From NCBI GenBank assembly GCA_016185205.1, contig JACPOA010000016.1, positions 1 to 64,000 of the forward strand: a stretch of 64,000 nucleotides of DNA. Direction: 5' to 3'. A model generated the notes under the pieces. That model was given only the letters and a program-made list of their open reading frames with translations. It made no database searches and had not been told where the DNA came from. The stretch is from Hyphomicrobiales bacterium. Its GTDB lineage: Bacteria > Pseudomonadota > Alphaproteobacteria > Rhizobiales > Xanthobacteraceae. This document shows positions 1 through 64,000 of the stretch, piece after piece. Every line of letters begins with the position of its first letter. Position 1 is the first letter of the stretch. The translations under genes were made by a program, and so were the position numbers.

Positions 1-21
1 CGCAGCAACCTTACGCCATGT

Positions 22-60
22 GGGTTTGTGGACAACGCAAAGCGCGTTGCCCACAAGCCC
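22..60. repeat. 17-bp stem hairpin at window start
   Basis: The two arms (22-38 and 44-60) pair over 17 bp with only G-T wobbles and a five-base loop. No T-run follows on either strand, so this may be a factor-dependent stop for a gene outside the window or a palindromic repeat. From 61 to 221 I see no gene; this stretch should hold the ispH promoter, but no clear -35/-10 pair stands out. Confidence 0.5.
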
Positions 61-221
61 CACAAGGCCAAAAACAGCACAAACAGAAGCGGACAAATGA
101 TGTGCTACCAAAACCGGACAACTTGATTAGCTACCGACACCGCCACGCTTGACAGGGTGGGGCGGCGCATTCCATGTCGGGGTGCAAAGCTTGCGAAAAT
201 ATGCGCGATTTCGAGGATGTA

Positions 222-1196
222 ATGGCATCGAGCCCGCCAAAGCCCGCACTCAAGGTGCTGCTGTGCTCGCCGCGCGGCTTCTGCGCCGGGGTGGTGCGCG
301 CCATCGATTCGGTGGAGCGGGCGCTGAGCGTTTACGGGCCGCCGGTCTATGTGCGTCACGAGATCGTGCACAATCGCTACGTGGTCGAGAGCCTGCGCGC
401 CAAGGGCGCCATCTTTGTCGAGGAACTCGACGAAGTTCCCGATACCGGCGCGCCGGTGATTTTCTCGGCGCATGGCGTGCCGCGCGCGGTTCCCGAGGAA
501 GCGGCGCGCCGCAATCTGTTCGCGCTCGACGCCACCTGTCCGCTGGTCACCAAGGTGCATCGCGAGGCCGAGATTCATCATCGGCGCGGGCGCCAGATCG
601 TGCTGATCGGGCATGCCGGCCATCCGGAGGTGATCGGCACCATGGGCCAGCTGCCGCCCGGCAGCGTCAGCCTGATCGAGACCCTGGAGGACGCCGCGGC
701 CTTCACGCCGCGCGACGCCCACAAGCTCGCTTATGTGACGCAGACCACGCTGTCGGTGCGCGACACCGCGGAAATCGTCGAGCACTTGAAGAGCCGCTTT
801 CCGGCGATCGTCGGCCCGCACAAGGAAGACATCTGCTACGCCACCACCAACCGGCAGGAAGCGGTCAAGCGCGTTGCGCCGATCGTCGACGCCATGATCG
901 TGGTGGGCGCGCCCAATTCGTCGAATTCGCAGCGGCTCAGGGAAGTAGCGCTACGCGCCGGCTGCCCGCACGCGGCGCTGGTGCAGCGCGCCGCCGATAT
1001 CGACTGGAACGAATTCGGCGGCATCGCACGGCTCGGCATCACCGCCGGCGCCTCGGCTCCGGAAGTGCTGGTCGAGGAGATCATCGAGGCGTTTGCGCAA
1101 CGCTACGCCGTGAGCGTCGAGACCGTGTCCGCCGCCGAGGAGGGGGTGTTCTTCCCGCTGCCCCGCGTGCTGCGAGAGACCCAGGCGGCGGAGTGA
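222..1196 (+). CDS. ispH: 4-hydroxy-3-methylbut-2-enyl diphosphate reductase
   Basis: IspH is the last enzyme of the MEP isoprenoid pathway. It reduces HMBPP to isopentenyl and dimethylallyl diphosphate using a [4Fe-4S] cluster in the cytoplasm. The three cluster cysteines are visible: C21 in RGFCAGV, C106 in DATCPLV and C205 in [10 protein letters not shown]. The family motifs SAHGVPRAV and VGAPNSSNS (substrate binding) are also present. Length from the ATG at 222 is 324 aa, normal for the family. In-frame ATGs at 174 and 201 would add 16 or 7 residues without family support. It leads a tight cluster with thrB (7 bp gap) and rnhA, an order common in Hyphomicrobiales. Confidence 0.96.
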
Positions 1197-1203
1197 GCCG
1201 GGC

Positions 1204-2166
1204 ATGGCCGTCTATACCGACGTCACGGCGGACGATCTCACCCGCTTCCTCGCCGACTACGACATCGGGAGCTTGCGCTCGTACAAGGGCATCGCCGAAG
1301 GCGTGGAGAATTCGAATTTCCTGGTGCACACCGACACCGGCAATTTCATCCTCACGCTGTACGAGAAGCGCGTCGCCGCGGGAGACCTGCCGTTCTTTCT
1401 CGGGCTGATGGAGCATCTGGCCAGCCGCGGCATCACCTGTCCGCAGCCGGTAAAGAACCGACAGGGCGGCATGCTCGGCACGGTCGCCGGCCGGCCGGCC
1501 GCCATCGTCACCTTCCTCGACGGCTTGTGGATCCGCCGGCCGACCGCCAGCCACTGCGCGGCGGTGGGCGAGGCGCTGGCGCGGCTGCATCTGGCCGGCG
1601 CCGATTTCAAGATGAAGCGGGCGAACGCGCTGGGAATCGAAAGCTGGCGCCCGCTCTATGAGCAGGCCAAGGCGCGCGGCGACAGCGTGCGGCCGGGCCT
1701 GTGCGCCGACATCGACAAGGAGCTTACCACGCTGGCAAAGTTGTGGCCGCGCGATCTGCCGCACGGCGTGATCCACGCCGATCTGTTTCCCGATAACGTG
1801 TTCTTTCTCGGCGACAGCCTGTCCGGACTGATCGATTTCTATTTCGCCTGCACCGATATGCTGAGCTTTGACGTCGCGGTCTGCCTCAACGCCTGGTGCT
1901 TCGAGCCGGATCATTCCTACAACGTCACCAAGGGGCGCGCGCTGCTCAAGTCCTACGACAAGGTGCGCGCGCTGGAGCCTGCCGAGCGCGCGGCGCTGCC
2001 GGTGCTGGCGCGCGGCGCCGCCATGCGCTTCCTGCTGACAAGGCTGGTGGACTGGCTGGCAGTGCCGGACGGCGCGTTGGTCAAACCGAAGGACCCGCGG
2101 GAATATGACCGCAAGCTGCGCTGCCACCAATCGGTGAAGAGCGCCGACGATTACGGCATCAATTAA
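1204..2166 (+). CDS. thrB: homoserine kinase, ThrB of the APH fold
   Basis: It phosphorylates homoserine to O-phosphohomoserine, the penultimate step of threonine synthesis. The protein is 320 aa and belongs to the aminoglycoside-phosphotransferase-fold homoserine kinases of alphaproteobacteria and pseudomonads, not the GHMP-fold ThrB of enterics. The kinase motif [11 protein letters not shown] (catalytic Asp, metal-binding Asn) and the downstream IDFYFACTD metal-binding Asp are present. The start MAVYTDV is typical. It sits 7 bp after ispH and its stop overlaps the rnhA start by one base (TAATG), so translation is probably coupled. Confidence 0.94.
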
Positions 2167-2636
2167 TGACCGATCAGCGCGTGACCATCCACACCGACGG
2201 CGCCTGTTCCGGCAATCCGGGGCCGGGCGGATGGGGCGCGATCTTGTCTTTCGGCGATCATACGAAAGAGCTCATGGGCGGCGAGCCGCACACCACCAAC
2301 AACCGCATGGAATTGATGGCGGCGATTTCGGCGCTGGAGGCGCTCACGCGGCAATGCACGGTCGATATCCACACCGACAGCCAGTATCTGCGCAACGGCA
2401 TCATGAGTTGGATTCATAGTTGGAAGCGCAACGGCTGGCGCACCGCCGACAAAAGCCCGGTCAAGAACGTCGATCTGTGGAAGCGGCTCGACGCCGCGCT
2501 CTCGCATCACCAGGTGCGCTGGCATTGGGTCAAGGGCCACGCCGGACACGCCATGAACGAGCGCGCCGACGAGCTGGCGCGCGAGGGCCTGGTGGCGGCG
2601 CGTGCCGGCGCCAAAGGGGCGACAAAGACGAAATGA
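2166..2636 (+). CDS. rnhA: ribonuclease HI
   Basis: RNase HI cuts the RNA strand of RNA-DNA hybrids, removing R-loops and Okazaki primers. The 156-aa protein has the four acidic catalytic residues in place: D11 in [12 protein letters not shown]49 in NNRMEL, D71 in HTDSQYL and D135 in NERADELA. The catalytic-loop His is in KGHAGH. Length matches E. coli RNase HI, and no N-terminal hybrid-binding domain is present. It is the last gene of the ispH-thrB-rnhA unit and faces the convergent peroxiredoxin gene across a palindrome. Confidence 0.97.
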
Positions 2637-2639
2637 TTT

Positions 2640-2680
2640 GTCACTCCGGGTCCGGCGTTAAAGCGCCGTCCTGGAATGAC
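2640..2680. repeat. short palindrome of the GTCATTCC family
   Basis: Imperfect inverted repeat with GTCACTCC at one end and GGAATGAC at the other, and an inner stem GGCG/CGCC. It lies between convergent rnhA and the peroxiredoxin gene. The outer arms match the longer elements at 20048-20154 and 34412-34514, so it is probably a shortened member of the same family. It may also act as a bidirectional terminator. Confidence 0.6.
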
Positions 2681-2688
2681 GAACGAAA

Positions 2689-3177
2689 TTAAAGCTGCTT
2701 GAGCAGCGCGTCGCCGCCGGAAATGTCGCACTTCCCGGGCGCGTCCTCGATGTTGAGCTTCTTCACCACGCCGTCTTCGACCAGCATGGAGTAACGCTTG
2801 GAGCGCGTGCCCAGCCCATTGCCGGAGCCGTCGAACGCCATGTCGATGGCCTTGGCGAATTCGCCGTTGCCGTCGGCGAGGAAGTCGATCTTGCCCTCGG
2901 CGCCGGTCGCCTTCTTCCAGGCTTCCATGACGAAGGCGTCGTTGACGCCGGTCACCGCGATGGTGTTGACGCCCTTTGCCTTGAACGCAGCAACGTTGTT
3001 CAGGAAGCTCGGGATGTGCAGGTTGTTGCAGGTGGGCGTGAAGGCGCCGGGCACGGCGAACAGGGCGACCTTCTTGCCCTTGAAGATGTCGTCCGTGGTC
3101 TTCGGCTTGTTGGGAGCCTCCGCGGTCATCACGCGGAACGTTGCGTTGGGCAGTTTGTCGCCGGCTTTGATGGGCAT
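2689..3177 (-). CDS. peroxiredoxin, Prx5 (AhpE-like) family
   Basis: A thiol peroxidase that reduces hydrogen peroxide and organic hydroperoxides. The 162-aa protein has the Prx5 signature PGAFTPTC with the peroxidatic Cys at about residue 50, preceded by the typical N-terminal MPIKAGDKLP. A second Cys near residue 150 (GKCDISGGD) is at the place of the atypical 2-Cys resolving residue. It is cytoplasmic, with no signal peptide. The start ATG at 3177 has an upstream purine-rich ribosome site. A DsbD-N-like gene on the same strand lies 52 bp upstream. Confidence 0.93.
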   Translation of the reverse strand: MPIKAGDKLPNATFRVMTAEAPNKPKTTDDIFKGKKVALFAVPGAFTPTCNNLHIPSFLNNVAAFKAKGVNTIAVTGVNDAFVMEAWKKATGAEGKIDFLADGNGEFAKAIDMAFDGSGNGLGTRSKRYSMLVEDGVVKKLNIEDAPGKCDISGGDALLKQL

Positions 3178-3229
3178 GGTTGTCCTCTCCTGAATTCTTA
3201 TGAGGCCGCAAAATAGCGCAGCCGGCGGA

Positions 3230-4060
3230 TTAGTCGAGATGAGTCTTGACCTCGATGGCGCGCTCGCCTTCCACCACCGTGAAGGTCAATTCGAAATGGC
3301 CCTTGGGGTCGACGCCCGGCGGCAGCCCATCGAGTTCGAAGCCGAAATGGCGGTGATCGGCCGGCGCGCCTTGCGCAGGCGTCGGGATGGGCAAGGCCCA
3401 TTCCGGCGTCGGACCTTCGACAAAAATTTCGACCGGCTTGTCGGCCTTGAGATCGATGGCAATCAGCGGCTTTGCCGCATCGTTCACGCGCCGCACGCTG
3501 AGGCCCGCCGCGGCGGCGCTCACCGGCTTGGGCACGCGCGCCTCGGCCGCCGCGAGCGCGGCGTCATGGCTGCTGGCGCCGGCCTGAAGCGTCAGTTCGG
3601 CGCGGCCTTCCGCCGGAATGCACAGCTTCTCGCACACGGCGTAGTCGAGCTTGAGGCGAAGGCGTACCGGCTTGCCCGGCAGCACAGGCGAAATCAGCAC
3701 CGGAAAGATCACCGCGTCTTTGTAGCCAAGCGAGTTGCCGGATTCGTCGGCGAACAGATGCGGCGCCGGGTAGAGCACCTTGGCGCTTTTCAGATTTTCC
3801 GAGCCGGCAAAATCGAAGCGCGGTGGCACGCCCGAATCGCCCGGGTAGCGCCAATAGGTCTTCCAACCCGGTTGCAGCTTGATCTCGATCCCGGCGCGCA
3901 GGGGCGCTTCGCCGGTCTTGTTGGCGCCGGCCAGCAGGCGAACGCCGGAGCGGCTGTCCTGGCTCCAAGGCGATTCGTCGGCGGCGTGCGCCGGAGCGCC
4001 CAGCAGCATGACACCGCATGCCGCCAGCGCCGCGCCTAGCAATCTGTGCAGTCCGTTCAT
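3230..4060 (-). CDS. periplasmic DsbD N-terminal-domain-like protein
   Basis: Secreted protein of about 276 aa with a signal peptide (MNGLHRLLGAALAACG...APAHAA) and a domain like the periplasmic alpha domain of the thiol:disulfide reductase DsbD. The Cys pair in AVCEKLC corresponds to the redox-active cysteines of that domain. It lacks the membrane and thioredoxin domains of full DsbD, so it is a stand-alone redox or chaperone-like protein. I chose the ATG at 4060; one at 4087 would put nine residues before the signal peptide. It sits between a peroxiredoxin gene and divergent yqgE, a grouping I recall from related genomes. Exact substrate unknown. Confidence 0.82.
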   Translation of the reverse strand: MNGLHRLLGAALAACGVMLLGAPAHAADESPWSQDSRSGVRLLAGANKTGEAPLRAGIEIKLQPGWKTYWRYPGDSGVPPRFDFAGSENLKSAKVLYPAPHLFADESGNSLGYKDAVIFPVLISPVLPGKPVRLRLKLDYAVCEKLCIPAEGRAELTLQAGASSHDAALAAAEARVPKPVSAAAAGLSVRRVNDAAKPLIAIDLKADKPVEIFVEGPTPEWALPIPTPAQGAPADHRHFGFELDGLPPGVDPKGHFELTFTVVEGERAIEVKTHLD

Positions 4061-4174
4061 GGCGGTCGATCTAGTCGTTAAATCCATGCCGCGCCACTAA
4101 ATTCATTGTGAGCAGGGGGGTGATCAAACTCGGTGCAAGCCGGCACTTGGTCGGAGCTTTCGCCACAATTACCG

Positions 4175-4198
4175 CCTTGAATATGACCTTGAATATGA
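4175..4198. repeat. 12-bp tandem duplication
   Basis: The unit CCTTGAATATGA occurs twice head to tail in the 207-bp divergent region between the DsbD-N-like gene and yqgE. The surrounding DNA is more AT-rich than the genes and should hold both promoters. The two copies could be a binding-site pair or simple slippage; nothing else decides. Confidence 0.6.
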
Positions 4199-4267
4199 CA
4201 GTGGCTGATTGAACTTTCCGCAGCGAGCTTCGTTTTCAATGACAGGCTGATCGGGTAATCTTGCATC

Positions 4268-4885
4268 ATGAAGCCAACCCGCAAAACCGCCGACACGACC
4301 CCGGCACGCGGCTATCTCGATGGGCAGATGCTGATCGCGATGCCGGCGATGGGCGACGAGCGTTTCGCGCGCGCGGTGATCTATGTGTGTGCGCATTCGA
4401 CCGAAGGTGCCATGGGCATCGTCGTCAACCAGCCGGCAGCCAACATCAAATTTCCCGATCTGCTGGTGCAACTCGAAGTGATTCCGGCGGCCGAGCGGAT
4501 CGAATTGCCGACCGGCACGCAGGCCGTCAAGGTGCTCAAGGGCGGTCCGGTCGAAACCGGACGCGGCTTTGTGCTGCATTCGGCCGACTTCTTCATCGAG
4601 AATTCGACATTGCCGATCGACGAGGGCATCTGCCTCACCGCCACCCTCGACATCCTGAAGGCGATCGCGCGCGGCACCGGGCCGCACAATGCCATCCTCG
4701 CGCTCGGCTATGCCGGCTGGGCGCCCGGCCAGCTCGAGCAGGAAATCCAGCAGAACGGCTGGCTGCATTGCGCCGCCGATGCGGAATTGATCTTCGGTAC
4801 CGACACCGACGCCAAGTACGAAAAGGCGCTGCGCAAGATTGGCATCGATCTCGGCCAGCTCTCGAGTGAATCCGGACACGCTTAG
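4268..4885 (+). CDS. YqgE/AlgH family protein
   Basis: Conserved 205-aa cytoplasmic protein of the DUF179 (YqgE/AlgH) family, whose molecular function is not settled. Family hallmarks are [16 protein letters not shown] at the N-terminus, the MGIVVNQP motif, the [14 protein letters not shown] segment and [14 protein letters not shown] near the C-terminus. It is transcribed away from the DsbD-N-like gene. A structured repeat region and a convergent Cys-rich gene follow. Confidence 0.93.
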
Positions 4886-4900
4886 TCCAGCCTAGCTCAC

Positions 4901-4931
4901 TCCCGCGTCAGCGGGAATGCAGGGCGCATTC
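4901..4931. repeat. two adjacent hairpins after yqgE
   Basis: TCCCGC-gtca-GCGGGA (4901-4916) is followed at once by GAATGC-agggc-GCATTC (4915-4931). They lie 15 bp past the yqgE stop and could end its transcript, though no T-run follows. They directly precede the 89-bp dispersed element. Confidence 0.55.
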
Positions 4932-4949
4932 CCAGCATGAGAACACAGT

Positions 4950-5038
4950 GTCCCCGCTTTCCGCCTTCGCGCCCCGCGCTTCGGCGGACTTCAAACGCGC
5001 CGAAGCTCGCAAAGCGAGCGGAGGCGGGTCGCGGGGAC
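4950..5038 (+). repeat. 89-bp dispersed palindromic element, copy 1
   Basis: Bounded by GTCCCCGC and GCGGGGAC, with an inner inverted pair GCTTCGGCG / CGCCGAAGC. A second copy of the same length in the opposite orientation lies at 48477-48565, with about 70 central bases nearly identical. It is between convergent yqgE and the Cys-rich gene. It has no coding capacity and no transposase, so it is a non-autonomous palindromic repeat. Confidence 0.8.
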
Positions 5039-5056
5039 GAGCGGCGATGGGAGGCG

Positions 5057-5662
5057 TCACTTTCCCGTCGACGTCGCCGGACACATGTCGGCCGACCCAA
5101 AATGCGGGTAGCCGTGCAGCGTCATGTAGGCGGCGAATAGCTTGTTGGCGCCGGTGTCTGCCTTCGGTGTCGCAGCCGACCATAGACTGTTGCAGCCGTC
5201 GTTACCGTCATTCCCGCATTGGCCGCCCAGGGTGTACATGGCCCCGGTGTAGACCGGACATGTGCAGGTCGTTTTGGTCGGATCGGCGCGATCGACGACG
5301 CAGGGCGAGCCATAGCACCAGGCCCATAGCTGACTGGAGCTGCTGCAGTTCATGGTCTGGTTTGTCTTGTTGTACAGATTTGAGTAGGTCGAGATCAGGA
5401 AAGTCCGGCCGTTACGGACGACCGGTTGCCGCGAGGCGCAACTGCCCGGACCCATCGACCAGCCCTGCCTCACATCGCACGCGCAATTCGCGTATTTGAT
5501 AGCACCGTTCTTTCCCACGATCGGCTGGCAGAGCGCCTTGATGCAGAGGGCGTAGGTCCCGTCGCAGAACACGGGCTTGCCGAGGGGCGGCGCTTGCGCA
5601 GACGCAATCATCGGCAGCAGGGCGAGCGCGGTGGCGAGCATCAGCGATTTCAAGGCGGTCAT
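5057..5662 (-). CDS. Cys-rich secreted protein, unknown function
   Basis: A 201-aa protein with a clear Sec signal peptide (MTALKSLMLATALALLPMIASAQA). The mature part has about 15 cysteines, many close together (CDGTYALC, CACD, TCTC), which suggests several disulfides in the periplasm or outside the cell. I do not recognise the family. The PPLGKPVFCDGTYALCIKALC start and the tryptophan/aromatic centre (SSSQLWAWCYGSPC) are distinctive. It is a single gene with its own upstream AT-rich region, convergent with yqgE. Confidence 0.75.
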   Translation of the reverse strand: MTALKSLMLATALALLPMIASAQAPPLGKPVFCDGTYALCIKALCQPIVGKNGAIKYANCACDVRQGWSMGPGSCASRQPVVRNGRTFLISTYSNLYNKTNQTMNCSSSSQLWAWCYGSPCVVDRADPTKTTCTCPVYTGAMYTLGGQCGNDGNDGCNSLWSAATPKADTGANKLFAAYMTLHGYPHFGSADMCPATSTGK

Positions 5663-5735
5663 GGCGTCCTCTCCAAAGGCTTGCAGCCAAGGGCGTAGGA
5701 TGCCGCTTTTCCGAGATCAATTCAAGGTTGTATAA

Positions 5736-8639
5736 TTATTCAGATGCAATCTTAAGCGTGCGGTTGGCGCGGGCCGGCTTGTCCGTCAGCAGCTCGCCGG
5801 CGGCCTCCGCGCTCATCGGCTCGCCAAAGGCAAAGCCTTGCGCGTATTCGCAGCCGAGCTGGTAGAGCTCGACCGCGTCGGAATCGGTTTCGGCGCCTTC
5901 CGCCACCACTTCCATGCCGAGGTCGTGCGCCATCGCGATGATCGAGCGCAGGATCACCGGCCGCGTGCCGCGCGCGGTGGTGCGCACGAACGACTGGTCG
6001 ATCTTGATGGTGTCGAAGGGAAACCGCTGCAAATAGGCGAGCGAGGAATGGCCGGTGCCGAAATCATCAAGAGATAAACCGGCGCCGAGCTCGCGTATGC
6101 GGGTGAGAATCTGCGCGGCATGTTCGGGATTTTCCATCACCAGCGATTCGGTGATTTCGAGCTTGAGCGTGCCGCGCGCCAGCGTCGTGCGCCCCAGAAC
6201 GCCGCGCAGGTCCTGGATCAGGTCATGGCGCAGCAATTGGCGAGACGACACGTTGACGCTGGCGAACACCGGCTCGCCGCCGCGGTTGGCGGCCTGCCAG
6301 AGCGCCAGTTGCTTGGCGGTGTGGTCGAGCACGAACAGGCCGAGATCGACGATCAGGCCGATTTCCTCGGCGATCGAGATGAATTCGGCCGGCGACAGGC
6401 GGCCCATCTTGGGGTGATCCCAGCGCGCCAGCGCCTCGAAGCCGGCAATGGCGCGATCCTCCAGCCGCACGATCGGCTGGTACAGTACCTTGATCTCCTC
6501 GCGCTCGATGGCGCGGCGCAATTCCGATTCCATGGTCAGCCGGTCGGTCTTGCGCGAACGCATGGCCGGCTTGAAGATTTCGATGCGGTCGCCGCCGATG
6601 CGCTTGGCGTGATACATCGCGAGCTCGGCGTCCTTGAGCACCTCCTCGGTGCGGTGCGGCTGGTTCTCGGCCAGCGCCAGCCCGATCGAGGCGGTGAGGA
6701 AGATTTCGCGGTCGTTGAAGGCGATCGGCGCGCGCAAGGTGCGCCGCATGGTCTCGGCGAAGGCCACGATGCGCGCCGGCTCTTTCTCCGAAATCAGGAT
6801 CAAGGCGAACTGATCGCCGGACAATCGCGCCAGCGTGTCCTGCGGCTTGAGCAGCCGGCCGAGCCGGCGCGCGATGGTGAGCAGGATGGAATCGCCGACC
6901 GCGATGCCGACCGAGTCGTTGACCTGCTTGAAGCGGTCGAGATCGATCACGATCACCGACGGCTTGACCTGCGGATCGGAGCGGGCGAAGGCGAAGACCG
7001 CTTCCATGCGGTCGATGAACAGTTCGCGGTTGGGCAGGCCGGTGAGATTGTCATGCACCGCGTCGAACAGCAGCCGTTCCTCGGCATTCTTGAAGTCGGT
7101 GACGTCGGTCAGCGTGCCGACCAGGCGCACCACTTCACCGTCGGAGCCGACCACCGGCCGCGCCTTCAGCAGGAACCAGAGATAGTGGCCGTCGGCGGCG
7201 CGCAAGCGGAAATCCTGCGTGAGGCGGCCGCGCCGCTGCTCCACCGCGCTGTCGAGCGAGGCGCGGAAGCGGTCGCGGTCGAGCGGATGCAGCACGTCGA
7301 GCCATTGCGCCGCCGGCCCTTCCAGCGCGCCGCGCTTGAGGCCGAGCAGGTGCTCGGTTTCCGGACTGGTGAACACCTTGTCGGCGGAGACGTCCCAGTC
7401 CCAGATCATGTCGCCGGCGCCCGTCAGTGCGAGCGCGCGGCGCTCGACGTCGGAGACGATGCCGTGGGTGATGCCGCCGGCGAAGGCGTGTTGCATCACC
7501 GTGAAACCGATCAGCATCACGATCAGCACCAGGCCGCCGAGCAGCGCCGGGCCGATGATGTCGTTGGTGACGGCGCCGGTGACCGCCAGCCCGGCGGCCA
7601 GCGTCCACACCACCAGCAAGAGCCAGGTCGGGATCAGCAGCACGGCGCGGTCGAAGCCGTGGGTGGAGAGATAGATCACCAGCGCCAGCCCGCACACCGC
7701 AATGCCGAGCAGCGATATGCGCGCGATGCCGGCGGCGACCGCCGGATCGAAAACGGCAACGGCAATGAGCGCGGCGAGCGCGGCCAGCCAGGCGATGGTG
7801 ATGTGGGCGTAGCGCACATGCCAGCGCGACAGATTGAGATAGGCGAACAGGAACACCAGCAGCGTCGCCGACAGGATCGCCTCGCCGCAGGCGCGCCAGA
7901 CGCGCTCGGCGCCGGCCGACATGTCGAACACCTTGCCCCAGAATCCGAAATCGATGCCGATGTAGATGAGCACCGCCCAGCCGAGCGCAGCGGCGGCCGG
8001 GAACATCACCGAGCCCTTCACGACAAATAGGATGGTGAGGAACAGCGCCAAGAGGCCGGCAATGCCGATGACGATGCCCTGGTACAGCGTCAGGCTGTTG
8101 ACCTTGTCCTTGTAGGCGTCCGGCTCCCACAAATAAATTTGCGGAAGTTTGTCGGTGCGCAGTTCGGCGACGAAGGTGATGACGGTGCCGGGATCGAGCG
8201 TGACGCGGAAGATGTCCGAGGTATTGCTCTCCTGCCGCACCGGGCGGTCGCCGGAGGAGGGCGTGAAGCCGACGACGCGCGAGATGCCGAGATCGGGCCA
8301 GATCAGACCGGAGCCGACCATGCGGTAATGCGGCACGACGATCAGCCGGTCGATCTGCTCGTCGCTGTTGTTGGTGAGCGCGAACACCGCCCAGTTGGTG
8401 TTGCCCTCGCGCGCGCGCACCTCGATGCGGCGCACGATGCCGTCGGTGCCGGGCGCGGTCGACACCTGGATGCGGTCGCCCTCGGTCTTCAGCCGTTCGG
8501 TGGCGGCGGTGAGATCGATGGCCGAGGCGTCGAGCCGCACGTTCACGGATTCGACGGCAAGCGCGACCGGCGCCGCCAGTAGCGAGGCAGCGAACGCGAA
8601 CACAATCGCCGCGGCAGTCACGGTGCGCGTCACGGTCAA
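5736..8639 (-). CDS. membrane 7TM-PAS-GGDEF-EAL protein, likely c-di-GMP phosphodiesterase
   Basis: Signal peptide, then an extracytoplasmic beta-rich sensor region, about seven to eight membrane helices, a PAS domain, a GGDEF domain and a C-terminal EAL domain; about 967 aa. The cyclase signature is SGDQF instead of GG[DE]EF and the inhibitory site reads KPQD instead of RxxD, so diguanylate cyclase activity is doubtful. The EAL side is intact: GFEALARWDHP, the ESLVMEN Glu and LDDFGTGHSSL. The likely output is therefore c-di-GMP breakdown controlled by an envelope signal. Start: TTG at 8639 has GAGGA seven bases upstream and opens directly on the signal peptide. A TTG at 8747 overlapping the upstream stop, or ATG at 8735, would add a long hydrophilic leader. 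It follows the quinone oxidoreductase gene. Confidence 0.85.
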   Translation of the reverse strand: MTVTRTVTAAAIVFAFAASLLAAPVALAVESVNVRLDASAIDLTAATERLKTEGDRIQVSTAPGTDGIVRRIEVRAREGNTNWAVFALTNNSDEQIDRLIVVPHYRMVGSGLIWPDLGISRVVGFTPSSGDRPVRQESNTSDIFRVTLDPGTVITFVAELRTDKLPQIYLWEPDAYKDKVNSLTLYQGIVIGIAGLLALFLTILFVVKGSVMFPAAAALGWAVLIYIGIDFGFWGKVFDMSAGAERVWRACGEAILSATLLVFLFAYLNLSRWHVRYAHITIAWLAALAALIAVAVFDPAVAAGIARISLLGIAVCGLALVIYLSTHGFDRAVLLIPTWLLLVVWTLAAGLAVTGAVTNDIIGPALLGGLVLIVMLIGFTVMQHAFAGGITHGIVSDVERRALALTGAGDMIWDWDVSADKVFTSPETEHLLGLKRGALEGPAAQWLDVLHPLDRDRFRASLDSAVEQRRGRLTQDFRLRAADGHYLWFLLKARPVVGSDGEVVRLVGTLTDVTDFKNAEERLLFDAVHDNLTGLPNRELFIDRMEAVFAFARSDPQVKPSVIVIDLDRFKQVNDSVGIAVGDSILLTIARRLGRLLKPQDTLARLSGDQFALILISEKEPARIVAFAETMRRTLRAPIAFNDREIFLTASIGLALAENQPHRTEEVLKDAELAMYHAKRIGGDRIEIFKPAMRSRKTDRLTMESELRRAIEREEIKVLYQPIVRLEDRAIAGFEALARWDHPKMGRLSPAEFISIAEEIGLIVDLGLFVLDHTAKQLALWQAANRGGEPVFASVNVSSRQLLRHDLIQDLRGVLGRTTLARGTLKLEITESLVMENPEHAAQILTRIRELGAGLSLDDFGTGHSSLAYLQRFPFDTIKIDQSFVRTTARGTRPVILRSIIAMAHDLGMEVVAEGAETDSDAVELYQLGCEYAQGFAFGEPMSAEAAGELLTDKPARANRTLKIASE

Positions 8640-8743
8640 TCGAAAGTCCTCAACCCAAGCATTAGGTCCGACATTGCGCCGATTTCGCGGCTCAGCAAGC
8701 AGTCGTAGCCCGGTCTGACGCGGGCAGATGTTCATCTGCGCTG

Positions 8744-9739
8744 TCAAAGGGTTAGTACGATCTTGCCGATATGGGCGCTGGTTTCCATCAGCGCGTGGGC
8801 GGCCGCCGTTTCTTTGAGCGGGAAGGTCTTGAAGATGACCGGCTTGACCTTGCCCGCCGCCAGCAGCGGCAGCGCGTTGTCCTCGACCGCGCGCGCGAGC
8901 GCGCCCTTGTCGGCATTCGAGCGCGAGCGCAGCGTCGAGCCGGTGTGATGCAGCCGCTTGAGCATCAGGCGCATGTAATTGACGGTCGCCTTCGGACCGC
9001 CCTGGAATGCGATCTGCACGATGCGTCCCTCTACGCTCGCGGCTTCGTAATTGCGCGCGATATAATCGCCACCGACCATGTCCAGTATAACGTCGGCGCC
9101 CTTGTCGCCGGTGGCCGCCTTGGTGGCGGCGACGAAGTCCTCGGTCTTATAGTTAATGGCCAAGTCGGCCCCCAGTTTGCGGCAGGCCGCGCATTTTTCC
9201 GCCGAGCCGGCGGTGACGATCACGCGCGCGCCGAACGCCTTGCCGAGCTGGATCGCGCTGGTGCCGATGCCGGAGGAGCCGCCATGCACCAGCAAAGTTT
9301 CGCCGGCTTTCAGGGCGCCGCGCTCGAACACATTATGCCACACGGTCATGAAGGTTTCCGGCACGGCCGCCGCTTCGACCATCGACAGCGCGCCGACCGG
9401 CAGCGCGTGGTTAGCCTGTGCCAGGCAGTATTCGGCATAGCCGCCGCCGACAACCAAGGCCATTACGCGGTCGCCGAGTTTCCAGCGCTTGGCGTTCGTG
9501 CCCAGCGCCACGACCTCGCCGGCGATCTCGAGGCCGGGAATATCCGGCGCGCCCGGCGGCGGCGGATAGAGGCCCTGGCGCTGCATGACGTCCGGCCGGT
9601 TGACGCCGGCGGCGGCCACCTTCACCAGGATCTCGCCATCGCCGGGGGTCGGAACCGGGCGCTGTTCCGGCACCAGCATCTCCGGCCCGCCGGGCGTCTT
9701 GATGCCGATGGCGGTCATGCGGCTGGGGAGAGTGGCCAT
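8744..9739 (-). CDS. NAD(P)H-quinone oxidoreductase, PIG3-type zinc-alcohol-dehydrogenase superfamily
   Basis: A 331-aa medium-chain dehydrogenase/reductase of the quinone oxidoreductase (QOR/PIG3) branch. It carries the Rossmann fold motif HGGSSGIGTSAIQLGKAFGA, the MDR motif AAVPETFMTVWHNVF and the C-terminal HIGKIVL. The catalytic zinc ligands of alcohol dehydrogenases are absent, as expected. It probably transfers electrons from NADPH to quinones. It is divergent from the DUF1192 gene across about 100 bp and lies directly upstream of the EAL gene on the same strand. Confidence 0.92.
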   Translation of the reverse strand: MATLPSRMTAIGIKTPGGPEMLVPEQRPVPTPGDGEILVKVAAAGVNRPDVMQRQGLYPPPPGAPDIPGLEIAGEVVALGTNAKRWKLGDRVMALVVGGGYAEYCLAQANHALPVGALSMVEAAAVPETFMTVWHNVFERGALKAGETLLVHGGSSGIGTSAIQLGKAFGARVIVTAGSAEKCAACRKLGADLAINYKTEDFVAATKAATGDKGADVILDMVGGDYIARNYEAASVEGRIVQIAFQGGPKATVNYMRLMLKRLHHTGSTLRSRSNADKGALARAVEDNALPLLAAGKVKPVIFKTFPLKETAAAHALMETSAHIGKIVLTL

Positions 9740-9839
9740 GGAATCCTCAGATACGTGGCGGGCGAGCCCTGTTTAGGCGGGCGGCGCGGATGTGACAACC
9801 CGCAGGACGGCCGCTAAATTCGGCCTCTTAGAGGGCACC

Positions 9840-10034
9840 ATGGCAGCGATCGACGACGATGACAGGCCGAAGAAAAAGATCGCGCACGAGGTCGGGCAGG
9901 ACCTCAGTCTGCTGTCGGTCGAGGAACTTGCCGCCCGGGTGCAGCTTCTGCACGACGAGATCGGCCGGCTTGAGGCCGATATGGCGCAAAAGCGCGCCAA
10001 GCGTGCGGCCGCCGATCAGTTTTTCAAGAAATAG
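9840..10034 (+). CDS. DUF1192 family small protein
   Basis: A 64-aa protein with the conserved alphaproteobacterial pattern of this family: an acidic start (MAAIDDDDRPKKK), the LSLLSVEELAARVQLL segment and an amphipathic helix (EIGRLEADMAQKRAKR) that probably forms a coiled coil. Function unknown. The ATG at 9840 gives the family length; an upstream ATG at 9792 adds 16 atypical residues. It lies between the quinone oxidoreductase and rcdA, an order conserved in the group. Confidence 0.88.
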   Translation: MAAIDDDDRPKKKIAHEVGQDLSLLSVEELAARVQLLHDEIGRLEADMAQKRAKRAAADQFFKK

Positions 10035-10094
10035 TGGCGGTTGGCGACGATCGGCGCAGGACACCCGTAAAAGTCCTAACGTAAAAATCCCGAA

Positions 10095-10123
10095 TTGGCC
10101 GCAATTGGGTAAGGTCGTATTAA
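10095..10123 (+). promoter_or_regulatory. putative sigma-70 promoter of an sRNA
   Basis: TTGGCC (10095-10100), a 17-base spacer and TATTAA (10118-10123). No open frame with a ribosome site begins just downstream; a hairpin pair and a terminator do. This supports a non-coding transcript beginning near 10130. Confidence 0.45.
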
Positions 10124-10129
10124 GCTTTC

Positions 10130-10245
10130 TCGTTCATTACTGCTACGTGTCCATCTTCATGGGCATTGAGTGGCTCCTGTCCACTCTGTTTGACGCCTCC
10201 CTGTTATCACCTTCGAGCCGCCGGCGACGGCGGCTCCTTTTTTTA
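10130..10245 (+). ncRNA. candidate trans-acting small RNA with anti-SD motifs
   Basis: The predicted transcript of about 115 nt runs from the promoter above to a strong terminator. It contains hairpin GAGTGG-CTCCTGT-CCACTC (10168-10186) with CUCC in the loop, a single-stranded CGCCUCCCUG (10194-10203), and the terminal GC hairpin. Exposed pyrimidine motifs complementary to ribosome-binding sites resemble the rhizobial alpha-r14 type sRNAs, which are of similar size. The resemblance is from memory of the family's features, not from an alignment. Alternatively this is the 3' UTR of the DUF1192 gene, 180 bp upstream. Confidence 0.45.
10215..10244 (+). terminator. rho-independent terminator
   Basis: Perfect 9-bp stem GAGCCGCCG / CGGCGGCTC closed by a GCGA tetraloop and followed after one C by seven T (10238-10244). 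It is the strongest intrinsic terminator in the window and ends the candidate sRNA or the DUF1192 transcript. Confidence 0.85.
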
Positions 10246-10393
10246 TGCTGTTCTGTGCCGTTTTGGGTCAATTGTGACGGCCAAGGCGCGCGTTCTTAAT
10301 CTTGTCGTAAGGTTTGCCGGCTCGCCGTCTGGACAGCCCAGGGGACGCAGGCGATGCTCATGGGCATACCGGGCGCGCGTAACTACCCCGGCA

Positions 10394-10442
10394 GCGCATG
10401 ATCCCGAAAAGTGGGAACCGGTTTTCGGGAAAGATCATGCGC
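10394..10442. repeat. GCATGATC-type palindromic repeat, copy 1
   Basis: A 49-bp element with arms GCGCATGATC and GATCATGCGC and the core CCCGAAAAGTGGGAACCGG. It is nearly identical to 35730-35778. Such palindromes are abundant between genes in rhizobia and relatives (RIME-like). It lies 30 bp upstream of rcdA, inside the 437-bp gene-free stretch that also holds the sRNA candidate. Confidence 0.85.
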
Positions 10443-10471
10443 CAGGTAACGGTGTGTGTAAGGCGTAAAAA

Positions 10472-10996
10472 ATGTCCGAGAAATTGCTGAGTGAAGCGCA
10501 GCCGGTGTCATTCGGTGAGCGGCTCGCCAATTCGCAAGCCTTCGCCGATCTGTTCCGTGACGGCATGGCGCTGGTCGAGGAGACCGCGACCTATCTGGAC
10601 GGACCCGGCCGGGCCGAATCCAAGGCGCTGCAGCGCTCGGCCGCGCTCGCCTATGCCACCGAAAGCATGCGGCTCACCACGCGGCTGATGCAGCTCGCCT
10701 CCTGGCTGCTGCTGCATCGCGCGGTCAAGGAAGGCGAGATGTCGCTCTCCCAGGCCAACAAGGAAAAAACCAAGGTCAAGCTGTCAGCTGCCGACACCCA
10801 CGATCCCAACAATCTCGAACTGCTGCCCGAAACGCTGCGCGCCTTGATCGCGCGCTCGCAGACGCTGCAAATCAAGGTGCGCAGGCTCGACGCCACCATC
10901 CATAACCGCGTCCCCGCCGACCAGCCGCCGGCGATCAATCACGTGGAACGCCAACTCGGCCTGCTGAAGGCGGCATTCGGGGCGGAGAGCGTTTAG
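10472..10996 (+). CDS. rcdA: RcdA / DUF1465 family protein
   Basis: A 174-aa protein of the DUF1465 family, whose Caulobacter member RcdA is an adaptor that helps deliver the cell-cycle regulator CtrA to the ClpXP protease at the pole. The conserved parts are FGERLANSQAFADLFRDGMALVEETATYLDG, the ESMRLTTRLMQLASWLLLHRAV helix and the C-terminal arginine-rich helix with VERQLGLLKAAFG. The protein is all-helical and cytoplasmic. A GCATGATC repeat precedes it and an intrinsic terminator follows. The CtrA-related role is inferred from the family. Confidence 0.8.
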   Translation: MSEKLLSEAQPVSFGERLANSQAFADLFRDGMALVEETATYLDGPGRAESKALQRSAALAYATESMRLTTRLMQLASWLLLHRAVKEGEMSLSQANKEKTKVKLSAADTHDPNNLELLPETLRALIARSQTLQIKVRRLDATIHNRVPADQPPAINHVERQLGLLKAAFGAESV

Positions 10997-11019
10997 CCAT
11001 AGAGGCAAAATCGGAAATA

Positions 11020-11047
11020 AAACCCCCCGCGCCTGGCGAGGGTTTTT
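11020..11047 (+). terminator. terminator of rcdA
   Basis: AAACCC (11020-11025) pairs with GGGTTT (11040-11045), with an inner CGC/GCG pair, followed by further T residues. It lies 24 bp past the rcdA stop. Confidence 0.65.
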
Positions 11048-11089
11048 CGTTTGGTGCGCCCGGCATGGGCATCGACTTGGAGGTGGAAG

Positions 11090-11119
11090 GGGGCGCGGAG
11101 GTCATAAACTCCGCGCCCC
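11090..11119 (-). terminator. strong hairpin downstream of fba
   Basis: Perfect 11-bp stem GGGGCGCGGAG / CTCCGCGCCCC with an 8-base loop, 30 bp beyond the fba stop on the fba-proximal side. No T-run follows in the fba direction. It is probably a factor-assisted terminator or a 3'-stabilising hairpin for the glycolytic transcript. Confidence 0.55.
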
Positions 11120-11149
11120 TATGCCGATTCAAATCTATTGAAGTTGGCG

Positions 11150-12172
11150 CTAGGCCGCTTTCTTCTCCAGATCGGCCTTCCACTGGCCGAGTGCGGCCAG
11201 CCCGTTCATCTTGGCGCGATGCGAGAACGCGCGCTGGGCGGCGGCGACGTTCTCAGGTCTGCCTTTCCAGGTGGTCTGCGGCGCGTGCTGCAGCGCGCGG
11301 CCGTACGAGAAGGTGAGGTGCCAGGGCAGTCCGCCGATCTTGTTCATGGCGTCGAGATGAGCGGTGGCCTCCTCGTCGCTCTGGCCGCCCGACAGGAAGG
11401 CGATGCCCGGCACCGCCGCTGGCACGCAGGCGCGCAGCAGCTTGACGGTCTTCTCGGCCACTTCCTCGACGCCGGCGCGCTTGCCGTTCTTCTTACCGGA
11501 AATCGCCATGTTCGGCTTGAGCACCATGCCTTCGAGCGCGACGCGCTGGTAATAGAGTTGTTGGAAGGTTTCCTTCAGCACCCATTCGGTGACCCGCACG
11601 CAAGTGTCGATGTCGTGGTCGCCGTCCATCAGCACTTCGGGTTCAACAATAGGAACAATTTGCGCCGCCTGGCAGAGCGCGGCATAGCGCGCCAGCGCAT
11701 GCGCATTGGCGTAGATGCAGGTGTGGCTCGGAATGTGCGCACCAATGTCGATCACGCCGCGCCATTTGGCGAAGCGCGCGCCCTGCTCGTAATACTTCGG
11801 CAGCCGGTCGGCGAGCTTGTCGAGCCCGATGGTCACCACTTCGCCCGGGCAATTCGGCAGCGGCTTGGTGCCTTCGTCGACCTTGATGCCGGGAATGGCG
11901 CCGGCCTTCTTGATGATGTCAACCAGCGGCGTGCCGTCCTTGGCTTTCTGCCAGATGGTCTCGTCATAGAGGATGACGCCGGAGATGTTCTTCATGCCTT
12001 CGGCCGAGCGGAACAGCATCTCGCGATAGTCGCGCCGATTGTCCTCGGTCGATTCCACGCCGATGGCGTCGAAGCGCTTCTTGATGGTGCCGGAGGATTC
12101 GTCCGCCGCCAGGATGCCGCGGCCGGGCGCTACCATGGCCTGCGCCACTTTGTTCAGTTCAGCGAGATTCAT
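11150..12172 (-). CDS. fba: class I fructose-bisphosphate aldolase
   Basis: It cleaves fructose-1,6-bisphosphate to dihydroxyacetone phosphate and glyceraldehyde-3-phosphate, and runs in reverse in gluconeogenesis and the Calvin cycle. The 340-aa protein is the metal-independent, Schiff-base type: motifs GRGILAADESSGTIKKRF, VEPEVLMDGDHDID, LEGMVLKPNM (catalytic Lys region) and FLSGGQSDEEAT are intact. The ATG at 12172 is preferred over 12184, because the first four codons of the longer frame are themselves the ribosome-binding site (GGAGG). It is the last gene of the minus-strand tkt-gap-pgk-fba block. Confidence 0.95.
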   Translation of the reverse strand: MNLAELNKVAQAMVAPGRGILAADESSGTIKKRFDAIGVESTEDNRRDYREMLFRSAEGMKNISGVILYDETIWQKAKDGTPLVDIIKKAGAIPGIKVDEGTKPLPNCPGEVVTIGLDKLADRLPKYYEQGARFAKWRGVIDIGAHIPSHTCIYANAHALARYAALCQAAQIVPIVEPEVLMDGDHDIDTCVRVTEWVLKETFQQLYYQRVALEGMVLKPNMAISGKKNGKRAGVEEVAEKTVKLLRACVPAAVPGIAFLSGGQSDEEATAHLDAMNKIGGLPWHLTFSYGRALQHAPQTTWKGRPENVAAAQRAFSHRAKMNGLAALGQWKADLEKKAA

Positions 12173-12235
12173 TGTTTCCTCCATCGCATCCGAAAAATTT
12201 GGCCCCCGGCGCCGCCGCCGACATGGTAGTCGGCA

Positions 12236-13429
12236 TCACTTTTGTCGCAACACCTCGACCCCCGGCAGGGGTTTGCCTTCCAGCCATTCCAGGAAGGCGC
12301 CGCCGGCCGTCGATACATAAGTGAAACGGTCGGTGACGCCGGCGCCATTGAGCGCCGCCACCGTGTCGCCGCCGCCCGCCACCGATATAAGCCTGCCGGC
12401 CGCGGTGCGTTCCGCCGCCGCTTCCGCCACCGCGACGGTGCCATTATCGAACGGTTCCAGCTCGAAGGCGCCGAACGGGCCGTTCCACACCAGCGTCTTG
12501 GCGCGCGCCAGCACGGAGACGACCTGCTCCACGCTGCGCGGAGCGATGTCCAGGATCATATCGTTGTCGCCGACTTTGTCGATCTCGACCGCGCGCGAGG
12601 GCGCATGCGCCTCGAATTTTTCCGCCACCACCGCGTCGACCGGCAGCACGATTTCTCGCTTGGCGGATTTCGCCTCGGCCATGATCTTCTGCGCGGCCTC
12701 GACCATACCGGCCTCGACCAGTGACTTGCCGACTTTCACGCCTTGCGCCAGCAGGAAAGTGTTGGCCATGGCGCCGCCGATGATCAGCGAATCCACTTTT
12801 TGCAAGAGATGGCCGAGCAGATCGAGCTTGGTGGAAATCTTGGCGCCGCCGACGATCGCCACCAGCGGGCGCTCCGGTCTACCGAGCACCTTCTCGAACG
12901 CCTCCAGTTCGGCCTGCAAGGTGCGCCCGGCATAAGCCGGCAGCAGATGGCCGAGCCCTTCGGTCGAGGCGTGGGCGCGGTGCGCCGCCGAGAAGGCGTC
13001 GTTGACCCAGATATCGCCGAGCTTGGCGAGCGATGCGGCGAAAGCCGGATCGTTCTTCTCCTCGCCCGGATAAAAGCGCGTGTTCTCCAGGCAGACGATG
13101 TCGCCTTGCTTCATCGCGGCGACCGCGCGCTCGGCCACTTCGCCGATGCAGTCGTCGACGAATTTCACCGGCCGCTTGATGATACGCGCGACTTCGGCGG
13201 CGACCGGCTTGAGCGAATTCTTGGCGTCGCGCCCCTTCGGGCGGCCGAAATGCGAGAGCAGGATCACCTTGCCGCCCTTGGCGGCGATCTCGGTGATGGC
13301 CGGCGCCATGCGCTCGATGCGGGTGGCGTCGGTGACCACGCCGTGGTCGACCGGCACGTTGAGGTCGACGCGCACCAGCACGCGTTTGCCTTTGACGTCG
13401 ACGTGGTCGAGCGTTTTGAACGCACTCAT
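12236..13429 (-). CDS. pgk: phosphoglycerate kinase
   Basis: It transfers phosphate between 1,3-bisphosphoglycerate and ADP. The 397-aa protein has the N-terminal substrate motif RVDLNVPVD, the [10 protein letters not shown] signature, the hinge [12 protein letters not shown] and the nucleotide-binding GGGDTVAAL near the C-terminus. It is full length with no odd features. It sits 21 bp from gap upstream and 63 bp from fba downstream, so the four genes are probably one transcript. Confidence 0.97.
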
Positions 13430-13450
13430 GAGCCGCCCCCGGCGCGCTCG

Positions 13451-14458
13451 TTACAGCAGCTTGCCCATCGCCACGGCGGTGTCCGACATGCGGTTGGAGA
13501 AGCCCCACTCGTTGTCGTACCACGACATCACGCGCACCAGCGTGCCGTCCATCACCTTGGTCTGATCCATATGGAAGATCGAGGAACGCGGGTCGTGGTT
13601 GAAGTCGATCGAGACATTGGGCGCGTCGGTGTAGCCGAGGATGCCCTTGAGCTGCTGCTCGGCCGCGCGCTTGATAGCCGCGTTGATCTCGTCCTTGCTG
13701 GTCGCGCGTCTGGCGAGGAACTTGAAATCGACCACCGAGACGTTCGGCACCGGCACGCGGATGGCGACGCCATCGAGCTTACCGTTGAGCTCGGGCAGCA
13801 CCAGGCCGACGGCCTTGGCAGCGCCGGTCGAGGTCGGGATCATCGACAGTGCTGCGGCACGGCCGCGGTAGAGATCCTTGTGCAGCGTGTCGAGCGTCGG
13901 CTGGTCGCCGGTATAGGCGTGGATCGTCGTCATGAAGCCCTTGTCGATGCCGACCGCATCGTTGAGCACCTTGGCCACCGGCGCCAAACAATTGGTGGTG
14001 CAGGAGGCGTTGGAGACGACCTTGTGATCCTTGGTGAGCTTGTCATGGTTGACGCCGTAGACCACGGTCAGGTCGGCGCCCTCGGCCGGCGCCGACACCA
14101 GCACACGCTTGGCGCCGGCGGTCAGGTGCATCGAAGCCTTGTCCTTGGCGGTGAAGATGCCGGTGCATTCCATCGCGATGTCGACGCCGATCTCCTTCCA
14201 CGGCAGCGTGGTGGGGTCCTTGATGGCGGTGACCTTGATGGCGCCGTTGCCGACGCTGATGGTGTCGCCCTTGACGGTGACCGTGCCGGGGAAGCGGCCA
14301 TGCACGCTGTCGAAGCGCAGCAGGTGCGCATTGGTCTCAACGGGCCCAAGATCGTTGATGCCGACGACCTCGATGTCGGTGCGGCCCGATTCGGCGATGG
14401 CGCGGAGCACGTTGCGGCCGATACGGCCGAACCCATTGATGGCGACGCGGACTGTCAT
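13451..14458 (-). CDS. gap: glyceraldehyde-3-phosphate dehydrogenase, type I
   Basis: It oxidises glyceraldehyde-3-phosphate to 1,3-bisphosphoglycerate with NAD(P). The 335-aa protein shows the Rossmann start [17 protein letters not shown], the catalytic [12 protein letters not shown] with the active Cys, and the [13 protein letters not shown]-terminal motif. The cofactor residue after the second beta strand region reads GINDLG, typical of NAD-preferring enzymes. It lies between tkt and pgk in the Calvin/glycolysis block. Confidence 0.97.
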
Positions 14459-14524
14459 ATGAGTTACTCCCGGAAAGTTCCACGTGTCATGGCCGAAATG
14501 GGCCCTGGTACGTGTTGATACAAA

Positions 14525-16597
<2,073 letters not shown>

Positions 16598-16800
16598 GGA
16601 AAAGGCCTTTTGCGTGGGGTGGATAGCATGTGAGGCCTCTGAGTCAATGTGACGCAGCCCTTGCCGGGCAGCCATGCACAGGGTCGCGAAAACATCGGGG
16701 CATATCGCTTAGCGAGCGTTGACGAAAGGATCGCGCGGCACGTAAGCTTCTCCGCCTAAACATTTGCCGCCGCAAGGGTTTTTCGGTAGCGGAACGGGGC

Positions 16801-17079
16801 ATGTCGGAGCAAGGTGCAGTCGATATGGCGGTGAAACGTCTGGCGCTCGCGCTCGACGCGCTCGATGCCGCGGTTGAGCGGCGGCGCGCGGCCGACCGCC
16901 ATGAAGAGGCGCTGGTCGGCCAGGTGCAGGCGCTCGGCCTCGACCGCGCCCGGCTGGCCGATACCCTTGACGGTGAGACCGCGCGCTCGCGCAAGCTGGA
17001 GGCGACCAATCGCGAGATCGCCCAACGGCTCGACACCGCCATTGCTAGCATCCAGTCGGTGCTGGACGGGAACGAATAA
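16801..17079 (+). CDS. DUF4164 family coiled-coil protein
   Basis: A 92-aa protein that is almost one continuous alpha-helical coiled coil, with heptad-like Leu/Ala spacing and charged residues (LALALDALDAAVERRR, DGETARSRKLEATNREIAQ). It matches the alphaproteobacterial DUF4164 family that usually precedes zapA. A structural or division-linked role is inferred only from the neighbour, four bases downstream. Confidence 0.85.
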   Translation: MSEQGAVDMAVKRLALALDALDAAVERRRAADRHEEALVGQVQALGLDRARLADTLDGETARSRKLEATNREIAQRLDTAIASIQSVLDGNE

Positions 17080-17083
17080 ATCC

Positions 17084-17467
17084 ATGGCAACCGTCAACGC
17101 CACCATTGCCGGCCGCCAGTTCCGCCTCGCCTGCGAGGACGGGCAGGAGGACCATCTGCAGGCGCTGGCCAAGGACATCGACCAGCGCATCGTCGACCTG
17201 CGGGCGAAATTCGGCGAGATCGGCGACACCCGTCTCACGGTGATGGCGGCGCTGACGGTGGCCGACGAGCTATCCGAGGCGCTGCGCAAGATCCGCCTGC
17301 TGGAGGAGGAGATCGCGGCGCTGCAGGATGCCCGCGTGGTCGCCTCCGACCGCGCCCGGGCGGCCTCGGATGCCGTGGTCGGCGCCTTCAATTCGGCGGC
17401 CGAGCGGCTGGAAGGCATCACCAAGAAGCTCAACCAGAGCCTCGGCAGCGGCGTGGCGATCGGGTGA
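17084..17467 (+). CDS. zapA: cell division protein ZapA
   Basis: ZapA binds FtsZ and bundles protofilaments at the division ring. The 127-aa protein starts MATVNATIAGRQFRLACEDG, the typical beta-hairpin head, followed by HLQALAKDIDQRI and a long coiled-coil tail for tetramerisation. The start is fixed at ATG 17084, four bases after DUF4164; a longer open frame begins upstream but only overlaps the previous gene. Its stop overlaps the next gene's GTG. Confidence 0.92.
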   Translation: MATVNATIAGRQFRLACEDGQEDHLQALAKDIDQRIVDLRAKFGEIGDTRLTVMAALTVADELSEALRKIRLLEEEIAALQDARVVASDRARAASDAVVGAFNSAAERLEGITKKLNQSLGSGVAIG

Positions 17468-17919
17468 CCCCTTCGATGCAAGAGCAAATCGAGATCGAAG
17501 CGCGCGTGCGCGACAGTTTCGCGCGGCAGAGCATCATGACGACGCTGGGGGCCGAAGTGTCGGCGGTGCGGCCCGGCGAGGTGGAAATCGTGCTGCCGTT
17601 TTCGGACCGGATTCTTCAGCAGCACGGTTTCATTCATGCCGGCGCGGTCGCGACCATTGCCGACAGCGCCTGCGGCTATGCCGCGCTCACCGTCATGCCG
17701 CGCGATGCGGCGGTGCTGACCACCGAATTCAAGATCAACCTGCTGTCGCCGGCCAAGGGCGACTGCCTGCGCGCGGTCGGCCGCGTGATCCGGAGCGGCA
17801 AGACCTTGGTGGTCACGCTCGGCGAGGTGTTTGCCGAGACCGCCGGCGCGTCCAAGCAGGTTGCCATGATCACCGCGACCATGATGGTGGTAGTCACCGG
17901 TTCCGGCCTGCGGGATTGA
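17464..17919 (+). CDS. PaaI-type hotdog thioesterase
   Basis: A 151-aa single hotdog-fold protein of the PaaI/YigI thioesterase group. It has the motif QHGFIHAGAVATIADSACGYAAL, with the HxG...AD...G catalytic pattern of the 4HBT family. It probably hydrolyses an aromatic or medium-chain acyl-CoA; the substrate is not evident. GTG at 17464 overlaps the zapA stop. ATG at 17476 is an alternative start. Confidence 0.85.
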   Translation: MTPSMQEQIEIEARVRDSFARQSIMTTLGAEVSAVRPGEVEIVLPFSDRILQQHGFIHAGAVATIADSACGYAALTVMPRDAAVLTTEFKINLLSPAKGDCLRAVGRVIRSGKTLVVTLGEVFAETAGASKQVAMITATMMVVVTGSGLRD

Positions 17920-17967
17920 TGAACAAGACGTTGCTGGCGCCGGCCCTCCGGAATGACTACATTGTCC

Positions 17968-18126
17968 GGGCGGGGCTGCGAGGTGCGACAGAGACACATT
18001 CCCCGGGGCCTTACGATCCTAACGGGAGCTGTCCCTGGCCGGGCTCGTGGGCTCGGTCATATGGCGCCCACCTACTTATGTAGGTTCCCGGGATCACGCT
18101 CTGACGGCCATCGCGGCTCCGCACTC
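17968..18126 (+). ncRNA. ssrS: 6S RNA (ssrS)
   Basis: 6S RNA binds RNA polymerase housekeeping holoenzyme by mimicking an open promoter. The non-coding stretch between the zapA unit and the 5-formyl-THF cyclo-ligase gene is the conserved place of 6S RNA. The ends pair: CGGGGCTGCGAGG (from 17971) with CCATCGCGGCTCCG (to about 18121). The middle holds complementary GC-rich arms (CCCCGGGGCC / GGCCGGGC) around a less paired centre, and a small hairpin CCTACTTATGTAGG. Ends are approximate, within about 10 bases. Confidence 0.8.
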
Positions 18127-18136
18127 TTAATTGCCA

Positions 18137-18724
18137 ATGTCCGACCTGACCGAAACGCAATCGGCAAAAGCCGCGCTCCGCACCGCCGCCCTGGCGCTGC
18201 GCGATGCGCTGCCGGCGGCGGTGCGTCAGGCGGCGGCGGAGGCAATCGCCGCCGCTGCGTTCCCGGTGGCGATCAAGCCCGGCATGATCGTGTCGGGCTT
18301 TTCGCCGATGAAAACCGAGATCAATCCGATCCCGCTCATGCGCAGGCTCGCCGAGGCCGGCGCGCAGCTCGCGCTGCCGGCCATCGATGGGCGCGGCAAA
18401 TCGCTGATCATGCGGGCTTGGCATTTCGGCGCGCCGCTCAAATCCGGCCAATGGGGCATCCGCGAGCCGCTGCCGGAGGCGCCGCAAGTCGATCCCGACA
18501 TCCTGATTGTGCCGCTCGCCTGCTTCGACCGCGCCGGTCACCGCATCGGCTACGGCGCCGGCTATTACGACATGACCATCAACGCATTGCGCGCCAAGAA
18601 GCCGGTCGTCGCCGTGGGCATCGCCTTCGCCGCACAGGAAATCCCCCAGGTGCCCGCGACGGCGCGCGACGCGCGGCTCGATCTCGTGCTAACGGAGCGC
18701 AAGGTCATCGATTTTAGGAGTTGA
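18137..18724 (+). CDS. 5-formyltetrahydrofolate cyclo-ligase
   Basis: It converts 5-formyl-THF to 5,10-methenyl-THF with ATP, salvaging a storage folate. The 195-aa protein has the family motifs GFSPMKTEINP, FGAPLKSGQWGIREP and the ATP-binding GYGAGYYDMTI. The start is ATG 18137; the frame is open a few codons upstream. It follows 6S RNA, and cotranscription of 6S and this gene is known in many proteobacteria. Confidence 0.94.
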   Translation: MSDLTETQSAKAALRTAALALRDALPAAVRQAAAEAIAAAAFPVAIKPGMIVSGFSPMKTEINPIPLMRRLAEAGAQLALPAIDGRGKSLIMRAWHFGAPLKSGQWGIREPLPEAPQVDPDILIVPLACFDRAGHRIGYGAGYYDMTINALRAKKPVVAVGIAFAAQEIPQVPATARDARLDLVLTERKVIDFRS

Positions 18725-18726
18725 CG

Positions 18727-19218
18727 GTGCAACCGGGGCAACTTCCCTATTGGGTTCAGATTTTACAGGCCCTCGGCCCAACATTTGTAACCTTGGTAGT
18801 TGGCGCCATCGCGGCACTTTTGACGTATTGGCAGTTTAAGACAGCGCGCGACAAACTTCGGCTCGATCTCTTTGAAAAGCGCTTTAAGGTCTACAGCGCC
18901 TATTTTCGTACGCATGCTGCTGTCCTTGGACATTGGCCAAATCGCAACGATGTCGTGGCGGAATTTGCGGCGTTGAAAGGCGAGGCGCGATTCCTATTCG
19001 ATGCTCCTGCGTCGGACTTTATAGATGCGGCAGTATTGGAATTTGCGGGCCTGACCTCCCATCAAGATATGCAACGTGAAATGAGGCGGGATGGTCAACA
19101 CGATGAACAGCTTGGGCGCACCATAATTTCTCTGTTGGAAAGAATTGAGGCGCGGGAAAGAATCGCCAACGAAACGTTCGAGAAATATCTTTCATTTTCA
19201 AAAATTAGAGGGAGATAG
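18727..19218 (+). CDS. membrane-anchored protein, unknown function
   Basis: About 163 aa with one N-terminal transmembrane helix (TFVTLVVGAIAALLTYWQF) followed by a charged, helical cytoplasmic domain (KTARDKLRLDLFEKRFKVY, ERIEARERIANETFEKY). I do not recognise a family beyond this common one-helix architecture. AGGAG lies six bases before GTG 18727, so that start beats the TTG at 18721. Its GC content is clearly lower than its neighbours', and it is wedged between the folate gene and ymdB. Recent acquisition is likely. Confidence 0.7.
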   Translation: MQPGQLPYWVQILQALGPTFVTLVVGAIAALLTYWQFKTARDKLRLDLFEKRFKVYSAYFRTHAAVLGHWPNRNDVVAEFAALKGEARFLFDAPASDFIDAAVLEFAGLTSHQDMQREMRRDGQHDEQLGRTIISLLERIEARERIANETFEKYLSFSKIRGR

Positions 19219-19222
19219 CTTA

Positions 19223-20044
19223 GTGCGCATTCTTTTCATCGGCGACATTGTCGGCCGCTCCGGGCGCGCCATCGTCAACGAGCGCCTGCCGGGTCTGGTC
19301 AAGGACTGGAAGCTCGACCTGGTCGTGATCAACGGCGAGAACGCCGCCGGCGGCTTCGGCATCACCGAGGCGATCTACAACGAGCTGATCGACGCCGGCG
19401 CCGACGCCATCACGCTCGGCAATCACGCCTGGGACCAGCGCGAGGCGCTGGTGTTCATCGAGCGCGCGCCGAGGCTGATCCGGCCGGTCAACTATCCCAA
19501 GGGCACGCCCGGGCGCGGCGCTGCCCTCGTCGAGGCCAAGAACGGCCAGCGCGCGCTGGTGATCAACGCCATGGGCCGCATCTTCATGGATGCGCTCGAC
19601 GATCCGTTCGCGGCGGTCGAGCGCGAGCTCACCGCCTGTCCGCTCAAGTCGGGCGCCGATGCCGTCATCGTCGACATGCATTGCGAGGCGACCAGCGAGA
19701 AGCAGTCGATGGGCTGTTTCGTCGACGGCCGCGCCAGCCTCGTGGTCGGCACCCATACCCATTGCCCGACCGCCGATCACCGCATCATGCCCGGACGCAC
19801 CGCCTTCGTGTCGGATGTCGGCATGACCGGCGACTTCAATTCGGTCATCGGTATGGGCAAGGACGAGCCGCTCAACCGCTTCCTGCGCAAGATTCCGACC
19901 GCCAAATTCGAGCCGGCCAGCGGCCCGGCCACGCTGTGCGGCCTGGCGGTGGAGACCGACGACGCCACGGGCCTTGCGGCCAAGATCGGCGCGGTGCGGC
20001 TCGGCGGCATTCTGGAAGAGGCGCGGCCGAAGTTCTGGGAATAA
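19223..20044 (+). CDS. YmdB family metallophosphoesterase
   Basis: A 273-aa calcineurin-like phosphoesterase of the TIGR00282/YmdB family, reported in Bacillus to hydrolyse 2',3'-cyclic nucleotides and affect biofilm decisions. Metal-binding motifs are complete: [40 protein letters not shown] and [11 protein letters not shown]. The start is GTG 19223 with a purine-rich site upstream. The role in this organism is inferred from the family only. Confidence 0.92.
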
Positions 20045-20047
20045 CCT

Positions 20048-20154
20048 GTCATTCCGGGGCGCGGCCGTTAGGCCGCGAACCCGGAATCCAGAGCAGCACT
20101 TGCATGCGTGGCTCTGGATTCCGGGTCCACCGCTACGCGGTGTCCCGGAATGAC
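20048..20154. repeat. 107-bp composite palindrome, GTCATTCC family
   Basis: The ends are GTCATTCCGGGG and CCCGGAATGAC. Inner arms AACCCGGAATCCAGAG and CTCTGGATTCCGGGT pair, with a side hairpin CGGCC..GGCCG. It lies between ymdB and yebC. The closest relative is 34412-34514, with a short form at 2640-2680. A typical intergenic mosaic element of this order; no coding capacity. Confidence 0.85.
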
Positions 20155-20238
20155 AGCGGTGTTTATTTTCTCCGCCGCCCGGCCTATATAGCCGCGGGCA
20201 AGAGCCCTTCCTTTAACCCTTCGAGAGCGCAGTCGGTC

Positions 20239-20985
20239 ATGGCCGGTCATTCCCAATTCAAGAACATCATGCACCGCAAGGGGAAGCAGGACAAAGTCCG
20301 CTCCAAGCTGTTCGGCAAGCTGGCGCGCGAAATCACGGTGGCGGCCAAACTGGGGCTGCCCGACCCGGCCTTCAATCCGCGGCTGCGCGCCGCGATCATC
20401 GCCGCCCGCGCCGAGAACATGCCGAAGGACAATATCGACCGCGCCATCAAGAAGTCGCAGGGCGGCGAGACCGAGAACTACGACGAGATCCGCTACGAGG
20501 GCTACGGGCCGGGCGGCGTGGCGGTGATCGTCGAGGCGCTCACCGACAACCACAACCGCACCGCCGGCGAAGTGCGCGCCACCTTCACCAAGAACGGCGG
20601 CAACCTGGCCACGACCGGCGCGGTGTCGTTCCTGTTCGATCGTGTCGGCGTGGTCGAATACGACGTCAAGGTGGCGAGCGCCGATGCCATGCTGGACGCC
20701 GCCATCGAGGCCGGCGCCGAGGACGTGAGTTCGAGCGAGGACGGCCATCAGGTTTTCACCACGCCGGAGACGCTGCGCGAGGTGGCCAAGACGCTGGAGG
20801 CCAAGTTCGGCGAGGCGCGCAAGGCCGCGCTGCTGTGGAAGCCGCAGAACACCGTCGCACTCGACGATGAGGCCGGCGAGAAGATGCTGAAATTGATCGA
20901 GCTGCTCGACGACAATGACGACGTGCAGAACGTCTACGCCAATTTCGAGGTGTCGGACGCGCTGGTCGCCAAGATGAGCGCGTAG
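20239..20985 (+). CDS. YebC/PmpR family regulator
   Basis: A 248-aa protein of the YebC/TACO1 family, starting [18 protein letters not shown] and containing [14 protein letters not shown] and [19 protein letters not shown]. Members have been described as DNA-binding regulators and, more recently, as translation factors that help ribosomes through proline stretches. In related genomes it lies near ruvCAB, as here. A convergent gene starts four bases beyond its stop. Confidence 0.95.
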
Positions 20986-20988
20986 GCA

Positions 20989-22254
20989 CTAACCGCCGTA
21001 TTCCAGAATATAAAGCCCGCCATTGTAGTCGGTGGCGTAGATCAGCCCGGTGGCATCGACGAACACGTCGGCCGACTGGATCGCGCGCGCACGGTTGGGC
21101 CGCGTGTCGGCGAGCTTGGCCGGCTGTGGCGGCACCAGGCAGCCTATTTCGCGCGGCGCGAAGGCATCGCTGATGTCGAACACGCGCACGCCGGCGTTCT
21201 GATAGGTCGCGAAGATCAGGTTCGAGCTCACGAAGCTGCCCGGACGATTCTCGTGGATATTGTGCGGACCGAAATGGCCGCCTTTGGCTTTGTAGTCGGC
21301 CTCCGCCGGCGTCGGGAAGGTCGCGATGCTCACCGGGTTGTCGCGCGCGCGGTTGTCGAACACCCAGATCACTTTCAGCCCGTCCTCCTGATGGTCGAGC
21401 ACCGCCTCGTCGAGCACCACCAGCAGCTCGCGATCCGGCAGCGGCAGACAATTATGGGTGCCGCCGCCGAACGGCGGCGACCAGTTCTTGTGCGCGATCA
21501 GCTTCGGCCTGGCGCGGTCGGCGACGTCGAGCGCCACCATGCCGGCGTCGCGCCAGGCGGCATAGGCGGTGTCGCCGTGCACGATCGCATGGTGCAGGCC
21601 GTAGCGGCGCGCCGGGGCCCATGACGGCGTCTCGCCGGCGGACAGATTCATGCCGGGTATCCACCAGCGCCCGGCTTCGCGCGGGTTGGCCGGGTCGCTC
21701 ATGTCCACGGTCATGAAGATGTAGTCGGTGAAGCCGTCGAGCAGCACCGAGACATAGGCCCAGCGCCCGCCGGTGTACCAGACGCGATGGATGCCGCCGC
21801 CCTCGACCGGCATGAAACCGATGCGGCGCGGCGCCTCCGGCTTCGCAATGTCATAGACCGCTAACCCCGCACTCCAGTCGCGCGCGCGTGTGGCCTGCGC
21901 GGTGCCGACGGTGTGGCCGAGCGCGCCTTTGTAATAGGCGCGTTCGTCGGCGAATTCGGCGGCCGCGAACATGTCCTTGGCGTTGATCACCAGCAGCAGA
22001 TCGTCATGCGCCTGCAGATGGATATTCCAGGTGTTGGGTGCCGCTGCGATATAATTCACCGCGCGCGGACGTTTCGGGTCGCGCACGTCGATGACGGAAA
22101 AGCCTTTCGAGAACATGTGCCCGATGTAGGCGAAGCCACGGTGCACCATCACCTGCACGCCGTCGGGCCGGCCGCCCTGGTCGCTGTGGCCGACGATGCG
22201 CATGTTGCGCGCGTAATCGGGTTTGGGCAGGTCGGTCATTTGCAATTCGCTCAT
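20989..22254 (-). CDS. LVIVD-repeat beta-propeller protein
   Basis: A 421-aa protein without a signal peptide, built of repeated units of the LVIVD type (GFSVIDVRDPKRPR, GLAVYDIAKPEAPR, TVDMSDPANPRE, MVALDVADRARPK, GVRVFDISDAFAPRE), consistent with a beta-propeller. His residues recur (HNCLPLPDRE, HFGPHNIHENRPG), which could bind metal. Its start overlaps the stop of the flavin monooxygenase by four bases (ATGA), so the two are coupled and probably act together on one substrate. The specific reaction is unknown. Confidence 0.82.
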   Translation of the reverse strand: MSELQMTDLPKPDYARNMRIVGHSDQGGRPDGVQVMVHRGFAYIGHMFSKGFSVIDVRDPKRPRAVNYIAAAPNTWNIHLQAHDDLLLVINAKDMFAAAEFADERAYYKGALGHTVGTAQATRARDWSAGLAVYDIAKPEAPRRIGFMPVEGGGIHRVWYTGGRWAYVSVLLDGFTDYIFMTVDMSDPANPREAGRWWIPGMNLSAGETPSWAPARRYGLHHAIVHGDTAYAAWRDAGMVALDVADRARPKLIAHKNWSPPFGGGTHNCLPLPDRELLVVLDEAVLDHQEDGLKVIWVFDNRARDNPVSIATFPTPAEADYKAKGGHFGPHNIHENRPGSFVSSNLIFATYQNAGVRVFDISDAFAPREIGCLVPPQPAKLADTRPNRARAIQSADVFVDATGLIYATDYNGGLYILEYGG

Positions 22255-23495
22255 TTATAAGCGTCGAGGAAATGCGGCACCGCGATCCAGTCCAGCATGG
22301 CGCCGTCGCTTTGCAACAGGTCGTGCATGCGGCGGTCCTCTTCGGTCTTGAGATTGACGCCGAGATGGGTGCCAAGCTTGCGACCGTGCATGACGATATG
22401 ATTGCCGATCGGCTGACGTTCGGCGTTGTAGGCCTTCAGCGCATCGTCGATGTCGTCGTGATCGCGCAGCGCCTTGGCCAGCGCCTGCGCGTCGGTGCCG
22501 GCCTTGGCCATGCCGAAGCCCATATGCGGGCGCGCGTTCGCCGCCGCATCGCCGACCATGGCGACGCGGCCGAACACGATTTGGGGCGCGGTGAAATCGT
22601 AGATCGGCGTGATGAAGGGCTGTTTTATTTTCAGCAAGGCGTCGAGCAGCGCCGGCGGCAGGATCTCGCGCGCATCCTTGTGCATGTCCGCGATCAGGTC
22701 CTTGCGGATCAACGGCGGCGGCACCGAATATTCGTGCTGCATGCCATTGTCGTCCACGCACATGTCGCGCATCTGCGCGGCGTCGGCGACGCGGTACCAG
22801 ATGAAATTGAAGCGGCGATGGCCCGGCCGCAGGTCGTTGTCGAAACCGGAGATCGGGTAGGTGATCACCTGCTGGCGCTTCGGCAGGTAGAAGGTGAACA
22901 GCGGATAGATGCTGCGCAGAGTGTCCGGCGCGAGGTCGGTCTCGTTGGGCGCGCCGCGCCAGATGTAATAGCCGGCATAGACCGGCTGCACCTGCGGCGC
23001 CATCTGCCCGCGCACGCTCGAGCGGATGCCGTCGCCGCCGATCAGAATGTCGGCATGCTCGACGCGGCCGCCGGAGAACTGCACGCGCACGCCGCGCTCG
23101 TCCTGGTCGACGCGCTCGAAGTTCCAGCCGAGATGGTAATGCGCCTCGTCGACGGTCGCGCGCAGCAGCCGCTGCAGCCGGTCCCAGGAGGTGAGGATTT
23201 GCCGCAACGGACGTTCGTCGGTGATGCGGCCGTCGCGGTCGAGCGCGACCCGCTTGGGCACCTCGATGCCAAGCTCCTGGGTGCCGGCGCCGCTCGCTTC
23301 CAGCGCGTCGAGTAATTCCGGATGACCCGTAATGCCGGCGCCGCGTCCGACCAGTTCGACCGCCGAGCGCTCGTACACGTCGACGTCCCAGCCGATCTGG
23401 CGCAGGAAGGCGGCCGAAAACAGCCCGGACATCGAGCCGCCAATGATGACGGCCCGGCGGTTGGCACGGCGGGTAGCGGAAGGCGATCCCGGCAT
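22251..23495 (-). CDS. FAD-dependent aromatic hydroxylase-like monooxygenase
   Basis: A 414-aa class A flavoprotein monooxygenase. It shows the FAD dinucleotide fold RAVIIGGSMSGLFSAAFLRQIG, the DG motif ILIGGDGIRSSVRGQ and the GD motif VAMVGDAAANARPHMGFGMAKAG. The GGSxSGL form of the first motif resembles 2,6-dihydroxypyridine 3-monooxygenase, so a hydroxylated N-heterocycle or phenol is a plausible substrate (inference). It is coupled to the LVIVD protein. Transcription starts toward yebC from the region before ruvC. Confidence 0.85.
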   Translation of the reverse strand: MPGSPSATRRANRRAVIIGGSMSGLFSAAFLRQIGWDVDVYERSAVELVGRGAGITGHPELLDALEASGAGTQELGIEVPKRVALDRDGRITDERPLRQILTSWDRLQRLLRATVDEAHYHLGWNFERVDQDERGVRVQFSGGRVEHADILIGGDGIRSSVRGQMAPQVQPVYAGYYIWRGAPNETDLAPDTLRSIYPLFTFYLPKRQQVITYPISGFDNDLRPGHRRFNFIWYRVADAAQMRDMCVDDNGMQHEYSVPPPLIRKDLIADMHKDAREILPPALLDALLKIKQPFITPIYDFTAPQIVFGRVAMVGDAAANARPHMGFGMAKAGTDAQALAKALRDHDDIDDALKAYNAERQPIGNHIVMHGRKLGTHLGVNLKTEEDRRMHDLLQSDGAMLDWIAVPHFLDAYK

Positions 23496-23597
23496 ATCGA
23501 CGCAATTCTAGTGCAACGCTGCCGGGATTTCCGAGTCCCCTCCGGTTGCAGCCGTCCGGCCTAGGCGGGGGCCGGTCACGGGGCTATCAACGGGGGC

Positions 23598-24107
23598 ATG
23601 GGCCGGCATCCGATTCGCATCCTTGGCATCGATCCGGGCCTCCGCCGCACCGGCTGGGGCCTGATCGAGGCCGACGACAACCGGCTGATCCACGTCGCCT
23701 GCGGCTCGCTGGAAACCAGCGAGCGGACCGCGCTCGGGGCACGCCTGGTGGCGATCCATGACGGCTTGATCGCGGTCATCGAAAAATATTCGCCGCACGA
23801 GGCGGCGGTGGAGAACACTTTCGTCAACACCAACGCGGCAGCGACGCTCAAGCTCGGGCAGGCGCGCGGCATCGCCATGCTGGTGCCGGCGCGCGCCGGA
23901 CTGACGGTCGCCGAATACGCGCCCAATCTGGTGAAGAAATCCATCGTCGGTTCCGGCCACGCCGAGAAGGCGCAGATCCGCGTGATGATCGGCGTGCTGC
24001 TGCCGCAAGCCGATCCGCAAAGCGAGGACGCCGCCGACGCGCTGGCGATCGCCATCTGCCACGCGCATCACCGGACGAGCCTGATGTTGAGGGTGGCGGC
24101 GCGATGA
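23598..24107 (+). CDS. ruvC: crossover junction endodeoxyribonuclease RuvC
   Basis: RuvC resolves Holliday junctions by paired nicks. The 169-aa protein has the first catalytic Asp in [16 protein letters not shown], the second acidic residue in AAVENTFVN, and the C-terminal acidic pair in [14 protein letters not shown]. It heads ruvCAB with four-base overlaps to ruvA. No regulator box is evident in the 100-bp divergent region shared with the monooxygenase. Confidence 0.97.
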
Positions 24108-24721
24108 TCGGCAAGCTGAAGGGCATCGTCGACAGCTACGGCGTGGATTTCATCATCCTCGACGTCAGCGGCGTCGGCTATCAGGTGCACTGTTCGGCGC
24201 GCACGCTTGCTGCGTTGCCGGCGGCGGGCGAGGCCGCCACGCTGTCGATCGAGACCTATGTGCGCGAGGACCAGATCAAGCTGTTCGGCTTCGCCAGCGA
24301 CAGCGAGCGCGAATGGTTCCGCCTGCTGCAGACGGTGCAGGGCGTCGGCGCCAAGGTCGCGCTCTCGGTGCTGGGCACGCTGACAGTGTCGGAGCTCGCC
24401 ACCGCCGTCGCCATGCGCGACAAGGCGACGGTGTCGCGCGCGCCCGGCGTCGGCGCCAAGGTGGCCGAGCGCATCGTCACCGAGCTTAAAGATAAAGTGC
24501 CGGCCTTCGCCGATATCGATCCGGCCGCCGTGCATCTGGCCGGCGCGCTCGACGAGAAACGCGCGCCGCGGCCGGTGACGGATGCGGTGTCGGCGCTGGT
24601 CAATCTCGGCTACGGCCAGCCGCAGGCCGCCGCTGCCATCGCCGCCGCGTCACGCAACGTGGGCGAGGGCGCCGACACCGCCACGCTGATCCGGCAGGGA
24701 TTGAAGGAGCTGGCGCGATGA
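24104..24721 (+). CDS. ruvA: Holliday junction branch migration protein RuvA
   Basis: RuvA binds the four-way junction and loads RuvB. The 205-aa protein has the N-terminal OB fold ([13 protein letters not shown]), the two helix-hairpin-helix motifs ([32 protein letters not shown]) and the C-terminal RuvB-binding domain ([18 protein letters not shown]). ATGA overlaps link it to ruvC and ruvB. Confidence 0.97.
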
Positions 24722-25767
24722 GTACCACGCCGCGCCGCCTGGTCATGGCCGAACGCCGCGACGACGACGTCGACGCCAGTCTGCGCCCGCAGCGGCTGTC
24801 CGAATTCATCGGCCAGGAAAAAGCGCGCGCCAACCTTTCGGTGTTCATCGAGGCGGCGCGGTCGCGCCAGGAAGCACTCGACCATGTGCTGTTCGTAGGC
24901 CCGCCCGGCTTGGGCAAGACCACGCTGGCGCAGATCGTGGCGCGCGAACTGGGCGTGAGTTTCCGCGCCACCTCCGGCCCGGTGATCGCCAAGGCCGGCG
25001 ATCTCGCCGCGCTGCTGACCAATCTCGAGCCGCGCGATGTGCTGTTCATCGACGAGATCCACCGGCTCAATCCGGCGGTGGAAGAAATCCTCTATCCGGC
25101 CATGGAGGACTTCCAGCTCGATCTCATCATCGGCGAGGGGCCGGCGGCGCGCTCGGTGAAGATCGATCTGTCGCCGTTCACATTAGTTGGTGCCACCACG
25201 CGCGCCGGCCTGCTGACCAATCCGCTGCGCGACCGCTTCGGCATTCCGGTGCGGTTGAATTTCTATTCGGTCGAAGAATTAGAGCTGATCGTCAACCGCG
25301 GCGCGCGCGTGCTCGGCATCGGCATCACGCCCGACGGCGCCAACGAGATCGCGCGCCGCGCGCGCGGCACGCCGCGCATCGCCGGCCGCCTGCTGCGCCG
25401 CGTGCGCGACTTCGCTTATGTCGACGGCGCCAAGGCTATCGACCGCCGCATCGCCGACAACGCGCTGCGCGAACTGGAGGTCGATGCCGCCGGGCTCGAC
25501 GCCATGGACCGGCGTTACCTCATGACCATCGCGGAGAGCTACGGCGGCGGCCCGGTCGGCGTCGACACCATGGCCGCCGCGTTGAGCGAGCCGCGCGACG
25601 CCATCGAAGACATCATCGAACCGTTCCTGATCCAGAAGGGCCTGCTGCAACGCACGCCGCGCGGGCGGTTGCTCACCTCCGCCGCCTTCAAGCATCTAGG
25701 CCTTGCGGCGCCGGCGCGCGACCCGAGCCAGTTCGGGTTGTTTGGGCAGGAGGAAGAGGAAGACTGA
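24718..25767 (+). CDS. ruvB: Holliday junction branch migration helicase RuvB
   Basis: AAA+ ring motor that drives branch migration with RuvA. The 349-aa protein has [18 protein letters not shown], Walker [12 protein letters not shown], Walker [12 protein letters not shown], sensor and arginine finger region ([18 protein letters not shown]) and the winged-helix C-terminus (TPRGRLLT). Its stop overlaps the hicA start by one base (TGATG). Confidence 0.97.
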
Positions 25768-26009
25768 TGCCGTCCGACCTGCTGGAGCGTATGAAGCGCA
25801 ATCCGGTAGGAGATTGGAATATTCGCGATGTCGAAGCCATCTGCCGTGAATATGGACTGCTGTTCCGGTCCGGCAAGGGAACATCCCATTGTCATGCAAA
25901 GCATCCGTCAGCGCGGGAAATCTTAACGATCCCGGCGCGGCGGCCGATCAAACCGGTCTACATTCGTAAGCTCGTGCGCTATATTGAGGCCTACGGAGAC
26001 GTGTCATGA
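25767..26009 (+). CDS. hicA: HicA-type toxin
   Basis: An 80-aa protein with the double-stranded-RNA-binding-like fold pattern of HicA mRNA interferases: the catalytic His region GTSHCHAKHP, the strand ILTIPARRPIKPVYIRKL and a final helix. The N-terminal part (DWNIRDVEAICREYGL) is slightly longer than in classic HicA. It overlaps ruvB by one base and hicB by four, so it is read in the ruv-tol transcript. The toxin role is inferred from the family and the adjacent HicB. Confidence 0.8.
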   Translation: MPSDLLERMKRNPVGDWNIRDVEAICREYGLLFRSGKGTSHCHAKHPSAREILTIPARRPIKPVYIRKLVRYIEAYGDVS

Positions 26010-26227
26010 AACTCGAATATGCGGTGCGTATCGAGCGTTTGGCGGAGAGCGACGGCGGCGGTTATCTCGCCACCGTGCCCGACCTGCCGGGCTGCGTGTC
26101 CGATGGCGAAACGCCGGAAGAAGCGCTGAAGAACGTGCAGGAGGCGATCGCCTCTTGGATCGAAGCCGCGAAGGAATGGAAGCAGGACGTTCCCAAACCG
26201 TCGGCTCCGCTCGCACGAGCCGGCTAA
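26006..26227 (+). CDS. hicB: HicB-type antitoxin
   Basis: A 73-aa protein with the HicB partial RNase-H fold: YAVRIERLAESDGGGYLATVPDLPGCVSDGETPEEALKNVQEAI shows the hallmark Y-A-T-V-P-D-L-P-G-C and the EAL.N..EAI helix (quoted motif: VPDLPGCVSDGETPEEAL). It stops after the fold with no C-terminal DNA-binding domain, so autoregulation by DNA binding is doubtful. It is the order toxin-then-antitoxin, usual for hicAB. Confidence 0.82.
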   Translation: MKLEYAVRIERLAESDGGGYLATVPDLPGCVSDGETPEEALKNVQEAIASWIEAAKEWKQDVPKPSAPLARAG

Positions 26228-26235
26228 CTGCGCAC

Positions 26236-26691
26236 ATGAATTCCCTCGACGGCTCCATCGCCAACGGCCGCCACACGCAGCCGGTGCGCGTCTATTACGA
26301 GGACACCGATTTCTCCGGCGTGGTCTATCACGCCAGCTACCTGCGCTTCATGGAGCGCGGCCGCACCAATTATCTGCGGCTGATCGGCGCCGACCATCGC
26401 GCGCTGTTCGAGCAGGCGGCGGCGGAGGCGCCGGGCTTCGCCTTCGTGGTGCGCCACATGGACATCGCGTTTCGTAAGCCGGCGCATATGGACGACGTGC
26501 TCGACATCGTCACCGTGCCCGAGGAGGTGAAGGGTGCCTCCGTCACGCTGCACCAGCAGGTGATGCGCGGCGAGGAACTGATCGTCGAGGCGCATGTGCA
26601 GGTCGCCTTCGTATCCGGCGGCCGTGCGCGGCCGATCCCCAAGCCGTTGCGTATCGCCATGAAGGCGGATCAGGACGCCGGCCAGCCGTGA
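26236..26691 (+). CDS. ybgC: Tol-Pal-associated acyl-CoA thioesterase YbgC
   Basis: A 151-aa hotdog thioesterase of the YbgC family, which acts on acyl-CoA or acyl-ACP near the membrane and is usually the first gene of the tol-pal cluster. The catalytic motif VYYEDTDFSGVVYHASYLRFMERGR is intact (key Asp in EDTDF). I chose the ATG at 26236, eight bases after hicB, from family length; a longer frame opens upstream. Here it is separated from tolQ by a TetR gene and a DUF2852 gene. Confidence 0.93.
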   Translation: MNSLDGSIANGRHTQPVRVYYEDTDFSGVVYHASYLRFMERGRTNYLRLIGADHRALFEQAAAEAPGFAFVVRHMDIAFRKPAHMDDVLDIVTVPEEVKGASVTLHQQVMRGEELIVEAHVQVAFVSGGRARPIPKPLRIAMKADQDAGQP

Positions 26692-26713
26692 GCTTTGCTT
26701 ACGCGCGGGCGTA

Positions 26714-26732
26714 ATGTAAAAGCCATTCACAT
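26714..26732. promoter_or_regulatory. putative TetR operator, imperfect 19-bp copy
   Basis: ATGTAAAAGCCATTCACAT matches the perfect palindrome at 27450-27468 at 15 of 19 positions, with identical half-site ends. It overlaps the start codon of the TetR gene, a place where bound repressor would block its own expression. Confidence 0.6.
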
Positions 26733-27387
26733 GAAATGGGGCAAGGGTGGCGGTCACGGGCCGCGCGGCTATCACCACGGCAATCTGCGCGAGACCCTGG
26801 TGCGCGCCGCGCTCGAATTGATCGCCGAGAAAGGTCCGGGCGGCTTTACCTTCGCCGACGCCGCGCGCTGGGCGGGCGTCTCCCCGGCCGCGCCTTATCG
26901 GCATTTCCGCGACCGCGACGAACTGCTCGCCGACGTGGCGCGGCGCGGCTTCGAGCAATTCGCCGGCGCGCTTGCCAAGGCTTGGGACGAGGGCCGGCCC
27001 GATGTGCTGAGCGGCTTCGACCGGCTCGGCAAGGCCTATCTCGATTTCGTCAAGCGCGAGCCGTCCTATTACTCGGCGATGTTCGAAGCCGGCGTCGCGC
27101 TCGATACCGATCCGCAATTGCGCGAGGCGAGCGAGCGCGCCTACGCAGTGCTGCGTGCTGCTGCGGAGCGGCTGGTGGCAATGATGCCGGCGCAGGGGCG
27201 CCCGCCCGCCTCGATGGTGGCGCTGCACATCTGGTCGATGACACACGGCATCGCCTCGCTGTTCGGCCGCGGCGACGCGGCGCGCCGTGCGCTGCCGATG
27301 CCGCCGGAGGAATTGCTGGAGGCGGCGGTGCTGATCTATCTGCGCGGACTCGGGCTGCCGAACGAGGCCTCTGGCTCGTCCCGCTGA
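26731..27387 (+). CDS. TetR family regulator
   Basis: A 218-aa one-component regulator. The N-terminal helix-turn-helix is clear (LRETLVRAALELIAEKGPGGF..ADAARWAGVSPAAPYRHFRDRDELL; core AGVSPAAPYRHF), followed by a ligand-binding helical domain of the WHG/TetR_C type (HIWSMTHGIASLF). ATG at 26731 is used; an earlier TTG-type start is possible. The two near-identical 19-bp palindromes, one on its own start and one at the DUF2852 promoter, suggest that it controls itself and that gene. The ligand is unknown. Confidence 0.87.
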   Translation: MKWGKGGGHGPRGYHHGNLRETLVRAALELIAEKGPGGFTFADAARWAGVSPAAPYRHFRDRDELLADVARRGFEQFAGALAKAWDEGRPDVLSGFDRLGKAYLDFVKREPSYYSAMFEAGVALDTDPQLREASERAYAVLRAAAERLVAMMPAQGRPPASMVALHIWSMTHGIASLFGRGDAARRALPMPPEELLEAAVLIYLRGLGLPNEASGSSR

Positions 27388-27421
27388 AGCCACCGCTTGT
27401 CCCCGTCCGATCCAGTCCTAC

Positions 27422-27450
27422 TTGACAAGGCGCCCAACCGGATTTAGCTA
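27422..27450 (+). promoter_or_regulatory. promoter of the DUF2852 gene
   Basis: Consensus -35 TTGACA (27422-27427), a 17-base spacer and -10 TAGCTA (27445-27450). The perfect operator palindrome begins on the last base of the -10, so repressor binding would block the transcription start. Confidence 0.7.
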
Positions 27451-27468
27451 TGTAAATGTTATTTACAT
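27450..27468. promoter_or_regulatory. TetR operator, perfect palindrome
   Basis: ATGTAAAT-GTT-ATTTACAT is a perfect 8-3-8 inverted repeat just downstream of and touching the -10 element. It is AT-rich in a GC-rich genome and has a related copy over the TetR start at 26714-26732. Confidence 0.75.
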
Positions 27469-27484
27469 TCACGCGAGGTCGACA

Positions 27485-27910
27485 ATGCCAATCACCGCAA
27501 AGCTCGACGAATACGGCAAACCCGCCTGGATCGCTCTGATTGTCCTGGGGTTCATGGCCTGGTGGCCGCTTGGCCTTTGCCTCCTCGCCTTCACCATCGG
27601 GAGTGGAAGAATGATGGGGTGCTGCGGATCTCACGGCGGCCACAGCCGCTTTCAAGACAAGATGGAGCGCAAAATGGACTGGATGCGCACGAAAATGAGC
27701 GGCGGGCCGTGGACCAACGCGCCGTCGAGCGGCAACCACGCGTTCGATGAATATCGTGCGGAAACCCTGCGCCGTCTGGAAGACGAGCAGCGCGAGTTCC
27801 GCGATTTCCTCGAGCGGCTGCGCTTCGCCAAGGACAAGACCGAGTTCGATGCCTTCATGGCCGAGCGCCGCAGCCGGCCGGAGCCGCAATCGCCGCCGCC
27901 GCAGGCCTGA
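27485..27910 (+). CDS. DUF2852 family membrane protein
   Basis: A 141-aa protein with one or two N-terminal membrane helices (PAWIALIVLGFMAWWPLGLCLLAF), a short Gly/Met/Cys segment (GRMMGCCGSHGGHS) and a conserved cytoplasmic helix FDEYRAETLRRLEDEQREF..FLERLRFAKDKTEFDAFM, which is the DUF2852 signature. Function unknown. The start ATG 27485 lies 16 bases after the operator. It is a single gene with its own promoter, operator and terminator, inserted between ybgC and tolQ. The CC/H/M-rich loop could bind metal (inference). Confidence 0.85.
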   Translation: MPITAKLDEYGKPAWIALIVLGFMAWWPLGLCLLAFTIGSGRMMGCCGSHGGHSRFQDKMERKMDWMRTKMSGGPWTNAPSSGNHAFDEYRAETLRRLEDEQREFRDFLERLRFAKDKTEFDAFMAERRSRPEPQSPPPQA

Positions 27911-27936
27911 ACTTCGCTGCGTCAGGCTCCGCGCTT

Positions 27937-27974
27937 GGCCGTCCGCCTTCCCCGAGGCGGGCGGCCTTTGCGTT
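27937..27974 (+). terminator. terminator after DUF2852 gene
   Basis: 11-bp stem GGCCGTCCGCC / GGCGGGCGGCC (one wobble), 8-base loop, followed by TTTGCGTTT. It isolates the TetR/DUF2852 unit from tolQ. Confidence 0.7.
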
Positions 27975-28000
27975 TGCCACCGGTAGCCGCTAACCAATCC

Positions 28001-28008
28001 TTAACCAT
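28001..28008 (+). promoter_or_regulatory. possible CtrA half-site upstream of tolQ
   Basis: TTAACCAT equals the known alphaproteobacterial CtrA half-site. It lies 224 bp before tolQ, just after the DUF2852 terminator, in a stretch with a second similar TAACCAAT ten bases upstream. Cell-cycle control of tol genes would fit their division role, but an 8-mer alone is weak evidence. The rest of 28009-28231 shows no gene. Confidence 0.3.
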
Positions 28009-28231
28009 ACTCAGCGCTGGTTAGTGCCCTAACGACCGGCCTTGCGCCCTCATTTGGCCAAGTTTCGCGGGAATTTCGTCAAGTCTGCCGGTGGCGGACA
28101 AAGGTTTTCGCGGGACAATCGGATTGCGGTTGAGCGTGGGTACCGGGTCCCCGGGCGCGCCCATTGGCTTGGTCAATTGTGCGCCGCGCCGGTTTGAATC
28201 GCTTGAGCCGGACAGCGAAAAGGACGTGCCC

Positions 28232-28945
<714 letters not shown>

Positions 28946-28958
28946 GGGGTACGCTCAA

Positions 28959-29414
28959 ATGGCAGCCAATGCCGGCACGCCGATCATCGGGCGCAGAAAG
29001 CATCGTCGCCGCAAGGTGATGAGCGAGATCAACGTCACCCCGATGGTGGACGTGATGCTGGTGCTGCTGATTATTTTCATGGTGTCGGCGCCGCTGTTGA
29101 CCGTGGGCGTGCCGATCGACCTGCCGCAGAGCCAGGCCAAGAGCCTCGACCAGGACAAGGAACCGCTGACCCTGTCGGTCAACGACAAGGGCCAGGTATT
29201 CTTGCAGAATGCCGAGATTGCCGTCGAAGATATGATCCCCAAGCTGCAGGCGGTAGCGCAGGCGCGCGGGGGCAACGAGGCGCGCGTCTATGTGCGCGGC
29301 GATAGACGAGTGGATTACGGGACCATGATGAGGGTGATGGGGCGGCTGTCGTCGGCCGGCTTCCATCGCGTCGCATTGGTCACCGAATTCGAGCAGGGCT
29401 CGAAAGCAAAGTGA
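28959..29414 (+). CDS. tolR: Tol-Pal system protein TolR
   Basis: ExbD-type stator subunit working with TolQ. The 151-aa protein has a basic N-terminus, one membrane helix with the essential proton-carrying Asp (EINVTPMVDVMLVLLIIFM) and a periplasmic peptidoglycan-binding domain (YVRGDRRVDYGTMMRVMG). Its stop overlaps the tolA start. Confidence 0.94.
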   Translation: MAANAGTPIIGRRKHRRRKVMSEINVTPMVDVMLVLLIIFMVSAPLLTVGVPIDLPQSQAKSLDQDKEPLTLSVNDKGQVFLQNAEIAVEDMIPKLQAVAQARGGNEARVYVRGDRRVDYGTMMRVMGRLSSAGFHRVALVTEFEQGSKAK

Positions 29415-30259
29415 TGAGGAAGGCGGCAGCGATATCGACCGGCCTGCACGTGGCGGTGCTGCTGTTCGCGGTGCTGTCGTTCAGCAGCAAGACCTTCGAG
29501 GTCACGCCGGCGGAATCGCTGCCGGTCGATCTCATCAACGACAAGGACTTCTCCGAATTGACCAAGGGCGCCAAGGATGCGCCCAAAGTCGAGCAGCCCA
29601 AGCCGCTGATTGAGAAGCTGGACCCCCCGAAGCCGGCCGAAGAGATCGCGCCCAAGCTCACCGAGAAGAAAGAGCTCAAGGTCGAAAAGGAAAAGACGGC
29701 GGAGCCCAAGCCAGATCCGATCGCCGACAAGCTCAAGAAGCAGGACGAGCCTAAACAGGAAGCCAAGGCCGAGCCGCAGCCGATGCCGCCCAAGAAGCCG
29801 CCGCAAAAGCAGCAGCCGAAATTCGACGCCGACAAGATCGCCGCCTTGCTCGACAAGCGCGATCCGCAGCGCAACGCTGCCACCGGCGCGGAGCTCAATT
29901 CAACGCCTTCGCTCGGCACCGCCACCGGCAACGCCGCCCAACTGTCGGCCTCCGAGCTCGATGCGCTGAGGCGACGGCTGATGGCGCTGTGGAATCCGCC
30001 GGTTGGCCTGCAGGACGCCGAGCGATATCAGGTCATCATCCGGATCAAGTTCAAGCGCGACGGCACGCTGGCCGTCGGCCCGCAGGTGATAACCAGCGGC
30101 AGCGGCGTGCGCTACGAGGCGATGCGCGACAGCGCGGTGCGCGCGGTCTTCGTCGGGCAGCCCTACACCATGCTGCGCCCGGAGCACTACGAGATCTGGA
30201 AGGAAATCGACTTCACCTTCGACACCTCACAAATGTTCCACGATATTCCAACAAGATGA
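29411..30259 (+). CDS. tolA: Tol-Pal system protein TolA
   Basis: Spans the periplasm, linking the TolQR motor to TolB/Pal. The 282-aa protein has an N-terminal anchor helix ([18 protein letters not shown]), a long Pro/Lys/Glu-rich low-complexity stalk (about residues 55-140) and a C-terminal TonB/TolA-like domain ([18 protein letters not shown]...[17 protein letters not shown]). ATGA overlaps join it to tolR and tolB. Weak identity outside the domain ends is normal for TolA. Confidence 0.9.
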
Positions 30260-31599
30260 TTAAGCGAATGACCGATAGTTATGCATCGTTGAATCGCCGC
30301 CGCCTGCTGGTCGGCGCCGGCGCCGGCGCGCTCGCCGCGCTTTCGCCGCGCATGGCCGCTGCCGCGCTGCGCGTCGACATCACGCAAGGCAATCCGCAGC
30401 CGATGCCGATCGCGCTGCCCGACTTCCTGGCCGGCACGCCGGGCGAGGGCGAGATTCCGCGCAACGTCACCACCGTCATCAGCAACAACCTGCAGCGCAG
30501 CGGCCTGTTCGCGCCGATCAATCCGCAGGCCTTCACCGAAAAGATCACCAATTCCGACGCGGTGCCGCGCTTTCCCGACTGGCGCGTGATCAGCGCGCAG
30601 GCGCTGGTCACCGGCCGCATCACCAGGCAGCCCGACGGACGGCTGAAAGCGGAATTCCGGCTGTGGGACGTGTTCGCCGGCCAGCAGCTCGACGGCAAGC
30701 AGTACTTCACCACGCCCGACAACTGGCGGCGCATCGCGCACATCATTTCCGATGCGATCTACCAGACGCTCACCGGCGAGAAGGGCTATTTCGACAGCCG
30801 CATCGTGTTCATCGACGAGACCGGCCCGAAGGATCGGCGGGTCAAGCGGCTTGCCATCATGGATCAGGACGGCGCCGGCGTGCGCTATCTCACGCGCGGC
30901 GACGACCTGGTGCTGACTCCGCGCTTCAATCCGTCGACGCAGGAAATCACCTACATGTCCTACGGGCAGGGCGAACCGCGCGTCTACCTGCTCAACATCG
31001 AGACCGGCCAGCGCGAGATCGTCGGCAATTTCCCCGGCATGACCTTCGCGCCACGGTTTTCGCCCGACGGCCAGCGCGTGATCCTGAGCCTGCAGCAGGG
31101 CAGTAATGCCAACCTGTTCGTGATGGATCTGCGCTCGAAGCAGACCACGCGGCTCACCGACACGCCGGCGATCGACACCGCGCCGTGCTATTCGCCGGAC
31201 GGCAGGAGCATCTGCTTCGAGAGCGATCGCGGCGGCAGCCAGCAGATCTACGTCATGGCGGCGGGCGGCGGCGCGGCGCAGCGCATCAGTTTCGGCGAAG
31301 GTCATCACTCGACGCCGGTGTGGTCGCCGCGCGGCGACTACATCGCCTTCACCGGCCAGGCGCGCGGCAGCTTCTCCATCGGCATCCTCAAGCCGGACGG
31401 CTCGGGCGAGCGTATCCTCACCCAGGGCTTCCACAATGAGGGGCCAACCTTCGCGCCGAACGGGCGGGTGCTGATGTTCTTCCGCGATCAGGGCGCCGGG
31501 CCCTCGCTTTATACGATCGACATCACCGGCCGTAACGAGCTCAAGGTGCCGACCCCGAGCCTGGCCTCGGACCCGGCCTGGTCGCCGCTGTTGTCATAA
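30256..31599 (+). CDS. tolB: Tol-Pal system beta-propeller protein TolB
   Basis: Periplasmic partner of Pal. The 447-aa protein has an N-terminal domain ([20 protein letters not shown]) and a WD40-like propeller with repeated blades ([52 protein letters not shown]). The signal sequence has a twin-arginine motif ([17 protein letters not shown]) instead of the usual Sec pattern. The start is ATG 30256, overlapping the tolA stop (ATGA). Pal is unusually far away, beyond a 2.3-kb insertion. Confidence 0.94.
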
Positions 31600-31633
31600 T
31601 TGTCGAACTAAACCAATGAGAGATATTTATATG

Positions 31634-31662
31634 TTTACAACCTAGTAGAGAAATGCTAGTTT
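31634..31662 (+). promoter_or_regulatory. putative promoter of the unknown cassette
   Basis: TTTACA (31634-31639), 17-base spacer, TAGTTT (31657-31662), in AT-rich DNA directly after tolB and 48 bp before the 70-aa gene. It would let the cassette be expressed independently of tolQRAB. Confidence 0.4.
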
Positions 31663-31709
31663 TGTCGCGTAACGTGTTGGGTTTCCGATATTGGGAAAAG
31701 GGTGTTCAC

Positions 31710-31922
31710 ATGGCAGACGAAAAGGAACGTGAATCAGTCCGACGGGTGGTTGATGCCGTCTTCTCCAGTGGGCTTGTCGATCGCAAGGCGACGATGGAGG
31801 ATGTTGTCAAGAAATTCGGCAGCGACATCGATCAGGTCGCCGGCTACGTCGCTGCATGGGATCGTTATGTACTCGTCGTGGCCAAGAGTGCGGCGAACGA
31901 GGTTCTGATCCGCCAAAGCTGA
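31710..31922 (+). CDS. 70-aa helical protein of unknown function
   Basis: A 70-residue soluble protein, predicted mostly helical (ESVRRVVDAVFSSGLVDRK, VAGYVAAWDRYVLVVAKSA). It has no cysteine, no signal peptide and no double-glycine leader site. I do not recognise it. Its stop overlaps the start of the 565-aa gene (TGATG), so the pair is translated together and the small protein is probably a partner, substrate or regulator of the large one. Lower GC than the tol genes on both sides. Confidence 0.65.
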   Translation: MADEKERESVRRVVDAVFSSGLVDRKATMEDVVKKFGSDIDQVAGYVAAWDRYVLVVAKSAANEVLIRQS

Positions 31923-33619
31923 TGCGAGTCAAAGGTCGGACAAGTCCGGCAACATATCTTGCCGCGACTCACGCCTGGTTGGCGGACGGGATAGAAACCT
32001 CGCTAATACCGGCTTTGCGTGAAAATGACCGATCGCTAAGGTACTTGAAGGCGATTTGTGAGATCGCCTTTTTTATTGCCTCAAAACCAGAAAGATACCC
32101 TGCCGCATTGCTCGCAGCTGTCGACAAATGTCTCGCCCTTGTTTGGGCGAAGGGGCAACTGCTAGCGATGGCGCGCCACAATGTTCAGCACGCAAATCTC
32201 TTCCTGCCGCTTTTATTCGCGTGCGGGAGCCGGCTTCACCTCGACCAGCGTTTTCATGATGACATCCGATTGGTTGCACGGGTAAGTCTTGTACATACAA
32301 AAGAACGCATTCCGTTCCGGTCGGTTGACCTCTTTCATAGTTGCTGGAAGCTGACGAATTCCGGCGCGGCGCACACGCATATGATCGCGGCGGCCAAGAA
32401 CGGCTGCCTTCGCGCGGGCGCGAATGTGGCATCAATCTCATCCGACGACGCCTACGGAATTACCCATACGGTCTTTTATTGTACAGATTTTGGTGCACGC
32501 AAATGGCCACACGGGCTTGCGGCGGCCGATGATGTCGAGCGGATCCTAGTCTTTCTCGCGCAGCAACCGGAGAATCGGGAAAATTTCGATTTGCGCGGAG
32601 AATTTCTTCTTGCTCGGCGATACATCGAATCGAAAGCTGGAAACGCGTCCGGCGAAATCGCCGCAGTCGAGCGCGCTCGCCGCGCTGATGGAACTTGGGC
32701 CGGGCCAGTGGATCTCCAGCAAGTGCTGCAAAATGAAAATATTTCCCGCGCGCATTGGTCGTTTTTCAGCGATTATCATACGAGCCTAGTTTGTGCAGAG
32801 GCGCTGGCCGCGCATCGACCCCACGCCGCAACGGTCGGCCGCTCGCCACATCGTACGCAGCGCCTCGGTAGCCGTGCCGCATGTACACGCGCACATTTGC
32901 CTCGTGTGGTTGCGAGCGGCCCCACGGCCGATGTCGCCTGCGCCTATCGAAGGCTCGGTTCCGGCATGAAAGCAGTGAAGCTTTCAGCGGCCGCACTCCT
33001 TGCCCCGGAGACCGTCGTACAAGCTGTCGAATGGCATCTCATTCGGCGTGCCCTGCTCGGCCCGGCCACCCAGACCGCGAGTGATCTAAGCGATTTTACG
33101 AAGATCGACCATGGCCGCGCATGGCGCGACCACAGGCTCGCCCGGGTCGTTCTCGCGGCCGGTGCCGCTGTCAGTGGAATACGTAGTTTGCGACCTCACC
33201 GACGCGAAATGACATTTCTCCTTCAGCGCTTGAATGATCGCAAGCCGTGGGAGATTTCAATCGATGAAGCATGCATCCTCGCTATGTCCGGCGCGGTCCT
33301 GAATGGCGATGAACTGACGAATGCGGCTTCAGTGCTCGATTCCGTCACAGATTGGTTCATCGGAAGGGGGGACATCGCGTCCGCTATCACTGTGGCCAGC
33401 TTGTCCGCACTTTTCGTCAACGATGCAATGGTTGTACGTATGGACGAACTAGTGTCGTCGTATGATGCGAAGAGCATGTCGTTCGGTTTTGTTGTCGCCG
33501 ACGACGAGCGTTCGCTTCTGATGGCGGAACGCTTGGACTTGGTGCGTCTCCAGTTTCGCTGCGTGCGCCGCTTAACGCACCTTCGCCGTCGGCCTATTGT
33601 CTCGCATTTTGCCGCGTAG
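31922..33619 (+). CDS. 565-aa helical protein of unknown function, inserted in tol-pal
   Basis: A large soluble protein, predicted mainly alpha-helical. Notable motifs are YGITHTVFYCTDFGARKWPHG (core THTVFYCTDFG) near residue 180, an HTSLVCAEAL segment near 280, and an Arg/His-rich linker after that. The THxxFYxTDFG pattern reminds me of a family of helical proteins of unknown function described mainly in actinobacteria (DUF6895-like), but I cannot confirm this. No membrane helix or nucleotide motif is seen. Codon use and GC are unlike the neighbours, which suggests transfer. ATG 31922 overlaps the 70-aa gene stop; the frame is open from 31856. Confidence 0.65.
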   Translation: MRVKGRTSPATYLAATHAWLADGIETSLIPALRENDRSLRYLKAICEIAFFIASKPERYPAALLAAVDKCLALVWAKGQLLAMARHNVQHANLFLPLLFACGSRLHLDQRFHDDIRLVARVSLVHTKERIPFRSVDLFHSCWKLTNSGAAHTHMIAAAKNGCLRAGANVASISSDDAYGITHTVFYCTDFGARKWPHGLAAADDVERILVFLAQQPENRENFDLRGEFLLARRYIESKAGNASGEIAAVERARRADGTWAGPVDLQQVLQNENISRAHWSFFSDYHTSLVCAEALAAHRPHAATVGRSPHRTQRLGSRAACTRAHLPRVVASGPTADVACAYRRLGSGMKAVKLSAAALLAPETVVQAVEWHLIRRALLGPATQTASDLSDFTKIDHGRAWRDHRLARVVLAAGAAVSGIRSLRPHRREMTFLLQRLNDRKPWEISIDEACILAMSGAVLNGDELTNAASVLDSVTDWFIGRGDIASAITVASLSALFVNDAMVVRMDELVSSYDAKSMSFGFVVADDERSLLMAERLDLVRLQFRCVRRLTHLRRRPIVSHFAA

Positions 33620-33642
33620 CGTTCATAGCGAACGGGAAATCC

Positions 33643-33674
33643 CCGCCGGTGGAATTTCCGCCTGCGGTTTTTTT
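33643..33674 (+). terminator. terminator of the unknown cassette
   Basis: Hairpin around GGTGGAA/TTCCGCC with outer CCGC/GCGG pairing, then seven T. It ends the 70-aa/565-aa unit 24 bp past the last stop and separates it from pal. Confidence 0.55.
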
Positions 33675-33772
33675 GCGTTCGGAAGCGTCCGCCCAAGCGC
33701 GCCGTGTTTACGCCCCATTTACCATACCTAGATGTTTCAAGTATCGCGTTGTTTTTTTGGGTTTGAACAAGG

Positions 33773-33818
33773 TTCCATCAAGGTTGATGGAAGGTTCGCT
33801 TAACGAACGTCCTGTTAA
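33773..33818. promoter_or_regulatory. stacked palindromes upstream of pal
   Basis: Three inverted repeats follow each other: TTCCATCAA-GG-TTGATGGAA (33773-33792, perfect), GTTCG-CTTAA-CGAAC (33794-33808 region) and TTAAC-N9-GTTAA (33800-33818). They are in the 286-bp gene-free stretch 33620-33905 that must hold the pal promoter, since pal is cut off from tolB. They look like binding sites for dimeric regulators, or alternative RNA hairpins. Confidence 0.45.
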
Positions 33819-33825
33819 ACGAGCA

Positions 33826-33864
33826 GGGCATGATCTCGCAAAGTGGTTGCGGAGGTCATGCGCC
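33826..33864. repeat. degenerate GCATGATC-type repeat
   Basis: Arms GCATGATC (33828-33835) and GGTCATGC (33854-33861) flank a shortened, mutated core (CGCAAAGTGGTTGCGG) compared with the intact copies at 10394-10442 and 35730-35778. It lies 40 bp before pal. Confidence 0.6.
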
Positions 33865-33905
33865 AGACAAAGCTCCGCTCAGTGCGCGAGTATGGAGGCA
33901 CTGGA

Positions 33906-34400
33906 ATGATCGAGATCAGACAAATCATCCGCGGCGCGCGGCTGGCAGCCGTGCTCGTCGCGGCGCTGGCGATATCGGCCTGCGCCAACAAGCCGGAAGA
34001 AAACGCGCAAGCCAGCGCGGCCGGCATGGCGAGCCCCGGCAGCCAGCAGGACTTCGTGGTCAATGTCGGCGATCGCGTGTTCTTCGAAACCGACTCCTCC
34101 GAGCTGACGCCGCAGTCGCGCGCCACGCTCGACAAGCAGGCGCAGTGGCTGACCAATTACAACCAGTACGCCTTCACCGTCGAAGGCCATGCCGACGAGC
34201 GCGGCACGCGCGAATACAACATCGCGCTCGGCGCCCGCCGGGCGCAGACCGTGCGCGACTATCTGACCTCGCGCGGCATCCAGGCCAACCGCATGCGCAC
34301 CATCTCCTACGGCAAGGAGCGCCCGGTGGCGGTGTGCAACGACATTTCCTGCTGGTCGCAGAACCGCCGCGCGGTCACGGTGCTCAACGCGAGTTCGTGA
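33906..34400 (+). CDS. pal: peptidoglycan-associated lipoprotein Pal
   Basis: Outer-membrane lipoprotein that binds peptidoglycan and TolB. The 164-aa precursor has a lipoprotein signal ending LAISAC (lipobox Cys about residue 26) and a C-terminal OmpA-like domain: FFETDSSELTPQSRATLD, VEGHADERGTREYNIALGARRA and a final NRRAVTV. The start is ATG 33906. It is separated from tolB by the unknown cassette and so needs its own promoter. Confidence 0.95.
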   Translation: MIEIRQIIRGARLAAVLVAALAISACANKPEENAQASAAGMASPGSQQDFVVNVGDRVFFETDSSELTPQSRATLDKQAQWLTNYNQYAFTVEGHADERGTREYNIALGARRAQTVRDYLTSRGIQANRMRTISYGKERPVAVCNDISCWSQNRRAVTVLNASS

Positions 34401-34411
34401 GTTATCTATCG

Positions 34412-34514
34412 GTCATTCCGGGGCGCCGCGCAGCGGCGAACCCGGAATCCAGAAATCTACTCCGAGACTGCATCTGGATTCCGGGTTCGCGCCTTTGGCG
34501 CGTCCCGGAATGAC
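34412..34514. repeat. 103-bp composite palindrome, GTCATTCC family
   Basis: Same design as 20048-20154: ends GTCATTCCGGGGCG and GTCCCGGAATGAC, inner arms GAACCCGGAATCCAGA and CTGGATTCCGGGTTCG, side hairpin GCCGCGCAGCGGC. It lies between pal and cpoB. Confidence 0.85.
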
Positions 34515-34602
34515 GAATATGGCACTCCAGTCACAATTTCGACGCAGGGCGTCTTATGCTACCCCTCGTGGGAAATTTGCCGTCTAGACATTGCGCAGGG
34601 CC

Positions 34603-35727
34603 ATGACCCGTTCACGACATCGTATCCGCATCGCGGCGCTGGCCGCGCTTCCCGTGCTGCTGTGGGCCAGCGCGGCGCCGGCACAGGACCGCTCGTCCGG
34701 CGGCTTCCTCGACAATCTGTTCAATCGCGGCGAGCCAAGCCAGCCGCAAGGTCAATCGCAAGTCGATGTGCGACGCGGCGGCCAGACCGCGCAGGCCGAT
34801 CCCGCCGAGCTGACCGTGCGGCTCGACCGTATGGAAAGCGCGCTTCGCCAGCTCACCGGCACCATCGAGCAATTGCAGTACCGCAACCAGCAGCTCGAGA
34901 TGCAGCTCAAGCGCATGCAGGACGACACCGACTACCGGCTGCAGCAACTGGGTTCGAAGGGCGGCGCCGCCCCGGCCGCGCCGGTCAATGCGCCGCCGGC
35001 AGCGCAGCCCGGCCGCCGCGGCGACGTGTTCGATCCCGCGCAGCGGCCGAATGCGCCCGGCGCGCCGCGTGCGCTCGGCAATGAAGCGGTAATCGCGGCG
35101 CCGGCACCAATCCCGGGGAATGAACAGCCGATCGGCGCGCCCGGCGGCCGCGCTGCCGGCGCTCCGCTCGATCTCAACGCGCTCTCCGGCAATCCGTCGC
35201 CGCCGCCACCGGTCGTGCGGGGCGATGTCGCGCCGGTGCAAGCCTCACAACCTGTCTCGCAGCCGGTACCGCAATTGCCGCCGGTGATGGCGCCGCGCAA
35301 TGCCGCCACGCCCGCCCCGCAACTGGCGACGCTGCCGCCATCGGCCTCGCCGCAGGACGAATACGATCTGGCCTACGGCTATGTGCTGCGCAAGGATTAT
35401 GCGCTGGCCGAGCAGACGTTCCGCGATTTCCTGCGCAAATATCCGAACGAGCGGCTGGTGCCGGACGCGCATTATTGGCTGGGCGAAAGCCTGTTCCAGC
35501 GCCAGCGCTATCGCGACGCGGCGGAATCGTTCCTGGCGGTGTCGACCAAGTTCGAGAAATCCGGCAAAGCGCCCGATTCCCTGCTGCGCCTCGGCCAGTC
35601 GCTGGCCGCGCTCAATCAGAAGGAAGCGGCCTGCGCCACGCTGGCCGAAGTCGGGCGCAAATTTCCGCGCGCCTCGGCGAGCGTGAAGCGCGGCGTCGAA
35701 CAGGAACAGAAGCGTGTCCACTGCTGA
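34603..35727 (+). CDS. cpoB: Tol-Pal system protein CpoB/YbgF
   Basis: Periplasmic protein that links outer-membrane constriction to peptidoglycan synthesis. The 374-aa protein has a signal peptide (RIAALAALPVLLWASAAPAQA-like, ending APAQ), a coiled coil for trimerisation (ELTVRLDRMESALRQLTGTIEQLQ...), a long Pro/Ala/Gln-rich linker (about 125-245) and C-terminal tetratricopeptide repeats (DEYDLAYGYVLRKDYALAEQTF). ATG 34603 is chosen over TTG 34591. The linker is longer than in enterics. Confidence 0.92.
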   Translation: MTRSRHRIRIAALAALPVLLWASAAPAQDRSSGGFLDNLFNRGEPSQPQGQSQVDVRRGGQTAQADPAELTVRLDRMESALRQLTGTIEQLQYRNQQLEMQLKRMQDDTDYRLQQLGSKGGAAPAAPVNAPPAAQPGRRGDVFDPAQRPNAPGAPRALGNEAVIAAPAPIPGNEQPIGAPGGRAAGAPLDLNALSGNPSPPPPVVRGDVAPVQASQPVSQPVPQLPPVMAPRNAATPAPQLATLPPSASPQDEYDLAYGYVLRKDYALAEQTFRDFLRKYPNERLVPDAHYWLGESLFQRQRYRDAAESFLAVSTKFEKSGKAPDSLLRLGQSLAALNQKEAACATLAEVGRKFPRASASVKRGVEQEQKRVHC

Positions 35728-35729
35728 GG

Positions 35730-35778
35730 GGGCATGATCCCGAAAAGTGGGAACCGGTTTTCGGATAAGATCATGCCC
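35730..35778. repeat. GCATGATC-type palindromic repeat, copy 2
   Basis: A 49-bp element nearly identical to 10394-10442, with arms GGGCATGATC and GATCATGCCC. It fills the whole gap between cpoB and tilS, and its right arm supplies the ATG (35773) that is the likely tilS start. A second in-frame ATG (35734) lies in the left arm. Confidence 0.85.
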
Positions 35779-36864
35779 AATAACAAAGAATCTTTTATTT
35801 CGGCAGCCGAAGCCAAATCATTATTTTCCGATCTGCAATCTTTTCCGGCATTGCTGCTGGCCGTCTCCGGCGGGCCGGATTCGACCGCGCTGCTCTGGCT
35901 GGCGGCGCGCTGGCGCGATGCGTTGAAGTCGCCGCCGAAGCTGATCGCCATCACCGTCGATCACGGCTTGCGCAAGGAATCGAGAGCCGAAGCCGCTGGC
36001 GTCGCGCGGCTGGCGCGCAAGCTCAAGGTCGCGCATCGCACCTTGCGCTGGCGCGGCAAGAAGCCTGCGAGCGGGCTGCAACAGGCGGCGCGGGCGGCGC
36101 GCTATCGCCTGCTCAGCGATGCCGCGCGTGAAGCCGGCGCTTCGCACATCCTCACCGCCCATACGCTCGACGACCAAGCCGAGACCGTGCTGATCCGCAT
36201 GAGCCGCGGCAGCGGCGTCACCGGGCTTGGGGCGATGGCGCGGATGTCATCGGTGCCCGGGAATGAGGAGAGCAAGCTCGTCCGCCCGCTGCTCGACATC
36301 CCGAAATCGCGGTTGATCGACACCTTGCGGGCGGCGAAGGTTCCGTTTGCCGACGACCCGTCCAACCGCGATCCGCGCTTCACCCGCGCGCGGCTGCGCG
36401 GGTTGCTGCCGCAGCTGGCACAGGAAGGCCTCGACGCGCGCAGGCTGGCGCTGTTGGCGCGGCGGCTCAAGCGCGCCGACGCCGCGATCGAAGTCGTCGT
36501 TGACCAGGCGATGGACTTCCTGGCGGTGGACGCACCTGCGCCCCACGCGATGGCGTTCGAGGCAGGGGGCTTTTTCATACTGCCCGCCGAGATTACGTTG
36601 CGGATGCTCGGCCGCGCGGTCACCCAGGTCGGCGACGAAGGTCCGGTCGAACTGGCCAAGCTGGAGGCGCTGAAAGCTGCCCTCGATGCGGCCCTAAAGG
36701 CAGGCAAAGGCCGGTTTCGGCGCAGCCTCGCCGGGGCCCTGGTGACGCTGGCCATGCCCCAAATCACCGTGGAAAGGGCGCCGCCGCGCCGCGGCAAGTC
36801 TTTAGGGGCTAAGTCCTTAACCACAGGCCGACGCGGGCGAGCCAAACGAGTGAAATCGCGCTAG
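35773..36864 (+). CDS. tilS: tRNA(Ile)-lysidine synthase
   Basis: It modifies C34 of tRNA-Ile(CAU) to lysidine, changing codon and charging specificity; it is essential in most bacteria. The PP-loop ATP-pyrophosphatase motif SGGPDS is at residues 32-37, followed by ITVDHGLRKESRAEA and the tRNA-facing THxLDDQAET element (TAHTLDDQAETVLIR). The C-terminal domain is short and basic. Length is 363 aa from ATG 35773; ATG 35734 would add 13 residues translated from the repeat (IPKSGNRFSDKI). Both starts lie within the palindrome. Confidence 0.93.
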   Translation: MPNNKESFISAAEAKSLFSDLQSFPALLLAVSGGPDSTALLWLAARWRDALKSPPKLIAITVDHGLRKESRAEAAGVARLARKLKVAHRTLRWRGKKPASGLQQAARAARYRLLSDAAREAGASHILTAHTLDDQAETVLIRMSRGSGVTGLGAMARMSSVPGNEESKLVRPLLDIPKSRLIDTLRAAKVPFADDPSNRDPRFTRARLRGLLPQLAQEGLDARRLALLARRLKRADAAIEVVVDQAMDFLAVDAPAPHAMAFEAGGFFILPAEITLRMLGRAVTQVGDEGPVELAKLEALKAALDAALKAGKGRFRRSLAGALVTLAMPQITVERAPPRRGKSLGAKSLTTGRRGRAKRVKSR

Positions 36865-36999
36865 AATATTGAGAATCGACACCTTTCCAGGTGCCCTTAC
36901 GGTGCCTACATTGTGAGCGGGACAGACGTGAAGTCGCCACGAATTTCGGCCATAACACAGCAAGGCCGCAACGCCGCACGCGGCGAGTAAGGACGTATG

Positions 37000-38925
<1,926 letters not shown>

Positions 38926-38945
38926 GCTTTTCGGAATTTGAGCAG

Positions 38946-38977
38946 AACGCCCGCCGTCATGGCGGGCGTTTTCTTTT
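38946..38977 (+). terminator. terminator of ftsH
   Basis: Perfect 10-bp stem AACGCCCGCC / GGCGGGCGTT, 5-base loop, then TTCTTTT. It closes the long ruv-tol-ftsH stretch 20 bp after the ftsH stop. Confidence 0.85.
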
Positions 38978-39042
38978 GCCGGCATGCCGGGTGGCCGTAC
39001 AGGTTGCACCGATGCCGCGCGCTCGATGATACTCGGCGTGCC

Positions 39043-39780
39043 ATGGCATTGCCGTTCCGCGAAAAGCTTCTGATGCTGATGCCGCCGTCGCGGTACTACC
39101 GGCGGCGGATCGAGCAGGAAACACGTTCGGGCGAGCCCGAGCTTGCTATCCTCGCCGACCTCATGCAGCGCGGCGGCACGGCGGTCGATGTCGGCGCCAA
39201 CCAGGGCTTCTTCGCCTTCGCGCTGGCGGGCATCGCCAACCGCGTCGTCGCGTTCGAGCCGAACCCGGACTACGCCTTCTTCGCGCGCTGGATGCTGCGC
39301 GGCCACGCCGAGGTCTTGAACTGTGCGCTCTCCGACCGGCCGGGCCGCGCCGCGTTCTATGTGCCGGTCAGGGACGACGGTCTGGTGCTGCATCTCGCCG
39401 GCAACCTGAAGCAGGCGCATGCGCAGTTCGCCAAGACCATGCAGACCTTCGAGGTCGAGGTCCGCACCCTCGACAGCTTCGGCCTGACCGACGTGCGCTT
39501 CATCAAGGTCGACGTCGAAGGCAGCGAGCGCGAGGTGCTCGACGGCGCCCGCGGCACGATCGCGCGCGACCGGCCGGCGATGGTACTGGAGCTGCTCTCC
39601 GGCACGCACGAGGACCCGCACGGCCTGACGGCCGCGATCTGCCAGGATTTCGGCTACGATGCCTATGTGGTGCAGCACGGCGAGAAGCTGCCCGGCCTGC
39701 CGACGATCGCCTCGCTCGGCAAGAACACGACGTGGGGCACGCCCTTTGAGTCGCGCAACGTGCTGTTCCTGCCGCGTTGA
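39043..39780 (+). CDS. FkbM family methyltransferase
   Basis: A 245-aa SAM-dependent methyltransferase. Motif I is AVDVGANQGFFAFALAG, motif II VVAFEPNPDYAF, and the FkbM-specific FIKVDVEGSEREVLDGA is complete. FkbM proteins methylate hydroxyl groups on sugars or polyketides; the substrate here is unknown. ATG 39043 is chosen from family length. It overlaps or abuts the next gene on the same strand. Confidence 0.88.
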   Translation: MALPFREKLLMLMPPSRYYRRRIEQETRSGEPELAILADLMQRGGTAVDVGANQGFFAFALAGIANRVVAFEPNPDYAFFARWMLRGHAEVLNCALSDRPGRAAFYVPVRDDGLVLHLAGNLKQAHAQFAKTMQTFEVEVRTLDSFGLTDVRFIKVDVEGSEREVLDGARGTIARDRPAMVLELLSGTHEDPHGLTAAICQDFGYDAYVVQHGEKLPGLPTIASLGKNTTWGTPFESRNVLFLPR

Positions 39781-39797
39781 ACTCCGGTCGGTTGACT

Positions 39798-40433
39798 ATG
39801 CCCTTGCAAAACCGCGTCGATCCGTTCGGCCATCTGTTCGCGGCGCCCGCGCGCGGGTTGCTCATGGGCAATCGCGGCGGGCGCTTGCATGACGACAAGC
39901 GCAAGCTCGGCACACGACGCTGGAGCTCGAAGCAGTGGATCTGCTGCAAGCTCGCGTTCAATAGCCGCCAACGCAAGGTCTGGGGCGAGGGCTACAGCGA
40001 GCTGTTCTTTCTCGATGAGGTGACGGCGTTCGCCGCCGGCCACCGGCCCTGTTTCGAATGCCGGCGCCGGGACGCGGAGAATTTCGCCACGTTGTTTTCC
40101 AAAAAGAAACGACGCGCGACCGCCGCCGCCATGGACGCGGTGCTGCATGCCGAGCGGCTCGATTTCAAATCCAAGCGCATGCATCGCCGCGCCATCGACG
40201 AGCTGCCCGACGGCGCCATGATCGCGATCGAAGGTGACGCCTTCGCCGTACGCGGCAAACGCCTGCTGCGCTGGACGCCGGCGGGCTATGCCGAGGCGCG
40301 GCCACGCCCGCGCGGCGGTCAAGTCGACCTGCTCACGCCGCCGTCGATGCTCGCCGTGCTGGCGCGCGGTTATGCGCCGCTCTGGCATCCCAGTTCCGCC
40401 GCGGCGCCGCTGCGAACCCTCACGCGCTCTTGA
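39798..40433 (+). CDS. conserved protein with CxxC motif, unknown function
   Basis: About 211 aa, beginning MPLQNRVDPFGHLFAAP and MGNRGGRLHDDKRKLG. The central part WSSKQWICCKLAFNSRQRKVWGEGYSELFFLDEV (core ELFFLDEV) is followed by GHRPCFECRRRDAENF, a CxxC with basic residues that could hold a metal. I have the impression of a conserved rhizobial protein but no name. No signal peptide. A TTG at 39777 overlapping the FkbM stop is an alternative start, which would couple the two genes. The 3' end overlaps the convergent amidohydrolase by 14 bp. Confidence 0.7.
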   Translation: MPLQNRVDPFGHLFAAPARGLLMGNRGGRLHDDKRKLGTRRWSSKQWICCKLAFNSRQRKVWGEGYSELFFLDEVTAFAAGHRPCFECRRRDAENFATLFSKKKRRATAAAMDAVLHAERLDFKSKRMHRRAIDELPDGAMIAIEGDAFAVRGKRLLRWTPAGYAEARPRPRGGQVDLLTPPSMLAVLARGYAPLWHPSSAAAPLRTLTRS

Positions 40434-41517
40434 GCCGCGGGACGAGGCGTAGCGCGTTCTCCCGCTCGATGGCCTTGAGGTCATCGCCTTGAAAGAAGGT
40501 GGGGAGGCCCTTGGTGTAGTCGACCGAGGAGCTATAAGGGAAGTCGGTGCCGTAAACGATGCGCGAGATCGGCATCAGCTTGACCATTGCCGCGAGGGTG
40601 ATCTCATTCAAGACCAGCGCGGTGTCGTAGTAGAACCGGCGAAGCTGGATGTTGACCCGCTCGGTTGTGAAGTTGCCCTTATGGGGCGCCATCAGCACAG
40701 CCCGCTTCAGAAAACGTTCCGCCAAGGCCGTCAAAGCCCCGCCACCATGCGACCAGATCCAGTTGATGTCGGGATATTTTTCCGCCACGCCGCCATACAC
40801 CACAGTGAAGATGGCACGGGCCGTGTCGGTGCCGAATTCGATGAAGGCGTCGTCGATGCCGCGCACGACATTGACGCAGCAGTTGGCCCTGGTCGGGTGC
40901 GTGTAGACCGTGGCCTTGCGGCGATTGAGCTCCGCCCAGACCGGCTCGAATTCGGCATAGCCTAGCCACATGTCGCCGTAGCTTGTCATGCAGCCGACGC
41001 CGTCCACCTTGAGCGTGTCGAAGGCGTATTCGATTTCTTTCAGGCTCTCGTCGACATGGGGCAGCGGCAGCATCGCCCAGGTCCCGAAGCGGCCCGGATA
41101 TTGAACCTCGAGCTTCTTGGCGTATTCGTTCGTCTCGCGTGCCAGCCGTACCGTCGCCGCTTTATCGAGGCCTTGCAAATGTGGCGGAGCCGGCGAGGTG
41201 AGCGCCGTCGCGACGCCACCTTTGTCCATGTCGTCAATCGATTTCTGCGCCGACCAGTTCATGATCGGCGCATTGCCTTTCTTCATGCTCTTGAGCGCGT
41301 CGAGCCAGGTCGGCGGCGAGACGTGGTGATGCACGTCGATGCGTGTCGCAAGCGTCTGCGCCACAGCTTCGGCGATGAAACGCGGGGCAATGGCGCTGGC
41401 GCCGAGGGCGAGCGCGGCGCCGCCGCCCGTCAGCAGGCTGCGGCGACTAATGACATCGCTTGGCGTGGTGCAGTTGCAAAGCGCCGACGTGCAGGGTCGA
41501 GAGAAGAGCGTTGCCAC
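40420..41517 (-). CDS. amidohydrolase-2 family metal-dependent hydrolase/decarboxylase, Tat-exported
   Basis: A TIM-barrel protein of the ACMSD-like amidohydrolase group. Metal ligands: IDVHHHVSPPTW near the N-terminus, YTHPTRA, WSHGGGAL and the late Asp in VYGTDFPYSSS. A twin-arginine signal ISRRSLLTGGGAALALG precedes the domain, so the folded enzyme is probably periplasmic. I use GTG 41517, with AGGA eight bases upstream, giving 365 aa; the frame is open to 41697 but that part is Cys/Arg-rich and not protein-like. Substrate unknown. Confidence 0.8.
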   Translation of the reverse strand: MATLFSRPCTSALCNCTTPSDVISRRSLLTGGGAALALGASAIAPRFIAEAVAQTLATRIDVHHHVSPPTWLDALKSMKKGNAPIMNWSAQKSIDDMDKGGVATALTSPAPPHLQGLDKAATVRLARETNEYAKKLEVQYPGRFGTWAMLPLPHVDESLKEIEYAFDTLKVDGVGCMTSYGDMWLGYAEFEPVWAELNRRKATVYTHPTRANCCVNVVRGIDDAFIEFGTDTARAIFTVVYGGVAEKYPDINWIWSHGGGALTALAERFLKRAVLMAPHKGNFTTERVNIQLRRFYYDTALVLNEITLAAMVKLMPISRIVYGTDFPYSSSVDYTKGLPTFFQGDDLKAIERENALRLVPRLKSA

Positions 41518-41697
41518 TGTCTCATTCCTTGTTGCTGCTGGGCACGATCCTGTTTTTTCTCCCGGAAGATTATGGCCGATGCGGCGGATTGTCACTACGC
41601 TAAGTTGCGCGGTTGTGCCGACGCAATCGCCTGCCGCGCCCTGGATTGTCGTGGTTCTCGGATATCGCCCGCATCGGCCGCCGCGCGCTATTCTCAT

Positions 41698-42903
41698 TCA
41701 CGCCGGCTCGATCGGGCTCGGCGGCACGGGCTTGGTGGTGCGCGTCCAGGCGGTGACGACGATGATCGCCATGATCGCCAGCATGATCGCGACCATGGCG
41801 ACGCAGGCCGGCCAGCCGGCCAGCGTCCAGGCGATGCCGCCCAAGGCGGCGCCGAAGCTGCCGCCGAGATAGAAGCTGGTCACATAGAGCCCGACCGCCG
41901 ACGAGCGTCCGGCCTGCGCGGTGATGGCGACATAGCCGGTCGACACCGCCTGACAGAGCAGCCCGCAACTGGCGCACAAAATCAGGCCGAGCAGGATCAC
42001 CCACAGCGGGCCGGCCAGCGTCAGCGCGATGCCGACGATCCACAGTGCGATGATCCCGATCATGAAGTGGCGGCGCCCGAAACGGCCGACCGCCATGCCG
42101 ATGAGCGGCGTCAAGGCGGAGCCGACCAGATAGACCACGAAGATCGCGCCGAGCGCGGTGGGCGAGAAATTGTAGGGCGGTGCCGCTAGACGGAAACTGA
42201 TATAGGTGAAGGTGGCGATGAAATTGAACAGCACGCCGAAGCCGACCGCGTAGGTTGCCAGCAGTTGCGGGTTGCGGAAATGCCGCAGCATCTGCTTGCC
42301 CGAGGCGATGAGGCCTTCCGAGCGCACGAACTTGCGCTCGCGCGGCAGCAGCATCGCCACCGCCAATGCGCCGGCGACGCTGATCAGCGCCAGCACGACG
42401 AAGGCCTCGCGCCAGCCGATCAGGTCGGAAAGAATGCCGGTGACGAAACGCCCGCTGAAGCCGCCCAGGCTGGCGCCCGAGGTATAGACGCCGGCGGCGG
42501 CGGTCGCCTCGTGCGCCGGCCATTCGTCGCCGATATAGGCGATGGTGACGGCGAAGATCGGCGGCAGCACCAGGCCCTGCACGAAGCGCCAGAAGATCAG
42601 CGCGCCCAGCGTCGGCGCCAAGGCTGCCATGATCGTCGGCACCGCCACGATCAGCATGGCGGCGACGATGACGCGCTTGCGGCCGAGCACGTCGGCGACC
42701 GTGCCGGTGAACGGCGCGGTCAGCGCAATGGCCAGCGTGCCGGCGGTCATGATGGTGGAGATTTCGGCGGCGCCGGCGCCGTATTCGGTCGACAGCAGCG
42801 GCAGGATCGCCTGCGGCGAATACAGATTAATGAAGGCGCAATAGCCGGCAAGCCCGACCGCGATCCGGCGCGCGAGGAAATTGCGGTCTTGGGTAGGACT
42901 CAT
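41698..42903 (-). CDS. MFS transporter, arabinose-efflux-like
   Basis: A 401-aa major facilitator with about twelve membrane helices. The loop 2-3 motif GTVADVLGRKRV is the MFS signature, and the mirrored GMAVGRFGRRHFM lies in the second half. It most resembles the YnfM/AraJ efflux group, so it is probably an exporter of small organic molecules. The last residues reach 41698, leaving 180 bp to the amidohydrolase start on the same strand. It is 57 bp from the kinase-ATPase fusion upstream. Confidence 0.88.
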   Translation of the reverse strand: MSPTQDRNFLARRIAVGLAGYCAFINLYSPQAILPLLSTEYGAGAAEISTIMTAGTLAIALTAPFTGTVADVLGRKRVIVAAMLIVAVPTIMAALAPTLGALIFWRFVQGLVLPPIFAVTIAYIGDEWPAHEATAAAGVYTSGASLGGFSGRFVTGILSDLIGWREAFVVLALISVAGALAVAMLLPRERKFVRSEGLIASGKQMLRHFRNPQLLATYAVGFGVLFNFIATFTYISFRLAAPPYNFSPTALGAIFVVYLVGSALTPLIGMAVGRFGRRHFMIGIIALWIVGIALTLAGPLWVILLGLILCASCGLLCQAVSTGYVAITAQAGRSSAVGLYVTSFYLGGSFGAALGGIAWTLAGWPACVAMVAIMLAIMAIIVVTAWTRTTKPVPPSPIEPA

Positions 42904-42960
42904 GAACCAACCAAGCTATCGGTTTTGCCGGCAAGGCCAAGGGGGCAGGGCGCATAGCTG

Positions 42961-44487
42961 TTATTTCAGGCTGAGCGCCGCCTTCGCATACGCGAGCGTT
43001 TGCTCCGGCGTGCCGGAGGCATCGACCTGCCGCCAACTCAGCGGCCCAAGATCATATTGTTCCTGGGCGCGCGCGACGGCGGCATCGGCATCGGAGGCGT
43101 CGTCCTGACGGGAACCGACGCGGGCCACGCGGGTCGAAAGCGGCGCGGTCAGGAACAGCCCGTGGAAGGCGGCAGTGCCCGCCGCCTGCGCGATGGTCTC
43201 GCGCTCGGACGGGCCGGCGAACACCGCATCGACAACAGCGGAATGCCCTGCGGCGAGCACACGACGCGCCTTGCTGGTGAGTTCGTTATAAACCTTGGTG
43301 GTGACCGCGCGCGCATAGGCCGCCTGCGGCAGCCGCTCGGTCTCGGACACGCCGAACAATACCTTGCGCTCGACATCGCTACGCAGCCAGACCGCGCCCG
43401 GTGCGGGCGGAAGTTCGGAGCTAAGTGCGCGTGCCAAGTGCGACTTGCCTGTACCGGAAAGCCCGCCGATGGCGATCAGCTTTGGCGGAGGCGGCGCCAG
43501 CAGCGTCTGGGCGAGCGCGAAATAATCGCGCGCGCTTTGCTCTATGCTCGCGCGGCTGGCATCGTGCGCCGCGCGCGCGGCAGTGACCTTGGCGCGGATC
43601 GCCGCGCGCAGCGACAGGAACAATGGCAGCGCTGCCAGCGCGTCGAGATCCTCCATGCGCTGCGTCTGCAGCAGATAGCGGTTGAGCACGATATTGGCTG
43701 CAGCCTTAAGCCCGCGCTCGATCAGGTCCATCAGCAGGAAGGCGAGATCGTACAGCATATCGCCGGTGGCGATCCGGGGATCGAATTCGATGGCGTCGAA
43801 CAGCACCGGCGCGCCGTCGATGAGCACGATATTGCCGAGATGCAGATCGCCGTGACAGCGCGCTACCCGCCCATTGCGCTCGCGCGCGGCCAGCAGCGGA
43901 CGAACGCGCTCCAGCGCGGCGCGCGTCGCGGCGGTGAGCGCGGCGACCAAATCGGGCGCAAATAATTCGGGCGCGGCGCGCAGCTCGGCGTCGTTCTGTG
44001 TGACAAATTCGGCCAGTTCGTCGGCAAAGCCGGCATCCGCGACCACCGGCGCCGCCGCATGCGCGCGCACCACCGCGCGGCCGAGCGCATCGGCGAGCGC
44101 GTCGTCGATCTCGCCGCGCTCGGCCAGACGATCGAGCGTGCACGTCTCGTCGAAGCGCCGCATCTCGACCGCCCATTCCACTGGCGCACCCGCGCCGCCG
44201 ATGGCGAGGCGGCCGTCGGCCTCACGCGTGATCGCCAGCACGCCGCGATAGATGGCGGGCGCGAAGCCGCGGTTGACCGCGATCTCGGCCGCGCAGGCCG
44301 CGTGCCGTTTCGCCAGCGTCGAATAATCCAGGAACGGAAAGCGCACCGCGCGCTTTATCTTGAGCGCGCGTTCGCCCGCCAGAAACACCGAGGCGGCATG
44401 GGTGTCGATCCGCTTGACCTGCGCGCCGCCATGGCTCGCCGGATCGGCCAGGAAGTCGAATACCGCCTGCTGCGTGTCGTTACCCAT
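42961..44487 (-). CDS. APH-like kinase fused to AAA/zeta-type ATPase
   Basis: About 508 aa in two halves. The N-terminal half is an aminoglycoside-phosphotransferase-like domain with CHGDLHLGNIVLIDG and FDAIEFDPRIATGD (catalytic Asp and metal-binding residues). The C-terminal half has a P-loop AIGGLSGTGKSHLARAL and a kinase-like lid (VWLRSDVERK), as in zeta-toxin/gluconate-kinase-like ATPases. Such two-domain proteins are widespread in alphaproteobacteria but their substrate is unknown. ATG 44487 is used, because upstream codons overlap the divergent gene's leader. Confidence 0.85.
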   Translation of the reverse strand: MGNDTQQAVFDFLADPASHGGAQVKRIDTHAASVFLAGERALKIKRAVRFPFLDYSTLAKRHAACAAEIAVNRGFAPAIYRGVLAITREADGRLAIGGAGAPVEWAVEMRRFDETCTLDRLAERGEIDDALADALGRAVVRAHAAAPVVADAGFADELAEFVTQNDAELRAAPELFAPDLVAALTAATRAALERVRPLLAARERNGRVARCHGDLHLGNIVLIDGAPVLFDAIEFDPRIATGDMLYDLAFLLMDLIERGLKAAANIVLNRYLLQTQRMEDLDALAALPLFLSLRAAIRAKVTAARAAHDASRASIEQSARDYFALAQTLLAPPPPKLIAIGGLSGTGKSHLARALSSELPPAPGAVWLRSDVERKVLFGVSETERLPQAAYARAVTTKVYNELTSKARRVLAAGHSAVVDAVFAGPSERETIAQAAGTAAFHGLFLTAPLSTRVARVGSRQDDASDADAAVARAQEQYDLGPLSWRQVDASGTPEQTLAYAKAALSLK

Positions 44488-44563
44488 GCTGATCCAAGTC
44501 AATGCGGTTTTTGAGGATCGGGCCATGATATGCGACAAATTCGGCTTGCCGAGGAGACCGTCG

Positions 44564-44962
44564 ATGACCACCCTGCCGCACACCCTCAAGCGCATCCGGC
44601 TCAATCTGGCCCGCTCCAAGGAGTTCCCGCAGGGCTCGCCGCGCCATGGTTACGAATTCGTCGCCCCGCTCGACGGCAACGGCCATATCGACGTCGCGCT
44701 CTGGCGGGCGCACCGCGAACACTGCCGCGTCCGCCGGTTCTGGGAAGGCCAGGACGACGAAATCGGCTTGGTGGTGCACAAGCCGGGCGGCCCGGAGCAC
44801 GCGCGCTGGGTGTTCGACTACGACCAGACCGCCGAGGACGACGACGAGAGCGGCTACCGCTTCGGCACGCATGCCTTCCGCACCGGCGAATACGTCTCGA
44901 TCCGCGACGAGGATGGCGAGATGCACACCTTCGTGGTGGCCGCGGTCGAGCCGGCGACCTGA
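44564..44962 (+). CDS. conserved small protein, unknown function
   Basis: A 132-aa soluble acidic protein: TLKRIRLNLARSKEFPQGSPRHGYEF, then HIDVALWRAHREHCRVRRFW and a beta-rich C-terminal half rich in Asp/Glu (EDDDESGYRFGTHAFRTGEYVSI). I recognise it only as the type of conserved hypothetical found in this order. GAGGAG lies seven bases before ATG 44564, fixing the start. It is divergent from the kinase-ATPase gene with a 76-bp gap. Confidence 0.72.
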   Translation: MTTLPHTLKRIRLNLARSKEFPQGSPRHGYEFVAPLDGNGHIDVALWRAHREHCRVRRFWEGQDDEIGLVVHKPGGPEHARWVFDYDQTAEDDDESGYRFGTHAFRTGEYVSIRDEDGEMHTFVVAAVEPAT

Positions 44963-45082
44963 GCGCTCCGCGCCGCATAACTGCAATACTTGCCACGCAA
45001 ATCTATTGACCGCCGTGCAGCGGCCCGAGAGAGTGCGCGCAGCGCCGCACGCCGAGCGGCTGTTTCCCAAGGGAGGAGCACC

Positions 45083-45424
45083 GTGCTGTTAGATGTTCGG
45101 ACCTACAAAACCCTGCCCGGCCGTGTCCCGGCGCAACTCGAGCTCTACAAGAAATACGGTTATCCGGTGCAGCTTCGCTACATGGGCGAGCCGCTCTGCT
45201 ATGCCGTGGCGGAAACCGGCGAGCTGAACACGTTCACGCACGTGTGGGTCTACGAAAGCGCCGCCGATCGCGAAGCCAAGCGCGCGAAGATGGCGGCCGA
45301 TCCGGATTGGAAGATCTTTCTCGCCGAAAACGTCAAGGCCGGCAACATCGTCGAACAGAAGAACTGCCTGATGACCCCGGTTGCATGGTCGCCGCCGATC
45401 CCGAAGGCGAAGATCATTTCGTGA
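45083..45424 (+). CDS. NIPSNAP family protein
   Basis: A 113-aa ferredoxin-like alpha/beta barrel protein: LLDVRTYKTLPGRVPAQLELY and FTHVWVYESAADREAKRAKM are the NIPSNAP hallmarks. GTG 45083 has GGGAGGAG a few bases upstream. Its stop overlaps the GTG of the TPP-dependent enzyme, so they form a coupled operon. Biochemical role unknown; association with a TPP enzyme suggests a shared catabolic pathway. Confidence 0.85.
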   Translation: MLLDVRTYKTLPGRVPAQLELYKKYGYPVQLRYMGEPLCYAVAETGELNTFTHVWVYESAADREAKRAKMAADPDWKIFLAENVKAGNIVEQKNCLMTPVAWSPPIPKAKIIS

Positions 45425-47157
45425 GCCGAGGCAAGTCGGAGTCCTCTCGCATGCGCTCGAACGACGGCACCCGCAGCGGTGGCGAAATCCTGATCGACCA
45501 GCTGGCGATCCACGGCGTGCGCCACGTCTTCTGCGTGCCGGGCGAAAGCTATCTGGCCGCGCTCGACGCCTTCCACGGCTCGGCGATCGCGCTCACCGTC
45601 TGCCGGCACGAGAGCGCGGCGGCGATGGCGGCCGAGGCGATCGGCAAGGTGACCGGCCGCCCCGGCATCTGCTTTGTTACACGCGGGCCGGGCGCCACCA
45701 ATGCCTCGGCCGGCATCCATATCGCCCGTCAAGACTCGTCGCCGCTGATCGTGTTCGTCGGCCAGGTCGGCCGTCCTATGCGCGAGCGCGAGGCGTTCCA
45801 GGAGCTCGACTACCGCGCGGTGTTCGGCTCAATCGCCAAATGGGCGGTCGAAATCGACGATCCCGCGCGCATCCCGGAACTGGTGTCGCGCGCCTTCCAC
45901 ACCGCCTGCGGCGGTCGTCCCGGGCCGGTGGTGATCGCGTTGCCGGAAGACATGCTGGTCGAGCGCGCCGTGGTGCCCGACGCCGCCGCCTTCGAGCCGG
46001 TGGAAATCTGGCCGGGCCTGACCGACATGAGCCGGCTGCAGAAATTGCTGTGGGCCGCCAAACGTCCGATCGCCCTCGTTGGCGGCAGCCGCTGGTCGGA
46101 GGCCGCCTGCGCCGCGCTGACGCGCTTTGCCGAGCGCTTCGCGCTGCCGGTGGCCACTATCTTCCGGCGCGGCCATTTGTTCGACGCGCTGCATCCTTGT
46201 TACGCCGGCGATCTCGGCATCGCGCCCAATCCGAAGCTGCTGGCGCGCGTGAAGGGCGCCGACCTGGTGCTGCTGCTCGGAAGCCGCCTGAGTGAAATGC
46301 CGTCACAGAGCTACACGCTGTTCGATATTCCCGAGCCGCAGATGAAGCTGGTGCATGTGCACCCCGGCGCCGAGGAGCTCGGCCGCGTCTATCACCCGCA
46401 TCTTGCGATCAACGCCTCGCCGACCGCGTTCTGCTCGGCGCTGGAAGGCCTGCAGCCGCCCAACGACATTCCTTGGGCGGGCGAGGCCAAGATCGCGCAT
46501 GGCGACTATCTCAGCTTCGGCGAGACGGCGACGCCGGTGCCAGGCAGCGTCAATCTCGGCGAGATCATGATCTGGCTGCGCGAGAATCTGCCCGCCGATG
46601 CGATCCTCACCAACGGCGCCGGCAATTTCGCCGCCTGGATTCACCGCTTCTACCGGCAACGCAAATTCGGCGGTCTGGTCGGGGCGACCTCCGGCTCCAT
46701 GGGTTACGGATTTCCGGCCGCGCTCGGCATGAAGACGCTGCATCCCGAGCGTACCGTGGTGTGCATCGCCGGCGACGGCGACTTCCTGATGACGGGGCAG
46801 GATTTCATCACCGCCGTGCAATACGGGCTGCCGGTGATCGTCGTGATCGCCGACAACGGTCTCTACGGCACCATCCGCATGCACCAGGAGCGCGAATATC
46901 CCGGCCGCGTGATCGCGACCGCGCTGCGCAACCCGGATTTCGTCGCCTATGGCAAGGCGTTCGGCGGCTTCGGCGTGCTGGTCGAGAAGACCGGCGATTT
47001 CCCGGCGGCGTTTGCCGCCGCGCAAAAGTCCGGCAAGCCGTCGATCATCCACTGCAAGATCGATCCGGAGGCGATCACGCCGACCGCGACGCTCTCAGGC
47101 ATTCGCGAAAAGGCGCTGGCGGGCGGCGGCGGGAAATCCGGCACGCATCGAAACTGA
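45421..47157 (+). CDS. thiamine-diphosphate-dependent enzyme, acetolactate-synthase-like
   Basis: About 578 aa with the three domains of the AHAS/POX family. The N-terminal domain has the catalytic Glu in CRHESAAAMAAEAIG followed by TRGPGATNAS. The TPP/Mg motif runs from GDGDFLMTGQDF to IADNGLYGTI. Differences from housekeeping IlvB (no adjacent small subunit, operon with NIPSNAP) argue for a specialised decarboxylase or ligase. GTG 45421 overlaps the NIPSNAP stop; ATG 45451 is possible. A TetR gene follows. Confidence 0.87.
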   Translation: MSRGKSESSRMRSNDGTRSGGEILIDQLAIHGVRHVFCVPGESYLAALDAFHGSAIALTVCRHESAAAMAAEAIGKVTGRPGICFVTRGPGATNASAGIHIARQDSSPLIVFVGQVGRPMREREAFQELDYRAVFGSIAKWAVEIDDPARIPELVSRAFHTACGGRPGPVVIALPEDMLVERAVVPDAAAFEPVEIWPGLTDMSRLQKLLWAAKRPIALVGGSRWSEAACAALTRFAERFALPVATIFRRGHLFDALHPCYAGDLGIAPNPKLLARVKGADLVLLLGSRLSEMPSQSYTLFDIPEPQMKLVHVHPGAEELGRVYHPHLAINASPTAFCSALEGLQPPNDIPWAGEAKIAHGDYLSFGETATPVPGSVNLGEIMIWLRENLPADAILTNGAGNFAAWIHRFYRQRKFGGLVGATSGSMGYGFPAALGMKTLHPERTVVCIAGDGDFLMTGQDFITAVQYGLPVIVVIADNGLYGTIRMHQEREYPGRVIATALRNPDFVAYGKAFGGFGVLVEKTGDFPAAFAAAQKSGKPSIIHCKIDPEAITPTATLSGIREKALAGGGGKSGTHRN

Positions 47158-47213
47158 GGCTGCCTTCTCCCCCCTTGAGAACGGGCGAGGGAAAGCGCAC
47201 TTGCTTCTTCTAC

Positions 47214-47229
47214 GTGAATCATCGTTCAC
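47214..47229. promoter_or_regulatory. putative TetR autoregulatory operator
   Basis: GTGAA-TCATCG-TTCAC is a perfect 5-6-5 inverted repeat 9-24 bp before the TetR start. The TGAA...TTCA pattern is common for TetR-type operators. It would allow self-control. Confidence 0.5.
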
Positions 47230-47237
47230 TCGTTCGT

Positions 47238-47891
47238 ATGCCCTATCGCCGCACCGAGAATGTGGTCCGCCGGCTGGCCGAGCGCGAGCAGGCCATCCTC
47301 GATGCCGCGAGCGCGGTGGCCGCCGAAGGCGGCATGGCGGCGGTGCAGATTGCACAAGTCGCCGCGCGCGCCGGCATCGCCGCCGGCACGGTCTATCGCT
47401 ACTTCCCGTCCAAGACCGATCTGGTCGCCGAGCTGGTGGCGACCATCGCCGGCCGCGAACTCGATGCCATGAAGGCTGCCGCCGACGCCGCGCCCGGGCC
47501 GCTGTCGGCGCTGGCCGCGGCAATCGCCACCTTTGCCGCCCGCGCGCTCAATGCCCGCCGGCTGGCCTGGGCGGTGATCGCCGAGCCGGTCGATGCCGAG
47601 ATCGACGCCATGCGGCTCGATTACCGCCAGTCGCTCGCCGCCGAATTGGAGACGCGCATCAAGACCGCTATCGGCGGCCGCCATCTGTCCGATCAGGACG
47701 CCCGCGTCGCCGCGCCCGCGATCGTCGGCGCGCTGATGGAAGGGTTGATCGGACCGTTGGCGCCGATGCTCGACGGCGACGCGGCGGCCCATCGCGAAGC
47801 GGTGCAGGCGGCGACGCTGCTGGCGCTGCGCGCGCTCGGCGTGGTCGATGCGCGCGCCCGCGGTCTGGTGGCGCAATGCGTGATGCCGTAA
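47238..47891 (+). CDS. TetR family regulator
   Basis: A 217-aa regulator with the N-terminal helix-turn-helix (ILDAASAVAAEGGMAAVQIAQVAARAGIAAGTVYRYFPSK; core ARAGIAAGTVYRYF) and a helical ligand domain. ATG 47238 lies just after a perfect palindrome. It follows the TPP-enzyme operon by 80 bp on the same strand and may sense a metabolite of that pathway (inference from position). Confidence 0.87.
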   Translation: MPYRRTENVVRRLAEREQAILDAASAVAAEGGMAAVQIAQVAARAGIAAGTVYRYFPSKTDLVAELVATIAGRELDAMKAAADAAPGPLSALAAAIATFAARALNARRLAWAVIAEPVDAEIDAMRLDYRQSLAAELETRIKTAIGGRHLSDQDARVAAPAIVGALMEGLIGPLAPMLDGDAAAHREAVQAATLLALRALGVVDARARGLVAQCVMP

Positions 47892-47930
47892 CTCGCTTTA
47901 CCTTCCCCCAAGGGGAGGTGAAGAAGAGAG

Positions 47931-48461
47931 TCAGTGCACCAGCGCCGGCACTTCGGCGAGCGGCAGCGTCACCAGCTTCACGCCGCGTTCGTCGGGGTCG
48001 TCGGCGACGTGGAAGCCGAGCTCGGCGCACATCGTCAGCATGGTGGAGTTTTCCGCCAGTACCTGCCCGTGCACGGTCTTGAGCCCTTTCTCCTTGGCGT
48101 AGGCGATCATGTGCTTCATCATTAGCCAACCGAGGCCGTGGCCCTTGAGACGGGAACGCACGATGATCGCGAATTCCGCGTTCTCATCGCTGGGGTCGTT
48201 GTGCAGGCGCACCACGCCGAGCATGCGCCCGGTCGCCTCTTCGATGGCGATGCAGGCCATCGCATGTTTGGTATCGTAGTGGACGAGCTGGTCGATCAGT
48301 TCGGGACTCACCTGACGCATAGGGGCGAAGTAGCGCAGCCGTAAATCATCGGGGGTTATTTCGCTCAGACAATCCGGATAGAGTGCGGCATCCGCCACTT
48401 CGAGCGGCCGTAGCAACACCGGCGTTCCGTCCCGCAATTTGAGGTGGCGCACGACGTCCAA
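47931..48461 (-). CDS. GNAT family N-acetyltransferase
   Basis: A 176-aa acetyltransferase with the acetyl-CoA motif VRSRLKGHGLGWLMMKHMI (R-x-x-G-x-G/A type) and NSTMLTMCAELGFHV. The N-terminal LRDGTPVLLRPLEVADAALY resembles the GNAT domain of Pat-type protein lysine acetyltransferases. The start is TTG 48461, with AGGAG seven bases upstream; no ATG fits. It is convergent with the TetR gene. Target unknown. Confidence 0.85.
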   Translation of the reverse strand: MDVVRHLKLRDGTPVLLRPLEVADAALYPDCLSEITPDDLRLRYFAPMRQVSPELIDQLVHYDTKHAMACIAIEEATGRMLGVVRLHNDPSDENAEFAIIVRSRLKGHGLGWLMMKHMIAYAKEKGLKTVHGQVLAENSTMLTMCAELGFHVADDPDERGVKLVTLPLAEVPALVH

Positions 48462-48476
48462 GGCGACTCTCCTGTC

Positions 48477-48565
48477 GTCCCCGCGGCCCGCCTACACTCG
48501 CTTTGCGAGCTTCGGCGCGTTTGAAGTCCGCCGAAGCGCGGAGCGCGAAGGCGGAAAGCGGGGAC
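48477..48565 (-). repeat. 89-bp dispersed palindromic element, copy 2
   Basis: The reverse complement matches 4950-5038 over its whole length, ends GTCCCCGC/GCGGGGAC included, with a few differences near one end. It lies between the universal stress protein gene and the GNAT gene. The rest of 48462-48644 shows no gene. Confidence 0.8.
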
Positions 48566-48644
48566 CCATACTCCGCGGCCCCTCGATAGGCCAGTGACTA
48601 TAGGTCCCGGGCCTCGTTTACGTTCGCCCGGGACAACAGCAAAA

Positions 48645-49472
48645 TTAATGCGACATCAGCGCCGGTATCGTCATGGATTCGAGCAGGCCGCGGGTGACGC
48701 CACCGAGGATGAATTCGCGCAGGCGTGAATGACCGTAGCCGCCCATCACGATCATGTCGGCGGACGAATCCGCGGCATAGGACAGGATGGTGGAGGCGAC
48801 ATCGATATCCGGCGAGGTGATGCGCTTGACCTCGACCTTGAGGCCGTGGCGGGCGAGGTGCTGACCGAGATCGGCGCCGGGAATTTCGTCGCTCTTGGAA
48901 CGGCCGTTGGCGACCATGACGATCTCCACCTGCTTGGCCTTGCGCAGGAACGGCAGGGCGTCGGCGATGGCGCGGGTGGCGGCGCGGCTGCCGTCCCAGC
49001 ACACCATGACGCGGTCGAGCTTCAGTCCGGCTGTCTGGATGAATGGCACGAAGATCACCGGCCGGCCGGATTCGAACAGCACGCTCTCGTCGACCACCTC
49101 GTCGGGCACCGACTTCTCGCGCTCGGGCTGGCCGACCACGACCAGGTCGAAGCGGCGGCCCAGGCGGCCGAGCCGATCGGCGGCGCCGGAAATGCTGGCG
49201 GAGATAATGCGGGCTTCGGCCGAGACGCCGGCGCGCTTGGCGGCCTGCTCGAAGCGGCTGGTCGCGTCGCGCGCCCGCTTGTCCGATTCGGCGCGCTGCG
49301 CCTCGATGAATTCCGGCGGAATGCCGCCCATCACCGTGCCGGGGATGATCGGCTCATAGGCGAACGCGACGCCGAGCACATGAGCCTTGAAACTATCCGC
49401 CACCGAGATCGCGAAATCGCCGGCGCGATCGTGGGCGCCCAGCCCGAGATTGACGACAATGTCCTTGATCAT
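48645..49472 (-). CDS. universal stress protein, two-domain UspA type
   Basis: A 275-aa protein of two UspA-like halves. The first begins MIKDIVVNLGLGAHDRAGDF; the second carries VMVCWDGSRAATRAIADALPF and the nucleotide-binding signature MGGYGHSRLREFILGGVTR (G-x2-G-x9-G-S/T type). AGGAG lies eight bases before ATG 49472. An FNR/FixK-like box is centred about 73 bp upstream, so induction at low oxygen is likely. Usp proteins of this kind help cells survive stress and hypoxia. Confidence 0.9.
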   Translation of the reverse strand: MIKDIVVNLGLGAHDRAGDFAISVADSFKAHVLGVAFAYEPIIPGTVMGGIPPEFIEAQRAESDKRARDATSRFEQAAKRAGVSAEARIISASISGAADRLGRLGRRFDLVVVGQPEREKSVPDEVVDESVLFESGRPVIFVPFIQTAGLKLDRVMVCWDGSRAATRAIADALPFLRKAKQVEIVMVANGRSKSDEIPGADLGQHLARHGLKVEVKRITSPDIDVASTILSYAADSSADMIVMGGYGHSRLREFILGGVTRGLLESMTIPALMSH

Positions 49473-49510
49473 GGCAAATTCTCCTGGCTGCGCGTTGGCG
49501 CCTGTATATA

Positions 49511-49552
49511 AATAATGCACACCGGCGCGCGCGCCGCGTTGATCAAGCTCAA
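49511..49552 (-). promoter_or_regulatory. FNR/FixK-type box and -10 for the usp gene
   Basis: On the minus strand TTGAGCTTGATCAA (49552-49539) matches TTGAT-N4-ATCAA at nine of ten positions. ATTATT (49516-49511) lies about 32 bp downstream, the spacing of a class II activated promoter. It points at the universal stress protein gene. Confidence 0.6.
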
Positions 49553-49611
49553 ATACCCGCGCATGCCCCCTGGAATTCGCATGGCCGCCACGCGTTTGCA
49601 CGTGCCTGTTG

Positions 49612-50010
49612 TTACTTCTTCTTGCCGTCGGCGCCGAACGACTTGAGATAGGCCCAGAGGTCGCCGGCTTCCTTTTCGTTCTTGATGCCGGGGAAGATCA
49701 TCTTGGTGCCGGGTATTTTGGCGCGCGGATCCTTGATGTAGTCCTTGAACGTCGCCTCGTCCCAGGTGAGGCCGGATTTCTTGTTGGCGTCGGAATAGTT
49801 GTAGCCGGCCACGGAGCCGGACTTGCGGCCGTCGAGGCCGTTGAGTTCGGGGCCGACCTTGTTTTTGGCGCCTTCGCCGATGGCATGACAGGCTAGGCAT
49901 TTCTTGAACGATTGCTCGCCCGCCGCCACGTCCTGCGCGTGTGCGGCAAATACCGTCAAGCATTGCGTCATCGCGGCCACTGCCAGTGCCGCCGCCAGTA
50001 TCGCTTTCAT
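49612..50010 (-). CDS. soluble class I c-type cytochrome
   Basis: A 132-aa precursor with a signal peptide (AILAAALAVAAMTQCLTVFAAHA) and one haem site CLACH (residues 38-42). The sixth-ligand Met is about residue 104 in GTKMIFPG. The features match the cytochrome c2/c550 class, small periplasmic electron carriers between the bc1 complex and terminal oxidases or photosynthetic centres. GGGAG lies seven bases before ATG 50010. It is divergent from glcD. Confidence 0.92.
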   Translation of the reverse strand: MKAILAAALAVAAMTQCLTVFAAHAQDVAAGEQSFKKCLACHAIGEGAKNKVGPELNGLDGRKSGSVAGYNYSDANKKSGLTWDEATFKDYIKDPRAKIPGTKMIFPGIKNEKEAGDLWAYLKSFGADGKKK

Positions 50011-50162
50011 GAATTAGCTCCCCTTGTGACGTTTTGTCGCCACCTGTTAAGGGCCAATGCCTGAGACACGGCCCGGTTCCCAATAGGTTTTGCCAGTCCA
50101 CTGTGTCCGGCGTCAAATGGCTGATATCGTTATCCCAAAGCTAACGGCCGGAGGCCAATACT

Positions 50163-51656
50163 ATGGCGGTGCGGATGCCCGAACCGGATACGCAAGTGCT
50201 GGCCAGGCGCGAAGCGATCGTTAAGGCCTTGCGCGCCATCGTGCCGGGCGAAGGCGTGATCGCCACCACGCGCGAGATGAAGCCGTTCGAAAGCGACGGG
50301 CTGACCGCCTACCGCCAGACCCCCATGGTGGTGGTGCTGCCGGAGACCACCGAGCAGGTAAGCCAGGTGCTGGCCTATTGCCACGGCGAGGGGGTCAAGG
50401 TGGTGCCGCGCGGGGCCGGCACCTCGCTGTCCGGCGGCGCGCTGCCGCTGGCCGACGGCGTGCTGCTCGGCATGGCCAAGTTCAGCCGCATCAAGGACAT
50501 CGATTTCGCCAACCGCGTCGCGGTGGTGGAGCCGGGCGTCACCAATCTGGCGGTCAGCAATGCGGTGGCGCATGCCGGCTTCTATTACGCGCCCGATCCG
50601 TCCTCGCAGATCGCCTGCACCATCGGCGGCAATGTGGCGGAGAATTCCGGCGGCGTGCATTGCCTGAAATACGGCATGACCACCAACAATGTGCTGGGCT
50701 GCGAGCTGGTGCTGATGAACGGGGAGGTGGTGCGGTTGGGCGGCAAGCATCTCGACGCCGCAGGCTTCGACCTGCTCGGGCTGATCAACGGTTCGGAAGG
50801 ACTTCTTGGTGTCGTAACGGAAGTTACCGTGCGCATCCTGCAGAAGGCCGAAACGCAACGCGCCGTGCTGGTCGGCTTTCCCAGCTCGGAGGATGCCGGC
50901 GCCTGCGTTTCGCGCATTATCGGCGCCGGCATCATTCCCGCCGGCATGGAGATGATGGACCGGATGGCGATCCATGTGGTGGAGGAGTTTGTCCATGCCG
51001 GCTATCCGCTCGATGTCGAGGCGCTGCTGATCGTCGAGCTCGACGGCCCGCGCGCCGAGGTCGATCATTTGATCTCCCGGGTCGAGCAGATCGCCAAGCA
51101 ATGCCGCTCGATGACCTGCCGGGTGTCCACATCGGAAGAAGAACGGCTGCTGTTCTGGTCCGGACGCAAGGCGGCGTTCGGGGCGGTCGGCCGCATCTCG
51201 CCAGACTATTTCTGCATGGACGGCACCATTCCGCGCGCCCGGCTGCCGCAGGTGCTGGCCGAGATGAAAAAGATGTCGGAGCAATACGGCCTGCGCGTCG
51301 CCAATGTGTTCCATGCCGGCGACGGCAATCTGCATCCGCTCATTCTCTATGACGCCAATGTGCCGGGCGAGCTCGATCGCGCCGAACAGTTCGGCGCCGA
51401 CGTCCTCAAACTCTGCGTCAAGGTCGGCGGCGTGCTCACCGGCGAGCATGGCATCGGCGTCGAGAAGCGCGACCTGATGGGCGAGATGTTCTCCGAACTC
51501 GATCTGGCCGCCCAGCAGCGCGTCAAATGCGCGTTCGACGAAAAAGGCCTGCTCAATCCCGGCAAGGTGTTCCCGGTGCTGCGCAGCTGCGCCGAACTGG
51601 GCCGCATGCATGTTTCCGGCGGCAAGTTGCCGTTCCCGGATATTCCACGGTTTTGA
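50163..51656 (+). CDS. glcD: glycolate oxidase subunit GlcD
   Basis: FAD-binding subunit of the glycolate dehydrogenase GlcDEF, which oxidises glycolate to glyoxylate and passes electrons to the membrane quinone pool. The 497-aa protein has the PCMH-type FAD motifs VVPRGAGTSLSGGALP and DPSSQIACTIGGNVAENSGG and the C-terminal FAD-oxidase domain with GDGNLHPLI and GEHGIGVEKRDLM. CGGAGG precedes ATG 50163. First gene of glcDEF. Confidence 0.96.
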   Translation: MAVRMPEPDTQVLARREAIVKALRAIVPGEGVIATTREMKPFESDGLTAYRQTPMVVVLPETTEQVSQVLAYCHGEGVKVVPRGAGTSLSGGALPLADGVLLGMAKFSRIKDIDFANRVAVVEPGVTNLAVSNAVAHAGFYYAPDPSSQIACTIGGNVAENSGGVHCLKYGMTTNNVLGCELVLMNGEVVRLGGKHLDAAGFDLLGLINGSEGLLGVVTEVTVRILQKAETQRAVLVGFPSSEDAGACVSRIIGAGIIPAGMEMMDRMAIHVVEEFVHAGYPLDVEALLIVELDGPRAEVDHLISRVEQIAKQCRSMTCRVSTSEEERLLFWSGRKAAFGAVGRISPDYFCMDGTIPRARLPQVLAEMKKMSEQYGLRVANVFHAGDGNLHPLILYDANVPGELDRAEQFGADVLKLCVKVGGVLTGEHGIGVEKRDLMGEMFSELDLAAQQRVKCAFDEKGLLNPGKVFPVLRSCAELGRMHVSGGKLPFPDIPRF

Positions 51657-51685
51657 GTTTTCATGACCTATCTTGCATTCAAGCT

Positions 51686-52900
51686 ATGACCGACACGTTG
51701 AAACCCCGCGACGCCCAAGAGGTCGAGGACGCCGTGCGCTGGGCGCTCGGCAACGACAAGGCGCTGGAACTCATCGGGCAGGGCAGCAAGCGCGCCATCG
51801 GCCGGCCGAGCCAGACCGACCTCACGCTCGACCTGTCCGGCCTCACCGGCGTCACGCTGTACGAGCCGGAGGAACTGGTGCTGTCGGCGCGCGCCGGCAC
51901 GCCGCTCAGCGAAATCGAGGCGCTGCTGGAGAAGAACAACCAGCAGCTCGCCTTCGAGCCGATGGACTACGGCCCGCTGCTCGGCGGGCAAGCCGGGGGC
52001 GGCACTATCGGCGGCACGATCGCGACCAATCTGTCCGGCCCGCGCCGCATCAAAGCGGGCGCCGCGCGCGATCATTTCCTCGGAGTCACATGCGTGACCG
52101 GCCGCGCCGAAACCATCAAGTCGGGCGGGCGCGTGGTGAAGAACGTCACCGGCTACGACATGTGCAAGCTCTTGGCCGGCTCCTGGGGCACGCTCGCCGC
52201 CATGACCGATGTCACCATCAAGGTGCTGCCCAAGCCGGAGGCCGAGGCGAGCGTGCTGGTCACCGGCCTCGACGACGCGCGCGCCTGCGCCGCCATGGCC
52301 GCCGCCATGGGCTCGTCATGCGATGTTTCCGCCGCCGCGCATCTGCCCGATCACGTGGCGTCCTATTTCGACGGTCTGCCGAAGCCGGAAGCCAGCACCG
52401 TTCTCAGACTGGAAGGCGTGGCGCCGTCGGTCGCGCATCGCAAGGCCGCGCTGGCCGCGCTGCTGCGGCCGTTCGGCCCGGTGGCGCTGCTCGATGAGAA
52501 AGACTCGAGCCTGCTCTGGCGCAGTGTGCGGCAGGTCAAGCCGTTCACGTCAGAGGCGGCGCGCGAGCGCCCGCTCTGGCGCATCTCGACCGCGCCGGCC
52601 CGCGGTCATGAGCTGGTCGATCTGATCACGCCGGCGGCGCAGATGTTCTACGACTGGGCCGGCGGCCTGGTGTGGGTGGCGATGCCGTTCGCGCACGAGC
52701 CCGATGCGGCTGCAATTCGCGGCGCGGTCAAAAAGCTCGGTGGCCACGCCACGCTGGTGCGCGCGCCGGCTTCGGTGCGCGCCGCGCTCGACGTGTTCGA
52801 GCCGCAGGCGGCGGGCCTGGCCGCGCTTAGCAAGCGTGTGAAGGAGGGCTTCGATCCCAAGGGCGTGCTCAATCCCGGCCGCATGTGGGCGGGGGTGTAG
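51686..52900 (+). CDS. glcE: glycolate oxidase subunit GlcE
   Basis: Second flavin subunit of glycolate dehydrogenase. The 404-aa protein has an FAD-binding PCMH domain (LYEPEELVLSARAGTPLSEIE, GGTIGGTIATNLSGPRR, VVKNVTGYDMCKLLAGS) and a short C-terminal FAD-oxidase region ending FDPKGVLNPGRMW. ATG 51686 is used; an open frame begins earlier inside glcD. GlcF follows after 3 bp. Confidence 0.94.
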   Translation: MTDTLKPRDAQEVEDAVRWALGNDKALELIGQGSKRAIGRPSQTDLTLDLSGLTGVTLYEPEELVLSARAGTPLSEIEALLEKNNQQLAFEPMDYGPLLGGQAGGGTIGGTIATNLSGPRRIKAGAARDHFLGVTCVTGRAETIKSGGRVVKNVTGYDMCKLLAGSWGTLAAMTDVTIKVLPKPEAEASVLVTGLDDARACAAMAAAMGSSCDVSAAAHLPDHVASYFDGLPKPEASTVLRLEGVAPSVAHRKAALAALLRPFGPVALLDEKDSSLLWRSVRQVKPFTSEAARERPLWRISTAPARGHELVDLITPAAQMFYDWAGGLVWVAMPFAHEPDAAAIRGAVKKLGGHATLVRAPASVRAALDVFEPQAAGLAALSKRVKEGFDPKGVLNPGRMWAGV

Positions 52901-52903
52901 TCT

Positions 52904-54241
52904 ATGCAAACCACCTTCTCCCTCACCCAGCTGGCCGATCCGCAGGTCTATGCCTCGGAGAAAATCCTGCGCACCTGCGTGCATTGCGGCTTCTGCACCG
53001 CCACCTGTCCGACCTATGTGCTGCTCGGCGACGAGCTCGATAGTCCGCGCGGGCGCATCTATCTGATCAAGGACATGCTCGAGAACGATCGGCCGGCCAC
53101 GCGCGAAGTGGTCAAGCATATCGATCGCTGTCTGTCGTGCCTCGCCTGCATGACCACTTGTCCGTCCGGCGTGCATTACATGCATCTGGTCGATCACGCC
53201 CGCGAGCACATCGAGAAGACTTACAAGCGCCCGCTGTTCGACCGGCTCATACGTTCGCTGCTCGCGCGCGTGCTGACCGATCCGGCGCTGTTCCGGCTCG
53301 CCGCCGTGGCCGGCTGGATCGCCAAACCGCTGGCGCCTCTGCTGCGCGCGCTCGGCCTCAAGCGCATGGCGGCGATGCTGCGGCTGACGCCGGGGCGCCG
53401 GCTGGCGCCGCCAACCGAGCGCACCGGCAAGGTCCATGCCGCGCTCGGGCCTCGCCGCGGCCGGGTGGCTTTGCTGTCGGGCTGCATCGGTCCGGAGCTG
53501 GCGCCCTCGACCAACGAGGCCGCCATCCGCCTGCTCAACCGCCAGGGCGTCGAGGTGGTGGTGGCGGCGGGCGAAGCCTGCTGCGGCTCGCTGGTGCACC
53601 ACATGGGCCGCGAGCAGCAGGCGCTGGCGATGGCGCGCAACAATATCGACGCCTGGACGCGCGAGCTCGAAGGAGCGGGGCTCGACGCCATCCTGATCAC
53701 CGTCTCCGGCTGCGGCACGGCGGTGAAGGACTATGGCTTCATGCTGCGCACCGATCCGGCCTATGCCGTCAAGGCGGCGCGGATTTCGGCGCTGGCCAAG
53801 GACGTCAGCGAATATCTGGCGACGCTCGATATTCAGGCAGCGGCGCCGCCGGCGCAGCTCACCGTCGCCTATCATGCCGCCTGTTCGCTGCAGCATGGTC
53901 AAAAGGTCACGCGTGAACCGAAAGAATTGCTTTCCAAGTGCGGCTTTGTCGTCAAAGATGTGCCAGAGGGGCATTTGTGTTGCGGCTCCGCCGGCACCTA
54001 CAACATTCTCCAGCCCGAACTGGCGGAGAGGTTGCGGGACCGCAAGGTCGCCAACATCGAAAAGCTCCAGCCGGACGTGATCGCAGCCGGCAATATCGGC
54101 TGCATCACGCAGATCGCCGCCGGCACCGCCATTCCGGTCGTCCATACCGTCGAATTGCTCGACTGGGCGACCGGCGGCCCGGTGCCGGAGCCGTTGCGGA
54201 TGCTGGCGGGCGTTGAGCCCGCGGCCGCGGCAACCGGCTAG
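52904..54241 (+). CDS. glcF: glycolate oxidase iron-sulfur subunit GlcF
   Basis: Electron-transfer subunit with two [4Fe-4S] ferredoxin clusters: CVHCGFCTATCPTY and CLSCLACMTTCPSG. It then has two CCG domains (EACCGSLVHHMG region and GHLCCGSAGTYN). The 445-aa length is normal. It probably anchors the complex at the inner membrane. The start codon is ATG 52904, three bases after glcE. Confidence 0.96.
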   Translation: MQTTFSLTQLADPQVYASEKILRTCVHCGFCTATCPTYVLLGDELDSPRGRIYLIKDMLENDRPATREVVKHIDRCLSCLACMTTCPSGVHYMHLVDHAREHIEKTYKRPLFDRLIRSLLARVLTDPALFRLAAVAGWIAKPLAPLLRALGLKRMAAMLRLTPGRRLAPPTERTGKVHAALGPRRGRVALLSGCIGPELAPSTNEAAIRLLNRQGVEVVVAAGEACCGSLVHHMGREQQALAMARNNIDAWTRELEGAGLDAILITVSGCGTAVKDYGFMLRTDPAYAVKAARISALAKDVSEYLATLDIQAAAPPAQLTVAYHAACSLQHGQKVTREPKELLSKCGFVVKDVPEGHLCCGSAGTYNILQPELAERLRDRKVANIEKLQPDVIAAGNIGCITQIAAGTAIPVVHTVELLDWATGGPVPEPLRMLAGVEPAAAATG

Positions 54242-54315
54242 CCCGGCAAGGCCGCGGTGCCGGGCCGTGGGCCAGTCAAGACGTTTGAGTTGAACCACCG
54301 ATCGGGAGGCTGATC

Positions 54316-54537
54316 ATGGCGAAGAAGAAGCGGAAGGCAAAAGCGAAGGCGAAGAAACCCAAGAAGACGAAACGCGCCCCGGCGCGCGGGAAGAAGAAGG
54401 GGATGAAGAAGGCGGCCAAGAAGGTCACCACGAAGAGGAAGGCCGTGGCGAAGACGCCGGCACCCGCTCCGCAGACACCGCCGCCGGCGTCCCCGGCGAG
54501 CGGCTTCGGCGGGCTGTTTGGCGGGAAGGGCGAATGA
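54316..54537 (+). CDS. 73-aa Lys/Ala-rich histone-H1-like peptide
   Basis: The first 45 residues are nearly all Lys, Ala, Arg, Thr and Pro (AKKKRKAKAKAKKPKKTKRA, then GKKKGMKKAAKKVTTKRK), followed by a Pro-rich linker and GFGGLFGGKGE. Net charge is strongly positive. It resembles bacterial H1-like or Hc1-like DNA-binding tails. GGGAGG precedes ATG 54316. Its stop overlaps the malate synthase start (ATGA), whose own N-terminus has the same composition. Function unknown. Confidence 0.7.
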   Translation: MAKKKRKAKAKAKKPKKTKRAPARGKKKGMKKAAKKVTTKRKAVAKTPAPAPQTPPPASPASGFGGLFGGKGE

Positions 54538-56294
54538 AGACCAGTAGACCGACGCCCAAGCGAGCGGCCGCCGCCAAAAAGGCGGCCGCTCGAAAAAAGA
54601 AACGCAAGGCTCCCAAACCGCGCCCGGCCCGCCGCAAAGCCGCGGCCAAACGCACGTCCGTGCGCAAGCCGAAGGTCCAGGCCGCCCGCAAGCCCGCCGT
54701 GCTCGCGTCAGTGCCAGGTATTGCCGTGCGTGGCCGCATGGGCCCGCGCTATGCGGAGATACTCACCCGCGATGCGCTCGCCTTCCTGGCCGAGTTGCAC
54801 CGCCGCTTCGACGGCAAGCGCCGCAAACTGCTGGCCGCGCGCGCCGAACAGCAGCAACGCTTCGACGCCGGCGAATTGCCGGATTTCCCGCCTGAGACGA
54901 AGGCTATTCGCGACGACGACAGTTGGCGCGTGGCGCCGATTCCGGCCGATCTTACCGACCGCCGCGTGGAAATCACCGGCCCGGTTGACCGCAAGATGAT
55001 CGTCAACGCGCTCAATTCCGGCGCCACCCACTACATGGCTGATTTCGAGGACGCCAATTCGCCAACCTGGGCGAATAATCTCGAGGGCCAGATCAATCTG
55101 AAGGATCGTTGGCAGGGCCAAATCGATTTCACCGATCCGCATACAAAAAAGCGCTACGCGATCGGTCCGAAGCCGGCGGTGCTGATCGTGCGCCCGCGCG
55201 GCTGGCACCTGCCGGAAGCGCATCTGACGGTCGACGGCGCGCCGATATCGGGCGCGCTGTTCGATTTCGGTTTGTATGTTTTCCACAATGCCAAGGCGCA
55301 GATCGCCCAGGGCAGCGGCCCCTATTTCTATCTGCCCAAGCTCGAAAGCCACCATGAGGCGCGGCTGTGGAACGACGTGTTCCTGTTCGCGCAGGAACGG
55401 CTCGGCATTGCGAAGGGCACCATCAAGGCAACGGTGCTGATCGAAACCCTGCCGGCCGCCTTCGAGATGGACGACATCCTGTGGGAAATGCGCGATCACA
55501 TCGCCGGCATGAATGCCGGACGCTGGGACTACATCTTCTCCTTCATCAAGACCTTCGCCAAGAATCCGAATTACGTGTTGCCCGACCGCTCGCAGGTGGT
55601 GATGGGCGAGGGCTTTCTCGGCGGTTATGCATCGCTGCTGGTGCGCACCTGCCACCGCCGCGGCGCTTTCGCCATGGGTGGCATGGCGGCGCAAATCCCG
55701 ATCAAGAACGATCCCGCCGCCAACGCGGCTGCCTTCGCCAAAGTGCGCGCCGACAAAGAACGCGAGGTGCGCGACGGCTATGACGGCACCTGGGTGGCGC
55801 ATCCCGACCTGGTACCGGTGGCCAAGGAAGTGTTCGACCGCCTGATGCCGCAGCCGAACCAGGTTGGCCGCGTCCGCCTGCATGTGCGCGTACTGCGCGA
55901 TGACCTGTTGAAGATTCACGAGGGGACCAAGACCGAAGCGGGCGTGCGCCTCAATATCCGGGTCGGCGTGCAATATATCGAGGCTTGGTTGCGCGGGCGC
56001 GGCGCAGTGCCGATCTACAATCTCATGGAAGATGCGGCTACCGCCGAGATTTCCCGCGCGCAGATTTGGCAATGGATTAAATATGGCGCCGTGCTCGAGG
56101 GCGGTATTAAGGTGACGCCGGAATTCTTCCGGCGCGCGCTCAAGGAAGAGATGCAGGTGGTCAAACGCGAGATCGGGGCGGCGCATTACGCGCGCGGGCG
56201 CTTCCCGGAAGCGATCAAGCTGTTTCGCGACCTGTCGCTGGCGCCCGAGTTCGTGCCGTTCCTGACGGTTCCGGCTTATGAATTGATCGTCTGA
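54534..56294 (+). CDS. aceB: malate synthase A with Lys/Ala-rich N-terminal extension
   Basis: It condenses glyoxylate with acetyl-CoA to malate. The catalytic part (from about residue 60) is a complete malate synthase A: THYMADFEDANSPTWAN, VLIVRPRGWHLPEAHL, GPYFYLPKLESHHEARLWN, VLIETLPAAFEMDDIL, and NPNYVLPDRSQVVMG. Family proteins are about 530 aa; this one is 586 because it begins with about 57 residues of Lys/Arg/Ala/Pro repeats (KRAAAAKKAAARKKKRKA, RPARRKAAAKRT). ATG 54534 overlaps the stop of the Lys-rich 73-aa gene. GTG codons near 54700 could start a normal-length enzyme. It follows glcDEF, completing a glycolate-to-malate route. Confidence 0.9.
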   Translation: MKTSRPTPKRAAAAKKAAARKKKRKAPKPRPARRKAAAKRTSVRKPKVQAARKPAVLASVPGIAVRGRMGPRYAEILTRDALAFLAELHRRFDGKRRKLLAARAEQQQRFDAGELPDFPPETKAIRDDDSWRVAPIPADLTDRRVEITGPVDRKMIVNALNSGATHYMADFEDANSPTWANNLEGQINLKDRWQGQIDFTDPHTKKRYAIGPKPAVLIVRPRGWHLPEAHLTVDGAPISGALFDFGLYVFHNAKAQIAQGSGPYFYLPKLESHHEARLWNDVFLFAQERLGIAKGTIKATVLIETLPAAFEMDDILWEMRDHIAGMNAGRWDYIFSFIKTFAKNPNYVLPDRSQVVMGEGFLGGYASLLVRTCHRRGAFAMGGMAAQIPIKNDPAANAAAFAKVRADKEREVRDGYDGTWVAHPDLVPVAKEVFDRLMPQPNQVGRVRLHVRVLRDDLLKIHEGTKTEAGVRLNIRVGVQYIEAWLRGRGAVPIYNLMEDAATAEISRAQIWQWIKYGAVLEGGIKVTPEFFRRALKEEMQVVKREIGAAHYARGRFPEAIKLFRDLSLAPEFVPFLTVPAYELIV

Positions 56295-56378
56295 CGCGCA
56301 CTGGTATGGCAAACGCGCGCGTCCGCGCACAAATTTCATTTCACAAACATAATTAACAATTGGAATATGATTACGCAG

Positions 56379-56394
56379 TGGCGCCCTGATTGCA
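56379..56394 (+). promoter_or_regulatory. sigma-54-type promoter
   Basis: TGGCGCCCTGATTGCA fits TGGCAC-N5-TTGCW with the invariant GG and GC ten bases apart. It lies 102 bp before the ketopantoate-reductase-like gene. No clear enhancer pair was found upstream. The flanking 56295-56495 stretch is AT-rich and non-coding. Confidence 0.55.
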
Positions 56395-56495
56395 TCGCAA
56401 TGCTGGTCGCAATACCATGCGCGATCACGAGACGAACGGCCTGAACGGCTGGAACTTTCTCGTAATTCCATTAAGAACGACAGGAGTGATTGGCT

Positions 56496-57569
56496 ATGCC
56501 GGCGGCTTACAAAATTCTGATCATGGGCGCGTCCTACGGGTCGCTGCTGGCTTCGAAGTTGCTGTTCGGCGGCCACTCGATCCATCTTGTCTGTCTGCCG
56601 GCGGAAGCCGACCTGATCAATGCCGAGGGTTTCCGCGTGCGGCTGCCGGTGAAGGGCCGCAAGGAGCCGGTCGAGCTCGATTCGCGCAAACTGCCGGGCA
56701 AGGTGACCGCCGGCGGCGTGGCCAACGTCAATCCCAGGGACTATGACCTGGTCGGGCTAGCGATGCAGGAGCCGCAGTTCCGCTCGCCCGGCGTGCGCGA
56801 TCTGCTCGACGCGGTGGCGGTCTCCAAGGTGCCCTGCATGTCGATCATGAACATGCCGCCGCTGCCTTACATCAAGCGCATCCCTGGCCTCGACTACGAG
56901 GCGCTCAAGCCGGCCTATACTGATCCGACGGTATGGGACCATTTCGATCCCGGTCTACTCACTTTGTGCAGCCCCGACCCGCAGGCGATTCGGCCGCCGG
57001 ATGAAAAGGTCAACGTGCTGCAGGTCACGCTGCCGACCAATTTCAAGGTCGCCAAGTTCGATAACGACAAGCACACCGCCATCTTGCGCCAACTTGAGAA
57101 GGATATCGACGCGGTGCGCTTCGACGCGCCGGAAGGCAAGATCGAATTGCCAGTGAAACTCAAGGTGCACGATTCGATTTTCGTGCCGCTTGCCAAGTGG
57201 TCGATGCTGCTGGCCGGCAACTATCGCTGCATCACCAAGGACGGCATGCGCACCGCCAAGGAAGCGGTGCATACCAACATCGAGGAGTCGCGCTCGGTGT
57301 ACAATTTCGTGTTCGACCTCTGCGTCAAGCTCGGCGCCAATCCGAGCGACCTGGTGCCGTTCGAGAAATATGCCGCCGCGGCGCAGAGCCTCACGCGTCC
57401 GGCTTCCGCCGCGCGCGCGCTGTTCAACGGTGCGCCCAATATCGAACGCTGCGACAAGCTGGTGCAGCTTATCGCCAAGCAGAAGGGGCTGAGCCATCCG
57501 GTGATCGACGCCAACGTGGCGCTGGTTGACGAGCTGCTGGCGGTCAACCGCAAGAAGGCGGCGGCGTAA
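56496..57569 (+). CDS. ketopantoate-reductase-like dehydrogenase
   Basis: A 359-aa cytoplasmic protein with an N-terminal Rossmann start (YKILIMGASYGSLLASKLLFGG) and overall layout like 2-dehydropantoate 2-reductase or opine dehydrogenases. The rest is divergent (MNMPPLPYIKRIPGL; ALFNGAPNIERCDKLVQLIA; GLSHPVIDANVALVDELL). AGGAG lies nine bases before ATG 56496. It probably reduces a keto acid or imine with NAD(P)H, but the substrate is unknown. A decayed partial copy of its 3' end lies at 58172-58418. A sigma-54-type promoter precedes it. Confidence 0.75.
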   Translation: MPAAYKILIMGASYGSLLASKLLFGGHSIHLVCLPAEADLINAEGFRVRLPVKGRKEPVELDSRKLPGKVTAGGVANVNPRDYDLVGLAMQEPQFRSPGVRDLLDAVAVSKVPCMSIMNMPPLPYIKRIPGLDYEALKPAYTDPTVWDHFDPGLLTLCSPDPQAIRPPDEKVNVLQVTLPTNFKVAKFDNDKHTAILRQLEKDIDAVRFDAPEGKIELPVKLKVHDSIFVPLAKWSMLLAGNYRCITKDGMRTAKEAVHTNIEESRSVYNFVFDLCVKLGANPSDLVPFEKYAAAAQSLTRPASAARALFNGAPNIERCDKLVQLIAKQKGLSHPVIDANVALVDELLAVNRKKAAA

Positions 57570-57592
57570 GCCCCAAGTCCGCTCCCGACATA

Positions 57593-57624
57593 GCGGCCCG
57601 CCCCCGGCTCTGGGGGCGGGCCGC
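57593..57624 (+). terminator. very strong hairpin after the reductase-like gene
   Basis: Perfect 13-bp stem GCGGCCCGCCCCC / GGGGGCGGGCCGC with a 6-base loop, 24 bp past the stop. No T-run follows, so termination may need Rho. It may also protect the 3' end. Confidence 0.65.
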
Positions 57625-57810
57625 GGTCATTATCGGATGTGGATGAAGCTGCCGTTTTTTTCCTCCGGACGGCCCCGGGGTGTTTTTCAAGCCTACAAAC
57701 CCCGGATTCAGCGCTCGAAATGTGACTTCCGCGCCACAGTTCCATTCTTTCTGTCGCAAGGGGCCTGAATTGCCTAAAAAGGCAGCAATTGCTGACGTTT
57801 TCACTTTGCC

Positions 57811-57842
57811 GCCAGGCATCGTCGCAGCCAGGCATCGTCGCA
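57811..57842. repeat. 16-bp tandem duplication upstream of a sigma-54 promoter
   Basis: GCCAGGCATCGTCGCA occurs twice head to tail, 59 bp upstream of the sigma-54 promoter at 57901. This is within the distance range of activator sites. The whole gene-free stretch 57625-57973 also contains paired arms CCGGGGT/ACCCCGG (57675-57704), TGTG-N10-CACA (57721-57738) and TGCCT-AAAA-AGGCA. Confidence 0.6.
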
Positions 57843-57900
57843 TATGTAAGTTTAGCCCTAATGCATGTCCTTTTGCGACGGGTCGATCGCAGCCGGGGTT

Positions 57901-57916
57901 TGGTACGAGTTTTGCA
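57901..57916 (+). promoter_or_regulatory. sigma-54 promoter of the small secreted protein
   Basis: TGGTACGAGTTTTGCA matches the RpoN consensus TGGCACG-N4-TTGCW at all but one position, with GG and GC ten bases apart. It lies 58 bp before the start codon, a normal leader length. Confidence 0.7.
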
Positions 57917-57973
57917 AGCGTGATGGATGAATGTATCGGCTGAACGTCAATCGAACGAAAAAGGGCAGGCTCA

Positions 57974-58210
57974 ATGAAGAAAGTTTTATTGTCTGTGGTC
58001 GCGGCGCTGGCGGTTTTGGCAGCGGTGCACTCATTTGCCGCGGCGGAGGTGCCGGTGAAAGCCGCCAAGTTTGCTGCGGCGGATGTGCCGGCGAAAGCCG
58101 CCAAGGCTCCGGTTGCGGCCTCACGGCGGGATACTTCCAAGATAACCGGCCACGTTGAGGCTGGCACGCAGGCGAACCGCCAAGGAAGCGGTGGACACCA
58201 TCATCATTGA
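57974..58210 (+). CDS. small secreted Ala/Lys-rich protein with His tail
   Basis: A 78-aa protein with a Sec signal peptide (MKKVLLSVVAALAVLAAVHSFA). The mature part has a twofold repeat (AEVPVKAAKFAA / ADVPAKAAKAPVAA). From about residue 58 the frame runs into the decayed duplicate of the reductase-like gene in a different frame, giving a tail ending GSGGHHHH. So the C-terminus appears to be newly formed from non-homologous sequence. No family recognised. The sigma-54 promoter suggests regulated expression. Confidence 0.6.
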   Translation: MKKVLLSVVAALAVLAAVHSFAAAEVPVKAAKFAAADVPAKAAKAPVAASRRDTSKITGHVEAGTQANRQGSGGHHHH

Positions 58211-58418
58211 GGAGCCGCGCTCGCCGCCGCGGCGCTTAGCCTGTCGCGATTGGTCTCCGTCGCGCGCGCTGTTCAACGGCGCGCCCAACATCGAACGCGC
58301 CGACAAGCTGGTGCAGATCATCGCCAAGCAGAAGGGCCTGAGCCACCCGGTGATCGACGCCAACGTGGCGCTGGTCGACGAGCTGCTCGACAAGAACCGC
58401 GAGAAGGCGGCGGCGTGA
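58172..58418 (+). pseudogene. decayed partial duplicate of the reductase-like gene
   Basis: Two blocks match the 3' part of the gene at 56496-57569. 58172-58225 corresponds to the TAKEAVHTNIEESRS coding region. 58261-58418 corresponds to the last 52 codons (ALFNGAPNIERADKLVQIIA, GLSHPVIDANVALVDELL). About 100 bp between them is lost and replaced by about 35 unrelated bases. No start or Rossmann part remains. Stops of both copies coincide (AAA-stop). Confidence 0.85.
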
Positions 58419-58588
58419 AGCTGATTGAGCACACGTCGGCTGGGGACTGTCAGGCGCAGCGAGACAGCGACCTTGGTGGGTTCTTTCTGCGGCCCGCGCC
58501 CGCGCCGGCTCTCAGCCAGCGCCGGGAACGCTTTCGCGAAGCCCGCTTCGGCGGACGGAGGAAGGTCGGAGATAATCACGGCAAATAA

Positions 58589-60331
58589 TCAAGATGCCGG
58601 ATTGAGGCTGCCCTCGCGCAGGGTGTAGTGGTCGCCGTCGCGATTGAAGCTGAGCCTGCGGCGGTGGAACGCGGCAAGCGTAGAGCGGTGGCCGATCGAT
58701 ACGATGGTCGCCTTGCCCAGCCGCTGCTCGAGCAGGCGGTAGAGCGCCGCCTCGGACGGCTCGTCGAGCGAGGCCGTGGCCTCGTCGAGGAACAGATAAT
58801 CGGGCGCGTGCAGGATGGCGCGGGCGAGCCCCAGCCGCTGCTGCTCGCCAAGCGACAGCATGCGGTTCCAGTGCGCCTCTTCCTCGATACGGCTTGCCAG
58901 CGCCGGCAAGCCGACGGCGTCGACCAGTTCGGCCACCTTGGCTGTATCGAACGTGCCGGGTTCGGCCGGATAGGCGATGGCGGCGGTCAGCGGCGCGATC
59001 GGGAAATAGGGCCGCTGCGGCAGTATCATCAGCTTGGCATCCTTCGGAACCAGGATCGTGCCGGCGCCGAACGGCCAGACGCCGGCCAGCGCGCGGAACA
59101 GCGTGGATTTGCCGCAGCCGGACGGGCCGCTCACCAGCACGCGGTCGCCCAGGCTGATCGAGATGTCGTTGGCATTGACCAGCGGCACGCCATTGGGCAG
59201 CCGCACCGCCAGGTCCTTGAAACTGACGCAGGCCGCCTCGCTCGGCTTGACCGCGATCACCGGCGGCGTCACCGCCAGCGCGCGGGCGGCCGCCACCGAC
59301 TGGTCGAACCCATTGAGCCGTTCGATCACCGCGTTCCATTCGGCGAGGTTGCGATAGATCTCAACAAAGACCGAGAGCGCGTTCTGCACCTGGCCGAAGG
59401 CGTTCGCCGTTTGCATCAGGCCGCCAAGCTGAATGGCACCGGCGAAATAAGCCGGGCTCACCATGATGAAGGGAAAAACCACGGCGGCTTGCGCATAGCC
59501 GGCGGTGAAGAAGGTGAGCTTCTTCTGCCGCGACATGATTGCCAGCCAATTGGCGACCACGTTGCCGAACCGCATCAGCAGGCGTTCGCGTTCGGCGTGC
59601 TCGCCGTCGAGCAGGGCGATCTGCTCGGAATTCTCGCGCACGCGCACCAGGTTGAAACGAAAGTCGGCTTCGTAGCGCTGCTGCTGGAAATTGAGCGCGA
59701 TCAGCGCGCGTCCGATCAGATGGGTCAACGTGGTGCCGATGCAGGCATAGATCAGCGCCGCCCACAGCAGATAGCCGGGGATGTTGTAGCTCATCCCGAA
59801 CAGGTGCAGCGGCGCCGCCGCCGACAGCGACCACAGGATGACCATGAACGAGGCGAGCGTGACGCCGGCATTGAGCAATTTCAGCCCGATGCTCAGCGTC
59901 AAGTTGATGAACTGCGTGATGTCCTCGGCAATGCGCTGGTCCGGGTTGTCGGCGGCGTCGCCCAGGAGCTGCATGCGGTAATGGTTGGAGTCGGCAAGCC
60001 AATGATCGAGGTAGCTCGAGGTCAGCCAGCGCCGCCAGCGGATCTGCAGCCACTGATTGAGGTAGAGCTGGTAGACCGCGAGCAGAATGAAGGCGGTGGC
60101 CAGCACGCAGAAATAACCGAGCTGGTAGACGAAGGCGTCCCAGTTTCGCTCCTGCAGTGCATTGTAGAAGGCGGCGTTCCAGGTATTGAGCAGCACCGTG
60201 ATGGTGACGATCGACAGCTCGATGGCGATCACCGCCGCCAGCAGCAGGCGGCCCGGCCAGCGATCCTGCGAACGGAAATAGGGGCTGGCGATCCGCCAGA
60301 CGATGGCGAGCGTCGCGATAATGCCTCTCAC
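58589..60331 (-). CDS. SbmA/YddA-type ABC transporter, fused permease-ATPase
   Basis: A 580-aa half-transporter. The N-terminal region has about six membrane helices of the SbmA/BacA-like (ABC_membrane_2, PF06472) type with the NPDQRIAEDI motif. The C-terminal ATPase has Walker A GPSGCGKST (about 402-410), signature LSLGEQQRLGLARA (about 491-504) and Walker B YLFLDEATAS. Homologues such as YddA and peroxisomal ABCD proteins move peptides, fatty acyl or cobalamin-type compounds; the substrate here is open. GTG 60331 has AGGAG seven bases upstream; TTG 60382 is a weaker start. Confidence 0.88.
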   Translation of the reverse strand: MRGIIATLAIVWRIASPYFRSQDRWPGRLLLAAVIAIELSIVTITVLLNTWNAAFYNALQERNWDAFVYQLGYFCVLATAFILLAVYQLYLNQWLQIRWRRWLTSSYLDHWLADSNHYRMQLLGDAADNPDQRIAEDITQFINLTLSIGLKLLNAGVTLASFMVILWSLSAAAPLHLFGMSYNIPGYLLWAALIYACIGTTLTHLIGRALIALNFQQQRYEADFRFNLVRVRENSEQIALLDGEHAERERLLMRFGNVVANWLAIMSRQKKLTFFTAGYAQAAVVFPFIMVSPAYFAGAIQLGGLMQTANAFGQVQNALSVFVEIYRNLAEWNAVIERLNGFDQSVAAARALAVTPPVIAVKPSEAACVSFKDLAVRLPNGVPLVNANDISISLGDRVLVSGPSGCGKSTLFRALAGVWPFGAGTILVPKDAKLMILPQRPYFPIAPLTAAIAYPAEPGTFDTAKVAELVDAVGLPALASRIEEEAHWNRMLSLGEQQRLGLARAILHAPDYLFLDEATASLDEPSEAALYRLLEQRLGKATIVSIGHRSTLAAFHRRRLSFNRDGDHYTLREGSLNPAS

Positions 60332-60607
60332 GGGCGGTCTCCTGTCAGGAGGGGAGAGAATGGGTGGCTGTACGCTGCACAAGCTACTAATGACTAATGG
60401 CGTGCCAATCCCGATCTATTTTCACGGGTTCGCGCATAAAAAAGGCGTATCAAGGGCGTCCCAAACGCTGCCCAATGTTGCGTCCGGTCGCCGCACCCCG
60501 TACGATTGTGTCCCAAGGGTTGCCTGATCCGGACTAAGCTGCGGGTCGCGGAATAAAACCCGGTAATATTTGTTCACGGGATACTAATCCAAGGGAGGGT
60601 AAAAGAA

Positions 60608-61726
60608 ATGGCCAAGGATAAACTGACTACACGCGCGACCCGCCGTAAGTTCCTGGGCGGAGCCGCCGTTGCCGGCGTGGCGACCATCGCCATGCCGCAA
60701 GTCTCGCGTGCACAAACGGTCACCTGGAAATACCAGTCGACGTGGCCGACCAAGGACATCTTCCACGACGACGCGGTCGACTACGCCAAGAAGGTCAACG
60801 ACATGTCGGGCGGGCGCTTGAAGCTCGACGTGCTGGCCGCCGGCGCGGTGGTGCCGGCGTTCCAGATGGCCGATGCGGTGCATTCCGGCATTCTCGAAGC
60901 CGGCCATGGCGTGTGCGCCTACTGGTACGGCAAGCACAAGGCTTATTCGCTGTTCGGCACCCCGCCGTCCTTCGGCTGGGACGCGCACGGCATGCTGGCG
61001 TGGTTCTATCACGGCGGCGGCGAGGCGCTGTACAAGGAACTGGTCAACGACATCCTCAAGCTCAACCTGACCGGCTTCCTGTACTTCCCGATGCCAACCC
61101 AGCCTCTCGGCTGGTTCAAGAAAGAGATCAAGGCGGGCGACGACTTCAAGGGCATGAAGTATCGCACCGTCGGTCTGTCCGCCGACCTGTTCAAGGAGCT
61201 CGGCGCGGCGGTGACCATCCTGCCCGGCGGCGAAATCGTGCCGGCGATGGATCGCGGCCTGCTCGACGCGGCGGAATTCAACAATCCGTCGTCCGACATC
61301 CTGCTCGGCTTCCCGGACGTGTCCAAGTTCTACATGATGGGCAGCCACCATCAGCAGATGGAATCGTTCGAGATCATCTTCAACAAGGCCAAGTTCGACG
61401 CGCTGCCGGCCGAGCTGAAGTCGATCCTGCGGTATGCCACGATGGCCGCTTCCAGCGACCAGCTCTGGTATTCGTATGACCGCTACACCAAGGACTTCGA
61501 AGAGATCAAAAAACGCGGCGTCAATATCATCAAGACCGGCTCGAAAATCTACGACGACCAGATCAAGGCCTGGGACAAGGTGATCGAGGCCCAGTCCAAG
61601 GAACCGTTCTTCGCCAAGGTGATCGCCTCGCAGAAGGCGTGGGTGAAGCGCACGAGCGCCTACCTGAACACGAACAACACCCCTAGCGCCGAACTGGAGA
61701 AGGCCTACAAACACTTCTTCGGCTAA
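60608..61726 (+). CDS. TRAP transporter substrate-binding protein, DctP family
   Basis: Periplasmic solute receptor of a TRAP transporter. The 372-aa precursor has a twin-arginine signal TRRKFLGGAAVAGVATIA, then the DctP fold (TWKYQSTWPTKDIFHDDAVDYAKKVN; DFKGMKYRTVGLSADLFKELG; DRGLLDAAEFNNPSSDI). The Arg in KYRTVG corresponds to the carboxylate-binding Arg of DctP receptors. The family resembles receptors of the mannitol/chloroaromatic or 2-oxo-acid group. GGGAGG precedes ATG 60608. DctQ and DctM genes follow. No sigma-54 site was found upstream. Confidence 0.92.
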   Translation: MAKDKLTTRATRRKFLGGAAVAGVATIAMPQVSRAQTVTWKYQSTWPTKDIFHDDAVDYAKKVNDMSGGRLKLDVLAAGAVVPAFQMADAVHSGILEAGHGVCAYWYGKHKAYSLFGTPPSFGWDAHGMLAWFYHGGGEALYKELVNDILKLNLTGFLYFPMPTQPLGWFKKEIKAGDDFKGMKYRTVGLSADLFKELGAAVTILPGGEIVPAMDRGLLDAAEFNNPSSDILLGFPDVSKFYMMGSHHQQMESFEIIFNKAKFDALPAELKSILRYATMAASSDQLWYSYDRYTKDFEEIKKRGVNIIKTGSKIYDDQIKAWDKVIEAQSKEPFFAKVIASQKAWVKRTSAYLNTNNTPSAELEKAYKHFFG

Positions 61727-61811
61727 TTTCAAGTGCGGCCGCCGCGTCGAGAACCGGCGCGGCGGCCAAAACATTCCAGCCAAACGTTCGGGCCGGGGGG
61801 CCCAATCGCCC

Positions 61812-62567
61812 ATGGATGTGTTTGCTTTTATCGGAGGGCCCAAGCAGCTTCCGCTCTTGGCCTATCTAGCACCTATTCCAATTGTCATCTGGATGTTCGC
61901 CTCCGAGTTCAAGGACGCTGTGCGCCGGACGCCGAACGCGTCCACGGGTGAGCGCAGTCTCTATCTGGTCGATTCGCTCAGCACCGCGTTCGGCAAGACC
62001 TACGGCTGGTGCATCCTGATTCTTACCTTCACCACCGGCTACGAGGTGTTCTCACGCTACATGTTCGGCGCCCCGACCGACTGGGCATTCGACGCAAGCT
62101 ACATGCTGTACGGCACCTTGTTCATGCTGGGCGGCGCCTATGCGCTGTCGCGCAACTCGCATGTGCGCGGCGACTTCCTTTACCGGGCCTGGCCGGTTCG
62201 CCGCCAGGCGGGCATGGATCTCGTGCTCTACCTCCTCTTCTTCTTCCCCGGCATGCTGGCCTTCATCTACTCGGGTTACGGCTTTGCCGAATTGGCCCGC
62301 CGCATGAACGAGCATTCGGCCGCCAGCCCGGACGGCCCGATCGTGTGGCCGTTCAAGTGGCTGATCTCGATCGTCGGCGTGTTGATGGTGATCCAGGGCA
62401 TCGTCGAAGTTCGACGCTGCATCATGGCGCTTCGCACCGGTGAGTGGCCGCAACGGCTGCACGACGTCGAGGAGCTGGACAAGGTCATGCTGGCGAAGGC
62501 CGAGCACGGCGAATATCAGGTCGTCAAGGATCTTGAGGAACTTGGCGTGCGCAAAGGGGACGTTTGA
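61812..62567 (+). CDS. TRAP transporter small permease, DctQ
   Basis: A 251-aa membrane protein with about four to five helices (YGWCILILTFTTGYEVFSRYMFG; GMDLVLYLLFFFPGMLAFIYSGY; WLISIVGVLMVIQGIVEV). The motif FGAPTDWAFDASYMLYGTLFMLGGAYALSRNSHVRGDF (core SYMLYGTLFMLGGAYAL) is the DctQ signature. It is longer than usual at both ends. Its stop overlaps the dctM start (TGATG). Confidence 0.9.
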   Translation: MDVFAFIGGPKQLPLLAYLAPIPIVIWMFASEFKDAVRRTPNASTGERSLYLVDSLSTAFGKTYGWCILILTFTTGYEVFSRYMFGAPTDWAFDASYMLYGTLFMLGGAYALSRNSHVRGDFLYRAWPVRRQAGMDLVLYLLFFFPGMLAFIYSGYGFAELARRMNEHSAASPDGPIVWPFKWLISIVGVLMVIQGIVEVRRCIMALRTGEWPQRLHDVEELDKVMLAKAEHGEYQVVKDLEELGVRKGDV

Positions 62568-64000
62568 TGTTCGGTATCGGCAATCCCGAGCTGGGCGTGA
62601 TTATGCTCGGCCTGTTTGTCTTGTTCATCATGTTCGGATTCCCGATTGCGTTCACGCTCATGGCGCTGGGCGTGTTCTTCGGTTACTTCGCCATGGGCGA
62701 TCTGATCTTCTCGCTGTTGGTGCAGCGCAGCTACTCGGTGATGACCAACGACGTGCTGATCTCGATCCCGTTGTTTGTGTTCATGGGCTACATCGTCGAA
62801 CGGGCGAACATCCTCGACCGGCTGTTTCGATCGCTACAGCTCGCCGCCGGCCCAGTGCCGGCTTCGCTGGCGATCGCGACGCTGGTGACCTGCGCGATCT
62901 TCGCCACCGCCACCGGCATTGTCGGCGCCTGCGTCACGCTGATGGGGCTGCTCGCCTTTCCCGCCATGCTGCGGGCCGGCTATGACGTGAAGATCGCGGC
63001 CGGCGTGGTTTGCGCCGGCGGCTGCCTGGGAATTCTGATCCCGCCCAGCGTCATGCTGATCCTTTACGGCGCCACCGCCGGCGTGTCGGTGGTCAAGCTT
63101 TACGCGGGTGCATTCTTCCCGGGCATCATGCTGGCCAGCCTGTACGTGCTCTATACGATTATCATGGCGGTGCTGAACCCGAAGCTGGCGCCCAGGCTGC
63201 CGTTGGAAGAGCGCAATATCCCTTACATGCAGATCTTCTGGGCGCTGGTCACGTCGTTCCTGCCGCTGGCCGGCTTGATCGGCGCGGCGCTCGGCTCGAT
63301 CATTGCCGGACTCGCCACGCCCTCGGAAGCCGCCGCCATGGGCTCGATCGGCGCGCTGCTGCTCGCCGTCGGCTATGGCGCCGATTACTCGCGGCGCTGG
63401 GCGCTGCTGCTCATGCAAGCCTACGGCATCTTCATCGCGCTGGTGATCGCCTACTTGATCGTCTGCTCGTTCACAGCCCTCGACGTCGACAAGCGGGTCC
63501 TCATGGTCGCAGTCGGGCTCACGGTCGTGCTCGGAGTGGCGCTCTTGCCGGGCACGAAATTTAAACTCAGTCAGCTCACCGAGTCGGTGTTTCTGACCAC
63601 GCGCACCACCGCGATGGTGTGCTGGCTGTTCATCGGTTCGTTCACCTTCTCGGCGGTGTTCGCCTATCTCGGCGGCCACGAGCCGGTCGAGCACTTCGTG
63701 CTGGCGATGAATCTGAATACGACCGGCTTCATGATCCTCGCCCAGATCATCATCTTCATCCTGGGCTGGCCGCTGGAATGGACCGAGATCATCGTCATCT
63801 TCATGCCGATCTTCCTGCCGCTGCTGAAGACGTTCAACGTCGATCCCTTGTTCTTCGGCCTGCTGGTGGCTCTCAATATCCAGACCTCGTTCCTGTCGCC
63901 GCCGGTCGCCATGGCGCCGTTCTATCTCAAGGGCGTGGCGCCAAGCTGGGTCAACATCAACGACATCTTCCGCGGCGTCATGCCGTACATGATCATCGTG
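62567..64000 (+). CDS. TRAP transporter large permease DctM, cut by window end
   Basis: At least 478 codons with no stop before the end of the window; probably only a short C-terminal part is missing. The protein is very hydrophobic, with twelve or more helices, and carries the DctM hallmarks: FPIAFTLMALGVFFGY, SIPLFVFMGYIVERANI, GCLGILIPPSVMLILYG and the late SFLSPPVAMAPFYLKG. It forms the sodium- or proton-driven channel with DctQ. It is translationally coupled to dctQ. Confidence 0.93.
   Translation, partial: MFGIGNPELGVIMLGLFVLFIMFGFPIAFTLMALGVFFGYFAMGDLIFSLLVQRSYSVMTNDVLISIPLFVFMGYIVERANILDRLFRSLQLAAGPVPASLAIATLVTCAIFATATGIVGACVTLMGLLAFPAMLRAGYDVKIAAGVVCAGGCLGILIPPSVMLILYGATAGVSVVKLYAGAFFPGIMLASLYVLYTIIMAVLNPKLAPRLPLEERNIPYMQIFWALVTSFLPLAGLIGAALGSIIAGLATPSEAAAMGSIGALLLAVGYGADYSRRWALLLMQAYGIFIALVIAYLIVCSFTALDVDKRVLMVAVGLTVVLGVALLPGTKFKLSQLTESVFLTTRTTAMVCWLFIGSFTFSAVFAYLGGHEPVEHFVLAMNLNTTGFMILAQIIIFILGWPLEWTEIIVIFMPIFLPLLKTFNVDPLFFGLLVALNIQTSFLSPPVAMAPFYLKGVAPSWVNINDIFRGVMPYMIIV

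Follow-up and report, generated by a model that had tools for sequence, protein, structure and literature searches.

A lysine-rich, histone-H1-like module encoded behind glcF and joined to malate synthase A in Xanthobacteraceae

Analysis of the genes behind glcF in a Hyphomicrobiales bacterium and its relatives in the family Xanthobacteraceae revealed a lysine-rich, histone-H1-like module. The module is found as a free small ORF and as a tail in frame with the N terminus of an enzyme, which is malate synthase A in the window (the whole stretch of 64,000 nucleotides that was analyzed, from contig JACPOA010000016.1). Judged from sequence, it is well supported that the tail and the ORF are coding, that they are strongly positive wherever they are present, and that they are modular and linked to glcF. 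The glycolate operon may possess a modular, disordered, polyanion-binding tether, an H1-like module that would co-locate the producer and the consumer of glyoxylate. We consider this reading about evenly poised between right and wrong. The features of the window are listed in Table 1.

Table 1. Features of the glycolate oxidase region of the window
Feature	Coordinates	Strand	Basis
glcD-like subunit	50163..51656	+	Position and sequence reading
glcE-like subunit	51686..52900	+	Position and sequence reading; start inferred, longest ORF from 51527
glcF, glycolate oxidase iron-sulfur subunit	52904..54241	+	NF008434, 464.6 bits (cutoff, 333)
Free histone-H1-like ORF, 73 aa	54316..54537	+	Composition; position directly behind glcF
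Polycationic tail, residues 1 to 57 of malate synthase	54534..54704	+	Composition and AlphaFold2 pLDDT
Malate synthase A, 586 aa, including the N-terminal polycationic tail	54534..56294	+	TIGR01344 and Pfam profiles
Ketopantoate-reductase-like enzyme, gene after malate synthase	56496..57569	+	Foldseek of predicted model

The first-pass annotation had described a complete malate synthase A following the tail, and the profile search agrees with this description. The ORF matches TIGR01344 at 844.5 bits (cutoff, 594.5), with residues 76 to 585 covering positions 1 to 510 of the 511 positions of the model. The Pfam domains MS_N (from residue 63), MS_TIM-barrel, and MS_C are all present. Residues E304, D332, and D500, the acidic residues of the ET-L, GRWD, and MEDAATAE motifs, which serve in catalysis, are invariant in 20 aligned sequences. 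On these matches, the ORF is a complete malate synthase A behind the tail. Alignment with the solved malate synthase A structures 3cux and 3cuz (709 and 599 bits) starts at residues 63 and 68 of the window enzyme, where the numbering of the solved chains is 7 or 15; approximately 56 residues of the window enzyme are therefore extra. By sequence, these ordinary bacterial enzymes have the same catalytic region throughout, whereas the tail is absent from them and present in the window enzyme. The source genome (96% complete) contains one malate synthase A match and no match to malate synthase G, and the isocitrate lyase family gave weak matches alone (42 and 40 bits). Because this is the sole malate synthase found and the isocitrate lyase family is represented by weak matches alone, the main duty of the tailed enzyme is probably glycolate assimilation.

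The tail had been described as about 57 residues made almost entirely of Lys, Arg, Ala, and Pro. These four residues do account for 46 of the 57 positions (81%; 15 A, 14 K, 10 R, and 7 P), and neither D nor E is present. In the AlphaFold2 model of the malate synthase, generated with 20 aligned relatives (mean pLDDT, 76.1), the pLDDT is below 50 at residues 1 to 56 and 89 to 97 at residues 61 to 110; values below 50 were also obtained for three short segments of the core. The free ORF, which was absent from the first-pass annotation, encodes 22 K and 4 R and has the C-terminal sequence SGFGGLFGGKGE. Its stop codon overlaps the malate synthase ATG, and the ATGA overlap reported previously is seen at positions 54534 to 54537. 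By composition, both the tail and the free ORF are K/A/P-rich, strongly positive arms of a putatively disordered kind; reading of the two sequences revealed no tandem KPAA-type repeats. The free ORF gave no match in Pfam (to E 10) or in NCBIfam (to E 1), and the only curated model retrieved with the tail alone was DUF6465 at E 5.4, far below its cutoff. A search of the source genome with the free ORF returned nothing but the ORF itself above noise. Because low complexity defeats sequence search for the free ORF, its relatives were traced by linkage to glcF instead.

Among the 344 ORFs in the window that start with ATG and encode 40 or more amino acids, 4 contain at least 9 K per 40 residues, and the malate synthase gene and the preceding ORF account for two of them. 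Of the 1125 other ORFs near the 61 malate synthase loci of the family, 1 was K-rich by the same measure. Chance composition as an explanation of the tail is ruled out by this rarity.

A tail of this kind could also be an artifact if the true start lay downstream and the tail were an untranslated GC-rich open frame, which we judge to be very improbable. The first-pass annotation had named translation from a GTG near 54700 as a finding that would speak against the tail, and GTG codons are present in the window gene at 54660, 54699, 54711, and 54726. The Shine-Dalgarno site before 54534 gives −8.4 kcal/mol with the 16S end, a better value than at any local codon position tested, whereas none of the five internal starts does better than −3.9 kcal/mol; the comparison favors the tail start. 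The Shine-Dalgarno site at the tail start ranks among the top 10% of local codons for 27 of 39 ATG-started tails (window included) and lower for the other 12. Six of the 39 genes are without an internal start. Among the 33 genes with one, the tail start beats every internal start in 27, and an internal start is stronger in 6 (G015, G179, G135, G214, G115, and G128). GTG or TTG is the sole tail start for 6 of 45 tails. These six relatives without a tail ATG and the six weaker tail starts are, together with the GTG codons of the window, the points in favor of a downstream start. They are opposed by the Shine-Dalgarno site at the tail start of the window gene, which is the best of its candidate starts, by the six relatives lacking any internal start, by the scarcity of lysine-rich frames by chance (1/1125), and by AGGAGGAG, which is found directly before the tails of 463 and 492 residues in two genes of genus g84. 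Translation of the tail is well supported because an open frame and positive charge are found in 45 tailed relatives, with a Shine-Dalgarno site in most of them. With the exceptions given above, the charge, codon, and ribosome-site evidence leads us to reject a wrong-start reading of the tail.

The distribution of the tail was determined in 391 family genomes, of which 73 gave a match and 61 provided a malate synthase A locus that was read. Three genomes with contig-end fragments or broken pieces alone (G043, G139, and G204) and nine with weak matches, probably to malate synthase G, were dropped. A tail was present in 45 of the 61 genes and absent from 16; 17 of the 21 genera are tailed, and g2, g7, g14, and g81 are untailed. 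The tail criterion spans 250 residues; a version limited to the last 100 residues missed long tails and gave 36 tailed and 25 untailed genes. Because tails were sought by extending the core's own frame upstream, every tail found is open by construction, and one shifted out of this frame would be scored as untailed. Frameshifted tails in orthologs had been named beforehand as evidence that would count against the tail. A search of all frames upstream of the 16 untailed genes revealed no lysine-rich ORF, and therefore no shifted tail was missed.

The 45 tails are 41 to 489 amino acids long by our start calls (median, 96). Their median K+R fraction is 0.34, D and E make up 1.5% of residues and are missing altogether from 27 tails, and the net charge ranges from +11 to +113 (median, +30). 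Outside the family, none of 11 loci of the same order with a readable N-terminal side is tailed (by reading). The best 80 of 591 malate synthase loci from elsewhere served as an outside control, and a K-rich N terminus is absent from 79 of these best 80. The remaining locus, L172, belongs to a distant proteobacterial metagenome bin; its long N-terminal tail is of the AKKAPAKK type, and similar runs are found in some relatives too. Neither GlcD nor GlcE carries a tail in the 39 and 46 loci, respectively, where these proteins were found. The longest tails, in genus g84, lie apart from glcF. Three loci (L102, L111, and L114, in G175, G154, and G125) have malate synthase tails of 463 to 492 residues and no glcF beside them; a search at E 1e-120 found no glcF in these three genomes, a threshold that also overlooks the glcF of G109.

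The region behind glcF was analyzed in the 126 genomes whose sequence extends 450 bp or more past the gene, and a K-rich ORF was counted if it started no more than 700 bp from the glcF stop. This sample was chosen, not random; it comprises all usable glcF loci of the same genus, the malate synthase A genomes, and one to three genomes from most other genera. A K-rich ORF was found behind glcF in 98 of the 126 genomes and in 36 of 44 genera. It is free alone in 69 of the 98 genomes and occurs in both a free and a malate-synthase-joined form in 16 (85 free in all), whereas 11 genomes have it joined to malate synthase alone and 2 have it joined to a ketopantoate-reductase-like enzyme. A malate synthase A locus is absent from 62 of the 98 genomes, and same-genus genomes lacking malate synthase A have mostly retained the K-rich ORF. 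In 25 genomes, a free ORF occurs alongside a malate synthase with a tail. By the criterion used, 28 of the 126 genomes have no K-rich ORF behind glcF. Three of these (two g64 and one g87) have a tailed malate synthase that the criterion overlooked; the remaining 25 include 18 from untailed genera, three from g63, two from g1, and one each from g15 and g59. In the untailed genera that were viewed (L279, L300, L302, L313, L015, and L028), a thiE-like gene, so named by reading, follows glcF at the place where the H1-like ORF would be. The first-pass claim of a translated tail of polyanion-binding type is well supported by sequence; the tail is not, however, peculiar to one malate synthase but is a form of a glcF-linked module. 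The binding to DNA, RNA, or polyphosphate and the moonlighting role that had been suggested for it are putative.

Attraction of the anionic aldehyde glyoxylate by a lysine arm, or Schiff base formation with it, is general chemistry. The arm could accordingly be a substrate buffer that concentrates glyoxylate (and acetyl-CoA) or binds glyoxylate as reversible Schiff bases, protecting and channeling it. The module accompanies the glyoxylate-producing glcDEF with or without malate synthase and, in many genomes where a glyoxylate-consuming enzyme comes next, is carried by that enzyme, as would suit a buffer. The tail is nevertheless dispensable elsewhere, being absent from 79 of the best 80 (of 591) outside loci and from 16 of 61 family genes, and a buffer does not account for the aromatic residues in the C-terminal part of the free ORFs. 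We regard this function as unlikely.

The C-terminal part in question was revealed by the composition of the free ORFs. Aromatic residues make up 4.4% of the last 35 residues versus 0.4% of the sequence before, and acidic residues make up 8.2% versus 1.3%. F, W, or Y is found in the last 35 residues in 62 of 79 rows and in the first 40 residues in 4 of 79, one of the 79 rows (G054) being a joined malate synthase and not a free ORF. No aromatic residue is present in the C-terminal part of 17 of the 79 rows, and this part differs among genera. The C-terminal segments of a few free ORFs look amphipathic, e.g., GWLESAASLLKK and LFESFLDLFK. Such ends would agree with a tail that holds malate synthase to the anionic inner membrane beside the quinone-linked glycolate oxidase; GlcDEF is held to be membrane-linked, and strongly basic segments bind anionic lipids. 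The C-terminal ends of many free ORFs are nevertheless rich in Gly, Ser, and Pro, and reading of the window tail revealed no hydrophobic or amphipathic segment. Attachment to the membrane is, like a buffer, not a probable explanation.

The module is also found on an enzyme other than malate synthase. In two genomes without malate synthase A (G018 and G035; loci L235/L293 and L239/L292), a K-rich arm is in frame with a homolog of the gene that follows malate synthase in the window, giving proteins of 421 and 419 amino acids. The window product has no Pfam match. Its predicted model (pLDDT, 79.6) has ketopantoate reductases as its nearest fold in Foldseek; the match to 3ghy_B has an E value of 9.1e-12 and a probability of 1.00 at 15% identity and an rmsd of 6.0. 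All of the top 7 rows are ketopantoate reductases (probability, 1.00; TMq, 0.56 to 0.60; rmsd, 4.9 to 6.0; identity, 13 to 16%), closely followed by members of the same superfamily, the D-mandelate and octopine dehydrogenases. By sequence family the assignment is not supported, as only 1 of 12 members matches TIGR00745 (PanE/ApbA), and that at E 0.044. The product is 76 to 85% identical to 11 relatives, and the gene is near glcF in at least 5 genera. The joins in G018 and G035 therefore place a like arm on two unrelated enzymes with a common place in the operon. The C-terminal part of this gene in the window (residues 252 to 357; 59% identity) recurs in incomplete form at positions 58173 to 58415 (+), in what looks like a decayed duplicate.

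The history of the tail was analyzed on a tree built from 70 malate synthase cores, with the broken gene of G054 left out. The tail needs three label changes on this tree, and the same result was obtained from the starred branches alone. A single clade of all tailed rows was tested and rejected (AU p 0.0128); one gain with several losses may be compatible with this test. In the free ORFs, synonymous codon changes outnumber nonsynonymous changes in all 7 pairs compared (11:1, 4:0, 19:8, 16:9, 8:1, 44:21, and 27:22), and length differences leave the C termini alike. In the tails, nonsynonymous changes outnumber synonymous changes in 10 of 12 pairs, whose cores differ mainly by synonymous changes. 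The tails of G000 and G037, for example, have 7 identical, 18 synonymous, and 25 nonsynonymous codons; the tails of G144 and G105 have a synonymous-to-nonsynonymous ratio of 12:7. Fast change with retained charge fits a disordered segment that is held to its composition, and it also fits a loosely constrained linker.

The rapid divergence of the tails could indicate near-neutral fusion, in which the H1-like ORF does the work, as a nucleoid or RNA protein of general function, and tails that arose by stop loss or duplication are tolerated. The 11 genomes in which the malate-synthase-joined ORF is the sole K-rich ORF behind glcF would agree with such an origin. So would the K-rich tails on other proteins of the source genome: K/A-rich tails were also found at the C termini of adenylate kinase, ribosomal protein L29, and a topoisomerase-I-like protein (names by reading), and K-rich chemistry is therefore not unique to the glycolate operon. 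Together with one more small H1-like ORF, these tails are located at L135 and L136 (C25:107487 and C25:114652), L134 (C25:12768), and L132 (C21:41630). Tolerated fusions do not readily account for a net positive charge in 45 of 45 tails with 1.5% acidic residues where the cores differ by at least 0.3 per site, for more than one origin or repeated loss of the tail, or for the co-occurrence of a free ORF with a tailed enzyme in 25 genomes. Near-neutral fusion is a rather weak candidate, with some small chance of being correct.

The tether reading can be put as a mechanism. The glycolate oxidase operon of the family would carry a dedicated, intrinsically disordered, polycationic module of the H1 type. 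The usual form is a free small protein encoded behind glcF, with a lysine-rich N-terminal arm and a short, often aromatic C-terminal part; in several lineages, a like module is found in frame at the N terminus of the next enzyme. Most probably, the arm would bind a shared polyanion, for which the candidates are nucleoid DNA, RNA, and polyphosphate; the opposite end of the free protein would hold an enzyme, or the fused enzyme would itself be the cargo. GlcDEF as the glyoxylate producer and malate synthase as the consumer could thereby be kept at one place. Polyanion binding, docking by the C-terminal part, co-localization and its benefit, and a common origin of the tail and the free ORF are what we infer here. 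The linkage to glcF with or without malate synthase A, the joins to two unrelated enzymes, and the retained charge favor this reading; the fast change of the tails, the weaker tail starts, the K-rich tails on other proteins of the genome, the variable C-terminal part, and the long g84 tails apart from glcF count against it. A broader proposal is made only tentatively and seems more doubtful: a family-wide polycationic adaptor, encoded by a fourth gene of the glycolate oxidase operon, might gather glyoxylate metabolism on a polyanion or condensate, with enzymes that join the operon gaining a fused adaptor and H1-like chemistry organizing a small-molecule pathway instead of chromosomes or storage granules. 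For bacteria in general, such an arm, conserved in a metabolic operon and carried by two unrelated enzymes, would imply that a pathway can be placed by charge. The system offers a convenient test case, with one deletable tail, a well-studied enzyme, and untailed sister genera as natural controls.

In bacteria, H1-like arms occur on DNA-acting enzymes and on the proteins by which storage granules are positioned. A lysine-rich arm on an enzyme is already known elsewhere; for the glycolate operon, no description of a lysine-rich malate synthase extension or of an H1-like module was found in a search of open-licence papers. AlgP (AlgR3) of Pseudomonas aeruginosa is described as a two-ended, H1-like protein with a disordered, positive Lys/Ala/Pro arm, tandem KPAA repeats at the C terminus, and a helical N-terminal domain (PMC9239181). 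Likened by that description, AlgP and the free ORFs have a common two-ended plan with a K/A/P arm (PMC9239181). The arm of AlgP is C-terminal and contains the KPAA array (PMC9239181), whereas the arm of the free ORFs is N-terminal and has no tandem KPAA in the window. Unlike AlgP as described there, the module here has its gene behind glcF and may be joined to an enzyme.

The module resembles AlgP, PhaF, and PhaM in architecture and composition; in these proteins, a basic arm contacts DNA or polyphosphate, and the opposite end carries a granule as cargo (PMC9239181, PMC13052382). PhaF and PhaM are described in the latter as granule-nucleoid tethers with a histone-like DNA-binding end and a cargo end (PMC13052382). 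Their cargo consists of PHB granules; by analogy with these tethers, the cargo here would be the enzymes of glycolate oxidation. The phasin domain is absent from the free ORF of the window by Pfam. A close parallel to an enzyme with an appended lysine-rich tail is actinobacterial topoisomerase I, which is reported to have a C-terminal lysine-repeat domain (PMC7398561). Topoisomerase I acts on DNA, whereas malate synthase acts on small metabolites.
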